Shown here: piece after piece, positions 1-64,000 of the stretch | Layout: each line of letters opens with the position of its first letter | How positions within the stretch are numbered: the stretch's first letter is position 1 | Made by a program: the position numbers and the translations under genes | Assembly: GCF_022009635.1 (NCBI RefSeq) | Contig: NZ_CP091716.1 | Coordinates: 7,124,501 to 7,188,500, forward strand | DNA from: Variovorax paradoxus | GTDB lineage: Bacteria; Pseudomonadota; Gammaproteobacteria; Burkholderiales; Burkholderiaceae_C | DNA length: 64,000 bases | Reading direction: 5' to 3' | The notes under the pieces: generated by a model | The model's input: only the letters and a program-made list of their open reading frames with translations | Database searches by the model: none | What the model was told of the DNA's origin: nothing

Positions 1-384
1 CGCTGTCGCTGCACGGTGGTGCGCACCATCAGCGGTGCCTGCCGAGTAATCAACTTGCAGGCTCACAGAGCTGTAGTGAACTACATCGAGCGGCATCGCC
101 TCGACGCCCTCAGAGCCATGGCGCCGTAGTCGAAGAATGCAGTGGTACTCGAGCCGACAAGGGCCGAAGACACCTTCTTAATCTGTAGCGAAGCCCAATA
201 ACTGCTCCAGATCGGCCCTCGCCCGAACCCGCGCGACCGCAAGCAACGTCACAAACCCACCTGTTTCATACATACAACGTTTTTGATCAAAATCGTTTTT
301 ATGTCGTTTTAGCAAAAACGCAACGCTGGAATGATGGTAGAGGAGTCCCGCAACGGGCGGGACGTTACAAGAAGGAGCTTGGAC
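1..384. other. Left-edge intergenic stretch with a possible 3' gene end and an A/T-rich palindromic patch
   Basis: Frame 1 on the plus strand is open from the window edge to a TAG at 127-129 and could be the last 42 codons of a gene starting outside the window; I recognise no family. Bases 278-320 are a sharp A/T-rich patch: CGTTTTTGATCAAAATCG (278-295) is a near-palindrome, and CGTTTTT (294-300) pairs with AAAAACG (314-320). It lies just upstream of the recombinase genes and could be an attachment or regulatory site for them, but this is inference. Nothing else is recognised. Confidence 0.3.
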
Positions 385-633
385 ATGAGTGACGTCCTTT
401 CAGTGTTTTGTTCGCGTCCGAGGCGCCAGGGATCCGCTGCGCGCTTGCCGACCTCGATTCATCCGTATACCGGCAGCCTTCAAGACACGCGGGCCCCTCG
501 AAGCCCGAGCACCCCTTGGCGCCTACCAATACTCTCCGTGTCATACGGGACAGGTAGGGACCCGTCGAAGTACCGCAGCCGCCGGAGCCTTTTTCCGGGA
601 CGTGCTGCTGCATCTGCTCGCAAGGCAATCTGA
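385..633 (+). CDS. Possible small leader ORF before the recombinase genes (82 codons)
   Basis: An ATG at 385 follows a good Shine-Dalgarno (AAGGAG at 372-377, 7 bases spacing) and the frame stays open to a TGA at 631-633, 16 bases before the first recombinase start. The product is rich in Arg, Ser and Pro and looks like no known family. The DNA here is GC-rich, unlike the recombinase genes that follow, so this may be host DNA at the element boundary or a chance ORF with a good ribosome site. The protein is doubtful. Confidence 0.25.
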   Translation: MSDVLSVFCSRPRRQGSAARLPTSIHPYTGSLQDTRAPRSPSTPWRLPILSVSYGTGRDPSKYRSRRSLFPGRAAASARKAI

Positions 634-649
634 GCAGTCGGGCCGTCAG

Positions 650-1954
650 ATGGCTGAATCACCAGTGCTGAAAACCGCTGCATTTTCGAGTTCCGCCAAG
701 AGCCCTGAAGAGCTCTTCGCCGGTGCTGATCTGAGCTTGTTCTTTGTGGAAGAAAACGACGAAGCGTTAAAGCGCGGCCAGCCCATCTTCTTCATAGATG
801 GGCCAACCATCTTCCCTGAACCCACACTATTTATCAATGAGAACTACGTCGCGTTGGGTGGCGCACCTAGCAAAGACGCATTGAACAAACGCGGATACCA
901 ACTTAAATCTTGGTTCGAATTCTGCCAAAGCATCGGAGTCTACTGGGCGAATGCAAACGCTGAAACAAGGCGGCTCTTTCGTGATGCCTATACGGAGGCT
1001 ATATCACCAAAAACAGGCCGGCCCTATGACTTAAAAGGGGTTAAGGATGCAATGGTCGTTATTCAGAAGTTCTACCAGTACTGCAGGGAAAGAGGTTGGT
1101 ATTTTGGTGACATTGGAACGCAATCGGAGCAAAGTGCCGCTCCGCGATGGTCACAAGGTACAAGCGATGGGCAATGGAAAAATACAAAGGCTCGGGACCG
1201 TGACCTTCCTAAGGTTCCTCGTAGCGACAAAATCCACCCATTAACGGTCGTAAATCTTCGAACACTGTTGCACCACGTAGGGCCGCGAGCCAGCGAGCGC
1301 GGAAGTGCCGACAGATTGTCGCGTGACCGACTCGCATTCGATTTGGGATGGGTAGTGGGCCTCCGACTGGCAGAAATTATCAGTTTGAATGCCTTGCAAT
1401 TCCAGAGCTTAAATCCCGACGCAGACACGCCGCTCGTCGACTTGAGCATCTCAGTAACTGGGAAAAATAAAAAAACGCGCCAAGTAACCATTCCAACATG
1501 GTTAGTTCTCGACGCCCTGTCGTACATAGACGGGGAGCGATCAGAAGCGCTAAATGGTATGACAAAAAAAGCAACAAATCAATTGCTGGTTGTTGGAACA
1601 AATGCCACAAAAAATCACGGAGCGCCTCTTGGAAAAGATGCACTTCAAAAAGTCATCCGCAAAGCCTGCTTCGACACCGGACTACTAGAAAAAATCGAAA
1701 AAAATGACACGAACTCAAAGCAAAAGTTCATCGCGCATATTCCAAAACATTCAATGCACGACCTAAGGCATACATACGCAGTCTACCAATACATCATTGA
1801 AGTCAAACTTGGCAACCCCGAGCCATGGAAAAAAATCCAATCTCAACTGGGGCACTCGGCTTTATCCACGACTATAGATACCTATCTCAAGCACGTTCAA
1901 TTGTTCAGCTCGTTTAGAGGCGTTGTGGACGTTTTGAAGGCTATCAAAACATGA
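650..1954 (+). CDS. Tyrosine recombinase 1 of a three-recombinase module
   Basis: A 434-residue site-specific integrase. The catalytic domain is in the C-terminal half. The box I arginine is in GLRLAEIISL, a lysine-rich beta-hairpin is seen at VTGKNKKTRQVTIP, the HxxR motif is HDLRH, and the second His and nucleophilic Tyr lie in LGHSALSTTIDTYLKH, so all catalytic positions appear present. The N-terminal half fits a SAM-like core-binding domain. I chose the ATG at 650 because the open frame upstream (from a GTG at 389) is GC-rich low-complexity translation unlike the family. The last four bases overlap the next gene (ATGA), indicating translational coupling. The gene is A/T-rich with runs of A, unlike most of the window, which is a sign of transfer. 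Confidence 0.85.
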   Translation: MAESPVLKTAAFSSSAKSPEELFAGADLSLFFVEENDEALKRGQPIFFIDGPTIFPEPTLFINENYVALGGAPSKDALNKRGYQLKSWFEFCQSIGVYWANANAETRRLFRDAYTEAISPKTGRPYDLKGVKDAMVVIQKFYQYCRERGWYFGDIGTQSEQSAAPRWSQGTSDGQWKNTKARDRDLPKVPRSDKIHPLTVVNLRTLLHHVGPRASERGSADRLSRDRLAFDLGWVVGLRLAEIISLNALQFQSLNPDADTPLVDLSISVTGKNKKTRQVTIPTWLVLDALSYIDGERSEALNGMTKKATNQLLVVGTNATKNHGAPLGKDALQKVIRKACFDTGLLEKIEKNDTNSKQKFIAHIPKHSMHDLRHTYAVYQYIIEVKLGNPEPWKKIQSQLGHSALSTTIDTYLKHVQLFSSFRGVVDVLKAIKT

Positions 1955-3831
1955 AAAAAAGTGACAAAGACTCGTCCGGTAGTAGCGTTGGGCGACAGTT
2001 CATAAACTCACGTACAAAAAAAGCCACCGACCTCACCAGCTTGGATCTATCTAGGGTATCTCGCAGTATATCGGACACCGGTCAGCCAACCCTTTTTGCC
2101 ATTTTTCCCAGGTCCGGTGGAAAAGCCCCGCAAAGCGTCAACATCTCATTTCTCCTCCAATTTCCAAACCTCGAGCCGATATTTAGCAAGGCCATTTCGA
2201 TCAGAGGCGCCCCTCTGTCGGCCCTAAGTCGCGTCGAGATGGTCGGCGAGCTTCACCGAGGATTGTTCGCCTATCTAAAAGAAAAGAAATACTTCAATTT
2301 ATTACCGTCAGATTTAGACGACGAATTCTTCATTGCTTTAAGCGCATATATACGAAATCAAAAAAATAGAAACGGGAAAAATATATCCGACTCTTCGGTG
2401 AGAAACCGTATAAATAGCCCGAGAAATGTTTTAAGCGGCTTCGAAGAAGGGGCATTCTCCACCGTCGCAAGCTTAATTGCAGAAGCCGTTCCATTGAATA
2501 CAAAAATAAATAGAGCCCCTAAAGATCAAAATCCGACCGAGCTGATTGATTTCGACCATTTTTTACAGATTTTAGAAGCAGCTGAGCGAGAAATTCTTGC
2601 TAGCGATGAAAAATATTACGCCTCGCAGAACATTCTCACCCATGCACGAGCAGCACTTAGAAAACTGAAGACCCAGCCGACGCGCCGCGATTACTTGCGG
2701 CGAGAGATAGCGATCGCAGTGCTCGACAAAATTTATCCAGCCTGCGTGCCTGGTTATCGAATAATTGCGGAAAAAGATCGCGCACTGAGTGCCGCCGTAA
2801 AGAGATTTCACGGGGGCATATCCGAGGTGTTTCAGCCCCGCGCACGGGAAATGGTCCCATTTGCAATTTTATTAGCTACATGCACTTTCTTTAACCCGGA
2901 CACCGTTCTGACAACGGGCTGGTCAGGCATCGATTTAAATGCTGAACAGCTAGGCGATCCAGCAATCAAGATTAGTTCATTGAAGCCAAGGGCGGGCGCC
3001 GTGCAAACGGTACTTATTGACGCAAACCCATACGATTCTATCGCACTCAGCATTGACAGAGCGCTTGACATATTAAACAGAATTACGCTAAGAATTCGCC
3101 CTGCCGTCGACAATATGCACTCCGACAGAATATTCATATACGTTCCGGAGGGACAAGTGCATTCCAAAAGTTTTGGCGGACTCGGCGGCATCTACGGGGC
3201 ATCCCAAGACATCAATTGGCAACACGTCCTAAAACAATTTATTAGTGACAATAAACTGAAAAAGTTTACGCTCGGTCAGATTAGGCCTACGTTGCTTGAA
3301 TGGACCCAGCATTCGACTGGGTTTCTCGACGATGCCAAGAAGGCAGCTCAGCACAGCTCAAGTGTTACGACATGGACCCATTACACCAGTGACGCAATCC
3401 GAAAGAAATATCGCGAACAGGTTGGAATGATTTTGCTCGTAAAGGAACGTTGGCTAAATTCCAACGGCGCAATAGACCCGCGAGATCGTTTGCACCCCGG
3501 TGGATACGCAGCCGCAACTCCTGGCTTCGGATGCCTTGACCCATTTGACAGTCCACGTCCTTCACAAGAGAAGGGCAAGATCTGCAGAGACTATGGCGCA
3601 TGCCCGGGTTGCGAAATGGCGTGCGCATATCCTGATGACCCTCAGAGCGCTGCTTACTACATCGGATTGGAGGAGGCACTATATATAAGTGTCAGTTCCA
3701 TGAGTTCCGCAACGTGGCTCAAATGCTGGGCTCCTATTCTGGCAGCACTTCAACAATTAATCAAAATCATCCCGCGAGCGATTCGAATCGCTGCAGACAA
3801 AATAAAAGTAACAATGCCAAAGGTGGGTTAA
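1951..3831 (+). CDS. Tyrosine recombinase 2 (TnpB-like, divergent active site)
   Basis: A 626-residue integrase-like protein whose length matches TnpB of Tn554. Near the C-terminus IRPTLLEW and AAQHSSSVTTWTHYTSD give the expected Arg, His and Tyr of a tyrosine recombinase. Where box I Arg should be, the sequence reads FFNPDTVLTTGWSGIDL with no Arg, so catalysis may be impaired or rely on the partner proteins. After the catalytic region there is a Cys cluster (GCLDPFDSP, ICRDYGACPGCEMAC), probably a zinc-binding element. The gene starts inside the previous one (ATGA) and its TAA overlaps the next ATG (TAATG), so the three recombinases form one transcription unit. Codon use is A/T-rich like its neighbours. 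Confidence 0.8.
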   Translation: MKKSDKDSSGSSVGRQFINSRTKKATDLTSLDLSRVSRSISDTGQPTLFAIFPRSGGKAPQSVNISFLLQFPNLEPIFSKAISIRGAPLSALSRVEMVGELHRGLFAYLKEKKYFNLLPSDLDDEFFIALSAYIRNQKNRNGKNISDSSVRNRINSPRNVLSGFEEGAFSTVASLIAEAVPLNTKINRAPKDQNPTELIDFDHFLQILEAAEREILASDEKYYASQNILTHARAALRKLKTQPTRRDYLRREIAIAVLDKIYPACVPGYRIIAEKDRALSAAVKRFHGGISEVFQPRAREMVPFAILLATCTFFNPDTVLTTGWSGIDLNAEQLGDPAIKISSLKPRAGAVQTVLIDANPYDSIALSIDRALDILNRITLRIRPAVDNMHSDRIFIYVPEGQVHSKSFGGLGGIYGASQDINWQHVLKQFISDNKLKKFTLGQIRPTLLEWTQHSTGFLDDAKKAAQHSSSVTTWTHYTSDAIRKKYREQVGMILLVKERWLNSNGAIDPRDRLHPGGYAAATPGFGCLDPFDSPRPSQEKGKICRDYGACPGCEMACAYPDDPQSAAYYIGLEEALYISVSSMSSATWLKCWAPILAALQQLIKIIPRAIRIAADKIKVTMPKVG

Positions 3832-5987
3832 TGTCAAAAATATTGATTGAAAGTAATGGCGAAGACTTAACACCACGTTCGCCCTATGGGTTGACGGAAA
3901 ATCAGCTTAAAGACTTTCCAGTCTCTACGTTGAGCGTCTTCGGCCAGATGCGCTGGAAGTTCGCGAATCGGACTCCTGGCGCGGCGGCGTGCGTTTCAAC
4001 CATCGATTGGGCTTTGAAGCTTGAAGACGGAAGCAGCCTTACAGACAAGCGGCACTCAACACGACTTTTTTGGGCAAAACGCTTTGTTCTTACTTTGATT
4101 GTCTCGCCAGCGAGCGGTCAAGCTCCCTCGCCAGGCAGCTTTGGGAGAATACAAAGAAACCTAACTTGCTTAATTTCTTGGATGTCACTACACGGACTGT
4201 CTGAGCCGTGTGAATTAAACCAAAAAATTATTGATTTGTACATCCAAGAACTCCCGACATTTCTTAATACCGATCCAGAACTCACAGGCGAAAGCCCATA
4301 CGTTGACGCATTAACTGCCCTCATCCATCTTTGGAATCAAAGGTCCGCGCTCAAAAAATTTGGCATTAAGTCACTTCCCGCACATCCCTTCAAAGGCTTA
4401 GGCGCAATTACTATCGCGAGAAGTATTGCTCAAAAAGCGCGGGGGTGGATAAAGCCTTTGCCGGATGAGATCGCAATCCTTATCTTGAACAAGGCAGCAA
4501 GTCTTTTATCAGCTCCCGCTCAGGACATGTCGAAGCTCGTAAAGATTTTTGAAGATCACGAAGCAGGACAGATTGTTTCTATAGACAATGGCCGAGGAGG
4601 AACTCGCAGCCAGGTGGCCGGCAAGGGAAATGCCGCAAGAATAAATCGCATGAAAAGGGCACTGAATAGTTTTCAGTTTAGCAAGATCGAAGGCGACACT
4701 GACCCGTGGCATCAACCATTAGATGAAAAATACGGGGACAATGCTCCGCACACATCAATGAGATTCACAAGGCTCGCTCAGCTATGGACCGCATTCCGTG
4801 ACGCATGCGCAATTATAATTCTTGCACTTTCCGGAATGAGAATGTGCGAGCTTCTTGGAATTAAGGCCGGCGTAGATCCGACAACCGGCCTGCCTAAAGG
4901 AGTACGCATTGAGAGGAGTGTGACTGGGCTTTTTGAATGGTTTGTTATCCGCACCCAATTATCTAAAGGTACAAACGGTTTTCCAAAAGAAGTCGATTGG
5001 GTGCTAGGAATGCGGCCGGTAGGAGGCAGCGAAATTCCAATTGCAGTAAATGCTTTGCTTTTCCTGAACACGCTTTATGCGCCCTGGCAGCAAAACGCTT
5101 CGACAGATCTTTTGATTTTAGGCATGGAAGAAGTCTACGGAAAGTTACCGACGAAAAGTCGCATTTTGCGCGGCATTTACGCCAGCACACTGACCCGATC
5201 AATTAAGGGATTTATTAGCTCTTGGGTCGACTTTTCGAAGCTACCAGACAACAGCAAACGACTTCCCGGCCAAAGTGAGCTTGTTCCTTGGAAAAAAACC
5301 GGTGGTGTTCCTTTCAAACCAACCGCACTAAGAAAGACGTGGGCTAGCTTTACGATTCGATGCAATCCGAAGCTCTTGCCAGTTATTAAAATGCAGTTTC
5401 ACCACGCGCAACTTGCCACAACCGAGTCGGCCTACATTGGGAACAACCCCTTATATCAAGAAGTTTTAGATTCCGTAAATGTACAGTTTAGGAACAGCAT
5501 GATTTATGAAATGGTGTTTGGGACGTCTACATTTAGCGGTCAAATGGGAGAGCAATTAAAAAAGGAAGCTAAGAAACTTAAAAAAATCAGCAAATCTCTC
5601 GCGCTGACTGAGCGCTGGAAGACGGTCGCTGATTGGTGCGATGCGAACCGCCTTTCATTCTTTTTTAACCCTTATTCAACGTGCAATCCCACACGAAAAG
5701 GGGACATGCGATGCCACAACCAATCTGGCACGCCGATTTGGCTGAGAAACAAGCCTAATTTTGACAATCGCTCTCCCCAACTGTGCGCTGGATGCAAGTG
5801 TGGAATCATCGATGCGAGTCACAAGCCATTTTGGTCCGAGCGCTACCTAGAGTATTCGCAGATTCTTAAAGATTGCGAAGTTAGTCGATCCAAGGATGAC
5901 AATGGCTTTGCCGTCATCCGTTTTCGAACCGATCAAGCAAGGGCTGTTTTGAGGCGCATGGGCGAAGATGTTGATGCGATGGCGTAA
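3831..5987 (+). CDS. Tyrosine recombinase 3 of the module (large, Cys-rich tail)
   Basis: A 718-residue protein starting at the ATG that overlaps the previous stop codon (TAATG). Recombinase signatures: box I Arg in SGMRMCELLGIK, box II PTALRKTWAS (Arg present, the usual first His replaced by Thr), then FHHAQLATTESAYIGN with His and the presumed nucleophile Tyr. The tail has a Cys cluster (CNPTRKGDMRC, LCAGCKCGI) that may bind zinc, echoing the cluster in recombinase 2. The gene resembles the large integrases of multi-recombinase elements (Tn554 TnpB, GmtZ) at the level of architecture; I cannot assign it to one of those named families. The function inferred is joint excision and integration of the element. 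Confidence 0.78.
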   Translation: MSKILIESNGEDLTPRSPYGLTENQLKDFPVSTLSVFGQMRWKFANRTPGAAACVSTIDWALKLEDGSSLTDKRHSTRLFWAKRFVLTLIVSPASGQAPSPGSFGRIQRNLTCLISWMSLHGLSEPCELNQKIIDLYIQELPTFLNTDPELTGESPYVDALTALIHLWNQRSALKKFGIKSLPAHPFKGLGAITIARSIAQKARGWIKPLPDEIAILILNKAASLLSAPAQDMSKLVKIFEDHEAGQIVSIDNGRGGTRSQVAGKGNAARINRMKRALNSFQFSKIEGDTDPWHQPLDEKYGDNAPHTSMRFTRLAQLWTAFRDACAIIILALSGMRMCELLGIKAGVDPTTGLPKGVRIERSVTGLFEWFVIRTQLSKGTNGFPKEVDWVLGMRPVGGSEIPIAVNALLFLNTLYAPWQQNASTDLLILGMEEVYGKLPTKSRILRGIYASTLTRSIKGFISSWVDFSKLPDNSKRLPGQSELVPWKKTGGVPFKPTALRKTWASFTIRCNPKLLPVIKMQFHHAQLATTESAYIGNNPLYQEVLDSVNVQFRNSMIYEMVFGTSTFSGQMGEQLKKEAKKLKKISKSLALTERWKTVADWCDANRLSFFFNPYSTCNPTRKGDMRCHNQSGTPIWLRNKPNFDNRSPQLCAGCKCGIIDASHKPFWSERYLEYSQILKDCEVSRSKDDNGFAVIRFRTDQARAVLRRMGEDVDAMA

Positions 5988-6061
5988 TTTCTCTGTCGGA
6001 GCCCCTTACGCATATTTTTCCAATTAAGATTTTTTCCATTCTTTCGACTAGAGATTCAGAC

Positions 6062-6532
6062 ATGCCAAAGCTCAAAAAGGCACCGCCCGCAATTGATCAA
6101 ATTGAGAAAGATTTCGAGGAAGCGGTTCAGCGATTGACCGAGGGAAAGCCGGTGTCAAAAAGGTTGCAATCTTTAATGCGAAAGGGAACGCTTAAAGTTA
6201 CGCTATCGAACGTCGCGGAAGAAGCTGGGCATTCGCGAACGCTCATAAGCATGGAAAATTGCAAATACCCAAAGATTCGGATACTGGTAGATGAAGTAAA
6301 CGGAAAGGCCCCGGCAATTCCTCAGACACTAACAGATCTCGTAAAATTACTTCGAGCAACAAAAGCGGAGCTTTCGACAAAGCTCAAACATTCGCAAGCA
6401 GAAAGCGCTAAACATTTTCTTGCGCGTGAGAATGCTGAAAAGCGGATTGCTGCGAACGATCAAATCATCGCAAACCTTCGCAAACGGCTTCAGGAACTCA
6501 ATCAGAAGTTCGCAGTGATCAGCAGCGATTAG
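6062..6532 (+). CDS. TnpC-like small helical accessory protein
   Basis: A 156-residue basic protein 75 bases after the third recombinase, same strand. Residues about 45-75 (TLSNVAEEAGHSRTLISMEN) look like a helix-turn-helix of the TnpC/DUF6262 kind found beside Tn554-type recombinases, and residues about 95-150 are a long charged heptad-like helix, probably a coiled coil. In Tn554, TnpC influences orientation and efficiency of transposition; a similar accessory DNA-binding role is inferred here. Composition is A/T-rich like the recombinases, so it probably belongs to the same mobile unit. Confidence 0.65.
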   Translation: MPKLKKAPPAIDQIEKDFEEAVQRLTEGKPVSKRLQSLMRKGTLKVTLSNVAEEAGHSRTLISMENCKYPKIRILVDEVNGKAPAIPQTLTDLVKLLRATKAELSTKLKHSQAESAKHFLARENAEKRIAANDQIIANLRKRLQELNQKFAVISSD

Positions 6533-7442
6533 GTCCCGTCTCCTGGATAGCGTTTCTCTGAAAGCCCCTAAAGCGCACACCTAGTGGGATAAGAGCCTGC
6601 TGGCGATTTTTGGCGCTGACCATCGCGCCATTGCACGCTGGTCTGGCGGTCAATGGAGCGACCTTGATCCAAGCGCAGCGCTGTGTCTGTCACCGCCCGC
6701 TCGCGACTCATCATCGCAACTCGCTACTTTCTAGCCCAGGTGAGGCCCAGACCAGTGCTTTCTATGGCGATAACTGTTCACAACAGCCGCGTCGATGGTC
6801 AAAACTGAAAGCAGCGATGAGTCCGAGGGCGGTGATCCCGTGGGCACGCGGGCGGGAACACAGAACACCGGGAGTTAGTTCAGGTAGCTGTCCGATGCAT
6901 TCGTAGATACGTGGCGGAATTTTTCGAGTTGGCACTCAGCTCAAAGGAGTGCCACCTGCGAAATTGGCGGCCTTAGATGCAGGCGTCGGTGCTGTTGTTG
7001 TCGATTTCTGTCGATTTCCATTGAGGATGGAATTTTTTTCACTGGGAATGGAACTGTGATTTCTTTGAAATCAACCACTTAGAGGTGTGTTTCTGTCCCG
7101 GCCGCCGTCCAGCTCGCCAAATTTGACCCCTAACGTCAGGATTTGCTCGGTGAGCCATGTCGGCGCGCGTAAGGGTGCCAGCGTCGCGCGTCGCTACCTG
7201 CGCCTATCGTGATCCATGGCGGCACTCCTCTTTCCCGTCGGATCGCATGGCGTAGCTTGAAGCCCTGCAGGAGGTGCGCATTCCAGTTGCACTCGTCGAG
7301 TCTTTGCCAGGCTGGGGCAGACGGGCCAGACCGGGCCCGGCTCGAGCGCGGCAGAATGCTCTCCGAGGGCCGCACTCGGCCAAAAGGAGTCAGTCGCGCA
7401 TGCGGTCTGATTTCGCCCAGAAGCGGACGTTGAGGAACCGGA
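6533..7442. other. Long intergenic stretch after the recombinase module
   Basis: No convincing gene is seen in about 900 bases. Composition returns to GC-rich, which may mark the right side of the mobile module. Noted structures: a 10-base tandem duplication (TGTCGATTTC twice, 7000-7019) and a short hairpin (TGATTTC / GAAATCA around 7057-7073). Open frames here have unnatural composition and are not reported. A cryptic right end of the element may lie here, but no sequence matching the left A/T-rich patch was found by eye. Confidence 0.4.
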
Positions 7443-7799
7443 ATGATTGCATCGCAAGTGCGCGACGAGTTGCTCCAGGCGGAGCATGTTCTCGATACGA
7501 AGTTCTCGTTCGATCAGGCTGAGCCGTTCTATCGGCGCTGCCTTGCGCACATCGAATCTGCACCGCAAGACCGCGAGGCCATTGAGCAGCTCCTGATCCG
7601 GCTGTTCCGCGAGCGGCAGATCAGCAGCGAGCCATTGGCGTACCTAATGCACGTTCTCCGGTGGGAAAGTGTGCGCCACGCAATCGAGGCGGACCTACGA
7701 AGCCAAACTGCGCCCATCATCACCGGTGTCGAGCACGGAAAGGTGCTGGATGGCTTCGAGACGGATTGGGGCAACAAGGTGTTCTACCGTTTCTCGTGA
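7443..7799 (+). CDS. Hypothetical protein, 118 residues
   Basis: A soluble-looking protein of normal amino-acid composition, starting at an ATG with GAGG a few bases upstream. It has no membrane segment or signal peptide and I recognise no domain. The middle is helix-rich (EAIEQLLIRLFRERQ), the C-terminal end is aromatic (WGNKVFYRFS). It stands alone between the recombinase module and a minus-strand group of small genes, so it may be cargo or host. The function is unknown. Confidence 0.55.
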   Translation: MIASQVRDELLQAEHVLDTKFSFDQAEPFYRRCLAHIESAPQDREAIEQLLIRLFRERQISSEPLAYLMHVLRWESVRHAIEADLRSQTAPIITGVEHGKVLDGFETDWGNKVFYRFS

Positions 7800-8072
7800 C
7801 AGCCTGTGCTCGGCATGAAGCGCCACAGGATCCATCGGGCATCTAGCTGTCTAGCTCCTGTGGCACGATTCGGCCAGAAGCTGTCGTCTATCGCCGGGGA
7901 CTGTCGTCGTCACGAACTGCCCCCGCAACACGATTGAGTGGGGAATTTTGTTTGACGCGGTGAGCCGAGGTGCATTGCCACCGACCTAGGCCGTGGAACA
8001 TATTGAACGCCCGCCCTAATCGAGCCGGCTTCCGCACAAATCGAAATGGTCTAGCCTCCTAGAAGCACCGAG

Positions 8073-8720
8073 CTAGCGTTCAGTGAGGCGTGCGCCCTTT
8101 ATGACCGCAGTCGCCTCATCTCGCAGCCCCTTTGAGACATTGATGGCTGCGTACTCGTGCAAGACGACCGTGGCGTTCCGCATGTAGACGTGGTAGCGAA
8201 CGCCCGCAAGCTTTGCGCCCGTCGGGTCTCTGTAGCTCATCGCTTGAGAAACGGCGAGCTTGCCTCCGACATCTTCCAAAGCTGCTGGACCGAACTCGAT
8301 CTCCGAAGCTCCTGCCCGACGAAGGACTGCGGTGAAGCTGCGTGAGTAGCCCTCGCCAAGGGTGTTGATCTGCGCAGGAGTTAGCTTCCTGATCTCTGCC
8401 TGAGATGCTTCAGCGGCCATGATCATTGCCCCCAGAGTTACCGCGCCGGTACTGTCGGCTTTTCGAGCGGTTAATGTTTCGACGCGCGGGACCGCAATAC
8501 CCTGGTTCTTGGCCATCTGGTCTCTTCCGCGTTCGATACGTTGCAGTTCCGCTGCGCCAGGCACGCTCCAGCCTTTCGGGAGAGATATCTCTACACTGTC
8601 GCCGACTTGGTACTCGGTTCTTGTTGCAATCTGGGTGAGGCCAGTTGTGGGGAACAGCAATGCGGCTGTCAGAGTCAGTACGGCCAGTTGCCCCTGAATG
8701 AAAAAGCGAAGAATGTGCAT
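8073..8720 (-). CDS. Hypothetical secreted protein, 215 residues
   Basis: The N-terminus has a signal peptide (hydrophobic core AVLTLTAALLF, likely cleavage after the LTQ region), so the mature protein is probably periplasmic. The rest is about 190 residues with no recognised domain. The central part has a helical stretch rich in Ala, Gln and Glu. It is the last of a run of minus-strand genes (97-residue protein, lipoprotein, 60-residue ORF, this one), possibly one transcript. The function is unknown. Confidence 0.6.
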   Translation of the reverse strand: MHILRFFIQGQLAVLTLTAALLFPTTGLTQIATRTEYQVGDSVEISLPKGWSVPGAAELQRIERGRDQMAKNQGIAVPRVETLTARKADSTGAVTLGAMIMAAEASQAEIRKLTPAQINTLGEGYSRSFTAVLRRAGASEIEFGPAALEDVGGKLAVSQAMSYRDPTGAKLAGVRYHVYMRNATVVLHEYAAINVSKGLRDEATAVIKGARLTER

Positions 8721-8786
8721 TTATGTATCCGGTTGCGACCGAATGCTGCCATAAAACGCCGGCCCCGCTGGAACCTGGTTGTGCCT

Positions 8787-8969
8787 TCAAGGGGCGCCGG
8801 AATGGCTGCTCTGCGGCGAGGGCAATGTCGTCTTGGGGCCCGAAGGAGACGTAGCGTCGTCGCGATAGCGGACGTTGGGGGGACGAGTCGGCTTGGCGCT
8901 GTCGATGTCGATGTCGAAAGAGTCGCGCTCTGCAACTACACCCGCTGCCTCCCATTTCTTCATCTGCAT
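8787..8969 (-). CDS. Small protein, 60 residues, with a near-perfect ribosome-binding site
   Basis: The ATG at 8969 is preceded on the minus strand by AAAAGGAGGGTCTCTCGC, an unusually strong Shine-Dalgarno at good spacing. The product is hydrophilic: a charged N-terminal half (DSFDIDIDSAKP) and a Pro/Ser-rich tail. It has no membrane segment and no known family. It lies between the lipoprotein gene and the secreted-protein gene on the same strand, so co-transcription is likely. The strong ribosome site is the main support for it being real. Confidence 0.5.
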   Translation of the reverse strand: MQMKKWEAAGVVAERDSFDIDIDSAKPTRPPNVRYRDDATSPSGPKTTLPSPQSSHSGAP

Positions 8970-9029
8970 GCGAGAGACCCTCCTTTTCTGGCCCGCGCTA
9001 GGCGCAGCGACGCATTCGCCTCCAGAGGG

Positions 9030-9650
9030 TCAAATGCGCGACGCTATGTCATCGACGGCCGAGTCGAGTGCTTTCTTGATGCTAGCGGCCATGTTGGCAT
9101 TGGTGTTCGGTGTTTGGCCGGTATTGATGTACACAACGGCTTGTCGCGACGTATACGTGCTCCCGGCAATCTGCAGCCTGATAGTGGTATCGATGAAAGG
9201 AAGGGACTTGTCCATTGCCTCGACGATTGCAGCTCCTACCGAGCCACCGACTGCCGCCCCGACCGCGATGCGCCGTGATAATGCCTGCTGGTTATTGAGA
9301 ATGACCGCCTGTTCAACCTGCACGGTCTTTCCTGCCAAACGGCTGTCGGCCTTCTGCCGAAGCCTGGCTTCTATATAGGCAATTCGGTCTGGTTGAATTT
9401 CCACGTCCCCGATTCGATAGATGCCGTAGTTGTCGTTGGAGACCACAAGAGAAAGAAATTCAGACTTCTTTTCTTCCGGGGCACGTTTATCTACAACAGT
9501 GAACCGGTCGCCTTGAACTGCCTCACGCTCAAGCTGGCTGTAGACCAATGGGGCCGGTGTTGCGCAACCTGAGAGGAGCAAACACAAGGCCAACGCACTC
9601 ACCGCAAGAGAGTTGTCGATGCGAGGTTTCATTCGTCGGTTTTTGGACAT
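9030..9650 (-). CDS. Hypothetical lipoprotein
   Basis: The sequence begins with a basic N-region followed by LALCLLLSGCATPAP, a clear lipobox (LSGC), so the mature protein should be lipid-anchored. From the ATG at 9650 it has 206 residues; an alternative ATG six codons later (9632) is equally possible. The middle contains AVGAAVGGSVGAAI, a glycine-zipper-like stretch common in surface and outer-membrane lipoproteins. No catalytic motif is seen. It is the second gene of the minus-strand run between 10,148 and 8,073. The function is unknown. Confidence 0.65.
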   Translation of the reverse strand: MSKNRRMKPRIDNSLAVSALALCLLLSGCATPAPLVYSQLEREAVQGDRFTVVDKRAPEEKKSEFLSLVVSNDNYGIYRIGDVEIQPDRIAYIEARLRQKADSRLAGKTVQVEQAVILNNQQALSRRIAVGAAVGGSVGAAIVEAMDKSLPFIDTTIRLQIAGSTYTSRQAVVYINTGQTPNTNANMAASIKKALDSAVDDIASRI

Positions 9651-9854
9651 TAAGCCAAGTTGGTGATGGACCTGCAGACGGGTAGACACTTTTGTGATTG
9701 TCAGCAGCCGCACAGGGGTGTGCACGCGCTTCGCAAGAGGCCAGCGTCAGGTTCGAAGCAGAACGTTGTGCGAGCGCCGCAAAGGTCTGCTACCTGGCGA
9801 TTTCTGCAGCGCAGCCGACCGACAGCTCATAGCCGGATTCTGCCGGGCGCGCCT

Positions 9855-10148
9855 TCAGTCGTGAAGGCTGACCTGGATGCTGATTCCAGGATGCCGCTTT
9901 TCGAGTCCACGTAGCCACGCCGACAGTTCGCAGCCCTCATCGCGATAGAGCGCGGCCAAACGAGGAAGACCGATGACCGTGACCTTGACCGGAAGCGAAG
10001 GTTCTGAGCCAGCCACCAAGCTCTCACGCAGGAATTCCCACGTGAGCTCACGGTCAAGGGACAGGCCGAGAAAGCGCGCCACGGCCTGTCGCACGTATAG
10101 CGGTGATGTGGCGCCGCTCACGTCAAGCACCGATTTCCTAGTCTCCAT
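9855..10148 (-). CDS. Hypothetical protein, 97 residues (weakly barstar-like)
   Basis: A small soluble protein. The ATG at 10148 is preferred over the one at 10154 because GAGG lies at good spacing in front of it. Alternating helix and short strand pattern, with WEFLRESL and LPVKVTVIGL, is loosely reminiscent of barstar-fold proteins, but no diagnostic residues can be named, so this is only a suggestion. It lies just downstream of the oxygenase stump left by IS21 and upstream of the lipoprotein gene on the same strand. Confidence 0.45.
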   Translation of the reverse strand: METRKSVLDVSGATSPLYVRQAVARFLGLSLDRELTWEFLRESLVAGSEPSLPVKVTVIGLPRLAALYRDEGCELSAWLRGLEKRHPGISIQVSLHD

Positions 10149-10237
10149 CAACATCCTCGTCTATTGAGCGTCCGGTTGCGGGCGAATTCTGCGTCGGCAC
10201 CGAACGGCAGGTCCTGGCCGTTCCCGGCCTTAGAGGG

Positions 10238-10321
10238 TCAGCGCGCTCCGAACATGACATCGGAGCGCAGCGCGTATTTGATGCCCTTCAGAACCTCGGC
10301 ACCCTCGTGTATCAGACCATG
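10238..10321 (-). pseudogene. 3' stump of a 2OG-Fe(II) oxygenase (prolyl-4-hydroxylase type) gene
   Basis: Reading the minus strand from the IS21 end, the frame GLIHEGAEVLKGIKYALRSD (then VMFGAR and a TGA at 10238-10240) matches the C-terminal signature of prolyl-4-hydroxylase-like oxygenases, in which a HEG...V..G.KY...D block follows the iron ligands and the conserved Lys contacts 2-oxoglutarate. Only about 26 codons remain; the rest was lost when IS21 came in, and it is not found on the other side of the element. A 9-base perfect hairpin (10243-10251 with 10260-10268) lies within this tail. Confidence 0.6.
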
Positions 10322-10438
10322 TGTTGGCGCCGACCGAAAACTGAGCCAGTTTTGTAGGTAGTGCCGAAGTAAAAGTGAGCCAGGTGTTCAACCTACCCTG
10401 CTGTTTATTTAAGCGGCGGGGTTCGAGGAGTGATCACC

Positions 10439-11950
10439 ATGGACATGATTGGCAAGATCCGACGGCTGCACGCGAGGGACAAGCTGTCGGAGCGCGAGAT
10501 AGCGCGCAGGACGGGGCTGTCTCGCAACACGGTGTCGAAGTGGCTGCGCGCACCAGTGAAGGAGGCGCCGAAGTACCGGCGCGAGCCGCGCCCGAACAAG
10601 CTCAGCCCGTTTGAGGAAGCGCTCAAGCAGGCATTGACGGCCGATGCGCGGCGGCCCAAGCACGAGAGGCGAACGGCACGTGCGCTGCACGCCGAGATCA
10701 AGGCGGCGGGCTACGACGGCGGTTACTCGGCCGTCACTGACTTCATTCGAGCCTGGCGCCAGGGTGAGGGACAGGCAGTCAACGTCACGGCGTTCGTGCC
10801 GCTGAACTTCGAGCTCGGTGAGGCCTTCCAGTTCGATTGGAGCGAAGAGGGCCTGGTCGTCGGCGGCATCTACTACCGTGTGCAGGTGTCGCACCTGAAG
10901 CTGTGCGCGAGCCGTGCGTTCTGGCTGGTGGCATACCCGAGCCAAGGCCACGAGATGCTGTTCGACGCCCACACGAGGTCGTTCGCAGCGTTGGGCGGTG
11001 TGGCGCGCCGCGGGATCTACGACAACATGCGCACCGCCGTCGACAAGGTTCACAAGGGCAAGGGCCGCACCGTCAATGCCCGCTTCGCCGTGATGTGCGC
11101 GCACTACCTGTACGACCCCGACTTCTGCAACGTAGCCTCCGGCTGGGAGAAGGGGCGCGTGGAGAAGAACGTGCAGGACAGTCGTCGACGCATCTGGATC
11201 GAGGCGGGCCAGCGCCGCTTCGGCTCCTTCGTCGAACTCAATGCATGGTTGGGCGAGCGCTGCCGGTCCTTGTGGAGTGAGATCCGCCATCCCGAGCACG
11301 GCCAGTTCAGCGTGGTCGAGATGCTCGAGCACGAGCGGCCCCACCTGATGCCCATGCCCGAGCCCTTCGACGGCTACGTGGAGAAGCCGGCACGGGTGTC
11401 GAGCACCTGCCTGGTGTCGGTGGCACGCAATCGCTACTCGGTGCCATGCGAACTGGCCGGGCAGATGGTCAGCACGCGGCTGTACCAAGGCAACGTCGTG
11501 GTGGTCGCAGAAGATGCGGCAGTGGCGCGCCACGAGCGCCTGAGCGCCTCTGGCGGCACCCGCTACGACTGGCAACACTACATCCCGCTCGTCCAGCGCA
11601 AGCCTGGTGCATTGAGGAACGGTGCGCCCTTCGCAGACATGCCCGAGGCGCTGCAGCGACTGCGCCGCGGCCTGCTGCGCCAGGCCGGTGGAGACCGCGT
11701 GATGGCTCAGGTGTTGGCCATCGTGCCGACGGCGGGACTGGATGCGGTGATCGTGGCGGTCGAGTTGGCACTGGAGAGTGGTCCGCCATCGGGCCGGGTC
11801 AGCGTAGAGCACGTCGTCAATGTGCTTGGCCGGCTCACCGCGCCGGCAGCTGCGCAAAGTGCCGAGACGGCGCTGCAGATCGTCACGCCGCCGCTGGCCA
11901 ACACGGCGCGCTACGACAGCCTGCGCGGACAGGAGGTGGACCATGCGTGA
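10439..11950 (+). CDS. istA: IS21 transposase IstA
   Basis: A 503-residue DDE transposase. The N-terminal helix-turn-helix is [20 protein letters not shown]. The catalytic residues fit an RNase-H fold: Asp in QFDWSEEG, Asp in [10 protein letters not shown] and Glu in [11 protein letters not shown] use the ATG at 10439 because GAGGAG lies 8 bases in front; a GTG at 10430 overlaps that ribosome site. The stop overlaps the istB start in ATGCGTGA, giving translational coupling. No lesion is seen, so it is probably functional. Confidence 0.92.
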
Positions 11951-12752
11951 CGTGACAGTCGAACTCAAGGCACTGCGCCTGCACGGCATGGCCAGTGCCT
12001 GGTGCGATCTGGCGGAGCAAGGTGCAGCGTCCGGGCTGGACGCCTCGCGCTGGCTGGTCGAACACCTGCTGCAGGCCGAGACCACGGACCGTTCGATGCG
12101 TTCGGTGCAGCACCAGATGAACTCGGCGCGCTTCCCCGTGCACCGGGATCTGGCCGGCTTCGACTTCGATGCCTCGGTGGTCGACCAGAAGCTGGTCCAC
12201 CAGCTCGCGATGCTGGAGTTCACCGAGGCCGCGCACAACGTGGTTCTGGTCGGTGGTCCTGGCACAGGAAAGACCCATCTGGCAACGGCTCTGGGCGTAT
12301 CGGGCATCACGCGCCACGGCAAGCGCGTGCGGTTCTACTCGACGGTCGATCTGGTCAATGCCTTGGAACAAGAGAAGGCTCAGGGCAAGGCCGGGCGCAT
12401 CGCGCTGGGCTTGCTGCGAATGGATCTGGTGATCCTGGACGAGTTGGGCTACCTGCCGTTCAGTCAGGCCGGCGGCGCGTTGCTGTTCCACCTGCTGTCC
12501 AAGCTGTACGAGCACACCAGCGTGGTGATCACAACCAACCTGGACTTCGCCGAATGGTCGACCGTGTTCGGCGACGCCAAGATGACGACAGCCTTGCTCG
12601 ACCGCCTCACGCACCACTGCCACATCGTGGAGACGGGCAACGAGAGCCATCGGTTCCTGCATAGCAGTGCCATGGCGAAAAGGCGCATCAAGGCCAGGGA
12701 GCAGACCCGCAAGGCAGGCGCCAAGATCGATCCAATAGACGCTACCGACTGA
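11943..12752 (+). CDS. istB: IS21 helper ATPase IstB
   Basis: A 269-residue AAA+ ATPase that assists IstA in target selection and strand transfer. Walker A is [11 protein letters not shown] and Walker B is [11 protein letters not shown]. The ATG lies within the end of istA (8-base overlap), the normal arrangement for IS21. The length and motifs are complete. The open frame extends further upstream, but that part is the istA sequence in another frame. Confidence 0.92.
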
Positions 12753-13062
12753 CGGCTGCAGCGCGTGGCAGGGCGCTACGGGCTTGGCCCTTTGCGCCCT
12801 ATGAGCTCGATCACAAGAAGCGAAAGGAAGTCACAAACCAAGACAGGACATACACTTATCCACAGCCGACCATCGCTGCGTCGGCTTCCACCCCTGGCTC
12901 ACGATTCAAGCGGCACGGTGGCTCAGTTCTACTTCGGCGCGGACAATCTTCGTCTTGCTCACTGGCATACATGCTCCTTCTCGTCATGCTATGCCTCGAA
13001 CACAAAATTCAGGACAGGCTCAGCCTTACGGACTTCGCATAAGCACGCGGTTCACCTTATTT

Positions 13063-13088
13063 CGGTTACGCGCAGCTGCGCATAACCG
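13063..13088. repeat. 26-bp near-perfect palindrome at the IS66 scar
   Basis: The sequence CGGTTA..GCGCAGCTGCGC..TAACCG reads almost identically on both strands, with a single mismatched pair. It lies between the right end of IS21 and the IS66 fragment, overlapping the first codons of the latter. It could be a recombination or regulatory site, or half of an older inverted repeat; the nearby CTTACGG (13,025) and CCGTAAG (13,086) extend the symmetry. No known element end was matched. Confidence 0.4.
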
Positions 13089-13278
13089 TAAGAACTGGCT
13101 GTTCGCCGGCAGCTTGCGCGCTGGTCAACGGGCTGCGGCCGTCATGAGCCTGGTGCACTCAGCGCGCCTGAACGGCCACGAGCCACACGCATACCTCAGG
13201 GATGTCCTCGAGCGGCTGCTCTCACACCCGGCCAGCCGCATTGCGGAGCTGTTGCCGCATCACTGGCGAGCGCTCTAG
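13087..13278 (+). pseudogene. C-terminal fragment of an IS66-family transposase (TnpC)
   Basis: The 63 codons before the TAG read RKNWLFAGSLRAGQRAA and then SARLNGHEPHAYLRDVLERL, ending LLPHHWRAL. This is the characteristic tail of IS66 transposases, the part following the DDE domain. Nothing upstream continues the protein, so the rest of the IS was deleted before or during arrival of the IS21 element. It is a decayed remnant, not a functional gene. Confidence 0.75.
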
Positions 13279-13281
13279 CAG

Positions 13282-13713
13282 CTACGCCGGCGTGGCGTTC
13301 ACGTTCACGATCGTGGCTTGCATCAAGGCCACAACCTTGTACGAATCACCGTCGTTGACAAACGCCCGAACCTCGCCGGTGCAGACCGTCAAGAGCTTGC
13401 CCGAACTCACAACTCGCCCGACAGCCAAGAAGCGCGTGCCGAGCGCAGGCCGCAAGAGGTTCAGCTTGAACTCCGCCGTCACGACCTCTAATCCAGGGGG
13501 AGCCTTGGTGAGTGCAGCGTAGCCGCAAGCACTGTCCACGATGCTGGTCGTGGCCCCGGCATGCAAATAGCCGTGCTGCTGGGACAAGGCACCTGAGAAG
13601 GGCAACTCAATGTGTACCTCGCCCTCAGAAACCACGGCCAACCGGGCACCCATGGTCACCATCAAGCCTTGCGCAGCAAAGCTGTTCGCCACTCGCGCGT
13701 GAAGATCGCTCAT
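13282..13713 (-). CDS. PaaI-type hotdog-fold thioesterase
   Basis: A 143-residue protein with the PaaI/YdiI thioesterase signature: QQHGYLHAGATTSIVDSACG, containing the HGG/HAG loop and the Asp that acts in hydrolysis, and conserved strands SEGEVHIELPF and TAEFKLNLLRP. It should hydrolyse acyl- or aryl-CoA thioesters in the cytoplasm as a homotetramer. The ATG at 13713 follows a TTG at 13716. It is isolated between IS66 and DUF802 remnants, so no pathway is suggested by its neighbours. Confidence 0.85.
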   Translation of the reverse strand: MSDLHARVANSFAAQGLMVTMGARLAVVSEGEVHIELPFSGALSQQHGYLHAGATTSIVDSACGYAALTKAPPGLEVVTAEFKLNLLRPALGTRFLAVGRVVSSGKLLTVCTGEVRAFVNDGDSYKVVALMQATIVNVNATPA

Positions 13714-13875
13714 CAATGTCTCATAAGTCTTGCCAAGCCGTCATAGTGCCATGGGTAGACATCAGGCTCGGCGACGACGCACTGACATCGTCAAGGCGTG
13801 TTCACTGGGCGCTTACCACGCTCAGAGGGATGTCAACGCTGATGAGTCCTGCCGCGCAGTCACCAAGCAGAACTG

Positions 13876-13967
13876 CGTCGCTGTCCGCGCCGGTGAAGGG
13901 CCTGGGCCTGGCCTTCGGCACCTCGGTGGCGGGCGTGGCCGCGTCGGCCACGATCTACGTGCAGTGA
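13876..13967 (+). pseudogene. Fragment resembling a DUF802 membrane protein
   Basis: The in-frame stretch LSAPVKGLGLAFGTSVAGVA followed by ASAT matches a conserved segment I recall from DUF802 inner-membrane proteins of Burkholderiales, where the normal protein continues with a long coiled coil. Here the frame stops after nine further codons and neither the N-terminal nor C-terminal part is found nearby. I read it as a remnant left by rearrangement around the IS scars. The short length limits certainty. Confidence 0.4.
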
Positions 13968-14060
13968 ATTTGCTTGCCGGCGCGAGAATCATCCAAATCG
14001 AAGTTGTGGCAGTCACGCGCCTTGCGTTCGTTGGGGCGCTCGTAGGTTTCCCGCACAGGC

Positions 14061-15158
14061 TCAGGCATTGAGCCTGAAACGCGCGAGCACTGCCGGGTCT
14101 GGAGCAAAGCCGACCCCAGGGCTACTCGGAATAGGCACGGTGCCCTGTACCGGCAGCGGTGTTCCGCCAAGCGCAATGTCGGCTGCAGGGCGAATATATA
14201 GATGCTCGAACAGCGGCTCGCCGCGTAGCCCGGCAAGCAGGTGAAGTGTTGCGAAATAGCCGGGGCCGAAATATGGGGTGTGCGGCATGACGGCGACACC
14301 TTTGGCGGCCGCGTATGCGCACACCCCGACGAACTCGGTGATGCCGCCGACCTTGATCACCGATGGCTGCGCGAATCGCACCGCACCCGCATCGATCATT
14401 CGGGCGAACTCGTAGCGGGTGCAGGCGTTCTCCCCTGCACCGACCGGAAACTCTCGATTGATAGCGGCCTGATTGAAGATGTCCTCGGGAGGAAACACAG
14501 GCTCCTCGATCCACATGGCATCGATTTCCTGGAGCACTGGGATGCGCTCCCGGGCAACGTCGGGCGACCATGCGCAGTTCACGTCGACCGAGATGCCGAT
14601 CTCAGGGCCGCAAGCTTCCCTTGCCGCGCGCATGACGGCCGGTTCTATCTCGTGGAGCTTCACGAAACGATAGCCGAGCGCCTTCGCGTCGCTGCAGTAT
14701 TTTTTGACAAGAGCAGGATCTCCGTAGCGCACGAGACTCGCGTACGCGGAGACCTCGTTGCGTACTTGGGGGCCCAACAGCGCATGCAGCGGCTTTCCCT
14801 GAGCCTGAGCCGCAATGTCCCACAGCGCAATGTCGAAACCCGAGATCGCAAACATGGCGATGCCGTATCGCCCAAAGATGTGCAGACGTTTTTGCAGTTC
14901 AAGATTGAGCGGCTCAGGCGTTGCCGGCAGTTCGCGGCCTTCGAGCAGCGGGGCGACCATGGTCCGTGCCGCTGTGGCAACCGCTGCCCTGCACGAGTAG
15001 GCAAAGCACTCGCCCCAGCCAATCAGGCCGGTGTCGGTCTCGACGCGCACAAGCACGAATTCCAAAGAATCCCAACGACCCGGCGTGATGCCGATTCCCG
15101 AGCCTCCGTCGTCGAAGGGTACGACGGCTTCAATGACCTCTATGGCGGCGATCTTCAT
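14061..15158 (-). CDS. Mandelate racemase/muconate lactonizing enzyme-family sugar-acid dehydratase
   Basis: A 365-residue enolase-superfamily enzyme. Metal ligands fit ISVDVNCAW (Asp), WIEEPVFPP (Glu) and GAGENACTRYE (Glu); a general-base His is probably in MPHTPYFGPG, and FVKLHE carries the Lys of the second barrel strand. Such enzymes abstract the proton alpha to a carboxylate and here most likely dehydrate an aldonate or aldarate. The substrate cannot be fixed from sequence. It overlaps the upstream uronate-dehydrogenase-like gene by four bases (ATGA), so the two are co-translated. A short inverted repeat overlaps its stop codon. Confidence 0.8.
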   Translation of the reverse strand: MKIAAIEVIEAVVPFDDGGSGIGITPGRWDSLEFVLVRVETDTGLIGWGECFAYSCRAAVATAARTMVAPLLEGRELPATPEPLNLELQKRLHIFGRYGIAMFAISGFDIALWDIAAQAQGKPLHALLGPQVRNEVSAYASLVRYGDPALVKKYCSDAKALGYRFVKLHEIEPAVMRAAREACGPEIGISVDVNCAWSPDVARERIPVLQEIDAMWIEEPVFPPEDIFNQAAINREFPVGAGENACTRYEFARMIDAGAVRFAQPSVIKVGGITEFVGVCAYAAAKGVAVMPHTPYFGPGYFATLHLLAGLRGEPLFEHLYIRPAADIALGGTPLPVQGTVPIPSSPGVGFAPDPAVLARFRLNA

Positions 15159-16012
15159 TTCGCGTCGTTCCCATGGGTAGTCAGCAGTCTTGCGCTGTCG
15201 CCAACGAACTCGGCTTGGGAGAACATGCCGCCAAGCGTGAGCTCGGAAGGTGCGCGCGCGGCCGCGCTGCCAAGTGCGGGCGGAGGATCATCGCGAAGCA
15301 CTTCGTCGTCCAAGCCCTCTGAGCGATCCTGGGGCACATAACCAAGAGCGTAGGCAGCGGCGTTGTCGTAGTGACGCCCTGAAGCATCGGAGATCCCGTA
15401 GACCACGTCGAAGATCAGGTCCTCGTGCTCGATGCCGATTACAACCAACTGCGCCAGATCGCGAAAGCTGATCCAGCTGCCCAAGCGACGCCGGTCAATC
15501 GGACGTGTGTTGACGTTGCCGATGCGAATGGAAAGCACGGGCATGCCGAACTTGTATGCGTAGAGCGCGCCGATCGATTCACCGAACGCCTTGCCGACCG
15601 CGTAGCGGCTGTCGGGCCTCAGGATGGCCATGTTGCCCATCCGGGGGCCATGCGGCGCACGTGGATGCAATCCCACCACGTGATGCGAGCTGGCATAGAC
15701 CACTCGCTTCACGCCCGCCGAACGCGCCGCATCGAAAAGACTGATGCTGCCCTCCATGCTGAGCTTCACCTGTTCGGGCCATGCCGCATCGGTAGTGCAT
15801 GCGGCCAAGTGCACAACCGTGTCGCAGCCTTCCAACTCACGCGTGAGCGCGGCTTGGTCGGTGACGTCTGCGATTGCGGATGTCTCTGATGGATGCTCGA
15901 TCGCAACCGGTCGCACGTCGAGCGAGTGCACGCCGTAGCCGCGCTCGAGCAATTGTGTCCTTAGGCCGGTGCCGACTAGCCCTGCGGCGCCAGTGATGGC
16001 AATGCGCTTCAT
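15155..16012 (-). CDS. Uronate dehydrogenase-like NAD-dependent oxidoreductase
   Basis: A 285-residue extended SDR. The N-terminal nucleotide motif is TGAAGLVGTGLR, the catalytic pair is YAVGK (Tyr and Lys) after the Ser in VVYASSHH. The blocks RIGNVNTRPIDRRRLGSWIS and VYGISDASGR are characteristic of uronate dehydrogenases, which oxidise glucuronate or galacturonate to the aldarolactone. The ATG at 16012 (MKRIAITG) is preferred over the one six codons upstream because it begins the Rossmann strand directly. It heads a two-gene minus-strand operon divergent from the MFS transporter. The lactone product fits the lactonase genes at 25-27 kb. Confidence 0.78.
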   Translation of the reverse strand: MKRIAITGAAGLVGTGLRTQLLERGYGVHSLDVRPVAIEHPSETSAIADVTDQAALTRELEGCDTVVHLAACTTDAAWPEQVKLSMEGSISLFDAARSAGVKRVVYASSHHVVGLHPRAPHGPRMGNMAILRPDSRYAVGKAFGESIGALYAYKFGMPVLSIRIGNVNTRPIDRRRLGSWISFRDLAQLVVIGIEHEDLIFDVVYGISDASGRHYDNAAAYALGYVPQDRSEGLDDEVLRDDPPPALGSAAARAPSELTLGGMFSQAEFVGDSARLLTTHGNDAK

Positions 16013-16379
16013 GATGGAAATGGTCTCCACTGATCTGCAACAGGGAAGGTCTTCGGCGGCACCCTACCCCACGGATGCGGCTGGCCCAAATATCGGGACG
16101 AGCGTTTTTCAACACCCCTCAATATGACGGCCTTTCCGCGGCAGCGGCGGGGCCTCGGTCTTAGGGTAATCCCTTAACCGGGACAGTACGGCCCAACATG
16201 TGGGACTGGTGCGATGCGTTGAATGGCCTTGGAGACAGGGGCTGACGACAATGAATCAGCCGCCCCGACACGCCATCCTGAGCCTTCGAGACACGCGATT
16301 ACAGCCGTGTCCCACGCATTGCATCGTCCCACCGATGCACCCAGTAGCCGGGTCACTCACCGCCTTTGCCAGCACTCTC
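16013..16379. other. Divergent promoter region between uronate dehydrogenase-like and MFS genes
   Basis: This 367-base gap separates genes transcribed outward and must hold both promoters. No further gene is convincing. A plus-strand open frame runs into the MFS gene from 16200, but its translation is not transporter-like before 16380. I saw no LacI-type operator of the kind found at 18.8 kb and no clear -35/-10 pair. Confidence 0.4.
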
Positions 16380-17729
16380 ATGTTTACCCATCGCAAGCGA
16401 TTTCTCATCCTCGCCCTCATCACCGTCGTGCTGGCCTTCAGCACTGGCGACCGGGCCACGTTGTCCGTTGCCGGTTCAGGCATGGCCAAGGAGTTGCAGT
16501 TGTCTCCTGTCCAGATGGGATGGCTGTTCTCTTCGTTCGCCTGGGCATACGTCCTGGCCCACATCCCGGCAGGATGGCTGGTCGACCGGCTGGGTGCCAA
16601 ACGCACAGTGGTAATCGGTTTGGTGCTTTGGTCGATTTGCACGGCGCTGCAAGGTGCCGCGGCATGGTTCGGCTCGGTGTTCGCTACGCTGATCGCATTG
16701 CGTTTTCTGATGGGCGTTTTCGAAGCACCCGTTGGACCCGCTTCAGGCCGCGTGATCGCGATGTGGTTTCCTTCCGGAGAACGTGGCGTGGCCGGGGCGA
16801 TCTTCAACAGCGCGCAGTACCTCTCGCTTGCCGTTTTCACACCGCTCATGGGCTGGTTGGACCATCGCTTCGGCTGGGAACATGTCTTCTCGGTCATGGG
16901 TGGCCTTGGCTTGCTGCTGGCCGTGGTCTGGTACGCCTGGTTTCACGTCCCTGCAACCCACCCTTCGCTTTCGGCGCAGGAGCTGGACTCGATCCGCGCC
17001 GGCGGTGCGCTCACCGACCTCAACGCACGGCAGACCTCGGTGCGCAAAGACCCGGATGCGCCCGGCATCCTGGACCTTTTTCGCAGCCGCATGCTTTCAG
17101 GCATCTTCCTCGCGCAATACTGCATCACGGCCATCACCTGGTTCTTTGTGTCCTGGTTTCCAACGTACCTCGTCAAGGAACGTGGTTTCTCGATCCTCAA
17201 CGCCGGGTTCATTGCTTCCCTACCCGCCATTGCGGGCTTCATTGGAGGAGTGAGCACCGGGTTCGTCACGGACTGGCTGCTCAGGCGCACCGGCTCGCTC
17301 ACGATCGCGCGCAAGATCCCCATCACTATCGGGTTGCTTCTGACAGCCAGCATGATTGGCTGCAACTTTGTCGACGCGGACTGGATGGTGATCGGCCTGA
17401 TGTCTCTGGCCTTCTTCGGCAAGGGCTTCGGCTCGCTGGGTTGGACGGTCGTTGCTGACACGGCCCCGAAGGAACTGATCGGCTTGACCGGCGGAGTGTT
17501 CAACGCCATCGGCAACACGGCAGGGATCACCACACCGCTCGTCATCGGCTACATCCTCGGAGCTACCAACTCCTTCCACTACGCCCTTGTGTTCGTCGGC
17601 CTCCACGGATTGGTGGCCGTGATGAGCTACTGGCTCATCGTGGGCAAGATCGAACGCTTCAACGTGCGCAGCCGCCGTCGATCCGGCAACGCGAATGAGG
17701 TGATCGACGGCACACCGGCAGTACGCTGA
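16380..17729 (+). CDS. MFS transporter, hexuronate/aldarate (ACS family) type
   Basis: A 449-residue inner-membrane protein with about twelve hydrophobic segments. The loop 2-3 signature is GWLVDRLGAKRTV, with the first segments carrying DRATLSVAGSGMAKEL, which fits the anion:cation symporter group (glucarate, galactarate, hexuronate, galactonate transporters). The ATG at 16380 (MFTHRKRF) gives the usual cytoplasmic start before segment 1; longer starts add unusual sequence. It is divergent from the uronate-dehydrogenase-like gene and convergent with lacI, and probably imports the substrate of the cluster. Confidence 0.85.
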   Translation: MFTHRKRFLILALITVVLAFSTGDRATLSVAGSGMAKELQLSPVQMGWLFSSFAWAYVLAHIPAGWLVDRLGAKRTVVIGLVLWSICTALQGAAAWFGSVFATLIALRFLMGVFEAPVGPASGRVIAMWFPSGERGVAGAIFNSAQYLSLAVFTPLMGWLDHRFGWEHVFSVMGGLGLLLAVVWYAWFHVPATHPSLSAQELDSIRAGGALTDLNARQTSVRKDPDAPGILDLFRSRMLSGIFLAQYCITAITWFFVSWFPTYLVKERGFSILNAGFIASLPAIAGFIGGVSTGFVTDWLLRRTGSLTIARKIPITIGLLLTASMIGCNFVDADWMVIGLMSLAFFGKGFGSLGWTVVADTAPKELIGLTGGVFNAIGNTAGITTPLVIGYILGATNSFHYALVFVGLHGLVAVMSYWLIVGKIERFNVRSRRRSGNANEVIDGTPAVR

Positions 17730-17748
17730 AGATCGCCGAAAAGCCACT

Positions 17749-18783
17749 TCACGCGCTGTCGCGCTGCACCACCTCGAAACCGAGATCGGTCAAGCCCGGC
17801 AGATTGCCCTCCCCGGCAAAACGGGCAAGCAGAAGGCGCCCTGCCTGCTCACCCATGCCGCGCAGGCCAATTCGGATGGTGCTCAGTGCCGGAAAGGCCG
17901 CGGTACCAATAGGCAGATCGCCGAAACCCAGCACAGCCAGGTCGTCAGGCACTCGGACAGCACGGCGCTGGCATTCGAACAGAACGCCAGCGGCCAGGAG
18001 ATCGTTGTTGCAGAAAATCGCATCGAGATCGGGCGCACGCTCGAGCATGGCTGAAAGGCCTGGGCCAGCCTTGTCCACCAGCACCGGAGGCGGCAGCGTT
18101 TCAACCTCTGGTGGCAGCAGCCCTGCATCCGCCAGCGCAGCGCGCAAGCCGGCGAGCCGCTGGGCTGCACGGTCTTCGCTGGCGCCGAGAAAACCAATGC
18201 GCCGTCGTCCCTTTCCAGCGAGGAAGCGTCCTGCGGCCATGCCGGTATCGAAATTCGAGAAACCAACCGCCATGTCGATCGGCCGCAGTGGCAGGTCCCA
18301 GGTCTGCACGACGGGCAGGCCGTTACGGCGCAGGCGCTGTGCCAATTGTTCTGCACGTGGTGCTCCTGTCAGCACCAGTCCGTCCACGCGACGGCCCAGA
18401 AACGCATCTACGAGGCGCTCCTCGTCGTCCGCGCGGTATGAGGATTGTCCAAGTAGCAGTTGATAGCCGCCCGCACTCAATGTGCTGGCAAGCGCTTCGA
18501 CCATTTCGGAAAAGACCGAATTGGAGATGGTCGGCACGATCGCGGCAACGATGCGTGATCGATTGGACGCCAGGCTGCCCGCGGTGAGATTGGGAACGTA
18601 GCCCAGGCGTTCCACTGCCGCGCGCACCAGAGCCAGCGTTTCAGGCGTGACCTTGTCGGGCTGATTGATGCAACGCGATACCGTGACGAGCGACACCCCG
18701 GCAGCCGCAGCCACGTCCGACATGCGAGGGGCCGAGCCCGAAGGCACGGAAGACGATGAGGGAGAGGTTCTGGAGCGCTTCAC
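17749..18783 (-). CDS. LacI-family transcriptional regulator 1
   Basis: A LacI/GntR-type repressor. The helix-turn-helix is MSDVAAAAGVSLVTVSRCIN, followed by the hinge region and a periplasmic-binding-protein-like effector domain (VAAIVPTISNSVFSEMVEAL). The start is uncertain: I use a GTG at 18783, giving 344 residues, because in-frame ATGs at 18855 and 18927 are part of LacI operators. The minimal ATG is 18723. It is divergent from the uxaA genes, and operators lie on both sides of its start, so it probably represses itself and the uxaA-to-lyase operon, with a sugar acid as inducer. Its product is very similar in layout to the second LacI protein at 33.8 kb. Confidence 0.85.
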   Translation of the reverse strand: MKRSRTSPSSSSVPSGSAPRMSDVAAAAGVSLVTVSRCINQPDKVTPETLALVRAAVERLGYVPNLTAGSLASNRSRIVAAIVPTISNSVFSEMVEALASTLSAGGYQLLLGQSSYRADDEERLVDAFLGRRVDGLVLTGAPRAEQLAQRLRRNGLPVVQTWDLPLRPIDMAVGFSNFDTGMAAGRFLAGKGRRRIGFLGASEDRAAQRLAGLRAALADAGLLPPEVETLPPPVLVDKAGPGLSAMLERAPDLDAIFCNNDLLAAGVLFECQRRAVRVPDDLAVLGFGDLPIGTAAFPALSTIRIGLRGMGEQAGRLLLARFAGEGNLPGLTDLGFEVVQRDSA

Positions 18784-18838
18784 GTTTTGGGGGCCGCATA
18801 ACGATGCGGAAGCATTGGTTATACCGCGCGATTGACCC

Positions 18839-18855
18839 AATGAAAGCGTTTCCAT
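18839..18855. promoter_or_regulatory. LacI-family operator 1 (AATGAAAGCGTTTCCAT)
   Basis: A palindromic site of the LacI/PurR/GntR type centred on a CG step, just upstream of lacI on the minus strand. The same 17 bases, read on the opposite strand, recur at 21974-21990 before the Bug gene. Two identical copies plus a related site at 18912 in front of genes of the same pathway support a functional operator, probably for the LacI protein encoded here. Confidence 0.7.
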
Positions 18856-18911
18856 AAAATGCACTGAAAAATGGAAAGCAGGCTCGTTTGGGCCTCTTTT
18901 TTCACCACGCA

Positions 18912-18927
18912 ATGTAAGCGCTTCCAT
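18912..18927. promoter_or_regulatory. LacI-family operator 2 (ATGTAAGCGCTTCCAT)
   Basis: A palindrome with the AAGCGCTT core, 17 bases before the uxaA-family start at 18944, in the lacI/uxaA divergent promoter region. It is 73 bases from operator 1, a spacing that would allow looping or cooperative binding. The position fits repression of the plus-strand dehydratase operon. Confidence 0.65.
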
Positions 18928-18943
18928 GACGCTTTGAAGAGCC

Positions 18944-20242
18944 ATGTCAACCTCGATGAACACCCCTTCTCCCGGCGAGTCCCGGCTTGCCCCGAACGTG
19001 CCGCGCGCCTCACGCCACGCGAATGACGTGCCTCAGCAAGCACACCTCGAATTCCAGGGCTACGTGCGGCCGGACGGGCGAGTCGGCACGCGAAACCACA
19101 TTGGCATCTTTGTCGTGGGCAACTGCGGCGCGACCACGGCGCGCATGGTGGCCGACCACTTCACGTCGAAGCGCTTGGCGTCGTACGGCAACGTCGATGG
19201 CGTGGTGCCGTTCGTGCACGAGTTGGGCTGCGGCATGGAAATGACCGGCGAACCCATGAACCTCCTGCGCCGCACCATTGCCGGGACCATTCGCAACCCG
19301 AACATCGTCGGCGCGGTGGTGATCGCGCTAGGCTGCGAACGCAACAACATCCGCGGTTTCTTTGAACAGGAGAAGCTCGTCGCGGGCCCCATGTTGCACA
19401 TGATCGTGATGCAGGAAATTGGCGGCACGGCCAATGCGGTAGCTGCCGGTATTGCTGCCGTCGAGGAAATGCTGCCCATGGCAGATGCCTGCCAACGCGA
19501 ACCTGTGCCGGCCCGGCATCTGGTGGTGGGACTCCAGTCCGCTGCCGTCGATGATCTCGCCGCGCGCTCCGCCAATCCTGTGTTGGGTGCAGCGGTGGAT
19601 CTGCTTGTAGAGGCCGGCGGTACAGCCATCCTCTCCGAGACCAGCGACTTGGCCGCCTTGCAGGAGCAGGTGGCACGACGTGCCGCCAGCGCGCAGGTCG
19701 GTGGCCGCATCGCCCAGCGCATTCATTGGTGGAAGACCTACACACACGGCCGCGACACGCAACTCACTCGCACGAGCGGCAGCAATCCGGGAGGAATGGC
19801 GAGCTCCGCCGACAACGCAATCTCGGGCTTCCTCCGCGCAGGCAGTTCACCCATCCAGGCCGTCCTCGAATACGCCCACCCCGTTAACGCCAATGGGCTG
19901 GTGTTGATGGATGCGCCGGCATATGCGGCGGTCTCCGCGACCGGTCAGGTGGCCAGCGGCGCCAACCTGGTGGCGCTGACCACGGGCTTGGGCTCCACAT
20001 TCGGTGCAGCCGGTGTGCCGACGGTGAAGCTGGTCAGCAACTCGGCCGCATTCGCACGCATGGAGGACGACTCGGACATCGACTGCGGCCCTGTTCTCGA
20101 CGGGAGCACCGGCGTACTGGAGATGGCACAAGTGGTGCTCCAGCGCTGGTTGGAATACGCGAGCGGCGAACTCACGAAGAGCGAGGAGCTTGGCGTAGGC
20201 GACAACGAGTATGTGCCCTGGCCGATCGGCGTGCTGGCCTGA
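18944..20242 (+). CDS. UxaA-family dehydratase lacking the SAF domain
   Basis: A 432-residue protein homologous to the large catalytic domain of altronate and galactarate dehydratases. Conserved blocks include GYVRPDGRVGTRNHIGI, VPFVHELGCGMEM, VIALGCERNN and, at the C-terminus, KSEELGVGDNEYVPWPIGV. The Cys residues in GCG and GCE are candidate metal or cluster ligands. The N-terminal SAF domain of classical UxaA is missing, whereas the next gene has one, so the two may work together or differ in substrate. It is first in a plus-strand operon controlled by LacI operator 2. It dehydrates an aldonate or aldarate by inference. Confidence 0.82.
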   Translation: MSTSMNTPSPGESRLAPNVPRASRHANDVPQQAHLEFQGYVRPDGRVGTRNHIGIFVVGNCGATTARMVADHFTSKRLASYGNVDGVVPFVHELGCGMEMTGEPMNLLRRTIAGTIRNPNIVGAVVIALGCERNNIRGFFEQEKLVAGPMLHMIVMQEIGGTANAVAAGIAAVEEMLPMADACQREPVPARHLVVGLQSAAVDDLAARSANPVLGAAVDLLVEAGGTAILSETSDLAALQEQVARRAASAQVGGRIAQRIHWWKTYTHGRDTQLTRTSGSNPGGMASSADNAISGFLRAGSSPIQAVLEYAHPVNANGLVLMDAPAYAAVSATGQVASGANLVALTTGLGSTFGAAGVPTVKLVSNSAAFARMEDDSDIDCGPVLDGSTGVLEMAQVVLQRWLEYASGELTKSEELGVGDNEYVPWPIGVLA

Positions 20243-20301
20243 AGGCGAAGCGCTCCTCCCGAAGGCCCCTTCCTGCCCTTGCTCAACGAACTCCTCTCAC
20301 G

Positions 20302-21888
20302 ATGACCACCACCGCCAAACCCATCACTCCGACGCTTTCCTCGACAGTCAAGCCCTCCGACGCCGTGCTCCGCAATCCCTTCATCCGCCTCGACCCGAAG
20401 GACAACGTTGTCGTCGCGCGCATGGAAGTTCCCGCAGGCACACCTGTTCCAGCCGAGGGTGTGACGACACTCCAGGCCGTGCCCGCTGGCCACAAGATGG
20501 CGACTCGCGCGATAGCGAAGGGGGCGCCCGTACTGAAGTACAACACCGTAATCGGCTTCGCATCCGAGGACTTGCCCGCCGGCACCTGGATGCACAGTCA
20601 CAACATCGCCTTCGGCGACTTGGTCAAGGACTACAGGCACGGCCTGGACTACGCGCCGACAGTGCTGCTGTCGCCGGGCGACCGGGCTCGCTTCCATGGC
20701 ATCGTGCGCGCAGACGGGCGCGTGGCCACGCGCAACTACATCGGCGTGTTCATCGTCTCCCACAGCGGCGCCACCGTGGCGCGCCAGATCGCCCGCTTCT
20801 TCGATGCGGACGAGCTCGCTGCCTATCCCCATGTCGACGGCGTCGTTCCCTACATCCACGAACAAGGCTCGGGAATGGAACGCAGCGGTGAGCCTATGGA
20901 CATGCTGCGCCGCACGATCGGAGGCTATGTGAAGCACCCCAACACGGCAGGCGCATTGGTCATCGCGTTGGGCCAGGAACACAACGAACTTGAGGCCTTC
21001 CTCGAACACCAGGGTCTGGTCCGCGGCCCGATGCTCCAGACACTCGTCATCCAGGATGCAGGCGGTACCAAAAAAGCAATTGCAGCCGGCATCGAGATCG
21101 TCCGTGCCATGCTCCCGCAAGCCGATACAGCGCGGCGCGAGTCAGTGTCTGCAGAGCACATCATGGTCGGGATGCAGTGCGGCGGCTCAGACGGCTTTTC
21201 CGGTCTGTCCGCCAACCCCGCGCTTGGCGCGGCCATGGAAATACTGATTCGCAACGGCGGCACGGCCATCCTTTCCGAGACCTCCGAGATCTACGGCGTA
21301 GAGCACACGCTGACAGCGCGAGCACGCACGCCCGAGATCGGCCAAAAGCTCGTGGCCCGAATCGACTGGTGGCTCGAGTACAACAAGGGACGCGACACGC
21401 AGATCAACGGCCAGGTGAGCCCTGGCAACAACGCTGGTGGCCTCGCGAACGTGTTGGAGAAGTCGCTCGGCGGGGCCAAGAAAGGTGGCAACGCACCGTT
21501 GATGGAGGTTTACGAGTACGCCCAGCCTGTGACACAGCACGGTCTGGTATTCATGGACACGCCCGGCTATGACCCGGTCTCCGCCACCGGACAGATCGCG
21601 GGCGGAGCCAATCTCATCTGCTTCACGACGGGCCGCGGCTCGTGCTTCGGCTCGGTGCCCTCTCCCACCATCAAGTTGGCCAGCAACACACCAATGTACG
21701 CGCGCATGGAGCCTGACATGGACATCAACTGCGGCCCTGTGATCGACGGTGACGCCACCATTGCCGACATGGGCCAGCGGATCTTCGAGCAAGTGCTGCG
21801 CCACGCCTCCGGCGAGAAGACGAAGAGCGAGGCCTTGGGGGTGGGGCTCAACGAGTTTGTGCCCTGGCCGCTCGGCATCGCCGACTGA
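20302..21888 (+). CDS. UxaA-family altronate/galactarate-type dehydratase with SAF domain
   Basis: A 528-residue two-domain protein. Residues about 25-105 form a SAF domain (VVVARMEVPAGTPVP, PAGHKMATRAIAKGAPVLKY); the rest is the UxaA catalytic domain (GIVRADGRVATRNYIGVFI, VIALGQEHNE, EALGVGLNEFVPWPLG). Compared with its upstream paralogue, the GCG and GCE cysteines are replaced (EQGSGME, GQEHN), so metal binding may differ between the two. These enzymes dehydrate altronate, galactarate or similar hydroxy-acids to 2-keto-3-deoxy acids. It is 59 bases downstream of the first uxaA gene, in the same operon. Confidence 0.83.
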   Translation: MTTTAKPITPTLSSTVKPSDAVLRNPFIRLDPKDNVVVARMEVPAGTPVPAEGVTTLQAVPAGHKMATRAIAKGAPVLKYNTVIGFASEDLPAGTWMHSHNIAFGDLVKDYRHGLDYAPTVLLSPGDRARFHGIVRADGRVATRNYIGVFIVSHSGATVARQIARFFDADELAAYPHVDGVVPYIHEQGSGMERSGEPMDMLRRTIGGYVKHPNTAGALVIALGQEHNELEAFLEHQGLVRGPMLQTLVIQDAGGTKKAIAAGIEIVRAMLPQADTARRESVSAEHIMVGMQCGGSDGFSGLSANPALGAAMEILIRNGGTAILSETSEIYGVEHTLTARARTPEIGQKLVARIDWWLEYNKGRDTQINGQVSPGNNAGGLANVLEKSLGGAKKGGNAPLMEVYEYAQPVTQHGLVFMDTPGYDPVSATGQIAGGANLICFTTGRGSCFGSVPSPTIKLASNTPMYARMEPDMDINCGPVIDGDATIADMGQRIFEQVLRHASGEKTKSEALGVGLNEFVPWPLGIAD

Positions 21889-21973
21889 ACCAGACGTTCA
21901 GTCTCAACATGCGGGACGCTATCACAAGCCCATCGGGATAACCCTGCAGAAGTTCAGAGTCAGCTCCGGTTCA

Positions 21974-21990
21974 ATGGAAACGCTTTCATT
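21974..21990. promoter_or_regulatory. LacI-family operator 3 (ATGGAAACGCTTTCATT)
   Basis: Exact inverted copy of operator 1, located 56 bases before the Bug protein start at 22046 and 86 bases after the second uxaA stop. It suggests a separate repressible promoter for the Bug/dehydratase/lyase genes, under the same LacI regulator. Confidence 0.7.
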
Positions 21991-22045
21991 CAGGACTTCA
22001 AAACGTCCACCAAGTTCTTTCATTCGAGCCCTCCAAGGAGATCCC

Positions 22046-23023
22046 ATGCACAAACGCCAACTAGTTTTGACCGCCATCGCGCTGGTGACCGCCGCATTTG
22101 CACCCCTGGCCGTCCACGCCCAGGCTGACTACCCGAACAAGCCCGTGAAAATCATCGTGCCGTTCCCTGCGGGAGGCACCAGCGACCTGATGGGGCGGAT
22201 CATCGCGGAGGAGCTCGGCAAGCAGCTCAAGCAGCCCTTCATCGTGGACAACAAGGGCGGCGCCGGCGGTGCGATCGGCGCGGACCAGGCTGCCAAGGCG
22301 GCACCGGATGGCTACACGCTCGTGCTGTCCGGGATTGGCAGCAACGCCGTCATTCATGGCTTCCAGGCGCCCAAGCCGAACTACAAGGAAAGCGATTTCA
22401 TCCACATCTCGCAACTCGCCGCCGGCCCCAACGTGCTCGTCGTGAACCCGGACTTCCCCGCGAAGACTTTCAAGGAATTCATCGCCTATGCCAAAGCGAA
22501 CCCGGGCAAGGTGAACTACGGTCAGGTGCCCGCCTCTTCGGGTCACCTGACGACGGAATACCTCAAGCAGGTTGCAGGTCTGGACATCGTCGGCATCCCT
22601 TACAAGGGAGGCGGCCCCGCGCTGACCGACGTTCTCGCCAATCAGATTCCAGGCATGTTCACCAACCAGGACGCGGCGCTTCCTCACGTCAAGGCAGGAA
22701 AACTGCGGGCACTGGCCGTCACCAGCCTGACAAGGAATCCGCTATACCCCGACACGCCCACCGTCGCCGAGTCGGGCTACCCCGGCTTCAGCGCAGTGTC
22801 CTGGACTGGTCTCTCGGCACCGAAGGGCACGCCCAAGGCGATCGTCGAAAAGCTAGAGGCAGCCATGGTCAAGGCGTTCAACGATCCAGCGGCTCGCGCC
22901 AAGCTCGAGAGCACCGGCTTCGTCGTGGTCGCATCGAAGTCCGTCGACTACACGAAGTTCGTCGAGTCGGAGAACGCACGCTGGGCCGAGGTGATCCGCA
23001 AAGGCGGTCTCAAGCCCGAATGA
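22046..23023 (+). CDS. Bug-family (TctC-type) periplasmic solute-binding protein 1
   Basis: A 325-residue protein with a signal peptide (LVLTAIALVTAAFAPLAVHA) and the Bug signature IIVPFPAGGTSDLMGRI, in which the loop binds carboxylate ligands. AAGGAG precedes the ATG by 5 bases, and a longer open frame upstream is not the protein. Bug proteins deliver organic acids to TctAB membrane partners; neither partner is in this window, so this is an orphan receptor, common in Burkholderiales. The context and operator 3 suggest a sugar-acid ligand. Confidence 0.88.
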   Translation: MHKRQLVLTAIALVTAAFAPLAVHAQADYPNKPVKIIVPFPAGGTSDLMGRIIAEELGKQLKQPFIVDNKGGAGGAIGADQAAKAAPDGYTLVLSGIGSNAVIHGFQAPKPNYKESDFIHISQLAAGPNVLVVNPDFPAKTFKEFIAYAKANPGKVNYGQVPASSGHLTTEYLKQVAGLDIVGIPYKGGGPALTDVLANQIPGMFTNQDAALPHVKAGKLRALAVTSLTRNPLYPDTPTVAESGYPGFSAVSWTGLSAPKGTPKAIVEKLEAAMVKAFNDPAARAKLESTGFVVVASKSVDYTKFVESENARWAEVIRKGGLKPE

Positions 23024-23062
23024 TCCGTCGACTTTTCGCATCTCAACACTGAAAGCTTCTCC

Positions 23063-24262
23063 ATGGCATCTGCTGTCGAATCCAACATCGTTTCTTACGC
23101 CAAGGTGGCGGAGGGCGCGCGCACCGCGGCTGAAACGGGCGACCGCATCGACTCCGTGAAGGTGTCGCTGATATTCCTGCCGCTGGCTACGCCGGTGAGT
23201 GACGCCAAGGTGCTCACGGGGCGGCAAAAGCCGCTGACCGAGATCGCCTTCATCTTTGCCGAAATCCGGACACGCGACGGGCTGGACGGCATCGGCTTCG
23301 GCTACAGCAAGCGCGCAGGCGGACCCGGCATGTACGCGCACGCCAAGGAAATCGCTCCCAACCTGCTGGGAGAAGACCCGAGCGACATTCAGAAGATTTT
23401 CACCAAACTGCTGTGGGCAGGCGCCAGCATGGGGCGCAGCGGCATGACGACGCAGGCGATCGCGCCATTCGACATCGCTTTGTGGGATCTCAAGTCCAAA
23501 CGTGCCAAGCTGCCGCTGGCCAAGTTGCTTGGCGCACACCGCGACTCAGTGCAGTGCTACAACACCTCGGGCGGCTATCTGCACACGCCGCTGGACCAGG
23601 TGCTCAAGAACGTCGAGATCTCGCAGCGAAGCGGCATTGGCGGCATCAAGCTCAAAGTGGGCCAGCCAGACCTTTCGATCGACATCGAGCGCGTGGGTGC
23701 CGTGCGCAAGTTGTTGGGCGACAGCTTCCCGCTCATGGTCGACGCCAATCAGCAATGGGACCGTCAGAAAGCCACCCGCGCATGCCGCGCCTTCGAAGGT
23801 TTCGACCTCACCTGGATCGAGGAACCGCTGGACGCCTACGACTTCGAAGGCCATGCCCAGTTGGCAACGCGATTCGACACCGCGATCGCCACAGGCGAGA
23901 TGCTGACGAGCGCGGGAGAACATGCGCAACTGATTCTGGCCGAAGGCAGCGACTTTATTCAGCCCGATGCGCCGCGCGTCGGCGGCATCACGCCGTTCCT
24001 CGAGATCATGGCGCTCGGCGCGATGAAGGGGCGCAAACTCGCGCCGCACTTCGCGATGGAGATCCATCTTCACCTTGCCGCTGCGTATCCGATCGAACCT
24101 TGGCTGGAGCATTTCGAGTGGCTCGGCCCGATGTTCAACGAGCAGATGCACCTGCAGGACGGGCGCATGCATGTGTCGGATCGCCATGGCCTGGGCTTCA
24201 GCCTGAGCGAGCAAGCCATTTCCTGGCGTGCCGATAGCGAGACCTTCGGCAAAGCGTCTTGA
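23063..24262 (+). CDS. L-talarate/galactarate dehydratase-like enolase-superfamily enzyme
   Basis: A 399-residue enzyme. The catalytic KxK motif is GGIKLKVGQPD, metal ligands are in MVDANQQWD (Asp, with Asn), TWIEEPLDA (Glu) and ATGEMLTSAGEH (Glu), and a His general base is in APHFAMEIHLH. The arrangement and the long N-terminus match the L-talarate/galactarate dehydratase group, which makes 5-keto-4-deoxy-glucarate from galactarate. Its stop codon overlaps the TTG start of the next gene. It is probably induced with the Bug gene 40 bases upstream. Confidence 0.82.
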   Translation: MASAVESNIVSYAKVAEGARTAAETGDRIDSVKVSLIFLPLATPVSDAKVLTGRQKPLTEIAFIFAEIRTRDGLDGIGFGYSKRAGGPGMYAHAKEIAPNLLGEDPSDIQKIFTKLLWAGASMGRSGMTTQAIAPFDIALWDLKSKRAKLPLAKLLGAHRDSVQCYNTSGGYLHTPLDQVLKNVEISQRSGIGGIKLKVGQPDLSIDIERVGAVRKLLGDSFPLMVDANQQWDRQKATRACRAFEGFDLTWIEEPLDAYDFEGHAQLATRFDTAIATGEMLTSAGEHAQLILAEGSDFIQPDAPRVGGITPFLEIMALGAMKGRKLAPHFAMEIHLHLAAAYPIEPWLEHFEWLGPMFNEQMHLQDGRMHVSDRHGLGFSLSEQAISWRADSETFGKAS

Positions 24263-25254
24263 TCGCGCAGGACATCGGCACGCCTGCAACGGCAGAGGAC
24301 GTGCTGGTGGCGGCGCGCGCGCTGCAGGGCGTCGCGCACCGGACGCCCGTCATGCAGTCGCACACGTTGAACGAGCGCCTCGGCGCCGAGATCTTCTTCA
24401 AGTGCGAAAACCTCCAGCGGATGGGCGCCTTCAAGTTCCGAGGTGCCTTCAACGCCGTCGCGCAACTGGACCCCGAGAGGCGGGCCGCCGGCGTCATCAC
24501 CTACTCGTCGGGGAACCATGCACAGGCAACCGCGTTGGCAGCGCGGCTGCTGGGCACGCGCGCCACCATCCTGATGCCCGGCGATACGCCAACGGTCAAG
24601 CGCGATTCGACGCGTGGATACGGTGCCGAGGTCGTGCTGTACGACCGTCTGGGGGATGATCGAGAGGCGATGTGCGCGACGTTGGTAAAGGCGCGCGGCT
24701 TGACGTTGATCCATCCCTTCGACGACAACCGGGTGATTGCAGGCCAGGGCACTGCGGCACTGGAGCTGATCCAGGAGGTCGGTGAGTTGGACTCGCTGCT
24801 GACTCCCTTGGGCGGCGGCGGCCTGCTTGCCGGCAGCGCCCTCGCCGCGCATCTGCTGTCCCCACGCTGCCAGGTGGTGGGCGTGGAACCCACCGCCAGT
24901 GACGACGGCCAGCAGTCGCTGCGCGCAGGGCGCATCGTGCGCATATCACCGCCGCAGTCGATTGCGGAAGGAGCGTTGGGCACGCAACTGGGCGAGCGCA
25001 ACTTCGAGATCATTAGGCACCACGTCCACGACGTCGTCACGGTCGAAGACGCAAGCATCGTGCATGCCATGCAATGGTTGGCCCAGCGCATGAAGATGGT
25101 GGTCGAGCCCACGGGCGCACTGGGCCTTGGCGCACTGCTGGAGCACGTGCTGCCGGTGCATCGCAAGCGCGTGGGCGTGATCCTCAGCGGCGGCAACGTG
25201 GATCTGCGGCGCTATGCGGCCTTGCTGGCTGGCGCCCCGACAGCGATCGACTGA
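24259..25254 (+). CDS. PLP-dependent threonine/3-hydroxyaspartate ammonia-lyase-like enzyme
   Basis: A 331-residue fold-type II PLP enzyme. The PLP lysine is in GAFKFRGAFNAV, the substrate loop is SSGNHAQATA and the phosphate loop is GGGGLLAGSA. This is the single-domain form typical of serine/threonine dehydratases and threo-3-hydroxyaspartate ammonia-lyases. It lacks the C-terminal ACT-type domain of biosynthetic IlvA, so it is catabolic. It starts at a TTG overlapping the TGA of the preceding gene by four bases. Its role in a sugar-acid operon is not obvious; it might handle a hydroxy-amino acid growth substrate. Confidence 0.8.
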   Translation: MIAQDIGTPATAEDVLVAARALQGVAHRTPVMQSHTLNERLGAEIFFKCENLQRMGAFKFRGAFNAVAQLDPERRAAGVITYSSGNHAQATALAARLLGTRATILMPGDTPTVKRDSTRGYGAEVVLYDRLGDDREAMCATLVKARGLTLIHPFDDNRVIAGQGTAALELIQEVGELDSLLTPLGGGGLLAGSALAAHLLSPRCQVVGVEPTASDDGQQSLRAGRIVRISPPQSIAEGALGTQLGERNFEIIRHHVHDVVTVEDASIVHAMQWLAQRMKMVVEPTGALGLGALLEHVLPVHRKRVGVILSGGNVDLRRYAALLAGAPTAID

Positions 25255-25311
25255 TCGGAAGCCATCGAGGTCGAGAAGGCTTCTCCTCTTGACCCCGGTC
25301 GTCTCTCGCAA

Positions 25312-26444
25312 TTACTCCGTATCGACAATCTCTACCCAGTTGGCACCTTTGCCAGCCGGCGCACCGGCGACGCGCTTGAGAGCACCGGACTGCGGATTGA
25401 TGGCATAAAGACCCACCTCAGCACTCTTTCCCCCGTCACGACAAGCCAACGGCCGCGAGGGTCGATGGCGATGCCGCGTGGCTGCTTTTCCACCTCGATC
25501 GTGGCCTGGTAGCTCAGCGCTCCGGTCACAGGATCCGCGCGATACGAGGTGACGGTGCTGCTGGTTCGCTCGGTTGTGTAGACAAAGCGTCCATCGGGCG
25601 AGACTTTGATGTCTGCGGCCCAGATCCGCGGCGTGTCATCCACCTTCTCGCCCTGACCCAGCGGCGGGCGGATCAAACCTTTCTCGAGCTTGTAGCGAGC
25701 GGCCGGCACGCCGTCGAAAGATCCCTTCGCGCTCAAGGCGCCTGTCTTGCGATCAATCGCATAGGTGGTCACGGAACCGAACAACTCGCTCAGCACATAC
25801 AGGAAGTTGCCATTGGGCGACGGTGCGGAGTGACGCGGCCCCGACCCCGCCTCGGCAGGCGCAAAGCCTGCATCGATCGGAGCCAGCGCGCCGCTGTGCT
25901 CGTCGAATGCAAATTGCAGCACGCGGTGCACACCGAGGTTTCCGACGTAGACAAAGCGATTGCTGGGGTCCACCACGATCGAATGCGCGTGGCGCCCCGT
26001 CTTGATCAGTTGGAGCGTTTCGCCCTGTGCCACGCCGTTGGGACCAATGGGATTGACGCTGATCACGTCACCGCCGAACGAGGCACCGAACAGATACCTT
26101 CCGCCGCGGTCGGACGAGATGTAAGCCATGCTGTCTGGCAAATTCGCCGTCGCAAGTCGATCAAGCGCACCACTTCGCGCGTCGATCCGATAGGTCACGA
26201 CCGAATAAGGCTGCGACCGCACGGAAGCATAGAGATGCCGACCGTCCGGGCTCAGCGCGAGCGGCATCACCAGTTTTCCCGTCGGCGTCGTGGCAAGCGG
26301 CTGCAGTGTGCCGCCTGCTGCGTCAATGCGGTAACTGGAGATCGTGCCGTCCTCCGCATTCGACACGTAGGCAAATGTTCCGGCGTGGGAGGCTGCGCCA
26401 AGCGACGCGATAGCCAGCAGGACCAGAGGTTTCAGTGATTGCAT
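25312..26444 (-). pseudogene. Seven-bladed propeller lactonase with a C-terminal frameshift
   Basis: A secreted lactonase (6-phosphogluconolactonase/YbhE-like propeller): signal peptide LVLLAIASLGAASHA, then repeated blades such as YVSNAEDGTISSYRIDA and FVYTTERTSSTVTSY. The frame is intact to VVTGE, then changes to unrelated residues and stops at 25332. Adding one base near 25424-25434 (a GGGGGAAAG tract on the minus strand) restores SAEVGLYAINPQSGALKRVA, the last blade, and a TAA at 25312-25314. So it is either a recent single-base deletion or a sequencing error. It would hydrolyse aldono- or aldarolactones, the product of uronate dehydrogenase. It is divergent from nothing and follows SMP-30 on the same strand. 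Confidence 0.8.
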
Positions 26445-26465
26445 TGGTGATGTCTCCCAAAGGTT

Positions 26466-27579
26466 TCACACGCGCACTTCGGCGCCGCGGGTGTTGACGT
26501 ACAAGCTGTAGATCGAATGACTGGACGCCATGAACAGGCGGTTGTTGTCAACGCCGCCGAAGCACAGGTTGGCGCAGCGTTCCGGCAGGCGGACGTGGCC
26601 GATGGGTTTGCCCTGAGGGTTGAAGACGATCACGCCATCCAACGTTGCGGGGTCCACGCCCGGCATACCGCTCGAACCCCATCCCGCCCAGATGTTGCCG
26701 TCAACGTCGCACTTGATGCCGTCGAGCGCTCCAGCCGGCAAACCGGCATCGACATGCTTGCGCTTGCCCGCGAGGCGGCCGTCTGCCGACACCTCGTAGG
26801 CCCAGATCAGCCGGTGCGGCTGCGCGCGACCCTCGATGACGTACAGCGTCTTCTCATCGGGAGAGAAGCACAGGCCATTGGGGCCCTGAAGGTCGCTGAT
26901 CGCCTGCGTCACCTTGCCGCTTCTGCCGTCGATGCGATAGACCGCGTGCGGCAGTTCCTGCTTACCGATACGCCCCTCGTAGTCGTTGGTCAGTTGAAAT
27001 GGCGGATCCGTGAACCAGATCGATCCATCGGAACGGCAGACGATGTCGTTGGGCGAGTTGAAACGCTTGCCTTCGAAGTTGTCTGCCAACACGGTGATCT
27101 TGCCGCTTGGCTCCGTGCGCACGATTCGACGTCCCACGCCGCCCACTGCCGCCCCTTCGCAAGTGACGAGCCGGCCCTGCGTATCTCGCGTATTGCCATT
27201 GGCGTAGTTGGCAGAGGCGCGGTAGGTCGTGGACTGCCCTGTGGCTTCATCCCAGCGAACAATGCGATTGTTGGCGACGTCGCTGAACAGCAGGTAGTTG
27301 CCGTCGCCCACCCACACAGGGTCCTTCGGCCCAGCGGAAACCCGTCGCCAGCCGTTCCACTCCTGCGCTGTAGAGCCGGTACTTGGCGAACGACGGGTCA
27401 AGGATCTCGATCGCGGGATCGGGGTAGCGCTGCGATGGTGCCCATGCATTTGCGCTATTGCTTTGAGCGCCCGCTGTCTGCGCCAGCGCACCGGCGCCGA
27501 GTGCCAGACCCGCCGCGAGCAGGGTGCGCCGGTCTTTCTTTACGCTCGTCAGCGCGTGCGTACGGCTGTTGATAGCCAT
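26466..27579 (-). pseudogene. SMP-30/gluconolactonase-family lactonase, frameshifted near the start
   Basis: The N-terminus (MAINSRTHALTS, then KKDRRTLLAAGLALGAG, a Tat-like signal peptide) lies in one frame to RWAEGP at about 27318, and the body (VWVGDGNYLLFSDVANNR onward) in another. Removing one base in GGACCCTGTGTGG joins them exactly, so the gene carries a +1 frameshift. The body has the SMP-30 metal-ligand blocks: Glu in the N-terminal WAEGP, Asn in FNSPNDIV or GPNGLCFSPD, and Asp in ALDGIKCDVDG. It would open sugar lactones in the periplasm. It lies upstream of the other broken lactonase on the same strand. Confidence 0.8.
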
Positions 27580-27816
27580 GGAGTCTCCTTGTTGAATCGT
27601 TGATATGAGCCGCGCATGTCGGCGCATGCGCGGTAGTTGGCACGGACGATACGAGCGATGTCAGCAACCGGAAACCGGCGTGCCCGTCTCATGTCCCAAG
27701 GGGTGAGATGCACGCTCCAAAACAAGGGATTGCCCGGAGGAATGGGAAGCGGTTCCGATGCGCCTTCACGCCTTGAAAAGTACATTGGCAGACGTTGTGC
27801 CACCGACTTGCATCTC

Positions 27817-28911
27817 ATGACTCACACACTTCCTCATTCGCCTTCCACTGTCGAAGGCGCCGCCGAGTCTCGCTATCCAGCGGACAGGCTCCTCGAAGAT
27901 GTCACGAAGCTGTTCGTGCACGCGGGGCTGGCGGCTGACAAGGCAGGCACCGTCGCAAGCACGCTGCTCGATGCAGACATGATGGGTCACGCCACGCATG
28001 GCCTCGTGCTGGTGCCTTGGTATCTGGAAGCCATCGAGAGCGGCAGCCTGGCTCACGCAGGAGAGATAGAAGTTGTCTCCGACCGGGGTGCCTGCGTCGC
28101 ATGGAACGGGCATCGGCTCCCCGGGGCCTGGCTGATCCATCGCGCGATCGATCTTTCGCTCGAACGGATCGCTGAACACGGTGTCTTCACGATCACGATC
28201 GCAGGCGCACATCACACAGGCGCCCTGGCCACCTACCTGCCGCGCCTCACCAGCCGGGGACTCATGCCGATTCTCAGTTGTTCGGGGCCGGCATCGAGCG
28301 GAGTGGCACCTTTTGGCGGTATGCGTCCCCTATTCACTCCCAATCCGTTGGCAGCCGGCATACCAACATCGCAGGACCCGATGCTCCTGGACATCAGCTC
28401 CTCGATCACTACCAATAACCGGGCCAGGCAACTGGCGAGCGAAGGTCGGAGATTTCCAGGCGCTTGGGCAATAGATGCCGAAGGACACGCGACCGATGAC
28501 CCCGTGGCGGCGGTCCAGGACGGCGGCTCACTGCTGCCCGTGGGCGGGCTGGACCACGGCCACAAAGGCTACGGCATGGCGTTGCTGGTAGAGGCGCTCA
28601 CTCAAGGGCTCTCGGGTCTGGGGCGCAACAGCCGACCCAAGGGCGTGGTGATGAACGTGTTCCTGCAGGTGATCGATCCCGCGGCGTTCGGCGGGACCGA
28701 CGCGTTTGTCACCGAGACCACGTGGCTCGCCGATGCATGCCGCGACAATCCGCCACGACCGGGCGTGCGCAAGGTACGCGTGCCGGGCGAGCAAGCAATG
28801 GTTCTGCATCGCGCGGCCCAGAAGCATGGCGTGCCGCTGTCGGCTGGCACCATCGCCGCGCTGGCGGATCGTCTACGTGCGGCGGGGCTGCCCGTGCCCA
28901 CACCGCTCTAA
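27817..28911 (+). CDS. Ldh-family NAD(P)-dependent oxidoreductase (malate/L-lactate dehydrogenase type 2)
   Basis: A 364-residue protein of the non-Rossmann Ldh2/YlbC family: a HATHG motif (DADMMGHATHGLVLVPWY) and an AHHTGALATYLPRL block carry conserved His residues, with FTPNPLAAGIP and HKGYGMALLVEALTQGL further on. Members reduce 2-keto acids (2,3-diketogulonate, sulfolactate, ureidoglycolate and others). The exact substrate is unknown; the neighbourhood suggests a 2-keto-3-deoxy or keto-aldonic acid. The ATG at 27817 is chosen because the upstream extension has no family-like sequence. It is convergent with the Dabb gene and divergent from the lactonases. Confidence 0.83.
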   Translation: MTHTLPHSPSTVEGAAESRYPADRLLEDVTKLFVHAGLAADKAGTVASTLLDADMMGHATHGLVLVPWYLEAIESGSLAHAGEIEVVSDRGACVAWNGHRLPGAWLIHRAIDLSLERIAEHGVFTITIAGAHHTGALATYLPRLTSRGLMPILSCSGPASSGVAPFGGMRPLFTPNPLAAGIPTSQDPMLLDISSSITTNNRARQLASEGRRFPGAWAIDAEGHATDDPVAAVQDGGSLLPVGGLDHGHKGYGMALLVEALTQGLSGLGRNSRPKGVVMNVFLQVIDPAAFGGTDAFVTETTWLADACRDNPPRPGVRKVRVPGEQAMVLHRAAQKHGVPLSAGTIAALADRLRAAGLPVPTPL

Positions 28912-28917
28912 CGCAGT

Positions 28918-29211
28918 TCAGGCCGTGTAGTCCACCGCGGCCCACTCGAAGTAAAGCTTCAGGTCTGCCACCAGTGCCTGATGCAGCGGGTGGAACAGGT
29001 ACTCGTCGAGCGCATTCGCGTCGGCCACCTCAGACTCGAGCACATAGTCCCAGCAGATCGGGCGGTTTACTTCGTTCGCCGCGACATGCCATTTCTGGAT
29101 CGCGGGAATCTGCGCTCCCAACGCCGCCATGCGGTCGGCCAGATCCTTCTCGCGACCTGCATCTTTCTCGACGTCTTGCCTGCGCCGAAACAGAACGACG
29201 TGACGCATCAT
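28918..29211 (-). CDS. Dabb-family (stress-responsive A/B barrel) protein
   Basis: A 97-residue protein beginning MMRHVVLFRR, the usual Dabb strand 1, with HPLHQALVADL near the end. Dabb proteins are small dimeric ferredoxin-like barrels, often found with sugar or aromatic catabolic genes and mostly without a known reaction. The start overlaps the end of the aldehyde dehydrogenase gene (ATG within four bases of its TGA), so it is translated from the same transcript. Confidence 0.78.
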   Translation of the reverse strand: MMRHVVLFRRRQDVEKDAGREKDLADRMAALGAQIPAIQKWHVAANEVNRPICWDYVLESEVADANALDEYLFHPLHQALVADLKLYFEWAAVDYTA

Positions 29212-30644
29212 GCGGGAACCCCCTTGCGGTCGAGAAGCCACTGGGGCGCGTCCTGCAAAGCGACAGGGCGCAGGAAGCGGTCGAGCGCGGCATAGCCGAC
29301 CGAGGTGGTGAACGGGACCGTAGAGGCGGGGAATGGCCCGCCGTGGTGCTGTCCCGCCGTCACAGCAACGCCCGTCGGGAAGCCCGCGAACAGCACACGC
29401 CCGGCGATGCGCGATGCGGCGCGCACCAACGAGACGTTGTCGTCCGTGGGCGCGTCCGCGCCCCAAACGGTGACCGTGAGCGAGCCACCCACCGCGTCCA
29501 GGACATCAATCACCTGCTCGATTCCGGATACACGCACGACGATCGCGGCGGGACCGAAGACCTCCTCATGCAACTTGTGGGATGAAAGGAATCCTTGAGC
29601 ATCGATCTGCGCCAGGTACGGCCGCGGCGACACGTCATCGGCCGCGGCAGGCTCAGCCAACAGCGCCTTCAGTTTCGGTTCGCCAGCCCACTGCGCGCAG
29701 CCCTGGTCAAAACCTTTGCGCATCTGCGGCGTGAGCATCTCGTGTGTCTTGGCGCCACGCAGCGCCTCCGAAAGCTGCGCGACGAAGGCATCGCCACTCT
29801 CGCCCGCGGGCACCAAGACGATGCCGGGGCTGGTGCAGAACTGGCCGGTGCCCATGGTGATGGAGCCGGCCAGCGCTTGCGCCAGTTCGGCCCCCTTCAC
29901 AGCCAGGGCCGCGGGCAATGCGACAACCGGGTTGACGGAGCCAAGCTCGCCATAGAAAGGAATCGGCTGCTTCCGACCACGGGCCGCACTTTCGAGTGCG
30001 AGCCCACCGCGCACCGATCCCGTGAACGCTGCAGCCTGGATGAGCGGATGCTCGACCAGTGCCACGCCGATCTGGGATCCGGGGCCGTCGACCAAGCCCA
30101 GAAGTCCCACCGGCAAGCCCTGCGTCGCAATCACATCGCGGGCCAGCCCTGCGACGGTGTGCGACAGGCCCTGGTGGCCACCGTGTGCCTTCACGATGAC
30201 GGAGCAACCTGCAGCCAGCGCCGAGGCGGTATCGCCACCCAGCACGGAGAACGCGAACGGGAAGTTGCTGGCGCTGAACATTGCAACAGGGCCTACGGGA
30301 ATACGCACCCGAACCAAATGCGGATGGCCCACAGGCGGGCTGCCGGCCACGGCCGGGTCGTCCTCGAAAGCAAAAGCGGCGCCCTGCTCCACCCGCGTTG
30401 CAAAGCCACGCAACTGGAAGGCAGTGCGATCGAGTTCACCGTTGAGTCGCGCCGGACCCAGATGCGTTTCCGAATCGGCCAGCAGGACGAGCCGCTCACG
30501 GTTGTCTTCGAGCACTTGCGCGAGGCCGCGCAGCAATGCCGCGCGGGTTTGCGCGCCGGAACTGGAGAACGACTGGAAGGCTTCGTGCGCTGCCTTGACA
30601 GCGGCATCGACGTCCGCAACGGTGCTTTGGGGATACGACGTCAT
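29208..30644 (-). CDS. Alpha-ketoglutarate semialdehyde dehydrogenase-like aldehyde dehydrogenase (NADP+)
   Basis: A 478-residue ALDH. The catalytic Cys is in GTGQFCTSPGIVL and the general base Glu in FYGELGSVNPV; FSASNFPFAFSVLGGDTASA and ALAAGCSVIVKAHGGHQG are typical of the ketoglutarate-semialdehyde dehydrogenases that end non-phosphorylative pentose, hexarate and hydroxyproline pathways by making 2-oxoglutarate. The protein starts at the DVDAAVKAAHEAF helix and lacks about 25-30 residues present at the N-terminus in the family. A GTG at 30650 overlaps the stop of the preceding gene (GTGA) and could be the true start. The operon continues into the Dabb gene. Confidence 0.82.
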   Translation of the reverse strand: MTSYPQSTVADVDAAVKAAHEAFQSFSSSGAQTRAALLRGLAQVLEDNRERLVLLADSETHLGPARLNGELDRTAFQLRGFATRVEQGAAFAFEDDPAVAGSPPVGHPHLVRVRIPVGPVAMFSASNFPFAFSVLGGDTASALAAGCSVIVKAHGGHQGLSHTVAGLARDVIATQGLPVGLLGLVDGPGSQIGVALVEHPLIQAAAFTGSVRGGLALESAARGRKQPIPFYGELGSVNPVVALPAALAVKGAELAQALAGSITMGTGQFCTSPGIVLVPAGESGDAFVAQLSEALRGAKTHEMLTPQMRKGFDQGCAQWAGEPKLKALLAEPAAADDVSPRPYLAQIDAQGFLSSHKLHEEVFGPAAIVVRVSGIEQVIDVLDAVGGSLTVTVWGADAPTDDNVSLVRAASRIAGRVLFAGFPTGVAVTAGQHHGGPFPASTVPFTTSVGYAALDRFLRPVALQDAPQWLLDRKGVPA

Positions 30645-30646
30645 CG

Positions 30647-31096
30647 TCACGCGCTCTGGAGGTTGTAGCCGCGAGCTGCGTAGTCGAAGCCAACCAGTTC
30701 GTTGATCGGGGTGCTCTTGTCGGCCGGCGACGCGTAGTACGCACGGATCTCCTTGATCCGTCCGTCTTCGAAGTCGTACCACTCGGCGCCACGCAGCGCC
30801 GTGCCGCTCTTGTTCTTCCAGTGGGTCCACTCGATCATGGCCTCCGGCTTGTCATGGCTCACGATGATGCGTTCGATGGTCCATTGCGAGCCCAGCGTCT
30901 CCACGCACCATTGCCACTTCCGGGCGATGGTGTCTGCGCTCTTCCAGGGCACCTCAGGCAGGCCGGAGGGGAAATAGTGCACGGCATCGGGAGTGAAGCA
31001 ATCGACCAGCGCCTGATAGTCGGCGGCGTTGCAGGCATCGAAGTAGCGACGGATCAAGGCGTCGTAGTAATCGGGTGTGTAGGTAGTGGTGGTCAT
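30647..31096 (-). CDS. NTF2-like (SnoaL-type) protein
   Basis: A 149-residue alpha+beta barrel protein: YDALIRRYFDACNAADYQAL, FTPDAVHYFPSGLP and MIEWTHWKNKSGT are typical of the nuclear-transport-factor-2/SnoaL superfamily, whose members bind or isomerise small molecules. The reaction is not predictable. It lies in an operon between the RraA-family gene (30 bases upstream) and the aldehyde dehydrogenase (overlapping), so it probably acts on an intermediate of the same pathway. Confidence 0.75.
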   Translation of the reverse strand: MTTTTYTPDYYDALIRRYFDACNAADYQALVDCFTPDAVHYFPSGLPEVPWKSADTIARKWQWCVETLGSQWTIERIIVSHDKPEAMIEWTHWKNKSGTALRGAEWYDFEDGRIKEIRAYYASPADKSTPINELVGFDYAARGYNLQSA

Positions 31097-31126
31097 CGGT
31101 CTGCTTCCAGGTTCAGTTCAAAGAAT

Positions 31127-31930
31127 TCAGCGCTCGCCAGCAGGCTTCGCCGCAGGAATTGGAGGCCGTCCGTCGGCCACCCACTGCTTGTGCTGCTGCC
31201 GCGTGGCGTCGCTGGGCGGATACAGGCCCCACAGGGCTTCGCCGGCCTGCACGCGCAGCGCGAGGTAAGCCTCGATGTCGTCGCGCTTCTCGCACAGGTC
31301 GGCCATCTCTTCAGCCATGTGTGCGGGGATCACAGTGATGTTGTCGCCGTCCCCGTGGATCACGTCGCCCGGGTACACGGCCACGCCGGCGCAACCGATC
31401 GGCACGTTCAGGTCGGCCACATGGTGATAGGACAGTCGGGTGGTCGCGGTGACGCCCGTGCACCAGATCGGAAAGTCCATCTCCGACAGCTCGGTGCCGT
31501 CGCGGAAGGTACCGTCGGTGATCACGCCGCGCGCACCGCGCATCATCATCCGGGTGATCAGCATGTTGCCCATGGACGCCGCGCGGCCGTCCTGGTTGCT
31601 GTCGATCACGAGCACGTGACCCGGCTCGATCTGCTCCACGCCGACCCATTGGAGGTTGTCTGCACTGGGGCTGGTCGTGAGGTTGTCGTAGCGGTCGACA
31701 TCCTCTCGCGCAGGAATGAAGCGCATCGTGTACGCGCGACCCGCGAAGGGCTTCATCTTTTTGCTCAGCGGCGTGAGTCCGTGCAGCACTGGCTGGCGAA
31801 TGCCCTTGATGTAAAGCTGCGTCGTGAGCGAGCCGCTGGTGGCCTTGGCCAGGCGGTCCAGGACCGAATCGGGCACGTGCGGCGCTGCGGGGCGCTGAGG
31901 GATGGAGGCGAGGGGTGCGGCAGGTTGGGT
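31127..31930 (-). CDS. RraA-family protein (HMG/CHA-aldolase type)
   Basis: A 267-residue member of the RraA / 4-hydroxy-4-methyl-2-oxoglutarate aldolase family. The signature is ARGVITDGTFRDG (substrate Arg and metal-binding Asp) with the glycine-rich VYPGDVIHGDGDN strand. Enzymatic members are Mg-dependent class II pyruvate aldolases or oxaloacetate decarboxylases; others inhibit RNase E. In this operon, cleavage of a keto-deoxy sugar acid is the likely job. The ATG at 31930 (MTQPAAPL) is chosen over 31951. It is divergent from the IclR-fusion regulator, which is the probable controller. Confidence 0.78.
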   Translation of the reverse strand, partial: TQPAAPLASIPQRPAAPHVPDSVLDRLAKATSGSLTTQLYIKGIRQPVLHGLTPLSKKMKPFAGRAYTMRFIPAREDVDRYDNLTTSPSADNLQWVGVEQIEPGHVLVIDSNQDGRAASMGNMLITRMMMRGARGVITDGTFRDGTELSEMDFPIWCTGVTATTRLSYHHVADLNVPIGCAGVAVYPGDVIHGDGDNITVIPAHMAEEMADLCEKRDDIEAYLALRVQAGEALWGLYPPSDATRQQHKQWVADGRPPIPAAKPAGER

Positions 31931-31957
31931 CATGGTGGTGGGCAGAAGCAAGACGGC

Positions 31958-32100
31958 TTGTCTCAGATTGTGGGAATCGGATGAGCTGCGGGCTCGTGCC
32001 GATCTCGTGGCGCTATCGTAAGAATGAAGCGCACCAAATAAAATAGGAGCCCTGGCTCAGAGCACCCTAGAGCCCGTTCAAGTACCACCATTTGAGACAA
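31958..32100. promoter_or_regulatory. Divergent promoter region with a spaced inverted repeat
   Basis: TTGTCTCA at 31958-31965 and its exact complement TGAGACAA at 32093-32100 frame the intergenic region between the RraA-family operon and the IclR-fusion gene, the second copy lying directly before its GTG start. They could be two half-sites or operators for the IclR-type regulator. Support is positional only. Confidence 0.3.
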
Positions 32101-32101
32101 A

Positions 32102-33682
32102 GTGACCAAAAACATCGGCGAAGGAACTGGGGCCTTGGAAAAGGCCCTCGACGTGCTCGAGGCGGTAGGCGCGGCGCCTGAGGGTTTGAGCCAGACGGAG
32201 CTGGCCGATCGGTTGGCGATCCCGCGTACCACGGTGTATCGCCTGCTCGCCACGCTGGTGACGCGCGGCTTGCTGAGGCGCGACCAGCTGCGCAAGGTGT
32301 ACTGCCTGGGTTTTCGGTGCTTCGAGATGGCTCGCCAAGCCTATGCGATGCCTGACCTGGTGGCCGCCGCCGCTATCGAGCTCCGTACGTTGCGCGACCT
32401 GACCGGCGAGACCTCCTATCTTGCAGCTCTGGACGGCCGCGAGGTCATTTCGCTCGAGCGCTGCGATGGGGCACACAGCCGGCGCTCGCAGGCTGCGCTC
32501 GGGCAGCGCAAACCCATCCATTGCACCAGTCAAGGCAAAGCCATCCTGTCCGTGCTCGACGAGAGTGCTCGCGAGGCCCTGATACGCGAGCTGAATCTCA
32601 AGCCGCTCACGCAGCACACCATCACCGACCGACGACGGCTGCAGGCCGAACTCAAGGTGACGGCCGCACGCGGCTATGCCATCGACGACGAGGAGATCGT
32701 GCTGGGCGTGCGATGTGTCGGTGCGCCGATTGTCGACACCAATGGACGGGTGCGGGGCGCGATCAGCGTGGCTGGGCCCGCCTACCGGCTCACACCCGAC
32801 CGCCTTCAACTGCTGGGGCCCGAACTTGCCGACGCGGCACGCCGGGTCGGTGCCCAGTTGCATCCCGAGGCCGCCACTGTCCCGAATGGCGCAGCAGAGC
32901 CTGTACCCGGTCACTGGGCGTTTCACGGCGCCTACCCCCTTTGGGACTCGCGGAATCAGTGCCTGTACTGGGCCGACAGGCTTGCGCCCGCGGTGCACTG
33001 CACACTGGGGGGCGTCGACACTGTGCACGCCTCGTTCGAGCAGCCGATCGTCGCCTTGGTGCAGCGCGATGATGCCGTCTGCGCCGTGGTGGGAGAAGCC
33101 ATGGTGGCCATTGACCCGGACGGTTCGACCCGGTCCGTAGACCAACCGATTCCTTCCGGCCTGCGTGCGTTGTGCGATGAAGCCGGCGGTCCTCTCTGGG
33201 CTGCGGTGGAGCAAGCCGGCGTCACGGTGATTGGACAGTTGCAGTCAGATGGAGGCATCAACGTCCAGTGGCGCGTGAGCGAGGCCGTGCAGTGCCTCAA
33301 ATGGCGCTCGGAAGATGCCACTCTTTTCGCAGCAGCGCCCGACACCGGCAGCATTCTCATGCTCAAGCCTGGCACACCAGGCGTGCGTCGACTGGCCACC
33401 ATTCCCAAAGGTTCCGGCTCGGTGAGCGGCTTGGCCTTCGATAGCGAAGGCGGCATCTGGACATGTCTGCAAGGTGGTTGGGGAGTGGTGCGCTTCGCGG
33501 CCGATGGCGGTCTGGACAGGGTGGTGGGGCTGCCCGTGCCCTGCCCGACCGACCTGGCCTTCGACGGCCAGTTCTCCAGCCTATACGTCGCTACGGCGCG
33601 CCAGTCCGTGAGCCTCGAAGTGCTCAACGACGCGCCTTTGTCGGGGAGGCTTTTCAGGATTGCGGGTGGCAGCCCGAACTGA
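32102..33682 (+). CDS. IclR-type regulator fused to a degenerate SMP-30/gluconolactonase propeller
   Basis: A 526-residue fusion starting at a GTG. Residues 1-75 are the IclR winged helix (LSQTELADRLAIPRTTVYRL); 85-250 the IclR effector domain (SLERCDGAHSRRS, IDDEEIVLGVRCVGAPI). From about 265 to the end is an SMP-30-like propeller (YPLWDSRNQCLYWADRLAP, VVRFAADGGLDRVVGLPVP). The SMP-30 metal ligands seem lost: GEGPLW has become GAYPLW, the SNG loop reads VQCLKW and the PDG loop SVSGLAFD. So the propeller probably senses a lactone rather than hydrolyses it. It is divergent from the RraA-family operon and near two other regulators. Confidence 0.85.
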   Translation: MTKNIGEGTGALEKALDVLEAVGAAPEGLSQTELADRLAIPRTTVYRLLATLVTRGLLRRDQLRKVYCLGFRCFEMARQAYAMPDLVAAAAIELRTLRDLTGETSYLAALDGREVISLERCDGAHSRRSQAALGQRKPIHCTSQGKAILSVLDESAREALIRELNLKPLTQHTITDRRRLQAELKVTAARGYAIDDEEIVLGVRCVGAPIVDTNGRVRGAISVAGPAYRLTPDRLQLLGPELADAARRVGAQLHPEAATVPNGAAEPVPGHWAFHGAYPLWDSRNQCLYWADRLAPAVHCTLGGVDTVHASFEQPIVALVQRDDAVCAVVGEAMVAIDPDGSTRSVDQPIPSGLRALCDEAGGPLWAAVEQAGVTVIGQLQSDGGINVQWRVSEAVQCLKWRSEDATLFAAAPDTGSILMLKPGTPGVRRLATIPKGSGSVSGLAFDSEGGIWTCLQGGWGVVRFAADGGLDRVVGLPVPCPTDLAFDGQFSSLYVATARQSVSLEVLNDAPLSGRLFRIAGGSPN

Positions 33683-33823
33683 ACCCGCCTCGCCGCGACA
33701 ATCCACCCTGTTCATCGGCCGCGCCGGGATCGACGAGACACGCGTGTTCTATGCTGCCGGGAGGCTGCGTCCCAACGCGCGCCTCGCGAGCATGGGTTTT
33801 GCGGCTTTCCAACGGAGCAGTGC

Positions 33824-34831
33824 GTGAGCTTCTCGTTGCCATCTCGTGTTCGAATGACCGACGTCGCACGCGAGGCCGGCGTGGCCCGCGTCACTGTTTC
33901 ACGCGTCATCAGCGCGCCCGAAAGCGTGGCACCCGTCACCCGTGCCGCCGTGGAGGCCGCCATCGCTCGGCTCGGCTTCGTGCCCAACCTCAACGCGGGC
34001 ACGCTCGCATCAAGCCGTTCGCGCATCGTTGGCGCCTTGGTACCCACGCTGTCAAACGCATGGTTCGCGGACACAATTGACGGGCTGTCGGTCACGCTCT
34101 CAGCCGCTGGCTACCAACTGCTGCTGGGCCAGACCCGGTACGACACGCGAGAGGAAGAGCGGCTCGTTGACGCGTTCATCGGTCGTCGGGTCGACGCCAT
34201 GGTGCTCACCGGCACGCAGCACTCGAGCGGCGTCCGCGCGAAACTTCAGCGCGCAGGAATTCCGGTTGTGGAGTGCTGGGACCTCAGTGATTCACCGATC
34301 GACACAGTGGTGGGCTTTTCGAATACTGCAGCTGGTGCAGCCGTGGCACGACACCTGCTGGCGCGCGGGTGCCAGCGGCTTGGCTTTATTGGCGCGCAAG
34401 AGCATCGCTCGTCGCAGCGACTTCAAGGATTTCGCGAGGCCGCAAAGGAGATCGGTATCTCGAATGTGGCTGTTCAGCTGGTGCAGCCACCGTCCTCGGT
34501 AGACGACGGTGCGCGCAGCCTCGAAGCACTGATCGCTGCGCAGCCTGCGCTCGATGGTTTGTTCTGCAGCAACGACACGCTCGCATTGGGCGCGCTGATG
34601 GCTTGCCGGCACAACAAGTGGGTAGTGCCGCAGAGGATCGCGATCGCGGGCTTTTCAGACCTTCCCGTAGCTGCAGCGAGCGTGCCAGCCTTGACGACGG
34701 TGCGCATAGAGTCGCGCGAGCTAGGTGAGCGAACTGGCTCTCTGCTCGTGCAACGGTTGCGCGGGGAAACCGAAAACTCGCCGCGGGTGCATGATCTAGG
34801 TTTCAAGCTGGTCGTGCGCGAAAGCGCTTGA
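33824..34831 (+). CDS. LacI-family transcriptional regulator 2
   Basis: A 335-residue repressor starting at a GTG. The helix-turn-helix is MTDVAREAGVARVTVSRVIS and the effector domain starts VGALVPTLSNAWFADTIDGL. It resembles LacI regulator 1 along its whole length (for example GRRVDAMVLTGTQHS and PVAAASVPALTTVRI), so the two are paralogues. It is convergent with the IlvD/Edd dehydratase gene. A site resembling the LacI operators found at 18.8 and 21.9 kb was not seen in front of the dehydratase or Bug genes here. Confidence 0.88.
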   Translation: MSFSLPSRVRMTDVAREAGVARVTVSRVISAPESVAPVTRAAVEAAIARLGFVPNLNAGTLASSRSRIVGALVPTLSNAWFADTIDGLSVTLSAAGYQLLLGQTRYDTREEERLVDAFIGRRVDAMVLTGTQHSSGVRAKLQRAGIPVVECWDLSDSPIDTVVGFSNTAAGAAVARHLLARGCQRLGFIGAQEHRSSQRLQGFREAAKEIGISNVAVQLVQPPSSVDDGARSLEALIAAQPALDGLFCSNDTLALGALMACRHNKWVVPQRIAIAGFSDLPVAAASVPALTTVRIESRELGERTGSLLVQRLRGETENSPRVHDLGFKLVVRESA

Positions 34832-34865
34832 TCACCCAATCCCGCTCGCTCTTCTTGGCAGATGG

Positions 34866-36596
34866 TTAGAAGATGTCAGGCTCCCCAGCAGACTCACCAA
34901 ATGCCGTTTGCAGGAAGTCCATGTCGCAGCCCTGGTCGGCCTGCAAAATGTGTTCCGAGAACATCCATCCATAGCCACGCCCAAATCTCTGCTTGGGCGC
35001 ACTCCATTCTGCGCGACGGCGCGTGAGTTCTTCGTCGTCGACATTCAGATGGATGCGTCGGCCCGGCACATCGATGCTGATGACGTCACCAGTGCGAACC
35101 AATGCCAGGTTGCCTCCAACGTAAGCTTCAGGTGCCACATGTAGCACGCAGGCGCCATAGCTCGTTCCACTCATGCGCGCGTCGCTGATGCGAAGCATGT
35201 CCCGAACACCAAGCTTCAGAAGCTTCGTCGGGACAGGAATCATTCCCCATTCTGGCATCCCTGGTCCACCTTTCGGTCCCGCGTTACGTAGCACGATGAC
35301 GTGGTTCTCGGTGATGTCAGCTTCCGGATCATCAATCATCTTTTTGAGGCTCGGGTAATCATCGAATACGACAGCCGGGCCGCTGTGCTGCAGAAACTTG
35401 TCGCTCATGGCGCTCGGCTTGATCACGCAGCCATCGGGCGCTAGATTGCCTTTGAGAACCGCGAGCGAACCTTCCGCATACACGCAGTTGTCCAGGCTGC
35501 GGATCACATCGTCGTTGTAGACTTGCGCGCCTTCGATGTTCTGGCCCACCGTCTGCCCGGTCACAGTCCTCTCACCTAGGTGCAAGTGCGGCGAAAGCCG
35601 ATTCATCAACGCGGGCAGTCCGCCCGCGTAGTAGAAGTCTTCCATGAGGTATTGACTCGTACCGTTGGGTCGAATGTTGGCGATCACAGGCACCGACCGA
35701 CTGATGCGATCAAAGTCCTGCAATCCGACGTCAGTCCCCGCACGGCGCGCCATCGCGATCACGTGAATGATCGCGTTGGTCGAGCAGCCCATCGCCATTG
35801 CGACTGTGATCGCATTGAGGAACGCGTTGCGCGTCTGTATTTGTGATGGCCGCAAGTCTTCGTGCACCATTTCCACGATCCGTCGACCGGCGTGTGCGCT
35901 CATCCGCTGATGCCCCGCGTCCACGGCTGGGACGGCGGAGGCACCCGGCAGTGACATGCCCAGGGCCTCGGCAATAGCGGTCATGGTGCTCGCAGTGCCC
36001 ATGGTCATGCATGTTCCTGGACTGCGCGCAATACCGCTGATGATGCCGTCCCACTCAGGCTCGGTGATGACGCCTGCGCGGCGATCGTCCCAATACTTGA
36101 ACGCATCCGATCCCGAGCCGAGCGTGGTGCCACGTGAGTTGCCACGCAACATCGGCCCCGCGGGCAGGAAGAGCGCAGGTACATTTGCACTGGTAGCGCC
36201 GAGCAACATGGCCGGGGTAGTCTTGTCGCATCCACCCATCAGTACGACTGCGTCAACGGGGTAGCAGCGGATCATCTCCTCCACTTCCATCGCCATCATG
36301 TTTCGGTAGAGCAGAGCCGATGGCTTCACGATGGCGTCGTTCAGAGAGATCGTGGGCATCTCGAGAGGAAAACCGCCAGCTTGAAGCACCCCGCGCTTTA
36401 CATCCTCCACCCGCTGGCGAAAGTGCATGTGGCACGGGTTGTAGTCCGACCAGCTGTTCAAGATGGCCACCAGTGGCTTGCCTTCCCAGTCCTTTCGGTC
36501 GTAGCCCATCTGCATGATGCGGCTGCGGTGGTTGAACGTGCGGAAGTCATCGTTCGCCAGCCAGCGCTGGCTGCGGAGTTTCTGGAGTTCGGCCAT
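34866..36596 (-). CDS. IlvD/Edd-family sugar-acid dehydratase (L-arabonate/D-xylonate type)
   Basis: A 576-residue iron-sulfur dehydratase. Cluster or metal-binding Cys residues fit NPCHMHFR, MGGCDKTTPAML and GTCMTMGTAS, and the C-terminal domain has SDARMSGTSYGACVLHVAPEA. Members with this length and motif set are pentonate or hexonate dehydratases (arabonate, xylonate, galactonate) that form 2-keto-3-deoxy acids feeding the semialdehyde dehydrogenase route. The exact sugar cannot be fixed. It lies 15 bases downstream of the second Bug gene, same strand, and probably shares its promoter. Confidence 0.87.
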   Translation of the reverse strand: MAELQKLRSQRWLANDDFRTFNHRSRIMQMGYDRKDWEGKPLVAILNSWSDYNPCHMHFRQRVEDVKRGVLQAGGFPLEMPTISLNDAIVKPSALLYRNMMAMEVEEMIRCYPVDAVVLMGGCDKTTPAMLLGATSANVPALFLPAGPMLRGNSRGTTLGSGSDAFKYWDDRRAGVITEPEWDGIISGIARSPGTCMTMGTASTMTAIAEALGMSLPGASAVPAVDAGHQRMSAHAGRRIVEMVHEDLRPSQIQTRNAFLNAITVAMAMGCSTNAIIHVIAMARRAGTDVGLQDFDRISRSVPVIANIRPNGTSQYLMEDFYYAGGLPALMNRLSPHLHLGERTVTGQTVGQNIEGAQVYNDDVIRSLDNCVYAEGSLAVLKGNLAPDGCVIKPSAMSDKFLQHSGPAVVFDDYPSLKKMIDDPEADITENHVIVLRNAGPKGGPGMPEWGMIPVPTKLLKLGVRDMLRISDARMSGTSYGACVLHVAPEAYVGGNLALVRTGDVISIDVPGRRIHLNVDDEELTRRRAEWSAPKQRFGRGYGWMFSEHILQADQGCDMDFLQTAFGESAGEPDIF

Positions 36597-36611
36597 CTTG
36601 GTTATCTCTGA

Positions 36612-37598
36612 TCAATCAGGCTTGATGTTCGCAGCTTTGATGACCTTCGCCCAACGCTCCGATTCGGCCTTGACGCACGCCTGGTACTGTGCCGGCTTGG
36701 ACGCTGCAACGACGAAGCCTTGTGCCTCAAGCCGGCTCTTGAGGGTGGCGCTATTGAATGCACGAGCGATTTCTTGCTGCACACGATCGACAATCGCTTG
36801 TGGAGTGTTCTTTGGCGCAGACAGGCCGACCCACGAGTTGGCTTCGAAGCCAGGATACCCAGACTCTGCAATTGTCGGGACGTCAGGGTAGAGCGGAATT
36901 CGCTCAGCGCTCGTCACGGCGAGCGCACGCAGCTTTCCAGCCTTCACGTGTGGCAGTGCCACATCTTGGTTGATGAACATCACCGGGACCTGGTTGGCCA
37001 GCAGATCGTTGAGCGCGGGCGCACCTCCGCGGTACGGGATGTGCTGCATGTCTGTGCCAGTGCGCTGCTTCAAGAGTTCCATGGCAAGGTGGCCCGACGA
37101 ACCCGAGCCTGAACTCGCATAGCTGAGCTTGCCGGGATTGGCCTTCGCATACGTCATGAACTCCTTGAAGGTCTTGGCCTGAAACTGCGGATTGGCGACC
37201 AGCACGTTGGGGCCACTGATCAGCTGCGTGATGTGGACGAAGTCTTTGTTGGTGTCGAACGGAATCTTCTCGTACAGACCGGGATTGATGCCGTTCGAGC
37301 CGACACCGGACAGCGCAAGCGTGTAGCCGTCGGGCGCCGACTGTGCCGCCATTGCAGTTCCAATGTTGCCGGCGACGCCCGAGCGGTTGTCGACGATGAA
37401 GGGCTGCTTCAGGGCGCGGCCCAGCTCTTCAGCGGCCAGACGGGCCATCTGGTCCGAGGTGCCGCCAGCAGGGAACGGCACGATGAGCTTGACAGGTCGC
37501 GAAGGCCACCCATCCGCTTGTGCGAACGAGGCAGGAATGAAGGCGCTAGCAGCTGCGATAGCGCCTGCCGAAATGATGATGCGGCGGGTAAAAGTCAA
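36612..37598 (-). CDS. Bug-family (TctC-type) periplasmic solute-binding protein 2
   Basis: A 328-residue receptor with a signal peptide (TRRIIISAGAIAAASAFIPA, ending SFA) and the Bug motif LIVPFPAGGTSDQMARL. It is similar over its full length to Bug protein 1 (shared YPDVPTIAESGYPGF-type segment and PHVKAGKLRALAVTS). No TctA/TctB partner is encoded nearby. It lies between the truncated mannonate dehydratase and the IlvD/Edd dehydratase on the same strand, suggesting a sugar-acid ligand. Confidence 0.88.
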   Translation of the reverse strand: MTFTRRIIISAGAIAAASAFIPASFAQADGWPSRPVKLIVPFPAGGTSDQMARLAAEELGRALKQPFIVDNRSGVAGNIGTAMAAQSAPDGYTLALSGVGSNGINPGLYEKIPFDTNKDFVHITQLISGPNVLVANPQFQAKTFKEFMTYAKANPGKLSYASSGSGSSGHLAMELLKQRTGTDMQHIPYRGGAPALNDLLANQVPVMFINQDVALPHVKAGKLRALAVTSAERIPLYPDVPTIAESGYPGFEANSWVGLSAPKNTPQAIVDRVQQEIARAFNSATLKSRLEAQGFVVAASKPAQYQACVKAESERWAKVIKAANIKPD

Positions 37599-37676
37599 GG
37601 TTTGTCTCCGATGAGTAAGCGAATGCGCCCTCGGCTCTGCGGCCGCTCGGCACGGTGAGATTCAGTGGCGCGCGGC

Positions 37677-38558
37677 TCAGCGCACGCCGGCCGCTTGAAG
37701 CAGACCGCGGGTGTAGCCCAATGCGAACGACATGAAGCGCTCGCGCCCTTCGTCGATTTCCGACACGGGAACATGATCAGGGCACAGGGGCCCCGCATAG
37801 CCACCACGCTGGTAAGCCTTCACTGCTTCATACATGTCGACGTCGCCCTCGTCGGGAAACACTTCCTGAAAGTCGAGGTAGCCGCCACGAATGTTGCGGA
37901 AATGGACCATGAAGATTCGGCCGGTCGAAGCGAATTCCTCAATCACGGGAATCATGTGTTTGCCTGGCTCCTTGAACATCTCAGCCACGGTGCCCTGGCA
38001 GAAATTCAAGCCATGGTTCTTGCTGGACGAAAGCGCGAGAAATCGTCGAATCCCGTCAGCAGAGCCCACGACGTGTTCGATACCGTTCAGGCCTCCCACT
38101 GGGTACGCCGGGTCGTGCGGGTGACAAGCGAGCCGCACCCCTGCCTTGTCAGCGGCCGGCACCAGCCCTTCCACCAGAAACTCGATGGCGTCCCAGCCGG
38201 CCTTTTCCGTCACGGGCGGTACTTCACGCGCCATCTTCTGGCCACACAATGCCGCCGATGCAGATCCGCCCTCTTCCTGGTTGCTGGGGTAGCCAACCCC
38301 CCAGTACGAGTGCTTGCGATCTTCATCGGCCGAATATTCGGCATACACGAAGCCAGAGTTCTGAGCACCACCGCGTCCGGGCTTAAGGCCGGTGCGGGTG
38401 ATGCCGACCATCTGCACGTTGTACTTGAGGCAGGTGATCCCAGCGTCGGCGGCCTTCTGGATGTTGGCTGCAAGCATCGCGCGCTGCTTACGCGCGCCGT
38501 CGAGGTCCGTGAGCGAGTCGAGCAGGATCGAGCCCACGTCGAGGGCGAAAACGTCGAG
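37677..38558 (-). pseudogene. Mannonate dehydratase (UxuA-like), 5' end lost to IS3
   Basis: About 294 codons of a TIM-barrel dehydratase remain: RLACHPHDPAYPVGGLNGIE, GLNFCQGTVAEMF, IFMVHFRNIRGGYLDFQE and a GPLCPDHVP tail match the UxuA/mannonate dehydratase family, including the His, Cys and Asp metal-ligand positions. The N-terminal strands are gone: native coding sequence starts at LDVFALDVGSIL, immediately after the IS3 end at 38559. The remaining gene has no start of its own and is probably dead. It would have dehydrated mannonate to 2-keto-3-deoxygluconate. Confidence 0.82.
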
Positions 38559-38608
38559 TGAATCGCCCCGGATTTTGTGGAGGCTCAACACTCTGAGAGG
38601 ATTGAGCC

Positions 38609-38932
38609 ATGAAGAAGTCGAACAAGTTCTCACCCGAGGTGCGTGAGCGCGCAGTGAGGATGGTGCAGGAGCACCGTGGGGAATACCCGTCGCTGTGGGC
38701 GGCGATCGAGTCGATTGCACCGAAGATCGGCTGCGTGCCGCAGACGCTGAACGAATGGGTCAAGCGTGATGAGGTCGACAACGGCGTTCGAGAAGGCGTG
38801 ACGACCAGCGAGTCCCAGCGGATGAAGGAGCTCGAACGCGAGGTCAAGGAACTGCGCCGAGCCAACGAGATCCTGAAGCTGGCGAGCGCGTTTTTCGCCC
38901 AGGCGGAGCTCGACCGCCGGCTGAAGTCCTGA
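38609..38932 (+). CDS. IS3-family transposase OrfA
   Basis: A 107-residue helix-turn-helix protein ([34 protein letters not shown]) with a C-terminal leucine-zipper-like helix ([20 protein letters not shown]). It precedes orfB in the +/-1 arrangement usual for IS3, where a ribosomal frameshift produces the OrfAB transposase. A run of five T residues at 38891-38895 lies near the overlap and may be the slippery site. Confidence 0.88.
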
Positions 38933-39537
38933 GGGATTTCATCGACAGGCATCGTGCCACCTTCGGGGTCGAGCCGATCTGCAGGGTCTTGCAGGTCGCC
39001 CCGTCGGGCTACCGGCGGCACGCGGCGCTGCTGCGCGAGCCGCATAAGCGCTGCGCCAGAGCACTCCGCGACGATGTCCTCATTCCGGCGATACAGCGCG
39101 TCTGGCAGGCCAACATGCAGGTCTATGGGGCCGACAAGGTCTGGAGGCAACTGGCGCGCGAGGGCACGACGGTGGCCCGCTGCACGGTCGAGCGGCTGAT
39201 GCGGCGCCTGGGGCTGAGAGGTGTGATGCGCGGCAAGGTGGTGAAGACCACTATCAGCAACTCCAGAGCACCATGCCCGCTGGATCGGGTCAACCGGCAG
39301 TTCCGAGCGCAGCGCCCGAACCAGCTGTGGGTCTCGGATTTCACGTACGTGTCGACATGGCAGGGCTGGCTGTACGTCGCCTTCGTGATCGATGTGTTCG
39401 CCCGACGCATCGTGGGCTGGCGGGTCAGCAGCTCGATGCGCACGGACTTCGTGCTCGATGCTTTGGAGCAAGCGCTGTACGACCGTCAACCCGAACGCGA
39501 CGGCAGCTTGATTTGTCACTCCGATCGTGGCTCGCAA
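38929..39537 (+). pseudogene. IS3-family transposase OrfB, 5' part (split by IS30)
   Basis: The frame reads [20 protein letters not shown], an HTH_21 region (YGADKVWRQLAREGTTVARC) and then the rve integrase core with the first two catalytic Asp residues in WVSDFTYVSTW and CHSDRGSQ. It stops being homologous after GSQ at 39537, where the IS30 inverted repeat begins. The remainder is found at 40989-41294. No conventional start is seen, consistent with frameshift expression from orfA. Confidence 0.85.
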
Positions 39538-40988
39538 GGCGTATTCAACCGGTCGTCGCAACACTTCATTCATGGAGGTGTTTATGGGACGACCCGCGGG
39601 GTGGATGCAGAAGTTAACGGGGCGAGGCGCAATGCGCTCACCCGGTGCTCCTTCGCTTCGGCGAGAGGTGGAGCGGCAATTCTGGGAACAGATTGCCACC
39701 GGAATCACGAGTGAGAAGGCTGCCGAAGCCGTTGGCGTGTCAACGCCGGTGGGCACGCGTTGGTTCCGTCATCGTGGCGGTATGCCACTGTTCATGTCGC
39801 ATCCCACATCGGGAAGGTATCTGTCATTCTCCGAGCGAGAAGAGATTGCTCTTCTGCGGGCCCAAGAGGTTGGGGTGAGGGAGATCGCTCGCCGTATCGG
39901 GCGAAGTCCCTCGACGGTCTCACGGGAGCTGACCCGCAATGCTGCGACTCGCAGGGGCAAGCTCGAGTATCGAGCGTCGGTTGCGCAGTGGAAGTCCGAG
40001 CTGGTGGCCAGAAGGCCCAAGCCCGCCAAACTGTTGATGAACCCCCGTCTGCGTCAATATGTTCAAGACCGCCTGGAGGGCAAGATCCACGATGCTCAAG
40101 GACGCGAGGTCACCGGGCCTCGGCAAGCGGCGTTCATCGGCCGCAACAAGCCTCATCGTGGTGATCGCAAGTGGGTCAATGGCTGGTCGCCCGAGCAGAT
40201 TGCCAACCGGCTGCAGGTCGACTTCCCGGATGATCAGTCCATGCGCATTTCCCACGAAGCCATCTACCAAGCCCTCTACATTCAGGGGCGAGGTGCTCTC
40301 AAGCGCGAGCTGGTGAGCTATCTGCGTATGGGGCGTGCGTTGCGCGTGCCACGGGCCAGGGCTCAGGCTACAGCGTGGGCTCATGTCAGCGAGGAGGTGA
40401 TGATCTCCAGCCGACCTGCAGAGGCAGAAGATCGTGCCGTGCCGGGTCACTGGGAGGGAGACTTGATCATCGGCCTGGACAGGTCCGCCATCGGGACGCT
40501 GGTGGAGCGATCAAGCCGCTTCACTATGCTCGTGCACTTGCCTCGCGAAGCAGGCTATCGACTGACGCCCCGGACGAAGAACGGTCCTGCACTCTCGGGC
40601 TACGGAGCCGTCACGATGGCCAATGCACTCAAAAGAACCGTGGCCACGCTGCCCGCCGAGCTATGGCAATCATTGACATGGGATCGTGGCAAGGAACTCT
40701 CCGACCATGCGCGGTTCAGTATCGAGTCCGGAGTGCGTGTCTTCTTCGCCGATCCTCGCAGCCCATGGCAGCGCGGCACGAACGAGAACACGAACGGTCT
40801 GCTGCGCCAGTACTTCCCAAAAGGAACAGATCTGTCTCGCTGGAGCGAGCAGGAGATTCAAGCCGTGGCTCGGACCTTGAACAACAGGCCGCGTAAAACG
40901 CTGGGCTGGAAGACACCGGCCGAGACTTTGAACCAGTACCTAAAATCCGTTCGACAACCCGGTGTTGCGACGACCGGTTGAATACGCC
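39538..40988 (+). mobile_element. IS30-family insertion sequence with 27-bp perfect inverted repeats
   Basis: Left repeat starts GGCGTATTCAACCGGTCGTC at 39538 and the right repeat, its exact complement, ends at 40988; both match over 27 bases. The 3-base target CAA is duplicated at 39535-39537 and 40989-40991. Removing the element and one CAA restores the host IS3 orfB frame (HSDRGSQ then YVSIRYTERLGEA). The element is therefore a clean, relatively recent insertion and encodes an intact transposase. Confidence 0.92.
39584..40981 (+). CDS. IS30-family transposase
   Basis: A 465-residue DDE transposase. The N-terminus (MGRPAGWMQKLTGRGAMRSP) is typical, with GGAGGT 6 bases before the ATG. The helix-turn-helix is REIARRIGRSPSTVSRELTR; the catalytic domain shows HWEGDLIIG (Asp), TWDRGKEL (Asp) and NENTNGLLRQYFP (Glu). 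Full length, no lesion, so likely active. Its stop codon lies inside the right inverted repeat. Confidence 0.93.
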   Translation: MGRPAGWMQKLTGRGAMRSPGAPSLRREVERQFWEQIATGITSEKAAEAVGVSTPVGTRWFRHRGGMPLFMSHPTSGRYLSFSEREEIALLRAQEVGVREIARRIGRSPSTVSRELTRNAATRRGKLEYRASVAQWKSELVARRPKPAKLLMNPRLRQYVQDRLEGKIHDAQGREVTGPRQAAFIGRNKPHRGDRKWVNGWSPEQIANRLQVDFPDDQSMRISHEAIYQALYIQGRGALKRELVSYLRMGRALRVPRARAQATAWAHVSEEVMISSRPAEAEDRAVPGHWEGDLIIGLDRSAIGTLVERSSRFTMLVHLPREAGYRLTPRTKNGPALSGYGAVTMANALKRTVATLPAELWQSLTWDRGKELSDHARFSIESGVRVFFADPRSPWQRGTNENTNGLLRQYFPKGTDLSRWSEQEIQAVARTLNNRPRKTLGWKTPAETLNQYLKSVRQPGVATTG

Positions 40989-41294
40989 CAATACGTCAGC
41001 ATCCGGTACACGGAACGACTGGGCGAGGCTGGCATTGAGCCATCAGTGGGCAGCAAAGGCGACTCATATGACAACGCCCTGGCCGAGACGATCAACGGCC
41101 TCTACAAGGCCGAGCTGATCCATCGCCGGGCGCCGTGGAAGACCAAGGAGTCGGTGGAGTTCGCGACGCTCGAATGGGTGTCCTGGTTCAACCACCATCG
41201 CCTGCTCGAACCCATCGGCTACATCCCGCCTGCAGAAGCTGAGGCAAACTATTACCGGCAACTCGCCAGTCAGTCCGCCAAGACGGCGGCATGA
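40989..41294 (+). pseudogene. IS3-family transposase OrfB, 3' part
   Basis: Continuation of the split orfB: YVSIRYTERLGEAGIEPSVG, then DSYDNALAETINGLYKAE containing the third catalytic residue (Glu), and the tail YIPPAEAEANYYRQ. It ends at the TGA 41292-41294, about 40 bases before the IS3 right end. It cannot be translated with the 5' part unless the IS30 element excises precisely. Confidence 0.85.
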
Positions 41295-41295
41295 C

Positions 41296-42111
41296 TTAAA
41301 CCAACTGGCCTCCATGAAAGCCGGGGCGATTCAGGCTGCTGTGGGGACGTACCTCGTTGTAGTGATTGCGCCAGGCTTCGATCAGGACAGCGGCTTCGCG
41401 GCGCGAACGGAACCACTCGATGGACAGGCACTCGTCGCGGAACTTGCCGTTGAAGCTCTCGTCGGTGCCGTTCTGCCAAGGCTTTCCGGGATCGTTGAGC
41501 ACGGTGGCAATGCCCGCGCCCGAGATCCACTCCAGGATGGCTTGGCTGACAAACTCCGTCCCGTTGTCCGAACGCATGAACAGCGGCGCACCATGCAAGC
41601 TCACCAAGCGCGAGAGCACCTCGATCACCCGCTTGGAGCGGATGGCCCCGGCCACATCGATGGCCAGGCACTCGCGGGTGTATTCGTCCACGACAGTCAG
41701 GCACTTGATCTGCTGGCCGCTGGCCGTGGTGTCGAAGACGAAGTCGTAGGCCCAGACCATGTTGGCCTTGAACGGCGTGTGAACGCGCGGGCGCACCGAG
41801 GCGATGCGCTTGCGCGGCCGTTTCCGGGGCACCAGCAGGCCCGCCTGGCGCCACAGCCTGTGCGTGCGAGACCAACTCAGCTCGAAGCCCTTGCGGCGCA
41901 GAAACACGCGGATGCGGCGATAGCCGTAGCGCGGATACTGAGCCGAGAGTTCCTTCATCGCCGCAAGCACCGGCGCATCCTTGGCGGGCAAGCGCAGCTC
42001 ATAGCTGGGCGTGGCGCGTGACATGCCGATGAGCCCGCAGGCGCGGCGCAGACTCAAGCCACGTGCGCGCACGAAGGCCAGTTGTTCGCGCCGAGCCAAC
42101 GGGCTCACCAT
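41296..42111 (-). CDS. IS3-family transposase OrfB with a chimeric C-terminus
   Basis: A 271-residue protein with HTH_21 (GLSLRRACGLIGMSR), then the rve core: WAYDFVFDTTASG (Asp), MRSDNGTEFVSQA (Asp), NDPGKPWQNGTDESFNGKFR (Glu). The family part ends at NEVRPHSSL; the last residues NRPGFHGGQLV are encoded by the terminal inverted repeat of IS3 element A, which happens to be open in this frame. The catalytic residues are intact, so the chimera might still be an active protein, though its own right end is gone. Confidence 0.82.
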   Translation of the reverse strand: MVSPLARREQLAFVRARGLSLRRACGLIGMSRATPSYELRLPAKDAPVLAAMKELSAQYPRYGYRRIRVFLRRKGFELSWSRTHRLWRQAGLLVPRKRPRKRIASVRPRVHTPFKANMVWAYDFVFDTTASGQQIKCLTVVDEYTRECLAIDVAGAIRSKRVIEVLSRLVSLHGAPLFMRSDNGTEFVSQAILEWISGAGIATVLNDPGKPWQNGTDESFNGKFRDECLSIEWFRSRREAAVLIEAWRNHYNEVRPHSSLNRPGFHGGQLV

Positions 42112-42407
42112 TTTTTTGCGTTGATCTCCTTGAGAATCTCGAGGTCCAGATCTCGCTCGGCAAGGAGCTTCTTCAGCCGGCTGTTCTCAAGCTCCAGTGC
42201 CTTCAGGCGCTTGACGTCGGCCGCTTCCATCTGGCCGAAGTGCTTGCGCCAGGCGTAGATGGTGGCGTCGCTGACCCTGTGCTTTTTGGCAGCCTCGGCC
42301 ACCGTCGTGCGATCTGCTTCGCGCAGGATCGTGACCATCTGTTCTTCTGAAAATCGACTCTTCTTCATGGGCTCCTCTTCGGGCGGGAGCCATCTTCCTA
42401 GAAATCA
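41334..42407 (-). mobile_element. IS3-family element B, right end removed by element A
   Basis: The left end is TGATTTCTAGGAAGATGGC read on the minus strand from 42407. It contains complete-looking orfA and almost all of orfB on the minus strand. The other end is missing: at 41333/41334 the sequence switches into the inverted end of IS3 element A. Element A therefore landed in, or recombined with, this older copy. Confidence 0.75.
42105..42368 (-). CDS. IS3-family transposase OrfA of element B
   Basis: An 87-residue protein: MKKSRFSEEQMVTILREADR, a helix-turn-helix (VAEAAKKHRVSDATIYAWRK) and a zipper helix (RLKALELENSRLKKLLAERD). It overlaps orfB by seven bases. This is the IS3 subgroup with the KKSRFSEEQ start (IS407/IS2-like). 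It belongs to the right-truncated element. Confidence 0.88.
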   Translation of the reverse strand: MKKSRFSEEQMVTILREADRTTVAEAAKKHRVSDATIYAWRKHFGQMEAADVKRLKALELENSRLKKLLAERDLDLEILKEINAKKW

Positions 42408-42660
42408 ATGTCTCGGAGAAACCGGGCAGGTCACCAGCGCTACAAGGACGAAGGCGCTGCTGGGCTGATCTCGCGAAAGCGAGGCCGCCCCAGCAACCGT
42501 CAACTGGCACCTGGCGTGGCCGAACGCGCGACCACGCTGATCAAAGAGCGCTACGTTGACTTCGGGCCCACGCTGGCATGCGAGAAGCTGCGCGAGTGCC
42601 ACGGCCTGCCCTTGGCCAAGGAGACGGTCAGGTCGCTGATGATGGCCGCAGGTCTCTGGA
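42408..42660 (+). pseudogene. N-terminal fragment of an ISNCY-type transposase
   Basis: The frame RYKDEGAAGLISRKRGRPSN, then ERYVDFGPTLACEKLRECHG and ETVRSLMMAAGLW, is the DNA-binding part of an ISNCY/IS1202-like transposase. It is missing its first helices (replaced by the end of IS3 element B) and everything after GLW, where a lone IS21 end begins. It is a remnant between two other IS boundaries. Confidence 0.72.
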
Positions 42661-42662
42661 CG

Positions 42663-42690
42663 TGTTGGCGCCGACCGGAAACTGAGCCAG
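42663..42690. repeat. Solitary 28-bp IS21 left end
   Basis: The 28 bases beginning TGTTGGCGCCGACCG and ending AACTGAGCCAG are the same as the left end of the intact IS21 element at 10322, with one mismatch (A to G). No other IS21 sequence is present here: ISNCY sequence ends just before and an IS3 end (TGGGGGTGCGG) begins just after. It marks a deleted IS21 copy or a one-ended event. Confidence 0.75.
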
Positions 42691-42913
42691 TGGGGGTGCG
42701 GCGGAATTCTTGGACTGGTTATGCCGCGAGCCTCAGGCTCTGGCGATATTCAACCGGACTGAGAGCGCCAAGCGAGATCTTGATCCGCTTCTCGTTGTAC
42801 CAGCGGACGTAGGAATCAACTACTTCAATGAGGTGCTCAGCGGTTGTGGTCTTCCAGACCTCCTTCTGAGTCGGCGAATACTTCGGCTTCAAGCTCGTAT
42901 TGCCTCCTGGCAA
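42691..42913 (-). pseudogene. C-terminal fragment of a third IS3-family transposase, with its IS end
   Basis: On the minus strand the frame HLIEVVDSYVRWYNEKRIKI, then SLGALSPVEYRQSLRLAA and a stop at 42719-42721, is the tail of an IS3 OrfB of the GALSPVEYR type. The following bases to 42691 are the element's terminal sequence (TGGGGGTGCGGCGG read on plus). Upstream of 42913 the homology ends, so only the right tip of this IS remains. Confidence 0.75.
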
Positions 42914-42987
42914 TCCAATTTTTTGTCCGGTCCCCCAGCAGGCATAGCAATGAATACCATCCCTCCTGCAAAGCGCTGACTCGACAG

Positions 42988-43293
42988 CTAAGCCTTCTTG
43001 GCCCAGGCACTACACCAGCCTTTGGCATTGACCTGCTTTCCCGCAAATAGCGCGCAGTTGCCCTGCACTTCCATCGGCTTGGACTGCCAGAGCGCGCAGC
43101 CATTGCACAGCTGGGCGTTGTCATGCTTGGGGAACTTCTTCGCGTCGGCCTTCGCCGAATCGGCGACATACCCCAGGGCAGCGGCCTGCGGGTCCTTTTC
43201 GTCGAGACGGGCCTGCGCGAACGAGCGCGTGACGCAGGCGCTGGCCCCCGTCGCGGCAAGGGTCAGCATGAAGATGCGGCGGCTGGATTTCAT
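42988..43293 (-). CDS. High-potential iron-sulfur protein (HiPIP)
   Basis: A 101-residue small redox protein. The N-terminus has a Tat-type signal (KSSRRIFMLTLAATG). The four cluster Cys residues are in LCNGCALW, QGNCALF and KGWCSAW, spaced as in HiPIPs (C-x2-C-x13-C-x13-C), so it should carry a [4Fe-4S] cluster in the periplasm and transfer electrons to a photosynthetic or respiratory partner. Its ATG overlaps the stop of the upstream small membrane protein (ATGA), so both are translated together. Confidence 0.9.
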   Translation of the reverse strand: MKSSRRIFMLTLAATGASACVTRSFAQARLDEKDPQAAALGYVADSAKADAKKFPKHDNAQLCNGCALWQSKPMEVQGNCALFAGKQVNAKGWCSAWAKKA

Positions 43294-43445
43294 CGTGGTT
43301 CTTTCATCGCGTGCGGGATAGGCGCCAGGCTGTCCGGCGCGGCATTGCGCTCGTTCAGTCCCGCCAGCACGAGGACACCTGTGGCCAGCAGCGTTGCGAT
43401 GCAGAACCCGACGACCTGCAGGACTACGTTCGATGTGATGTTCAT
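43290..43445 (-). CDS. Small single-pass membrane protein coupled to the HiPIP gene
   Basis: A 51-residue protein with one transmembrane helix (VVGFCIATLLATGVLVLAGL) and a short hydrophilic tail. The ATG at 43445 (MNITSNVV) is preferred to a longer start that adds only Arg/Pro-rich sequence. Its TGA overlaps the HiPIP ATG, a strong sign that it is real and functionally tied to it, perhaps as a membrane anchor or assembly factor. No family is recognised. Confidence 0.6.
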   Translation of the reverse strand: MNITSNVVLQVVGFCIATLLATGVLVLAGLNERNAAPDSLAPIPHAMKEPR

Positions 43446-43483
43446 GGGGCGACCTCGTGATGGCCTTCTGAAACGGCCTGCGC

Positions 43484-44017
43484 TCATTCTTGAGCGGCTG
43501 GTTGCGCTCGGCCTTGCGCAAGATCAACTGCGCGAAAGTCATGCGACCCGGGCGCCACGTCGACCGGCCCGACTTCGTAAAGCAGGTGCCCGTGGATGCC
43601 CTCCAGCGAAAGCGCCTGCGTCAGCACCGCTACAAGGCTGGGTGCGCAGAAATGCGGCAACTGCTCGAAGGCGGCCCAACGGAATCCATCCATTTCGGGG
43701 CGCCGCCGTCCATGGCGATCGATATAGAAACTGGAGCACACGCAGTTCTTCGCCTCGAAGTGCCGCACCAGCACCGCGAAGAGCCGGAGGTCCTTGCCCT
43801 TGCGATAAGGAAAGAGCCCCAGCTCCCTCAGTTGCTCCGGTGACAGCCGGAAACCGCACTCCTCGGCCGCCTCGCGCGCGGCCGTCTGTGCGCCCTCCTC
43901 CTGCCCTTCAACAGCGCCCTTGGGTATGTCCCAATAGCGGCTGTCGCTCGCATGGCAGAGCAGCAACTGCCCTGCCATGTCGAACACCAGAACGCCGCAA
44001 CTGGTCGACTTTTCCAT
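43484..44017 (-). CDS. Nudix hydrolase
   Basis: A 177-residue protein with a perfect Nudix box, GAVEGQEEGAQTAAREAAEE followed by CGF (GX5EX7REUXEEXGU), which binds the metal for hydrolysis of nucleoside-diphosphate-linked substrates. The start MEKSTSCGVLVFDMAG is typical of Ap4A-type or general NUDIX enzymes, and the C-terminal extension of about 40 residues is unassigned. It lies 11 bases downstream of the HtrA-type protease gene, same strand, so it is probably in the usp-htrA-nudix transcript. Confidence 0.87.
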   Translation of the reverse strand: MEKSTSCGVLVFDMAGQLLLCHASDSRYWDIPKGAVEGQEEGAQTAAREAAEECGFRLSPEQLRELGLFPYRKGKDLRLFAVLVRHFEAKNCVCSSFYIDRHGRRRPEMDGFRWAAFEQLPHFCAPSLVAVLTQALSLEGIHGHLLYEVGPVDVAPGSHDFRAVDLAQGRAQPAAQE

Positions 44018-44028
44018 GGTGAAAAGCC

Positions 44029-45468
44029 TCAGGGCATAGACCCGGCCACCTCGCCTGCGCGCCGCTCGACCGGAGTGCGCTGAGCACTGCGCGGGAGGAT
44101 GGGTACATAGCTTCGCGCCGAGCCGCGCATGACGAGCAGCGCAACCGTGTCGTTCTCCGTGACGGACCGGATCGCCGCGTCGAAGTCTGCCAAGCAGGCC
44201 ACTTCCACGTCGTTGACCGCAATCAGCATGTCGCCGTACCGCAGCCCTACCATCTGGGCCGAACCGGAGACCGATTGCACATACAACCCTGGGGACGGCA
44301 GGCTGATGCCCAACACGCCCTTGCGCTCGACGAGCTCCAATCCGAAGCGCGCTTCCTGCACGACAGCGCGTGCAGCCGGACGGGGCGAGGCATCCGGCGG
44401 GTTCTCGACCACTCCCACCTGCACCGTCAACGGCGCCCTGTGCCGCCAGACTTTCAGCTCGATCCGGCTGCCCTGGTGAGCTGCGGCCACGCGGTTCTGT
44501 ATGTCGGCATAGCTCATCGCCGTGTCGGCACCGACGGCCAGCACCACATCGCCGCTGCGAAGCCCCGCCGCCGCGGCCGGGCTGTCCGGATCGACACGTA
44601 CGATCAGCGCTCCTTGCGTGGAAGCAAGGCCGAATGCCGGCGCCAGCTCGGCAGTCAGGGGTTGGGTGCGGGCACCGATGTGCCCGCGCCGCACGTGCCC
44701 GGTCGCGCGAAGCTCATCCACCACACGCATCACCGTATCGATGGGCAGGCTGAACGACATGCCGAAGTAGCCGCCACCCGGGGAATAGATCATCGAGTTC
44801 ATGCCCACCACTTCGCCTCGTTCGTTGAACAGCGGGCCGCCCGAGTTGCCCGGGTTGAGCGCCACGTCGCTCTGTATCAACGGCACGCCGCTTCCCCCGG
44901 GGATGTAGCGTGGATTGGCGCTCACCACGCCGGCGGTCACGCTGCGCTCGAAGCCGAACGGAGCCCCCATCGCGGCAACCCGCTCGCCGGGACACAGGTC
45001 GCTGCCATGGCCCAGGACGACGACCGGCAGGCCGGACGCCGGGACCTTCAGCAGCGCGACATCGCTGAGGCGATCGATACCCACGACTTCGCCATCGAAG
45101 CGCCGCTGGTCGGCCGTGACGACTGAGATGGCCTGGACACCCGTCACTGCATGGGCGCTGGTCAGGATGTATCCGTCGTTGCCGATGATGAACCCCGACG
45201 CGAAGCCACGCCCCCAGGCTTTCTCCCACGGCATGGAGGGCCGCATGTCGCCGGCAACGGGCCGTTCGCCGCCGTTCTCGGTGACCATGATGCTCACCAC
45301 CGCGGGTGATTGCCGCGCGGCGGCGGCCGCGAAATCGGCGGCCTGCGGCACGGACGGCGCCCGCTCCAGGCATGACCGCGCCTGCGACCAGGCCTGCGTC
45401 GCGCTCGCGAGCGCGAATGCACCGAAGGCGATCGCGGCCAGGCATCGCGCGAGGGCAGCGGCCTTCAT
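44029..45468 (-). CDS. HtrA/DegP-type serine protease 1
   Basis: A 479-residue periplasmic protease-chaperone. Signal peptide CLAAIAFGAFALASATQA; trypsin-like domain with catalytic His in ILTSAHAVTG, Asp in LSDVALLKV and Ser in NPGNSGGPLF; two PDZ domains follow (ADSPA-type DPDSPAAAAGLRSGDVVLAV and QMVGLRYGDMLIAVNDVEV). It degrades or refolds damaged envelope proteins. The gene starts one base before the end of the upstream usp gene, so usp, htrA and nudix form one operon under an FNR-type box at 45958. Confidence 0.9.
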   Translation of the reverse strand: MKAAALARCLAAIAFGAFALASATQAWSQARSCLERAPSVPQAADFAAAAARQSPAVVSIMVTENGGERPVAGDMRPSMPWEKAWGRGFASGFIIGNDGYILTSAHAVTGVQAISVVTADQRRFDGEVVGIDRLSDVALLKVPASGLPVVVLGHGSDLCPGERVAAMGAPFGFERSVTAGVVSANPRYIPGGSGVPLIQSDVALNPGNSGGPLFNERGEVVGMNSMIYSPGGGYFGMSFSLPIDTVMRVVDELRATGHVRRGHIGARTQPLTAELAPAFGLASTQGALIVRVDPDSPAAAAGLRSGDVVLAVGADTAMSYADIQNRVAAAHQGSRIELKVWRHRAPLTVQVGVVENPPDASPRPAARAVVQEARFGLELVERKGVLGISLPSPGLYVQSVSGSAQMVGLRYGDMLIAVNDVEVACLADFDAAIRSVTENDTVALLVMRGSARSYVPILPRSAQRTPVERRAGEVAGSMP

Positions 45469-45469
45469 T

Positions 45470-45892
45470 TCAACGCACCAGCAAGACCGGCACGGTGCAT
45501 CCGGCCAGCACCTTGGTGGCCACCGACCCCAGCACCAGGCCCGCCAGAGCGCCGTGGCCCCGAGACCCCATGATCACAAGGTCGAACCGCCCCTTCTCTG
45601 CAAATGAAGCGATCTCCTGCGCCGGATGCCCGACCCGGTGCTCGAAGCTCGCCTCGATGCCATTCCTGGCCAGCAGGTCGCGCACCGGCTCGAGCACCAT
45701 GCGTGCATCGTCTTCGTAGTAGCCGTACACGATCTCGGCTCCGGCGAAGGCCGCGGCGCGATGAGGCACCGGCAGCACCACGTGGAAGACAGTGAAGGCG
45801 TGCCCCGCGTTCGACCACTCCTTGTGGGTGGTCAGGTACGAGAGCATTCGGTTCGTGTAGTCGCTGCCGTCGACGGCAAGCAGAATTTTCAT
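45470..45892 (-). CDS. Universal stress protein (single domain)
   Basis: A 140-residue UspA-fold protein: MKILLAVDGSDYTNRMLSYL, and the ATP-binding loop GSRGHGALAGLVLGS (G-2x-G-9x-G-S). It would act in the cytoplasm under stress or growth arrest. It is the first gene of the minus-strand operon leading to htrA and nudix. An FNR-type box lies 66 bases upstream (45958-45971). Confidence 0.9.
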   Translation of the reverse strand: MKILLAVDGSDYTNRMLSYLTTHKEWSNAGHAFTVFHVVLPVPHRAAAFAGAEIVYGYYEDDARMVLEPVRDLLARNGIEASFEHRVGHPAQEIASFAEKGRFDLVIMGSRGHGALAGLVLGSVATKVLAGCTVPVLLVR

Positions 45893-45957
45893 GATGGCTC
45901 CTTCGGCCGGGACATGTTTCCGATGCAGGATGGTCGCCGCCTGCCCGGCGGCTCGCC

Positions 45958-45971
45958 TTGCGCTGCATCAA
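45958..45971 (-). promoter_or_regulatory. FNR/ANR-type box before usp-htrA (TTGATGCAGCGCAA)
   Basis: Read on the minus strand, the site is TTGATGCAGCGCAA, half-site TTGAT plus CGCAA at the FNR spacing. It lies 66 bases before the usp start. An identical 14-mer on the other strand is at 46018, so the two form an inverted pair in the 196-base usp/flavodoxin gap. Confidence 0.6.
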
Positions 45972-46017
45972 GAGGAAATCCGGCAACCCGCGAGTCGCCC
46001 TCTTCCACCGCGCTCAC

Positions 46018-46031
46018 TTGATGCAGCGCAA
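46018..46031 (+). promoter_or_regulatory. FNR/ANR-type box before the flavodoxin-like gene (TTGATGCAGCGCAA)
   Basis: The same 14 bases as the 45958 site, now facing the plus-strand gene and 57 bases before its chosen start. Including flanks, the two copies are an 18-base inverted repeat. The identical sequence with a role at both promoters supports a real protein-binding site. Confidence 0.6.
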
Positions 46032-46088
46032 GGCAACACAGCTCGCCGCTGCCAACATTGGGTCGACATGACTGCAGCAGAGGCCCCC

Positions 46089-46616
46089 ATGAGCAACGTC
46101 CTGGCAATCGTCTACTCCTACACCGGCACTTCCCGTCGCGTCGCGGAACTCCTGTGCAGCCAGCAGAACTGGCAGCTCGCGAACATTGCCGAGCTGCGGC
46201 CTCGCGCAGGAGCCCTCGGCAGCATGCGCTGCGTGATCGACTCCTTCTTCCGGCTGCAACCTGCCATCCGCTACGACGGCCCGCCGCCCGGCGACTTCGA
46301 TGCAGTGGTGCTGGTCTCGCCGATCTGGATGCTGCAGCTTGCCAGCCCCATGCGTGCCTTCGTCGCGCGCCAGCGCGATCGGCTGCCCGACGTCGCCGTG
46401 CTCTCCGTCATGGGAGGACAGGGAGCGCCGAACGCCGCGGCGGAGATCGGCCGGCTCCTCGGCCGTGCGCCGATCCTGAGCTCTTCGGTCACGATGCGCG
46501 AAGTCGACGACGGCAGTTGCGCCGCCCGACTGCTGGCCTTCGGCACCGCGGTCCGAGACGCCGAAGATTCGCATGCGGTGGTTCGCCCCGTCACGCTGTC
46601 GCCGCAATCGAGCTGA
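46089..46616 (+). CDS. Flavodoxin-like protein
   Basis: A 175-residue flavodoxin-fold protein: AIVYSYTGTSRRVAELLCSQ contains the phosphate-binding loop (S-Y-T-G-T-S) for FMN, and VLVSPIWMLQLASPMRAF fits the isoalloxazine loop. It may carry electrons or be a quinone reductase of the stress island. I use the ATG at 46089 (MSNVLAIVYS); an ATG at 46068 would add seven residues. An FNR-type box precedes it and the gene for a second HtrA follows. Confidence 0.75.
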   Translation: MSNVLAIVYSYTGTSRRVAELLCSQQNWQLANIAELRPRAGALGSMRCVIDSFFRLQPAIRYDGPPPGDFDAVVLVSPIWMLQLASPMRAFVARQRDRLPDVAVLSVMGGQGAPNAAAEIGRLLGRAPILSSSVTMREVDDGSCAARLLAFGTAVRDAEDSHAVVRPVTLSPQSS

Positions 46617-46665
46617 AGCCCCGGCCCGGATCGACGTGAGCATCCTCTTTCTCCGGGCGAATGCG

Positions 46666-48126
46666 ATGCAACGCGTCGTCGGTCGAGTCTGCGCACTTGG
46701 CGTCGGCGTTTCGTTGCTGTGTGCATGTGCTGCGCCCGCACCAACGCTTCCGGCTCCCGCCGGGCCGGCAACCGAGGCGCGTGCGACGGTCGCGGCGAAC
46801 ACGAGCGGTTTCTCGTCCCTGGTCGCCAGCCGCAGCAGATCGGTGGTCGACATCAGCACCCTGCGCATCGGGCGCGACGAGAACCAGGAAGACATCGAAC
46901 TCGAGATTGCCCCCGAGCTCGACTTCGCCGACCGCCTGGCCTGGCCCCTGCCCGCGAGCGCGCGCATCAGCCAGATACGCGACCTCGCTTCGGGCCTGAT
47001 CATCCGCAGCGACGGCCTGATTCTCACCAGCGCTCACGTGGTGGCGAACGTCGACGAAGTCCGGGTCCAGCTGGACGACGGCCGCCGCTTCACGGCGCGC
47101 GTGGCCGGCTCAGACAGGCGCACCGACGTCGCGCTCCTGAAGATCGATGCAACCGACTTGCCAGTGGCCGTGATCGGCGATTCCTCGGCGCTCGCACCCG
47201 GTGAATGGGTGGCCGCGATCGGATCGCCCTTCGGCTTCCACGGCAGCGTGACGGCCGGCGTGGTGAGCGCGGTCGGACGCGTCATGGCGGGCGCGGGCGA
47301 GATCCCCTTCATCCAGACCGACGTCGCGATCAACCCGGGCAGCTCGGGCAGCCCGCTTCTCAACAGCCGTGGAGAAGTCGTGGGCATCAACTCGATGATC
47401 TACAGCGGCAGCGGAGGCTACATGGGCCTGTCCTTCGCCGTGCCGATCGACTTGTCGATGCGCATCGCCGGCGAGTTGCTGGCGCACGGCACCGTGCATC
47501 GTGCCTACCTGGGCGCCGAGTTCCAGGAGATGACGCCCGCACTCGCCCAATCGTTCGGGCTGCCGGCGCCGACCGGCGCCCTGGTGGTCCGTGTCGAAGC
47601 CGACAGTCCGGCGGAATCGGCCGGCCTCGCGCAGGGCGACGCCGTGCTCGCGCTCGACGGCAAGCCCGTCGCGCGGTTCCTCGACCTCCCGCAGCAGATC
47701 GCACAACGCCCGCCGGGCAGCCGGATGCAACTGGAGGTGTGGCGCCACGGTGCACCCCGGGTGTTGCGGGCGACGCTGGCGGTGCAGCCGGCCGCAGCGA
47801 GCAGGGCCTTCACGACCGCGGCTCCCGAATGGAACGACGGCCTGGGCCTGAGCCTGGGGGTGCTGTCCCCCGCGCAACGGCTTCAGCTGCACATCGACAG
47901 CGGCCTGATGGTTCGGGAAGCCGACGGCCTCGCACGCAGCGAGGGCATCCTCGCGGGCGACGTGGTCGTGGCCATGAACACGACGAAGCTCTATCGCGTC
48001 GAGGACCTCGGGCAGGCGCTCGCCCGCGTGCCCGCCGGCAACACGGTGGCGTTGCTGGTCATGCGCGATCGCCGGCTCGCCTACGTCGCGGTGCGTCTTC
48101 CGGCCGCGCGCCATGGCCGCTCTTGA
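46666..48126 (+). CDS. HtrA/DegP-type serine protease 2 (lipoprotein)
   Basis: A 486-residue protease. The signal ends VGVSLLCACAAP, with a lipobox-like LCAC, so it may be lipid-anchored. Catalytic His is in ILTSAHVVAN, Asp in RTDVALLKI, Ser in NPGSSGSPLL. A PDZ domain follows (VEADSPAESAGLAQGDAVLAL), with a second, weaker one near the C-terminus (EGILAGDVVVAMN). It is a paralogue of the protease at 44.0 kb, on the opposite strand. The ATG at 46666 fits the lipoprotein signal; a GTG at 46636 is possible. Confidence 0.87.
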   Translation: MQRVVGRVCALGVGVSLLCACAAPAPTLPAPAGPATEARATVAANTSGFSSLVASRSRSVVDISTLRIGRDENQEDIELEIAPELDFADRLAWPLPASARISQIRDLASGLIIRSDGLILTSAHVVANVDEVRVQLDDGRRFTARVAGSDRRTDVALLKIDATDLPVAVIGDSSALAPGEWVAAIGSPFGFHGSVTAGVVSAVGRVMAGAGEIPFIQTDVAINPGSSGSPLLNSRGEVVGINSMIYSGSGGYMGLSFAVPIDLSMRIAGELLAHGTVHRAYLGAEFQEMTPALAQSFGLPAPTGALVVRVEADSPAESAGLAQGDAVLALDGKPVARFLDLPQQIAQRPPGSRMQLEVWRHGAPRVLRATLAVQPAAASRAFTTAAPEWNDGLGLSLGVLSPAQRLQLHIDSGLMVREADGLARSEGILAGDVVVAMNTTKLYRVEDLGQALARVPAGNTVALLVMRDRRLAYVAVRLPAARHGRS

Positions 48127-48192
48127 CACCCCGGGCAGACATTGCACGCCCTTTCTTCATCTGCAACTCGCTCATTGCAAGGACTCACGACC

Positions 48193-48567
48193 ATGAAACA
48201 TCTCGATGAAACCGACCGCCGCTCCCTTCATCGGCAGCTGGAGTCGATGAAGCGGCAGGTTCTGGACGAACTCCGCGATTCGGCTCCCACGGCCGAACTC
48301 CTGTCCGCCGACGGCGGCCGCGAGGTGACGACCCATGCCGACGAAGCCGAGGCGGAGCGCGTCGCCGACGTGCATCTGGCCGAGATCGAGATCGACCGCA
48401 CCAGGCTCGAGGAGATCGAACTGGCGCTCGCGCGCCTGTCGGACGGCCGCTACGGCATCTGCGAAGACTGCCGCGCCGAGATCCCGCGCGCGCGGCTGCT
48501 CGCTCAGCCCACGGCCATCCGGTGCGCGGCCTGCCAGTCGGCGATCGAGGCGCACCGGCGCCACTGA
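48193..48567 (+). CDS. DksA/TraR-family zinc-finger protein
   Basis: A 124-residue protein with an N-terminal coiled coil (SLHRQLESMKRQVLDELRDS) and a C-terminal C4 zinc finger (GICEDCRAEIP, IRCAACQSAIE). DksA-type proteins enter the RNA polymerase secondary channel and modulate stringent-response promoters. At 124 residues it is slightly shorter than DksA. It is preceded by a 66-base gap after the second HtrA gene, probably in the same transcript. Confidence 0.85.
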   Translation: MKHLDETDRRSLHRQLESMKRQVLDELRDSAPTAELLSADGGREVTTHADEAEAERVADVHLAEIEIDRTRLEEIELALARLSDGRYGICEDCRAEIPRARLLAQPTAIRCAACQSAIEAHRRH

Positions 48568-48583
48568 ATCGGGGCGGGACGCG

Positions 48584-49060
48584 TCACTGTTCGCCGCTCT
48601 CGCGATGGGGCTTGGCCGCCCTCCTTGCCCTCTTTGCCTTCTTTCCCTTGGCCTTGCCCTTGCGCCCCGGCGACGGCTTCGCATCCTTGACCTGCTGGCG
48701 ATTCGCGCGATGCAGCAGCGCCTTTTCCACGTCGCCCGTTGACGCCTGGTCGCGCGCGTAGCTCACGACCCGGTACACCGAGCGCGTGGCCGCGCCGCTG
48801 CCCATGTTGCAGATCACCGTGTCGTTGCCGCCCTCGCTCGCGAATTCGGGAGCCTCGTGCTCGAGCCAGTCGTGGTTCTCGATCGTCGTTTCGATCCGGC
48901 AATCGCCCGGCACCACGATGCCCAGCTTGTGCAGGAAGTCGCGCGGCCGTCCCAGGTAGGCCCTGAATTCGGCAGGCGTGCATTGCCAGAAATGCACGTT
49001 GAAGGGTTCGTCCCGGATCACCTTGGACCGGGCGGAGAAATCGACGATCTTGGCCGGCAT
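48584..49060 (-). CDS. Hypothetical protein with a Lys/Arg-rich histone-like tail
   Basis: A 158-residue protein. Residues 1-110 are a soluble domain (FNVHFWQCTPAEFRAYLGRP, DCRIETTIENHDWLE) that I do not recognise; the alpha-subunit of nitrile hydratase and its leader-peptide relatives have a faintly similar look, but this is weak. Residues 125-155 (GRKGKAKGKKAKRARRAAK) are almost only Lys, Arg, Ala and Gly, as in histone-H1-like proteins, and should bind nucleic acid or polyanions. The ATG at 49060 is firm; the frame upstream is a shadow of phaC. An FNR-type box lies 67 bases upstream. Confidence 0.6.
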   Translation of the reverse strand: MPAKIVDFSARSKVIRDEPFNVHFWQCTPAEFRAYLGRPRDFLHKLGIVVPGDCRIETTIENHDWLEHEAPEFASEGGNDTVICNMGSGAATRSVYRVVSYARDQASTGDVEKALLHRANRQQVKDAKPSPGRKGKAKGKKAKRARRAAKPHRESGEQ

Positions 49061-49126
49061 GTTCAGCTCCTGTGAGTTGAAAAGGAAACGACCTCGAAAG
49101 CGTAAGAGTGCCTCTTCGGCGGGACC

Positions 49127-49140
49127 TTGATGCTGCGCAA
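49127..49140. promoter_or_regulatory. FNR/ANR-type box between the basic protein and phaC (TTGATGCTGCGCAA)
   Basis: The site sits 67 bases before the minus-strand basic-protein start (49060) and 77 before the phaC GTG (49217). The half-sites TTGAT and CGCAA are the same as in the other boxes of the island. Confidence 0.6.
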
Positions 49141-49216
49141 GGCGAATGGCGCGCGGACCCGCAGACTTCCAGCGCGACACCCGAAGACCCGGGATGCCCT
49201 CTCCAAAGGACTTGAA

Positions 49217-50878
49217 GTGACCCGCCAACACAACGAATTCGACCGCTTGCTCCACGCCGCATGGGGCAGGCTCGGCGGCGGCATGTCGCCGGCGGCGCTG
49301 ATGCTGGCGTGGTCCGACTGGGCCATCCATTTCGCGACCCAGCCCGGACGCGGCGCCGGCCTGGCGCTGCACCAGGCCCTGCCCGGCGGCCCGCACGCGC
49401 ACGACCCGCGGCTGGCTGCGGACGACTGGGTTCCGTGGCCCTTCTGCATGTACCGCGAGGCCTTCGAAGCAGGCGGTCGGCGGTTGCTCGAGCTGACCCG
49501 CGCGGTTCCCGGCGTGGACCGGCACCACGAAGAGCTGGTCGCCTTCACCGTGCGGCAATGGCTCGAGATGGTCTCGCCCGCCAACTTCCCCGCGACCAAC
49601 CCGCAGGTGCTGAAGAAGACCGCCGCCAGCGCGGGCATGAACCTGCTCACGGGCGCCGTCCAGGGAATGGAAGACCTGTACCGCGGCGCATCCGGCATGC
49701 CGCCGGTCGACGCCGATGCCTTCAGGCCGGGGTACGAGGTGGCGCTCACGCCGGGCAAGGTCATCCTGCGCAACGAGCTCGTCGAGCTCATCCAGTACGC
49801 GCCGGCAACACCGACGGTACATGCCGAGCCGCTGCTGCTCCTCAGCGCCTGGATCATGAAGTACTACGTGCTGGACCTCTCCCCGCACAACTCGCTGATC
49901 CGCTACCTGGTCGGCCAGGGCCACACGGTGTTCGCCGTCTCCTGGAAGAACCCGGGCGCTTCCGGCGCCGGGCTCGGCATGGACGACTACCTGCGCCTGG
50001 GCATCCGCGCCAGCCTCGACGCCGTCGAGACCGTGCTGCCCGGGCACCGCGTGCACGCGGTCGGATACTGTCTCGGCGGCACGCTGATGGCCATCGCGGC
50101 GGCGGCGATGGCGCGCGACCGGGACGACCGCCTTGCCTCGCTCTCGCTGCTGGCCGCGCAGACCGACTTCACTGAGCCCGGTGAGATCGGCCTGTTCATC
50201 GACGAAAGCCAGCTCGCCTTCCTCGAGGACATCATGGCGCACCAGGGATTCCTCGGCGCGACACAGATGGCGGCGGCCTTCCAGTCGTTGCGCCCCGGCG
50301 AGCTGGTCTGGGCACCGCTGGTGCGGAGCTGGCTGCTCGGCGAACGCCCTGCCCTGAACGACCTGATGGCGTGGAACGCGGACGGCACGCGCATGCCCTA
50401 TCGCATGCATGCCGACTACCTGCGCAGCCTCTTCCTCGACAACGCACTGGCCGAGGGCCATTACCTCGTCGACGGGCGGCCGGTGTCGCTGGGCGACATC
50501 GACGTCCCGGTGTTCCTGCTCGGTACCCGGACAGACCACGTGGCGCCCTGGCGGTCCGTCTACAAGTTCAACCTGCTGTGCGACTCGGACGTGAGCTTCG
50601 TGCTGACCGAGGGCGGCCACAACGCCGGCATCGTGAGCGAGCCCGGGCACCCGCATCGCAGCTACCGCATCCTGCGGCGGCGCAGGCACGATGCGTACGT
50701 CGCGCCCGACGAGTTCCTCGAGCTTTCGCGGGAGGTCGAGGGGTCATGGTGGCCCGGTTTCCAGCAATGGCTTGCCGCGCATTCGGGGCCGAAGCGCCGC
50801 CCGCCCCCGATGGGGGCGCCGCGACGCGGCCTGCCCCCGCTTTGCAGCGCGCCCGGCACCTATGTGCTGATGCGCTGA
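49217..50878 (+). CDS. phaC: Polyhydroxyalkanoate synthase (class I-like PhaC)
   Basis: A 553-residue alpha/beta-hydrolase-fold PHA polymerase. The PhaC N-terminal domain (ADDWVPWPFCMYREAFEAGG, NFPATNPQVLKKT) is followed by the catalytic domain with Cys in the lipase-like box VGYCLGGT, Asp in GTRTDHVAPW and His in TEGGHNAGI. It polymerises hydroxyacyl-CoA into storage polyester. GTG at 49217 with AAGGA 6 bases before is the start; the longer frame runs through the FNR box. The C-terminal 40 residues are Pro/Arg-rich. It lies in a stress island rather than beside phaA/phaB, so it is probably the second phaC of the genome. Confidence 0.9.
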   Translation: MTRQHNEFDRLLHAAWGRLGGGMSPAALMLAWSDWAIHFATQPGRGAGLALHQALPGGPHAHDPRLAADDWVPWPFCMYREAFEAGGRRLLELTRAVPGVDRHHEELVAFTVRQWLEMVSPANFPATNPQVLKKTAASAGMNLLTGAVQGMEDLYRGASGMPPVDADAFRPGYEVALTPGKVILRNELVELIQYAPATPTVHAEPLLLLSAWIMKYYVLDLSPHNSLIRYLVGQGHTVFAVSWKNPGASGAGLGMDDYLRLGIRASLDAVETVLPGHRVHAVGYCLGGTLMAIAAAAMARDRDDRLASLSLLAAQTDFTEPGEIGLFIDESQLAFLEDIMAHQGFLGATQMAAAFQSLRPGELVWAPLVRSWLLGERPALNDLMAWNADGTRMPYRMHADYLRSLFLDNALAEGHYLVDGRPVSLGDIDVPVFLLGTRTDHVAPWRSVYKFNLLCDSDVSFVLTEGGHNAGIVSEPGHPHRSYRILRRRRHDAYVAPDEFLELSREVEGSWWPGFQQWLAAHSGPKRRPPPMGAPRRGLPPLCSAPGTYVLMR

Positions 50879-50899
50879 CCGGGAGATGGGAGCGCTGCC

Positions 50900-51484
50900 C
50901 TACAGCGCCGGCCCCAGCCCGATGGGCGCGGGAACGCTGTTGACTATCCGGGTGAAGAGCGCGTTGTATTCGAGGTCGGGCACGTGCCCGGTCATCGGAT
51001 CGCGGTTCTGCGCGAAGGCCTCGTCCAGGTCGTGCCAGTCGTCCTCGGTCAGCACCCGTTCGGCCAGCGGAAGGATCTCGCGCTCCTCCAGCGCCATGTG
51101 GTCGAGATAGAAATCGACGTATTCGCCGACGGTTCTCTCGAATTCCTCGCGCCGCGGCTCGCCGAGCATCTCGAACGCGAGCAGCGCATGCTCCACGTTG
51201 CGGATCCTGCGCTCGCCCTTGGCATGGTCGCTGTCGAGACGGTCCAGCAGCTCCCGCGAAATGGGCGTCCTGGCGCGCAGCCTGGGAAACAGCAGCTCGG
51301 TCTCCTTGCGATGGTGGCGCTTCTCGGGAAACTCGTCCACGTAGAAGAGCATGGCCCTGAGCGTGGCGAAGTCGGGCAGCGTGCCTTTCTTGCGGTGCTG
51401 CTCGAGCAGCATGACGATGGATCGGAGCATGGCGGCGAGCGCGGAATGCTCCTGGCGGATGATGCGGACGGTGGCGTGGGGCAT
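50900..51484 (-). CDS. Hemerythrin-domain protein
   Basis: A 194-residue four-helix protein: VRIIRQEHSALAAMLRSIVM, FPEKRHHRKETELLFPRLRA, RLDSDHAKGERRI and YLDHMALEEREILPLA hold the His and Glu/Asp ligands for a di-iron centre of the HHE type. Such proteins bind O2 or NO or protect iron-sulfur clusters. The ATG at 51484 is preferred because upstream residues are not family-like. It is divergent from a usp gene, sharing an FNR-type box (51536) between them. Confidence 0.87.
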   Translation of the reverse strand: MPHATVRIIRQEHSALAAMLRSIVMLLEQHRKKGTLPDFATLRAMLFYVDEFPEKRHHRKETELLFPRLRARTPISRELLDRLDSDHAKGERRIRNVEHALLAFEMLGEPRREEFERTVGEYVDFYLDHMALEEREILPLAERVLTEDDWHDLDEAFAQNRDPMTGHVPDLEYNALFTRIVNSVPAPIGLGPAL

Positions 51485-51535
51485 GAGTGTCTTCCTGTGC
51501 ATGCCCCAAGGGTCGCGCTTTCGCGGGACACGGGT

Positions 51536-51549
51536 TTGCTCCAGATCAA
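51536..51549. promoter_or_regulatory. FNR/ANR-type box between hemerythrin and usp (TTGCTCCAGATCAA)
   Basis: On the minus strand the site reads TTGATCTGGAGCAA. It lies 52 bases before the hemerythrin start and 62 bases before the usp start at 51611. One half-site is perfect (ATCAA), the other has TTGCT for TTGCG. Confidence 0.5.
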
Positions 51550-51610
51550 ACCCCGCCCGGTGCGAGTCCGGATACTGGAGCGGTCCCAATCACCAAGCCG
51601 GAGTCGTGCC

Positions 51611-52117
51611 ATGTACCAGCGAATTCTTGTTCCCATCGACGGCAGTTCCACCTCCAGCCGCGGACTGGCGGAGGCCATCCAGCTGGCCAAGCTCACGGGA
51701 GGGCGCCTGCGCCTGGTGCATGTCATCGACGAGCTTTCGTTCGCCCTGACCATGGACGCCTATGCGGGTTATGCCGGCAACTGGTCGGAAGAGCTTCACG
51801 GCAATGCGAAGAAGCTGCTCGACGACGCCCAGGGCCGGGCGATCCGGGAAGGCGTCGAAGTCGACGCGGTGCTGCTCGACAGCTTCAAGCGCAGCGTGCA
51901 CGACCAGGTCATATCCCACGCGCAAGCCTGGAAGGCCGACCTGATCGTGATCGGCACCCATGGTCGCCGCGGAATCGGCCGCTGGGTGATGGGCAGCAGC
52001 GCGGAGCACATCCTGCGCATGTCGCCCGTCCCGGTGCTGCTGATTCGCGCACCCGAGAGCGCGAAGGCCGAGCACGAGCGCTTCACGCTGCCCAGTGGAG
52101 AACTGGCCAGCCAGTGA
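51611..52117 (+). CDS. Universal stress protein (single domain, ATP-binding)
   Basis: A 168-residue UspA-fold protein: MYQRILVPIDGSSTSSRGLA and the loop GTHGRRGIGRWVMGSSAEHI (G-2x-G-9x-G-S) predict ATP binding. It has an insertion around YAGYAGNWSEELHG and a short C-terminal extension. Its neighbour on the left is the divergent hemerythrin gene. It ends four bases before the convergent kinase/ATPase gene. Confidence 0.92.
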   Translation: MYQRILVPIDGSSTSSRGLAEAIQLAKLTGGRLRLVHVIDELSFALTMDAYAGYAGNWSEELHGNAKKLLDDAQGRAIREGVEVDAVLLDSFKRSVHDQVISHAQAWKADLIVIGTHGRRGIGRWVMGSSAEHILRMSPVPVLLIRAPESAKAEHERFTLPSGELASQ

Positions 52118-52121
52118 GCAT

Positions 52122-53666
52122 TCAGCGGCCGATGTCCGCCGAGCGCCAGCGCGCCCGCAACTGCGCGATGTCGACGGCGTCTTCGGTGGAGACCTCGATG
52201 GCGGCCCTGTGTTCGTCCGCATCCAGGGGTTCGTGCGTGGCCAGTTGGCGTTCCAGCACGGCCAGGCCGGCTTCCGATGCATCCGTGCCCGCTGTCTCCC
52301 GCTCGGCCACCCGGCGGCGCAGCGTGGCCGGCGCGGCGCTGCAGTCCAGGATCGAGAAAGGCACGCGCAGCTCCGTGGCCAGGGCCTCGAAGCTGTGTCG
52401 CTCCGCACGCCGCAGGAAGGCCGCGTCCACGATCACGGGGTAGCCCGCCAGCAAGGCATCGCGCGCGCAGGCGCGCAGCCGCTCGAAGGTCCGGCGGGTC
52501 GCCTTGGCATCGTAGATGTCCAGGCCCGTCGTTGCGGAACGCTCCAGCGGGGCGAGGCCGAACAGGCGCTTGCGCTCCACGTCGGAGCGCACGCGCACGG
52601 CGCCGGCGGCGCACAGCAGTTGCAAGGCGACGCTGGACTTCCCGGAGCCCGAGAGTCCGTGCGCGATCATCAGCCGCGCTCCCTCCTCTGGCCGCGCCAC
52701 CAGCCGCCGCGCGCATGCCAGGTAGTCCGGCCCCTTCTTCCCGCCCGGCGTCATGCCCGAAGCCATGGCACGCACCAGAGCCCTGTAGACCTCGTAGAAG
52801 CGCAGCACCTGCAGCCCCGCGTAGTCGCCGCTGTGCTGCAGCCACGCATCGAGAAAGCGGAACGCGAGCTCGCCATGGTCGTGCGCCTTCAGGTCCATGG
52901 TGAGGAAGGCGACGTCGCTCATGACATCGATCCAGCGCAAGGCCGGATCGAACTCGATGCAGTCGAACGGCGTGAGCGCGCCGTCGACCAGCACCACGTT
53001 GGCCAGGTGCAGGTCGCCATGGCATTCGCGCACGGCACCGCCCTGCTGGCGGGCGATCCAGGCCATGCGCAGTGCCTGTCCCTGTTCGTCGATCCAGGCG
53101 CCGATCGCGTCAAGCGACGCGGCACGGTCGCCCTCGCCTTCCCGCACCTGGGCGCGCAGGGAGGCCAGCACATCGTTCGCCGCGCGGACGATCGCTTCGG
53201 GCGCGCCGAAGCCGGACACGGGCGCCGCGCGCTGCGCTTCTCCATGCAGGTCCGCCAGCCGCCGGGCGAAGCCGTCGAGCAACCGGGGCTCCAGCGCATT
53301 CGACGTCAACAGATTGCGCAGCAGCGCGGATTCGGCAAAGCGCCGCATGCGCACCACGTGGTCGATCGGCGCGCCGCCAGCGCCATCGCCGACACGGGGC
53401 GACTCGCGTGTGCCGCAGACCGGCGCCACGTCGAGGTAGAGCGCCGGCGCGAAGCGCCGGTTCAGGCGCAGTTCCTCTTCGCAGAAGTGCTTGCGAGACT
53501 CCACGCTGCCGAAGTCGAGGAACGGCAGCCGCACAGGCTTCTTGAGCTTCAAGGCCTGCGTCGGCGTCAGCAGCACCCAGGAGATGTGCGTCTCGACCAG
53601 CCCCACGGGTTGTCCGGTTTCGCGCTGGAGCTCTGTGCGCAGTGCGTCGATCAGTGTGGTGTCCAT
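52122..53666 (-). CDS. Bifunctional aminoglycoside-phosphotransferase-like / AAA kinase fusion
   Basis: A 514-residue two-domain protein. Residues 1-330 resemble aminoglycoside phosphotransferase/choline-kinase-fold enzymes, with the Brenner motif ECHGDLHLANVVL and metal-binding FDCIEFDPALRW. Residues about 335-510 are a P-loop kinase with Walker A HGLSGSGKSSVALQL. Fused proteins of this kind are widespread but their substrate is unknown. It is convergent with the usp gene and lies upstream of nothing on its own strand; no FNR box was seen before it. Confidence 0.8.
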   Translation of the reverse strand: MDTTLIDALRTELQRETGQPVGLVETHISWVLLTPTQALKLKKPVRLPFLDFGSVESRKHFCEEELRLNRRFAPALYLDVAPVCGTRESPRVGDGAGGAPIDHVVRMRRFAESALLRNLLTSNALEPRLLDGFARRLADLHGEAQRAAPVSGFGAPEAIVRAANDVLASLRAQVREGEGDRAASLDAIGAWIDEQGQALRMAWIARQQGGAVRECHGDLHLANVVLVDGALTPFDCIEFDPALRWIDVMSDVAFLTMDLKAHDHGELAFRFLDAWLQHSGDYAGLQVLRFYEVYRALVRAMASGMTPGGKKGPDYLACARRLVARPEEGARLMIAHGLSGSGKSSVALQLLCAAGAVRVRSDVERKRLFGLAPLERSATTGLDIYDAKATRRTFERLRACARDALLAGYPVIVDAAFLRRAERHSFEALATELRVPFSILDCSAAPATLRRRVAERETAGTDASEAGLAVLERQLATHEPLDADEHRAAIEVSTEDAVDIAQLRARWRSADIGR

Positions 53667-53746
53667 GTGGCGTATTCCGGGTGGCGGGGCCCGGAATGGA
53701 GAACGGGGAAAAAGGGAGTCACCGGCGCCGGACGCGCCCGGCGCGC

Positions 53747-54586
53747 TCAGTGCGCCATCAGCACGGGCACGGTCATCTGCGCCAGTATCTGCCGCGTCAC
53801 ACCGCCCAGTATCCGCTCGCGCAAGCGCGAATGGCTGTAGGCGCCCATCACGAGAAGGTCGGCGCCCAGGTCGGACACCCGCGAGAGCAGTGCGTCCGCG
53901 ATGCCGATCTCGGTCACCTCGGATTCGGCGCGCGCCTGCACCCCGTGGCGCAGCAGGAACTGGATCATGTCGTGCATCAGCAGCCGCTGCGCATCGCCTT
54001 CATCGCGCGGATGGCGCAGCGACAGGAGCGTGACGCGCGCGCCGCGCAGGGCGGGCAATGCTGCGTGAAGGGCCACGGCCGCCTCGCGCGAACCGTCCCA
54101 GGCCATCACGATGTTCTTCGGTACTCCAGGGAACTCGCCGGCCGAAGGCACCACGAGCACCGGCCGGCCGACCTCCATCAGCACCTGCTCGGCAAGGCCA
54201 TGCGTGATGGAGTCCTTCCTGGTCGAGTCGTCGCTTTGCCCGAGCACGACGAGGTCGCTCGCATGCCCGTACCTCACCACGGCATCCTGCGTGACGCCGT
54301 CGACCATCTGGACCTCGTACGACAGGGGACCCGATGCGGCGATGTCCTGCCTGAACTCCCGTGCAATGCCCTCGGCGCGCCGGCGCAGGTAATCGGCCGA
54401 CTCGGCGATGTAGTCGGTCATGCCGGTGGCGATGGCGTCGGCGGGAATCACGCCGTCGTGGAGGCCGGTGGGAACGAGCCCGACCAGATGGCTCTCGTGC
54501 GAACGCGCCCACCGCGCAGCCAATGCCGCGCGCGCGCGACTGCGCACCGATCTGTCCAGGTGCACGAGGATGGTTCTGAAATTCAT
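53747..54586 (-). CDS. Tandem-domain universal stress protein
   Basis: A 279-residue protein of two Usp domains: domain 1 begins MNFRTILVHLDRSVRSRARA, domain 2 begins PKNIVMAWDGSREAAVALHA and ends QILAQMTVPVLMAH. The nucleotide-binding glycine loops are poorly conserved (GQSDDSTRKD, GAYSHSRLRERILGG), so ATP binding is uncertain. The start at 54586 begins the first strand directly. A canonical FNR palindrome (54681) lies 95 bases upstream. Confidence 0.87.
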   Translation of the reverse strand: MNFRTILVHLDRSVRSRARAALAARWARSHESHLVGLVPTGLHDGVIPADAIATGMTDYIAESADYLRRRAEGIAREFRQDIAASGPLSYEVQMVDGVTQDAVVRYGHASDLVVLGQSDDSTRKDSITHGLAEQVLMEVGRPVLVVPSAGEFPGVPKNIVMAWDGSREAAVALHAALPALRGARVTLLSLRHPRDEGDAQRLLMHDMIQFLLRHGVQARAESEVTEIGIADALLSRVSDLGADLLVMGAYSHSRLRERILGGVTRQILAQMTVPVLMAH

Positions 54587-54680
54587 GGATGCCCCGCAAG
54601 GTGGTGCGCCGTGTCCCGGCGCGGGATCTGGAGCGAAATGGCCCTCGGGCGCATGTTCGTGCGTCTTGCCGCCGCGGGTG

Positions 54681-54694
54681 TTGATGGCGATCAA
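54681..54694. promoter_or_regulatory. Canonical FNR/ANR box (TTGATGGCGATCAA) before the tandem usp gene
   Basis: This is the only copy in the window with both half-sites perfect (TTGAT-N4-ATCAA). It lies 95 bases before the usp start and just after the end of the FAD-oxidoreductase gene, so it acts on usp. Its presence strengthens the assignment of the more diverged copies. Confidence 0.7.
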
Positions 54695-54711
54695 GCCAGC
54701 GCAGCGCCGGA

Positions 54712-56073
54712 TCAGCGCTTCAGTACGCACTTCTCGTACAGCCGAGGCGCCCGCCTCTCGGGGTCGTAGCGGCGCTTCAGCGCGTCGTAGGCCTCCATAC
54801 CGTAGGCGCCGTCGAACTCCTCGCGCGTGAAGTAGCTGTCCGAATAGAGCGACTTGATGCCGCCCAGGCGCAGCACCTCCTGCTCGACCAGCCGGTTGAA
54901 ATGCCCCGCTTCATGCGCCTCGCGGCTCTCGACCACGTCCCAGAAGCCGAAGTTGACGTACAGCATGCCCGCATCGAGCGGATACAGCACGAAGTCCGCG
55001 TCCGGGTCCGGCACGTGCACCGGGCAGATCCACACAGGAAGGATGCCGATCTCCCGCCGCAGGAACTCCAGGAAGGTGCGCGCGGAGCCGATCGGGATGT
55101 CGACGTCCTGGATGACGGACTCCACATGCATCCCCCGCAGCGCGGCCATGCGCCTGGTCACGCCCCAGCGGGCGTTCATGCGCATCAGCCGCGTGTAGGT
55201 GCGGGAGTTGAGATGGCTGCGGCCGAACATGCGCCGCACCAGCGGGTGCTGCGCCGCGAAGTTGCGCGAGCACCAGAACCAGTCGGTGTCCCAGCGCCAC
55301 AGATAGTCACGCACGCAGAGATGATCGACCGGCATCTCCAGCAGCGAACGGTAGTAGATGCGCTCGAATTCGTAGTTGCTCGCCCAGGGCGCGGCATGCT
55401 CGAAGCGCGCGACATTCAGCACCATCGACCGGGGGCCGAACACCACGGCGTCGACGAAGTCGGCATCGCCTTGCGCCGCCTCGGCGAGTGCCGCGAAGAA
55501 TTCACGCGGGTGTCCGTATGCGACGTGCTCCACCCGCACGAAGGGCTGCACCGGCTGCGTGCGCAGCACCAGCCGCAGCGCGTAGCCCAGAGAGCCGTAC
55601 GAGTTCGGAAAGCCGAAGAACAGGTCACGGTGCTCGTTGCCGGGCGTGCAGTGGACGATGCGGCCGTCCGGCAGCAGCACGTCGAGCTCCAGCATCGTGT
55701 GGTGGACCAGCCCCTGGCGCATCGACGTGGCCTCGATGCCCACTCCCGCCACCGCCCCGCCCGCCGTGATGGTCTTGAGTTGCGGCACCACCGCCGGCAT
55801 CACGCCGTGCGCGAGCGTGGCATCCACCAGGGTCTCGTAGGTCGACATGCCCTCGACCTCGACCGTGCCGCGCGACACGTCGACGTCGATGACATGGTCG
55901 AATTCGTCGAGGTCGATCCTTCTCCGAGGGCCGGCCTCGCGGTCGCGAAAGAGATTCGATGTGCGCTTTGCCAGCGCGACCGGCGCCCCGGGGCCCGTGC
56001 CGCCTTCGCGCATGGCGTCCAGCAGGCGGCTTCTGCGCGCCTCGTGGGCCTGCGCCGCGGTGCCAGGGGTCAT
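54712..56073 (-). CDS. FAD-binding oxidoreductase (DHCR24/TmsA-like)
   Basis: A 453-residue FAD_binding_4 flavoprotein. The FAD-binding half contains VSRGTVEVEGMSTYETLVDA, PQLKTITAGGAVAGVGIEAT and the P-loop-like GNEHRDLFFGFPNSYGSLG; the rest resembles the DHCR24/Diminuto class of C=C reductases. Its ATG overlaps the stop of a fatty-acid SAM methyltransferase (ATGA), an arrangement matching the tmsA/tmsB pair in actinobacteria, where a methylene intermediate made by TmsB is reduced to a 10-methyl-branched chain. This is therefore a candidate for methyl-branched fatty-acid synthesis here; no direct evidence of the product. Confidence 0.75.
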   Translation of the reverse strand: MTPGTAAQAHEARRSRLLDAMREGGTGPGAPVALAKRTSNLFRDREAGPRRRIDLDEFDHVIDVDVSRGTVEVEGMSTYETLVDATLAHGVMPAVVPQLKTITAGGAVAGVGIEATSMRQGLVHHTMLELDVLLPDGRIVHCTPGNEHRDLFFGFPNSYGSLGYALRLVLRTQPVQPFVRVEHVAYGHPREFFAALAEAAQGDADFVDAVVFGPRSMVLNVARFEHAAPWASNYEFERIYYRSLLEMPVDHLCVRDYLWRWDTDWFWCSRNFAAQHPLVRRMFGRSHLNSRTYTRLMRMNARWGVTRRMAALRGMHVESVIQDVDIPIGSARTFLEFLRREIGILPVWICPVHVPDPDADFVLYPLDAGMLYVNFGFWDVVESREAHEAGHFNRLVEQEVLRLGGIKSLYSDSYFTREEFDGAYGMEAYDALKRRYDPERRAPRLYEKCVLKR

Positions 56074-57296
56074 GGCTTGGGCTCATACAGGTGCGCCCGG
56101 TCCATCGGGTAGCTCCGCGGCGTCACGTTGCCCTTGCTGAAGACGACCTGGAACAGATGCGTGTAGCCCGCGTCCGACCGGAACATCTCGGCGCAGCCGA
56201 CCAGGTAGGTGCGCCAGACACGCCGGAAACGCTCGTCGAAGCGCTGCGGATCGAGGCGCTGTATCGCGGGCCAGTGTTTCTCGAAACGGTCGGCCCAGGC
56301 ATCGAGGGTCGGCGCGTAGTGCCTGCGCAGGTTCTCGATGTCCAGCACCTCCAGGCCGTTGCGCTCCATCTCCACGATCACGTCGGCGAGGCTGGGTATC
56401 CAGCCGCCCGGGAACACGTGCTTGCGGATGAAGAGCTCGGTCTCGAAGCGGCCCACGTGACCGATGAAGTGCAGGATGCCGAGCCCGACGGGCTTCAGGA
56501 ACTCCGCATGGGCCCGGACCACCTCCGGCAACTGGTCGCGGCCGGCGTGCTCCAGCGTGCCGATGGAGACGACCTTGTCGTACTGCTCGTCGACGTCGCG
56601 GAAGTCGGCCTCGCGCACCTGCAGCGAGGCCTCGAGCCCGCGCCGCTCGATCTCGTTGCGCAGCCACTCGACCTGCTCGGTGGTGGTGTTGAGACCGACG
56701 CCCGTGGCGCCGGTCTTCTCCTGGGCCCGGAACATGAAGCCTCCGAAACCGCAGCCGATGTCGATGAAGCGGTCTTCGGGGCGCAGAAGGATCTTGCGGC
56801 AGACGTGGTCGATCTTGCGGCGCTGTGCCTCCTCGAGGCTGGGCGTGCCTTCCGGCCAGTAGCCGCAGGTGTACATCATCAGCGGATCGTCGAGCCACAG
56901 GCGGTAGAAGCCGGTGCCCAGGCCGTAGTGCGCACGGGCATTGGCCTTCGCGTGGGCCGGGTCCTGGTTGGAGTGCCGCAGCTCGTGCAGGCTGTTCTCG
57001 ATGCCGTTGAACGCGCCGGCCCGATGGTCGAAGCCGGCCGCCATGCCCGCCGCCAGGGCGGCGCCGAAATCGCCCTCCACGTCCACTTCCTGGTCGAAAT
57101 AGGCCTCCAGCAGGCCGATGTGGCCGCGCGTCGCGGTGGCGAACAACGCCGCTTCGGTGTGGAAGACCACGGTGAACGCCGGCTCGCCCTCGCCGGCGCG
57201 GTGGCGGCTGCCATCGGGCATCGCGATGGCGAAGCAGGCCGCGGACCGCCGCCCGAGGTCGTCGAGCATGTTGCGCAGGGGCTGCGACAGCAGCAT
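56070..57296 (-). CDS. Cyclopropane/methyl-branched fatty-acid SAM methyltransferase (Cfa/TmsB-like)
   Basis: A 408-residue enzyme of the cyclopropane-fatty-acyl-phospholipid synthase family: MLLSQPLRNMLDDLGRR start, SAM-binding motif IDIGCGFGGFMFRAQEKTGA, and HFIGHVGRFETELFIRKHVF downstream. It methylates the double bond of phospholipid acyl chains. With the overlapping DHCR24-like flavoprotein it may produce a 10-methyl chain instead of a cyclopropane. It lies 24 bases after a small phasin-like gene, and an FNR-type box is upstream of the whole operon (57607). Confidence 0.85.
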   Translation of the reverse strand: MLLSQPLRNMLDDLGRRSAACFAIAMPDGSRHRAGEGEPAFTVVFHTEAALFATATRGHIGLLEAYFDQEVDVEGDFGAALAAGMAAGFDHRAGAFNGIENSLHELRHSNQDPAHAKANARAHYGLGTGFYRLWLDDPLMMYTCGYWPEGTPSLEEAQRRKIDHVCRKILLRPEDRFIDIGCGFGGFMFRAQEKTGATGVGLNTTTEQVEWLRNEIERRGLEASLQVREADFRDVDEQYDKVVSIGTLEHAGRDQLPEVVRAHAEFLKPVGLGILHFIGHVGRFETELFIRKHVFPGGWIPSLADVIVEMERNGLEVLDIENLRRHYAPTLDAWADRFEKHWPAIQRLDPQRFDERFRRVWRTYLVGCAEMFRSDAGYTHLFQVVFSKGNVTPRSYPMDRAHLYEPKP

Positions 57297-57320
57297 GGGG
57301 GCATCCGGTTCCGCTCTCGC

Positions 57321-57551
57321 CTAGCCATCCAGCGGCACGCCGCCGCCGAACCTGCAGATCCACTGGTCCGTGAGCTCGCGCTGCACGGCACCGAACGAGC
57401 GCTGCCAGTCGGCCATCAACTCCAGTTGCCGAAGCTGCGCCTGCAGCGCGCTACCCGCGACCGCGATCTGCCAGTTCATGATGGCCTGGAGGTAGTTGCC
57501 GTCGGATGGCACCGGCTGCGCCTGGATCAGGGGGAAGGGGTCCGTGGGCAT
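57321..57551 (-). CDS. Small helical protein (phasin-like)
   Basis: A 76-residue protein: the N-terminus is MPTDPFPLIQAQPVPSDGN, then a long helix (QAQLRQLELMADWQRSFGAV). The amphipathic helix is reminiscent of phasins that coat PHA granules, fitting the phaC gene 6 kb away; the assignment is tentative. The ATG at 57551 is used because the longer frame starts inside the FNR box. It is first in the operon with the methyltransferase and flavoprotein. Confidence 0.5.
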   Translation of the reverse strand: MPTDPFPLIQAQPVPSDGNYLQAIMNWQIAVAGSALQAQLRQLELMADWQRSFGAVQRELTDQWICRFGGGVPLDG

Positions 57552-57606
57552 GGGAAATGTCTCCAAGAATCTTCGTTCCATCCTAGGTGCCCGCCACGGG
57601 CGCGGC

Positions 57607-57620
57607 TTGACGCACATCAA
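57607..57620. promoter_or_regulatory. FNR/ANR-type box before the phasin-like/methyltransferase operon (TTGACGCACATCAA)
   Basis: The site reads TTGAC-GCAC-ATCAA on the plus strand and TTGAT-GTGC-GTCAA on the minus, with one perfect half. It lies 56 bases before the 57551 start, the same range as the other boxes. Confidence 0.55.
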
Positions 57621-57638
57621 GGCGCGCGCGGCATTCCG

Positions 57639-58316
57639 TCAGGACGGCGCGCCGCGCATGGCGCTTCGCAGGCGCGCGGCAGCCTGGCCGACCTGGGCTT
57701 CCATGACCTGCCATCCGTCGGAGTCGGCGGCATCCATCTCGGCCACCTTCTCCTCCACCGCCTGCAAGGCCTGCCGCAGCGCGAGGATCTGCTGCTCCAG
57801 GCCCGCGCGGCCTTCATCGCCCGCGCCGTGCGCCAGTTGGCTTTCCAGCCGCGCGATGGTCCGACTCGCCCTGTCGGCGTCCTGCAGGGCCTGCTCGACG
57901 ATCGCACTCTGCGTGCGGGTGACAGGGGCATGGACGAACGCGGGCTGCAACGCCAGCGCCTGGCGATCGGCATCGGGCAGCCGCAGGCGTCCGCCGCGCA
58001 CCAGAAGCTGCGATGCCGGTACGGCAACCAGGTGCCGCGAACCTGAAGGGAAGGATCCCATCTCGACGATCAGGAAGGTCACGCGTCTGTCGGTGCCCAC
58101 GATCAGGTCCAGCGCCTTGCCGATCCGCTCGCCCGACGCGTCGTACACCGTGCGCCCGAGGATGCTCTGCCTTGCGCTCCATCCCGGGATCAACTGCCCG
58201 GTTTCAGTCAGTGTTGCGCCCGCATGCGTGGCGCCTGCCACCTGCGCGGCTGTGATATCAGCGCCTGCGAGCGCGAACACCAGTCCCACGACGGTGAGAT
58301 GCCGTAGCATCTTCAT
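57639..58316 (-). CDS. PRC-barrel domain secreted protein
   Basis: A 225-residue protein with a signal peptide (HLTVVGLVFALAGADITAAQ). The middle (SILGRTVYDASGERIGKALD, VTFLIVEMGSFPSGS) is a PRC barrel; the rest is a helical coiled coil (SRTIARLESQL, EQQILALRQALQAVEEKVAE). Such proteins are periplasmic, and PRC domains mediate protein contacts. It is the upstream neighbour of the FNR box but reads away from it. Next to it on the same strand is the translational-machinery-like protein. Confidence 0.8.
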   Translation of the reverse strand: MKMLRHLTVVGLVFALAGADITAAQVAGATHAGATLTETGQLIPGWSARQSILGRTVYDASGERIGKALDLIVGTDRRVTFLIVEMGSFPSGSRHLVAVPASQLLVRGGRLRLPDADRQALALQPAFVHAPVTRTQSAIVEQALQDADRASRTIARLESQLAHGAGDEGRAGLEQQILALRQALQAVEEKVAEMDAADSDGWQVMEAQVGQAAARLRSAMRGAPS

Positions 58317-58329
58317 GGAGCAGCCACCC

Positions 58330-58710
58330 TCAACCCGCCTTCATGGGCGCAGCCATGCCCTCGTGCACCGAGAAATAGCGACGGGCCAGCGCGACGAGCT
58401 CGTTGGTGCTCATGCGTTCCGCCGTTTCCCAGCCGACGATCTGCCCCGCCACTTCGGGCCTGTGCTTCTCGACGTAGTGGCGAAAGTCGGCCTGCGCCAT
58501 GCGGGAGCCGGTGATGAGCACCTGGGCGATTCCCTTCAAGGCATCGCAGACCTCGCCGAAGAACTCGTGCTCGCTGCGAACGCTGCTGCCATGCTGGCGG
58601 GTGTAGCGGGCGCGTTCCCTGACCTGCTGCGCGAGAACCTTCGAGGCATCGAACTGGAAGACTTGCGCGGCATGGTGATCGACCCAGGCGACGGCATGGA
58701 AAGGCGACAT
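58330..58710 (-). CDS. Translational-machinery (eRF1/Pelota domain-like) protein
   Basis: A 126-residue protein: FHAVAWVDHHAAQVFQFDAS, SEHEFFGEVCDALKGIAQVL and SRMAQADFRHYVEKHRPEVA match bacterial proteins named translational machinery protein, related to the eRF1 domain 3 fold. Their role is unknown; they sit in stress islands like this one. It is 13 bases upstream of the PRC-barrel gene, same strand. Confidence 0.75.
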   Translation of the reverse strand: MSPFHAVAWVDHHAAQVFQFDASKVLAQQVRERARYTRQHGSSVRSEHEFFGEVCDALKGIAQVLITGSRMAQADFRHYVEKHRPEVAGQIVGWETAERMSTNELVALARRYFSVHEGMAAPMKAG

Positions 58711-58785
58711 GGCGGAGATCCGTATGGAGAAGGCAAGGAAGAAACGGGAGAGACAACAAGGGGGACGCGGCAGGCTCCCGAGCCG

Positions 58786-59823
58786 CTATGCCTCGATAAG
58801 CACCTTCAGCGCATGCGTCTCGGCCGCGCGCGCGAAGGTGTCGTAGGCATCGATGACCTGGTCCAGCCTGAACCGGTGCGTGATCAGCCGAGCCGGGTCC
58901 ACCTTGCGGGACTGCACCGTCTTCAGCAGCATGGGCGTCGACACGGTGTCGACCAGCCGCGTGGTGATCGCGATGTTCTGCGACCACAGGCGCTCCAGGT
59001 GAAGATCGGCCGCGTGCCCGTGGACGCCGATGTTCGCGATGGTGCCGCCGGGCGCCACGATGTCCTGGCACAGCACGAAGGTGGCCGGAATGCCCACGGC
59101 CTCGATGGACACGTCGACGCCGCGCCCGCCGGTCAGCGCGAGCACCGCCCTGGCTGCGTTGCCGTCGGCGCTGTTGATCGTGTGCGTGGCGCCGAAGCGG
59201 CGTGCCACCTCCAGCCTTCCGTCGTCCAGGTCGATCAGGATGAGCTGCGAGGGCGAATAGAACTGGGCCGTGAGCAGCGTGGCCAGCCCGATCGGACCCG
59301 CCCCGACGATGGCCACCGTGCTGCCGGGCGCCACCTTACCGTTGAGCACGCCGCATTCGAAGCCGGTCGGCAGGATGTCGCTGAGCATCACCAGTGCCTC
59401 CTCGTCCGCGCCGGCCGGCACGGGGTAGAGGCTGGTGTCGGCATGCGGAATGCGCACGTACTCCGCCTGCGTGCCGTCGATGGTGTTGCCCAAAATCCAG
59501 CCGCCGGTGGCGCAGTGCGAGTACATGCCGCGGCGACAGTTCTCGCACTTGCCGCACGACGAGATGCACGAGATCAGCACGTGGTCGCCGGGATGGAAGG
59601 CCGTCACGCCGTTGCCCACGGTCTCGACCACGCCCACGCCCTCGTGGCCGAGGATGCGCCCCGGCGTGCAGCTGGGCACGTCGCCCTTGAGGATGTGCAG
59701 GTCGGTGCCGCAGATGGTGGTCTTGAGGATCCGGACGATGGCGTCGCCCGGCGCCTGGATTTCCGGCTTCGGACGGTCTTCGAGCGACTTCAGGCCGGGG
59801 CCCTGGTATACGAGTGCTTTCAT
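58786..59823 (-). CDS. Zinc-dependent alcohol dehydrogenase
   Basis: A 345-residue medium-chain dehydrogenase. Catalytic zinc ligands Cys in ICGTDLHILKGD and His/Glu in LGHEGVGVV; structural zinc lobe CGKCENCRRGMYSHC; NAD-binding motif VGAGPIGLATLL with the Asp of LILIDLDDG. It likely acts on a small alcohol or a threonine-type or zinc-dependent substrate under low oxygen. An FNR-type box is 36 bases upstream (59859). It is divergent from the MgtC-like gene. Confidence 0.9.
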   Translation of the reverse strand: MKALVYQGPGLKSLEDRPKPEIQAPGDAIVRILKTTICGTDLHILKGDVPSCTPGRILGHEGVGVVETVGNGVTAFHPGDHVLISCISSCGKCENCRRGMYSHCATGGWILGNTIDGTQAEYVRIPHADTSLYPVPAGADEEALVMLSDILPTGFECGVLNGKVAPGSTVAIVGAGPIGLATLLTAQFYSPSQLILIDLDDGRLEVARRFGATHTINSADGNAARAVLALTGGRGVDVSIEAVGIPATFVLCQDIVAPGGTIANIGVHGHAADLHLERLWSQNIAITTRLVDTVSTPMLLKTVQSRKVDPARLITHRFRLDQVIDAYDTFARAAETHALKVLIEA

Positions 59824-59858
59824 GCCCTGCACGTTATGCCCACGAGGGTGCGGCCGGC

Positions 59859-59872
59859 TTGATCCAGCGCAA
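59859..59872. promoter_or_regulatory. FNR/ANR-type box between adh and the MgtC-like gene (TTGATCCAGCGCAA)
   Basis: The half-sites are TTGAT and CGCAA, as in the others. It is 36 bases before the alcohol dehydrogenase start and 55 bases before the membrane-protein start, and could drive both. Confidence 0.6.
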
Positions 59873-59926
59873 GGGACTGCGGCGCGGACGCCTTGACGCG
59901 GCCCGGGGGCCGGAGAGACTGCGTGC

Positions 59927-61186
59927 ATGAACCTCCCCAGCCCTTCGGCCGTGATCGTCGGACTCGCCGTGGCACTGGGCATCGGCCTCGTGATCGGCAC
60001 CGAGCGCGAGCGCCGCAAGGGCGACGGCGACCGCCGGGCGGCGGCGGGATTGCGCACCTTCGCCATCGTGGCGCTCACGGGTGCCATCGCGCAGGCCCTC
60101 CCCGCCGCGGCGCTGGTGCCCATCGGCGGCACGCTCGTCGCCGCGCTGGCTGCGGTTTCGCACTGGAAGAGCCGCTCGCCGGACCCCGGCATGACCACCG
60201 AGATCGCTCTCTTCGCCACCTACCTGATCGGCGTGCTGTGCGTGGTCGAACCGGGGTTGGGCGCCGCCTGCGGCATGGGTCTCGCCCTGCTGCTCGCGGC
60301 GCGCCGCAGGCTGCACCGGTTTGCCACGCAGCTGCTGAGCGAGCAGGAGCTGCACGACGGCGTCCTGCTCGCGGCGCTCGCCCTGATCGCGCTGCCGCTC
60401 ATTCCCTCGCAGCCCGTCGAGATGCTCGGCGGCATCGCGCCCCGGCCTCTGGCCTCGATGGTGCTGCTGATCATGGCGATGCAGGCGGCCGGACAGGCGG
60501 CCGCGCGATGGCTCGGCGTGCGCGGTGGCCTGCTGGGGGCCGGCTTCGTGTCGGGTTTCGTCTCCAGCACCGCCACGGTGGCCTCGTTCGGCAACCGCGC
60601 GCGGGAACAGCCGCTGCACACGGGCCTGCTGGCGGGCGCCGCGTCGATGTCTGCGGTAGCGACCTGGGTGCTGGCGCTCGCGATGACCAGCGCGCTGTCT
60701 CCACAGGCAGGCGCCGCCTTGCTGCCCGTGGCGCTTGCCGGTGCGGCGGGCGCCGTGGCCGTCGGCCTGCTGCCGCTGCTGGCGGCTTCGCGCGACGCGG
60801 TGGCGGTCGAGCCGCCCGCCGCGCAGCGCAGCGCATTGCGTCCGCGCGAAGCGCTCGCCGTCGCGCTCGCTCTGGCGCTCGTCGCGCTGCTGGTGGGCTC
60901 GGCACAGCGGCACTTCGGCAACGCTGGCCTGCAGGCCGGTATCGCGCTCGCCGCGCTGGTGGATGCACACGCCCCCGTGGCCTCGCTCGCTTCGCTGCAT
61001 GCGGCCGGCACATTGCAGACGGACTCCTTCATCCGGGGCGTGCTGGTGGCCATCGGGACCAACACGCTCACGCGCTGCGCGGTGGCCCTGGGCGCGGGCG
61101 GCCGGGCCTATGCGTTGCGCGTGGGGGCCGCATTGATGGCCAGCCTGGGCTGCGCCTGCATCGCGGCCATCTGGCTGCCGGCCTGA
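59927..61186 (+). CDS. MgtC/SapB-family membrane protein (DUF4010)
   Basis: A 419-residue protein with about eleven hydrophobic segments. The N-terminus has GLAVALGIGLVIGTERERRK, the signature of MgtC/SapB proteins with its conserved Glu-Arg motif, and RRAAAGLRTFAIVALTG. The C-terminal half corresponds to DUF4010. The function is not known; relatives have been linked to Mg2+ homeostasis and acid or stress survival. It is convergent with the ribonucleotide reductase gene, with 28 bases between. Confidence 0.83.
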   Translation: MNLPSPSAVIVGLAVALGIGLVIGTERERRKGDGDRRAAAGLRTFAIVALTGAIAQALPAAALVPIGGTLVAALAAVSHWKSRSPDPGMTTEIALFATYLIGVLCVVEPGLGAACGMGLALLLAARRRLHRFATQLLSEQELHDGVLLAALALIALPLIPSQPVEMLGGIAPRPLASMVLLIMAMQAAGQAAARWLGVRGGLLGAGFVSGFVSSTATVASFGNRAREQPLHTGLLAGAASMSAVATWVLALAMTSALSPQAGAALLPVALAGAAGAVAVGLLPLLAASRDAVAVEPPAAQRSALRPREALAVALALALVALLVGSAQRHFGNAGLQAGIALAALVDAHAPVASLASLHAAGTLQTDSFIRGVLVAIGTNTLTRCAVALGAGGRAYALRVGAALMASLGCACIAAIWLPA

Positions 61187-61214
61187 GCGGCTCCAGGCCG
61201 GGCTCAGCCCGAGC

Positions 61215-63059
61215 TCAGGCCGGGGCCACCGGGGCCACGGGGGCCGCACGCCCGCTGCACGCCGGCCGCGCGGGGGCCTTCAGCACCGCGCCCCGCAGCG
61301 GGTTCGGCCTGTACGCGGCCAGGCCCTTGAGCCCCGATTGCCAGGCTTGCATGTAGAGCTCCTTGAAGTCTTCGTACGCGCAGTCGGAGGGCACGTTGAC
61401 CGTCTTCGAGATGGCCGCGTCGACGTAGGGCGCCACCGCGGCCACCATTTCCACATGCGCCGAAGGACTCATCTCCAGCGCCGTGACGAAGGCCGGCCCG
61501 AGCGCGGCCCGCTCGCCCCTGCGCTGGCGGTACAGCCTCAGCGCGTGGTCCTCGACCTCGTACTCCCGCGTCCCGCCTTCGGGCAGGCGCTTGCGACGCA
61601 CGAAGCTCCAGGCGAAGGCCGGCTCGATGCCGTTGCTCGCGTTGTCCGAGAAAGCCAGGCTGATGGTGCCCGTGGGCGCGACGGACAGCAGGTGCGAGTT
61701 GCGCATGCCGTAGGCGCGGATGCGCGTCTTCATCGGCTCGGGCAGCCGGGACGCGAAAGTGCCGTGTCCGAGGTACAGGCCCGCATCGAACAGAGGAAAT
61801 GCCCCGCGCTCGCGGGCCAGCGCGCATGAAGCGCCATAGGCCGCATCGCGCAGCAGCCGCGCGATGCGCCGGGCGGCTGCGCGGCCCGGCTGCGCGTCGT
61901 AGCGCAGGTTGAGCATGACCAACGCGTCCCCAAGGCCGGTGAAGCCCAGGCCGATGCGCCGCTTCAGCAGCGCCTCGCGGCCCTGGCGTTCCAGCGGCCA
62001 GGCGGTGATGTCCAGCACGTTGTCGAGCATGCGCACGGCCAGGCCTGCCAGGCGCGAGAAGTTCTTCTCGTCGAAGCGTGCGCCCGGATCGAACGGGTCC
62101 TTCACGAAACGCGTCAGGTCGATCGACCCCAGGCAGCAGCTGCCGTAGGGCGGCAGGGGCTGCTCGCCGCATGGGTTGGTGGCGGCGAGCGTCTCGCAGC
62201 TCGACAGGTTGTTGTCGGCGTTGATGCGGTCCAGGAAGAGCACACCCGGCTCCCCGTGCGCGTAGGCCGATCGCATGATGCGGTCCCACAGCGCCCGCGC
62301 CGGCCGCCGGGCGTATACCCACAGTCCGTCGTCGCGCCGGTGCTCCTGTGCGCTGCCGATGCGGGGGCCGGGTTCGGCGCAGTGCACCAGCTCGATCTCC
62401 CTGTCGTCGATCACGGCCAGCATGAAGGCATCGGTCAGCCCCACCGACAGGTTGAAGTTGCTCAGCTCGCCATCGTCCTTCGCGCCCATGAAAGCCTCGA
62501 TGTCGGGATGGTCGCAGCGCAGCACGCCCATCTGCGCGCCCCGCCGCGCCCCGGCCGACTCCACCGTCCGGCAAGAACAGTCGAAGACACGCATGAACGG
62601 CACGGGTCCCGAGGCGCTGGAACGGGTGCCGGCCACCCAGGCCCCGTGGGGACGGATGCGCGAGAAGTCGTAGCCCACGCCCCCGCCCATGCGCATGGTC
62701 TCGGCGGCCTCCGCCAGCGCGACATAGATGCCCGGGTAGCCTTCGTCGTCGCCGGTGATCGAATCGCCCACGGGTTGCACGAAGCAGTTGATCAGGGTGG
62801 CCGTCAGCGCCGTGCCCGCCGCCGACTGGATGCGCCCCGCGGGCACGAAGCCGTCGCGCAATGCCTGCAGGAAGCGCGCCTCCCAGGCCTCGCGCTCGCC
62901 GGGTTTCTCGGCCTGTGCCAGGGCCCGGGCCACCCTGCGGTGGATGTCGTCGATGGAGTGCTCGCCCGCCTGCGCGTACTTCTCCATCAGCACGTCGCGG
63001 CAGATCGGCTGGACGGGCAGTTCGGGAAGTCTCGGGCTGTCGACAGTGAAGCGTGTCAT
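61215..63059 (-). CDS. nrdJ: Adenosylcobalamin-dependent ribonucleotide reductase (class II)
   Basis: A 614-residue class II enzyme reducing ribonucleotides with a B12 radical, so it works without oxygen. The active-site Cys pair is expected in LINCFVQP and ETLAATNPCGEQPLPPYG, with SVAPTGTISLAFSDNASNGI conserved near the C-terminus. The C-terminal Cys-rich tail of many NrdJ proteins is absent; the protein ends in a Pro/Ala tail. I use the ATG at 63059; another at 63065 adds two residues. An FNR-type box lies 54 bases upstream, fitting an oxygen-limited role. Confidence 0.88.
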   Translation of the reverse strand: MTRFTVDSPRLPELPVQPICRDVLMEKYAQAGEHSIDDIHRRVARALAQAEKPGEREAWEARFLQALRDGFVPAGRIQSAAGTALTATLINCFVQPVGDSITGDDEGYPGIYVALAEAAETMRMGGGVGYDFSRIRPHGAWVAGTRSSASGPVPFMRVFDCSCRTVESAGARRGAQMGVLRCDHPDIEAFMGAKDDGELSNFNLSVGLTDAFMLAVIDDREIELVHCAEPGPRIGSAQEHRRDDGLWVYARRPARALWDRIMRSAYAHGEPGVLFLDRINADNNLSSCETLAATNPCGEQPLPPYGSCCLGSIDLTRFVKDPFDPGARFDEKNFSRLAGLAVRMLDNVLDITAWPLERQGREALLKRRIGLGFTGLGDALVMLNLRYDAQPGRAAARRIARLLRDAAYGASCALARERGAFPLFDAGLYLGHGTFASRLPEPMKTRIRAYGMRNSHLLSVAPTGTISLAFSDNASNGIEPAFAWSFVRRKRLPEGGTREYEVEDHALRLYRQRRGERAALGPAFVTALEMSPSAHVEMVAAVAPYVDAAISKTVNVPSDCAYEDFKELYMQAWQSGLKGLAAYRPNPLRGAVLKAPARPACSGRAAPVAPVAPA

Positions 63060-63112
63060 GGCCATCGGCGAAGCGTGGGCCTCCCATGATGGACACGCAC
63101 CACGCTGCAACC

Positions 63113-63126
63113 TTGATCCATCGCAA
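63113..63126. promoter_or_regulatory. FNR/ANR-type box between nrdJ and the plus-strand small gene (TTGATCCATCGCAA)
   Basis: The site lies 54 bases before the nrdJ start and 115 bases before the 63241 start. It matches the 59859 box in 13 of 14 positions, a good sign of a shared regulator. Confidence 0.6.
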
Positions 63127-63240
63127 GGCCCCGGCCAAGGAGAACTCCTAGAGTGCCCCGAGCCGCCGCACAGGACCGCCGCCCCCGGCGGGACAGGCCC
63201 GCGGACACACGGATACAACGACACCCAGGAGAAGAAGACC

Positions 63241-63510
63241 ATGCCAAGTCACTATCGGCTTGCCGACATCACAGTCCGCATTCCCTTCGGAGCCACGGAG
63301 CCGGAACGCACGGCCCTGCTCCAGGCGGCAGGCGTGCCGGTGGACGCATCCGGCGGGCCTGCGCGGGGCTTCATGCATGAACGGCGGCCGCTCAGGCTGG
63401 GCGGGGATTCGATCTGCCGCTGGTTCGACGCCGGCAACGCCGCGCTCGCGTCGGGGCTGCATTCCGTGAACGCCGGCGATCGCGCATCCGCCGGTCGCAG
63501 TCTGAGATGA
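63241..63510 (+). CDS. Hypothetical protein, 89 residues
   Basis: A small soluble protein (MPSHYRLADITVRIPFGATE, DSICRWFDAGNAALASGLHS) starting at an ATG with AGGAGAAG upstream. No membrane segment or known domain. It lies 115 bases after the FNR box and 7 bases before a usp gene on the same strand, so it is probably co-regulated with it. Confidence 0.55.
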   Translation: MPSHYRLADITVRIPFGATEPERTALLQAAGVPVDASGGPARGFMHERRPLRLGGDSICRWFDAGNAALASGLHSVNAGDRASAGRSLR

Positions 63511-63517
63511 GTCCGAG

Positions 63518-64000
63518 ATGAGCATGCTTCGTTCGATCCTCGTCCATCTCGACGGCACGGACCGCACCGAGGTGCGCCTGCGCCTCGCGCACCGTCTCGC
63601 GGCCTTGCACGATTCCGCCCTGACCGCGCTTTTCGCGGTGTCGCCTTCCGTGCTGGCAGTGCTGCCGATGATCGGCGGCCTGCCTCCCATGCCGATGGCC
63701 GGCGACATAGACCCCGACCACCGCGCCCATGCCGCAGCGGTGTTCGAGCGCCTGCTGCAGGACCATGCCAGCCGCAGCGACTGGCGCGAGCTGCGCGGCG
63801 AGCCCGTCGTCGAGAGCTTCGTCCGGCATGCACTCACCTGCGATCTCATGGTGCTCGGGCAGCGCGATCCGCGCGACAAGGACGGCTTCGACGTGCCGGC
63901 CGATTTCATCGAGGCGGCCGTGCTCGCCAGCGGCAAGCCGGCGCTGGTCGTCCCGTTCGCGGGCAGGGTGTCCCCGAACCCCGCGAAGGTGCTGGTCGCG
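63518..64000 (+). CDS. Universal stress protein, 3' end outside the window
   Basis: The frame from the ATG at 63518 (MSMLRSILVHLDGTDRTEVR) stays open to the end of the window, giving 161 codons so far: a complete first Usp domain (to KPALVVPFAGR) followed by what looks like the first strand of a second (NPAKVLVA). By comparison with the tandem usp at 53.7 kb it is probably a two-domain protein. Its glycine loop (GQRDPRDKDG) is weak. Confidence 0.8.
   Translation, partial: MSMLRSILVHLDGTDRTEVRLRLAHRLAALHDSALTALFAVSPSVLAVLPMIGGLPPMPMAGDIDPDHRAHAAAVFERLLQDHASRSDWRELRGEPVVESFVRHALTCDLMVLGQRDPRDKDGFDVPADFIEAAVLASGKPALVVPFAGRVSPNPAKVLVA

Follow-up and report, generated by a model that had tools for sequence, protein, structure and literature searches.

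A metal-site-deficient SMP-30 propeller on an IclR-type regulator divergent from an RraA/NTF2 operon in Variovorax paradoxus

Architecture of the fusion regulator

The window, by which we mean the whole stretch of 64,000 nucleotides of Variovorax paradoxus DNA that was analysed (contig NZ_CP091716.1, positions 7,124,501 to 7,188,500), contains at 32102..33682 on the forward strand a single open frame with a GTG start, which encodes an IclR-SGL fusion regulator of 526 residues. The protein belongs to the IclR family by two domains that both exceed their Pfam cut-offs, namely an HTH_IclR winged helix (PF09339, residues 11-61, 32132..32284, forward strand; 63.1 bits, cut-off 22) and an IclR_C effector domain (PF01614, residues 85-249, 32354..32848, forward strand; 139.2 bits, cut-off 24). 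These are followed by an SMP-30/SGL propeller at residues 272-520 (32915..33661, forward strand; blades assigned by hand), in which the Pfam SGL profile (PF08450) is covered over its full length (window residues 279-500, profile positions 5-246 of 246, 68.4 bits, cut-off 26.3). The same profile was matched at E 0.01 by all 14 members of alignment A1, and in the PDB the IclR part matched 1mkm (E 1.6e-30) and the propeller the SMP-30 protein 7plb (E 2.9e-10). The preliminary description of this DNA, which had read the gene as an IclR winged helix and effector domain continued by a full SMP-30 propeller, is thus borne out by one 526-residue protein with three Pfam domains.

Among NCBIfam models, the top scores were those of BhcR, PcaR/PobR and KdgR, all of them under their cut-offs. 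Single-sequence AlphaFold predictions gave a mean pLDDT of 38 for the full length and 46 for the propeller alone, too poor for use. The IclR-SGL domain order is already present in public annotation, where such fusions are named 'IclR family transcriptional regulator C-terminal domain-containing protein' or 'SMP-30/gluconolactonase/LRE family protein'. The winged helix and IclR_C are common to the fusion and to IclR regulators of the KdgR, BhcR and PcaR/PobR types; ordinary members of the family, however, end after IclR_C, and the stand-alone IclRs fetched for comparison are 253-280 residues long, whereas the window protein has an extra propeller of about 250 residues.

The divergent operon and its surroundings

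Back to back with the fusion, on the reverse strand, lie an RraA-like gene (31127..31951; PF03737, with NF006093 above cut-off), which is the first of the divergent operon, an NTF2/SnoaL-like gene (30647..31096; PF12680, PDB relative 3g16), an aldehyde dehydrogenase (ALDH) gene (29208..30650 for the part compared, in a frame that runs to 30830; PF00171), and a Dabb domain gene (28918..29202; PF07876). All four genes from which the regulator had been said to diverge are, therefore, in place. Also near the fusion are genes for a stand-alone SGL protein, a seven-bladed lactonase, an Ldh_2 protein, a LacI-type regulator, an L-arabinonate dehydratase-type protein (NF009559 above cut-off), and a UxuA-like protein.

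Two of these neighbours are irregular. The stand-alone SGL gene (26466-27627, reverse strand) is seemingly split over two frames, with everything up to 'FRWAEGP' in one and the remainder, beginning near 27300, in the other. A MAG contig named 'Lautropia sp. SCN 69-89' is identical to the window over 11,773 bases, and because it is identical over the stretch covered, the frame change is present in both records; the identical match stops at 38657. For the UxuA-like gene, in the stretch 37677-40981, only the latter half of the profile is matched, and transposase genes lie directly against it (38609-39714 and 39527-40981, which we take to be IS3-like and IS30-like), as if its start had been cut by an insertion.

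Fusions with and without the site residues

In the 4gn7 alignment, regucalcin positions 18, 101, 103, 104, 121, 154, and 204 are E, R, N, D, E, N, and D, which we take to be the metal and substrate residues, and the window was aligned to these columns through its relatives. At four positions that mark SMP-30/gluconolactonase enzymes (Glu18, Asn103, Asn154, and Asp204), the window has A277 (32930..32932), R355 (33164..33166, where the alignment is loose), Q397 (33290..33292), and S442 (33425..33427), respectively, all on the forward strand.

A survey of IclR-SGL fusions, as the preliminary description had proposed, found the architecture in other genomes and on plasmids, and 51 unbroken fusions were read. 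None of the four residues is present in 28 of these (the window's class, hereafter dead), all four are present in 22 (hereafter intact), and one has three. The first residue table comprised 26 dead-class fusions (the window, L010-L012, L014-L018, L056-L063, and L105-L113), each with none of the four, and 13 sister fusions (L019-L021, L023, L024, L064, L065, L097, L115, L116, L119, L121, and L122), each with all four. Twelve fusions read later added two with none (L192 and L175), one with three (L197), and nine with all four (L182, L193, L194, L181, L195, L196, and L198-L200). The replacement of the metal ligands that had been claimed for the window thus holds throughout the 26 unbroken members of its class, as well as in L192 and L175. 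For comparison, Asn at the N154 column and Asp at the D204 column were found in 37/37 stand-alone SGLs. The window fusion is not a member of the metal-intact class, as the four residues are not kept and it does not lie on the intact IclR branch described below.

A strict division into dead and intact fusions is ruled out by L197 (IAI59_RS19885, on plasmid p546-2 of Roseomonas haemaphysalidis), the sole mixed case among the fusions read, which keeps three residues and has Asn at the D204 position; it shows that single residues can change in the non-dead class too. Two interrupted copies, L013 (genome G029, in-frame TAG) and L114 (genome G663, TAA), stand outside the set of unbroken proteins and inside the gene-neighbour and operator counts; L114 is likewise without the four site residues. 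L119, in which the IclR part is only partial, is in the residue table and was left out of trees and rates, and L175, L181, and L195-L200 were counted for residues and neighbours and are outside the trees, rates, and conservation sets.

Several other candidates were set aside. The match of L022 starts at the propeller with no IclR in the 20-kb locus, and that of L052 spans only 270 residues; both are long open frames that contain a stand-alone SGL. The own-genome SGL frames L004 and L006 (501 and 522 residues) are not fusions, L117, L118, and L120 are without an IclR match, and in L201 an IclR is present and SGL is absent from the frame.

Distribution and gene neighbours

A search with the propeller alone (150 relatives) returned nine more proteins from the same genus at 45-54% identity together with a further group of fusions at about 30% identity. 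In a plasmid collection, 220 records had a match, and ten loci from the best 40 of the 220 were fetched first, with hosts in Microvirga, Bosea, Bradyrhizobium, Sinorhizobium, Phyllobacterium, Agrobacterium, Burkholderia, Variovorax, and Rhizobium. Members of the window's genus also have proteins that closely resemble one from a plasmid of Variovorax boronicumulans. With the dead-class alignment as query, 15/299 family genomes matched at E ≤ 1e-30, and 11 of those 15 (the window's own included) carry a dead-class fusion, which in one genome has a broken frame. Matches were found in 9/369 genomes of a class sample (E ≤ 1e-20) and 11/398 of a phylum sample (E ≤ 1e-30); the sole dead-class match among those listed was the window's own, and the remainder were three intact-class fusions and stand-alone SGLs. 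The dead class thus appears to be sparse, given the few matches in the family, class, and phylum samples.

Both an RraA and an NTF2 gene were found nearby in 24/30 dead loci (window included) and in 0/23 other fusion loci, some of which are short contigs or have short flanks. When the fetched stretches were searched by tblastn with the window proteins, the pair was present at 9/9 window-group, 8/8 plasmid, and 5/10 further family loci, and two of the five negative family loci have an ALDH of 63-65% identity adjoining the regulator. The pair is present near L175 and absent near L192. Neighbours of the metal-intact fusions are sugar ABC transporter genes and 2-dehydro-3-deoxygalactonate genes; L182, for example, is ATU_RS26100 on plasmid At of the well-known strain Agrobacterium fabrum C58, a metal-intact fusion within a sugar ABC transporter cluster.

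A facing pair of operator-like sites

In the genus of the window, two facing GTCTCAnnnnGTGG sites flank the promoter region common to the fusion and the RraA gene. In the window these are copies of TTGTCTCAnnnnGTGG, one before RraA (31958..31975, forward strand) and the other, facing it, directly before the start codon of the fusion (32083..32100, reverse strand). With the 18-base pattern and up to three mismatches, the fusion-RraA gap holds two matches against 0.01 expected, and the starts of the copies are 126-129 bases apart in 10/10 window-group loci, with 0-2 mismatches in each copy. In L175 the 14-base cores are 126 bases apart, as they are in L041-L043. Exact TTGTCTCAnnnnGTGG occurs only twice in the 7.95-Mb genome, both times in the fusion-RraA gap, and the regulon therefore looks mainly local. 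When one mismatch is tolerated, the genomic total rises to 13 sites (11 more), against 6 for a reversed control, so further operator sites are possible.

The operator core, the pattern of which was widened once the sites had been seen, is present in 17/30 dead upstream regions, three alphaproteobacterial plasmids among them, against 0.25 expected from two-base-block shuffles. It was found in none of 12 readable intact upstream regions (of 15 given), one of which comprises just 148 bases. Outside the window's group, weak pairs are 79-126 bases apart, compared with 126-129 in the genus, and looping by phased operators is accordingly offered here as a suggestion and nothing firmer. We regard the facing pair as operator-like and as candidate sites for the fusion. 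Between the copies (31976-32082), a box AAAATAGAAT is present in L040-L048, which make up 9 of 13 aligned rows, with a variant in the window; it may be a promoter element.

Origin of the fusions

On an IclR-domain tree that includes 22 IclRs from the genome of the window, the dead and the intact fusions form one branch each, and fused versus alone amounts to one change. A larger IclR-domain tree, with 19 stand-alone IclRs for comparison (nine from plasmids and ten own, the other 12 of the 22 own IclRs being left out), places 42 fusions on one branch (support 98/92), comprising a dead branch of 27 (100/99) and an intact branch of 15 (99/97). Four fusions were fetched for this tree, of which the three that keep the residues fell on the intact branch and L192, which does not, on the dead branch. 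Three stand-alone IclRs branch beside the fusions (support 92/85), and two of the three adjoin 2-dehydro-3-deoxygalactonokinase genes. The SGL tree alone does not settle on a single fusion, as fused and stand-alone intact SGLs intermix in it; a single fusion clade could not be rejected (p 0.32). Because all fusions, and each of the two classes, are monophyletic on the IclR-domain trees, a single fusion and a single near-complete loss are enough, and the simplest history would be a single fusion with a working lactonase, followed by a single loss of the site.

Retention and rate of the dead propeller

With the IclR domain as query, 9/200 family genomes (own included) matched at E ≤ 1e-44, in a sample that overlaps the 299 genomes above; all of the frames are at least 528 residues long, and one (G663) has a TAA inside. 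In the genus, 16/101 genomes matched at E ≤ 1e-40 in 17 places, of which 11 are at least 80% identical (dead class) and 6 are 38-41% identical (intact class), with frames of at least 537 residues except for the window's own (528) and that of G029 (325, cut by the stop). Among the matches listed, the propeller accompanies the IclR domain in 9/9 family genomes and 17/17 genus places, counts that include the stop-cut genus copy and the family copy with an internal TAA; across these 200 family and 101 genus genomes, again among the matches listed, no copy of the IclR domain lacked propeller sequence behind it. The frame is unbroken in 28 dead-class sequences from Alpha- and Betaproteobacteria.

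The dead propeller has dN/dS values of 0.09-0.45 in six pairs, all below 1 and indicative of purifying selection, and 2.3 to 4.2 times those of the IclR part in the same pair, whereas the intact propeller has values of 0.03-0.11 in four pairs, under those of the IclR part; all of these values are rough, since several pairs have a synonymous distance above 1. Protein distances show the same contrast. In 325/325 dead-class pairs the propeller is more diverged than the IclR domain of the same proteins (ratio 1.18-9.72, median 2.12), and in 66/66 intact-class pairs it is less diverged (0.23-0.97, median 0.82). Selection on the dead propeller is purifying but relaxed. That the site has been lost in the examined members of the branch, yet the domain has been retained, suggests that an enzyme has been turned into a regulatory part.

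A conserved face on the dead propeller

In the dead class, the columns of E18, N103, N154, and D204 lie at the 54th, 22nd, 29th, and 47th percentiles of conservation, respectively, compared with 82-95 in intact fusions and 94-98 in stand-alone SGLs (L004-L007 were omitted from these sets). The D204 position is occupied by S, G, R, C, A, or L, and the position of regucalcin Arg101 is likewise poorly conserved and varied. These spots are not free to vary everywhere, however, because the E18 column reaches the 69th percentile (mostly Ala) in the betaproteobacterial dead rows and the D204 column the 79th (R, C) in seven alphaproteobacterial dead rows.

Blades and loops were placed on the window sequence manually, not from a structure. 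On this layout the upper loops of the dead class, on the face of the former site, have a conservation of 0.58 against 0.42 for the lower loops, a difference reached in 0/10,000 permutations, which assume independent columns. No such bias is present in intact fusions (0.67 versus 0.67) or stand-alone SGLs (0.47 versus 0.50). When the blade-6 loop, which is partly gapped in intact fusions and stand-alone SGLs, is left out, the dead class still gives 0.56 against 0.42 (p 0.0001), with p 0.10 and 0.62 in the other two sets. Within the dead class, blades 6 and 1 show the widest upper-lower gap, blade 2 a slight one, and blade 3 the opposite order; conservation peaks in the upper loops of blade 5.

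At the level of residues, R500 is found in 26/26 dead fusions, 4/13 intact fusions, and 17/37 stand-alone SGLs; K/R436 is found in 25/26 dead fusions, a position at which 8/13 intact fusions have Ala; and S438 and F274 are found in 22/26 and 24/26 dead fusions, respectively. W460, P296, and P478-T483 are conserved face residues common to the intact sister class, and the core blade residues W290, D292, W366, D447, and W453 are kept in the dead class. Such a conserved loop face around the former site, mostly of blades 1, 5, and 6, is compatible with a reworked site for a ligand or a partner.

Discussion

Taken together, the locus, its relatives, and the operator-like pair support the view that a local operon regulator carries a dead SMP-30 propeller. 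We lean towards reading the protein as a local regulator of the RraA/NTF2/ALDH operon that has an IclR_C effector and a non-enzymatic accessory propeller with a binding face. As a dedicated regulator of this sugar-acid operon, it would bind the two facing operator copies through its IclR winged helix and thereby control both the operon and its own gene. The main effector would probably be bound in the slowly evolving IclR_C, as in other IclR proteins, and would probably be a sugar acid or a 2-keto-3-deoxy acid. The propeller would descend from a working SMP-30 lactonase joined to an ancestral IclR regulator; in the window's branch, the metal site would have been fully lost and the propeller retained in a presumably non-enzymatic form, whose conserved face, mostly of blades 1, 5, and 6, may bind a metabolite or partner and so adjust the regulator. 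Some observations speak against this explanation: the faster divergence of the propeller in 325/325 pairs also fits a loosely constrained scaffold, 6/30 dead loci are without RraA and NTF2 nearby, and 13/30 upstream regions are without the operator core.

The preliminary description had proposed a different role, in which an aldonolactone of the pathway still binds where the substrate once did, in the dead pocket, and its presence is passed on to the IclR part. A site that was lost while its domain was not, together with a conserved upper face, would agree with such a sensor, and two separate lactonase-type genes in the cluster (25332-26444 and 26466-27491) suggest that the pathway includes a lactone. 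This proposal is, nonetheless, weakened by the four site columns themselves, which have fallen from the 82nd-98th percentiles to the 22nd-54th and are varied, as is the Arg101 position, and also by the propeller outpacing the rest of the protein, so that we now consider it unlikely. A reworked binding face beside an ordinary IclR pocket fits better than a lactone sensor in the old site, and it is possible that the regulator has two ligand domains.

Alternatively, the propeller might be purely structural and bind no ligand, serving oligomer state or stability and possibly allowing two dimers to hold both sites. Fast divergence with the core blade residues kept is what might be seen in such a part, and the near-fixed spacing of the site pair in the genus points the same way, but outside the genus this spacing does not hold, conservation favours one face, and some of the conserved residues (R500 and K/R436) are less well kept in intact fusions, all of which leads us to doubt a structural role as the whole explanation. 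Least credible by far is that the propeller is a decaying relic in the course of being lost, because its relaxed rate and the in-frame stops in G029 and G663, which assembly errors may explain, are set against dN/dS values below 1 in 6/6 pairs, 28 unbroken frames across Alpha- and Betaproteobacteria, and, among the matches listed, no propeller-less copy of this IclR in 200 family and 101 genus genomes.

The accessory propeller with a binding face, which we prefer, may be taken one step further, although only tentatively. Perhaps the lactonase, once fused, turned into a sensing domain without catalysis, the rebuilt face of which (K/R436, S438, R500, and F274 beside the inherited W460) binds an acidic pathway compound or an enzyme of the operon, such that the regulator would read one signal through IclR_C and a second through the propeller, while the sister class would still couple lactone hydrolysis to regulation in one chain.

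Regulators with enzyme-derived domains include MocR/GabR (aminotransferase fold), ROK repressors (kinase fold), and trigger enzymes, and in all of these, as in the window fusion, an enzyme fold is part of a transcription factor. The window fusion differs from them in that its fold is a lactonase propeller, an IclR effector domain is also there, and sensing is putative. From the SMP-30/gluconolactonase/regucalcin proteins (3g4e, 4gn7; 7plb), its propeller keeps the length of the SGL profile and the blade motifs; unlike the enzymes, it is without E18, N103, N154, and D204 and is joined to a DNA-binding regulator. The metal-intact fusions (for example ATU_RS26100 and Variovorax boronicumulans WP_319361446.1) have the same domain order and lie on the sister IclR branch, but differ in having all four residues, a slower propeller, and other neighbour genes.

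What is added here is the split into metal-intact and metal-dead fusions, the link of the dead class to an operon and an operator, and the contrast in evolutionary rate. The RraA/NTF2 sugar-acid operon thereby gains a candidate regulator and a candidate operator. Sister classes of a single fused regulator, one with the site residues and the other devoid of them, are in effect a matched natural experiment, and because both exist, even within a single genome, the question of how an enzyme becomes a regulatory domain is directly testable. That genome, G1170 of the window's genus, carries both a metal-dead (L175) and a metal-intact (L181) fusion, each confirmed by its residues.
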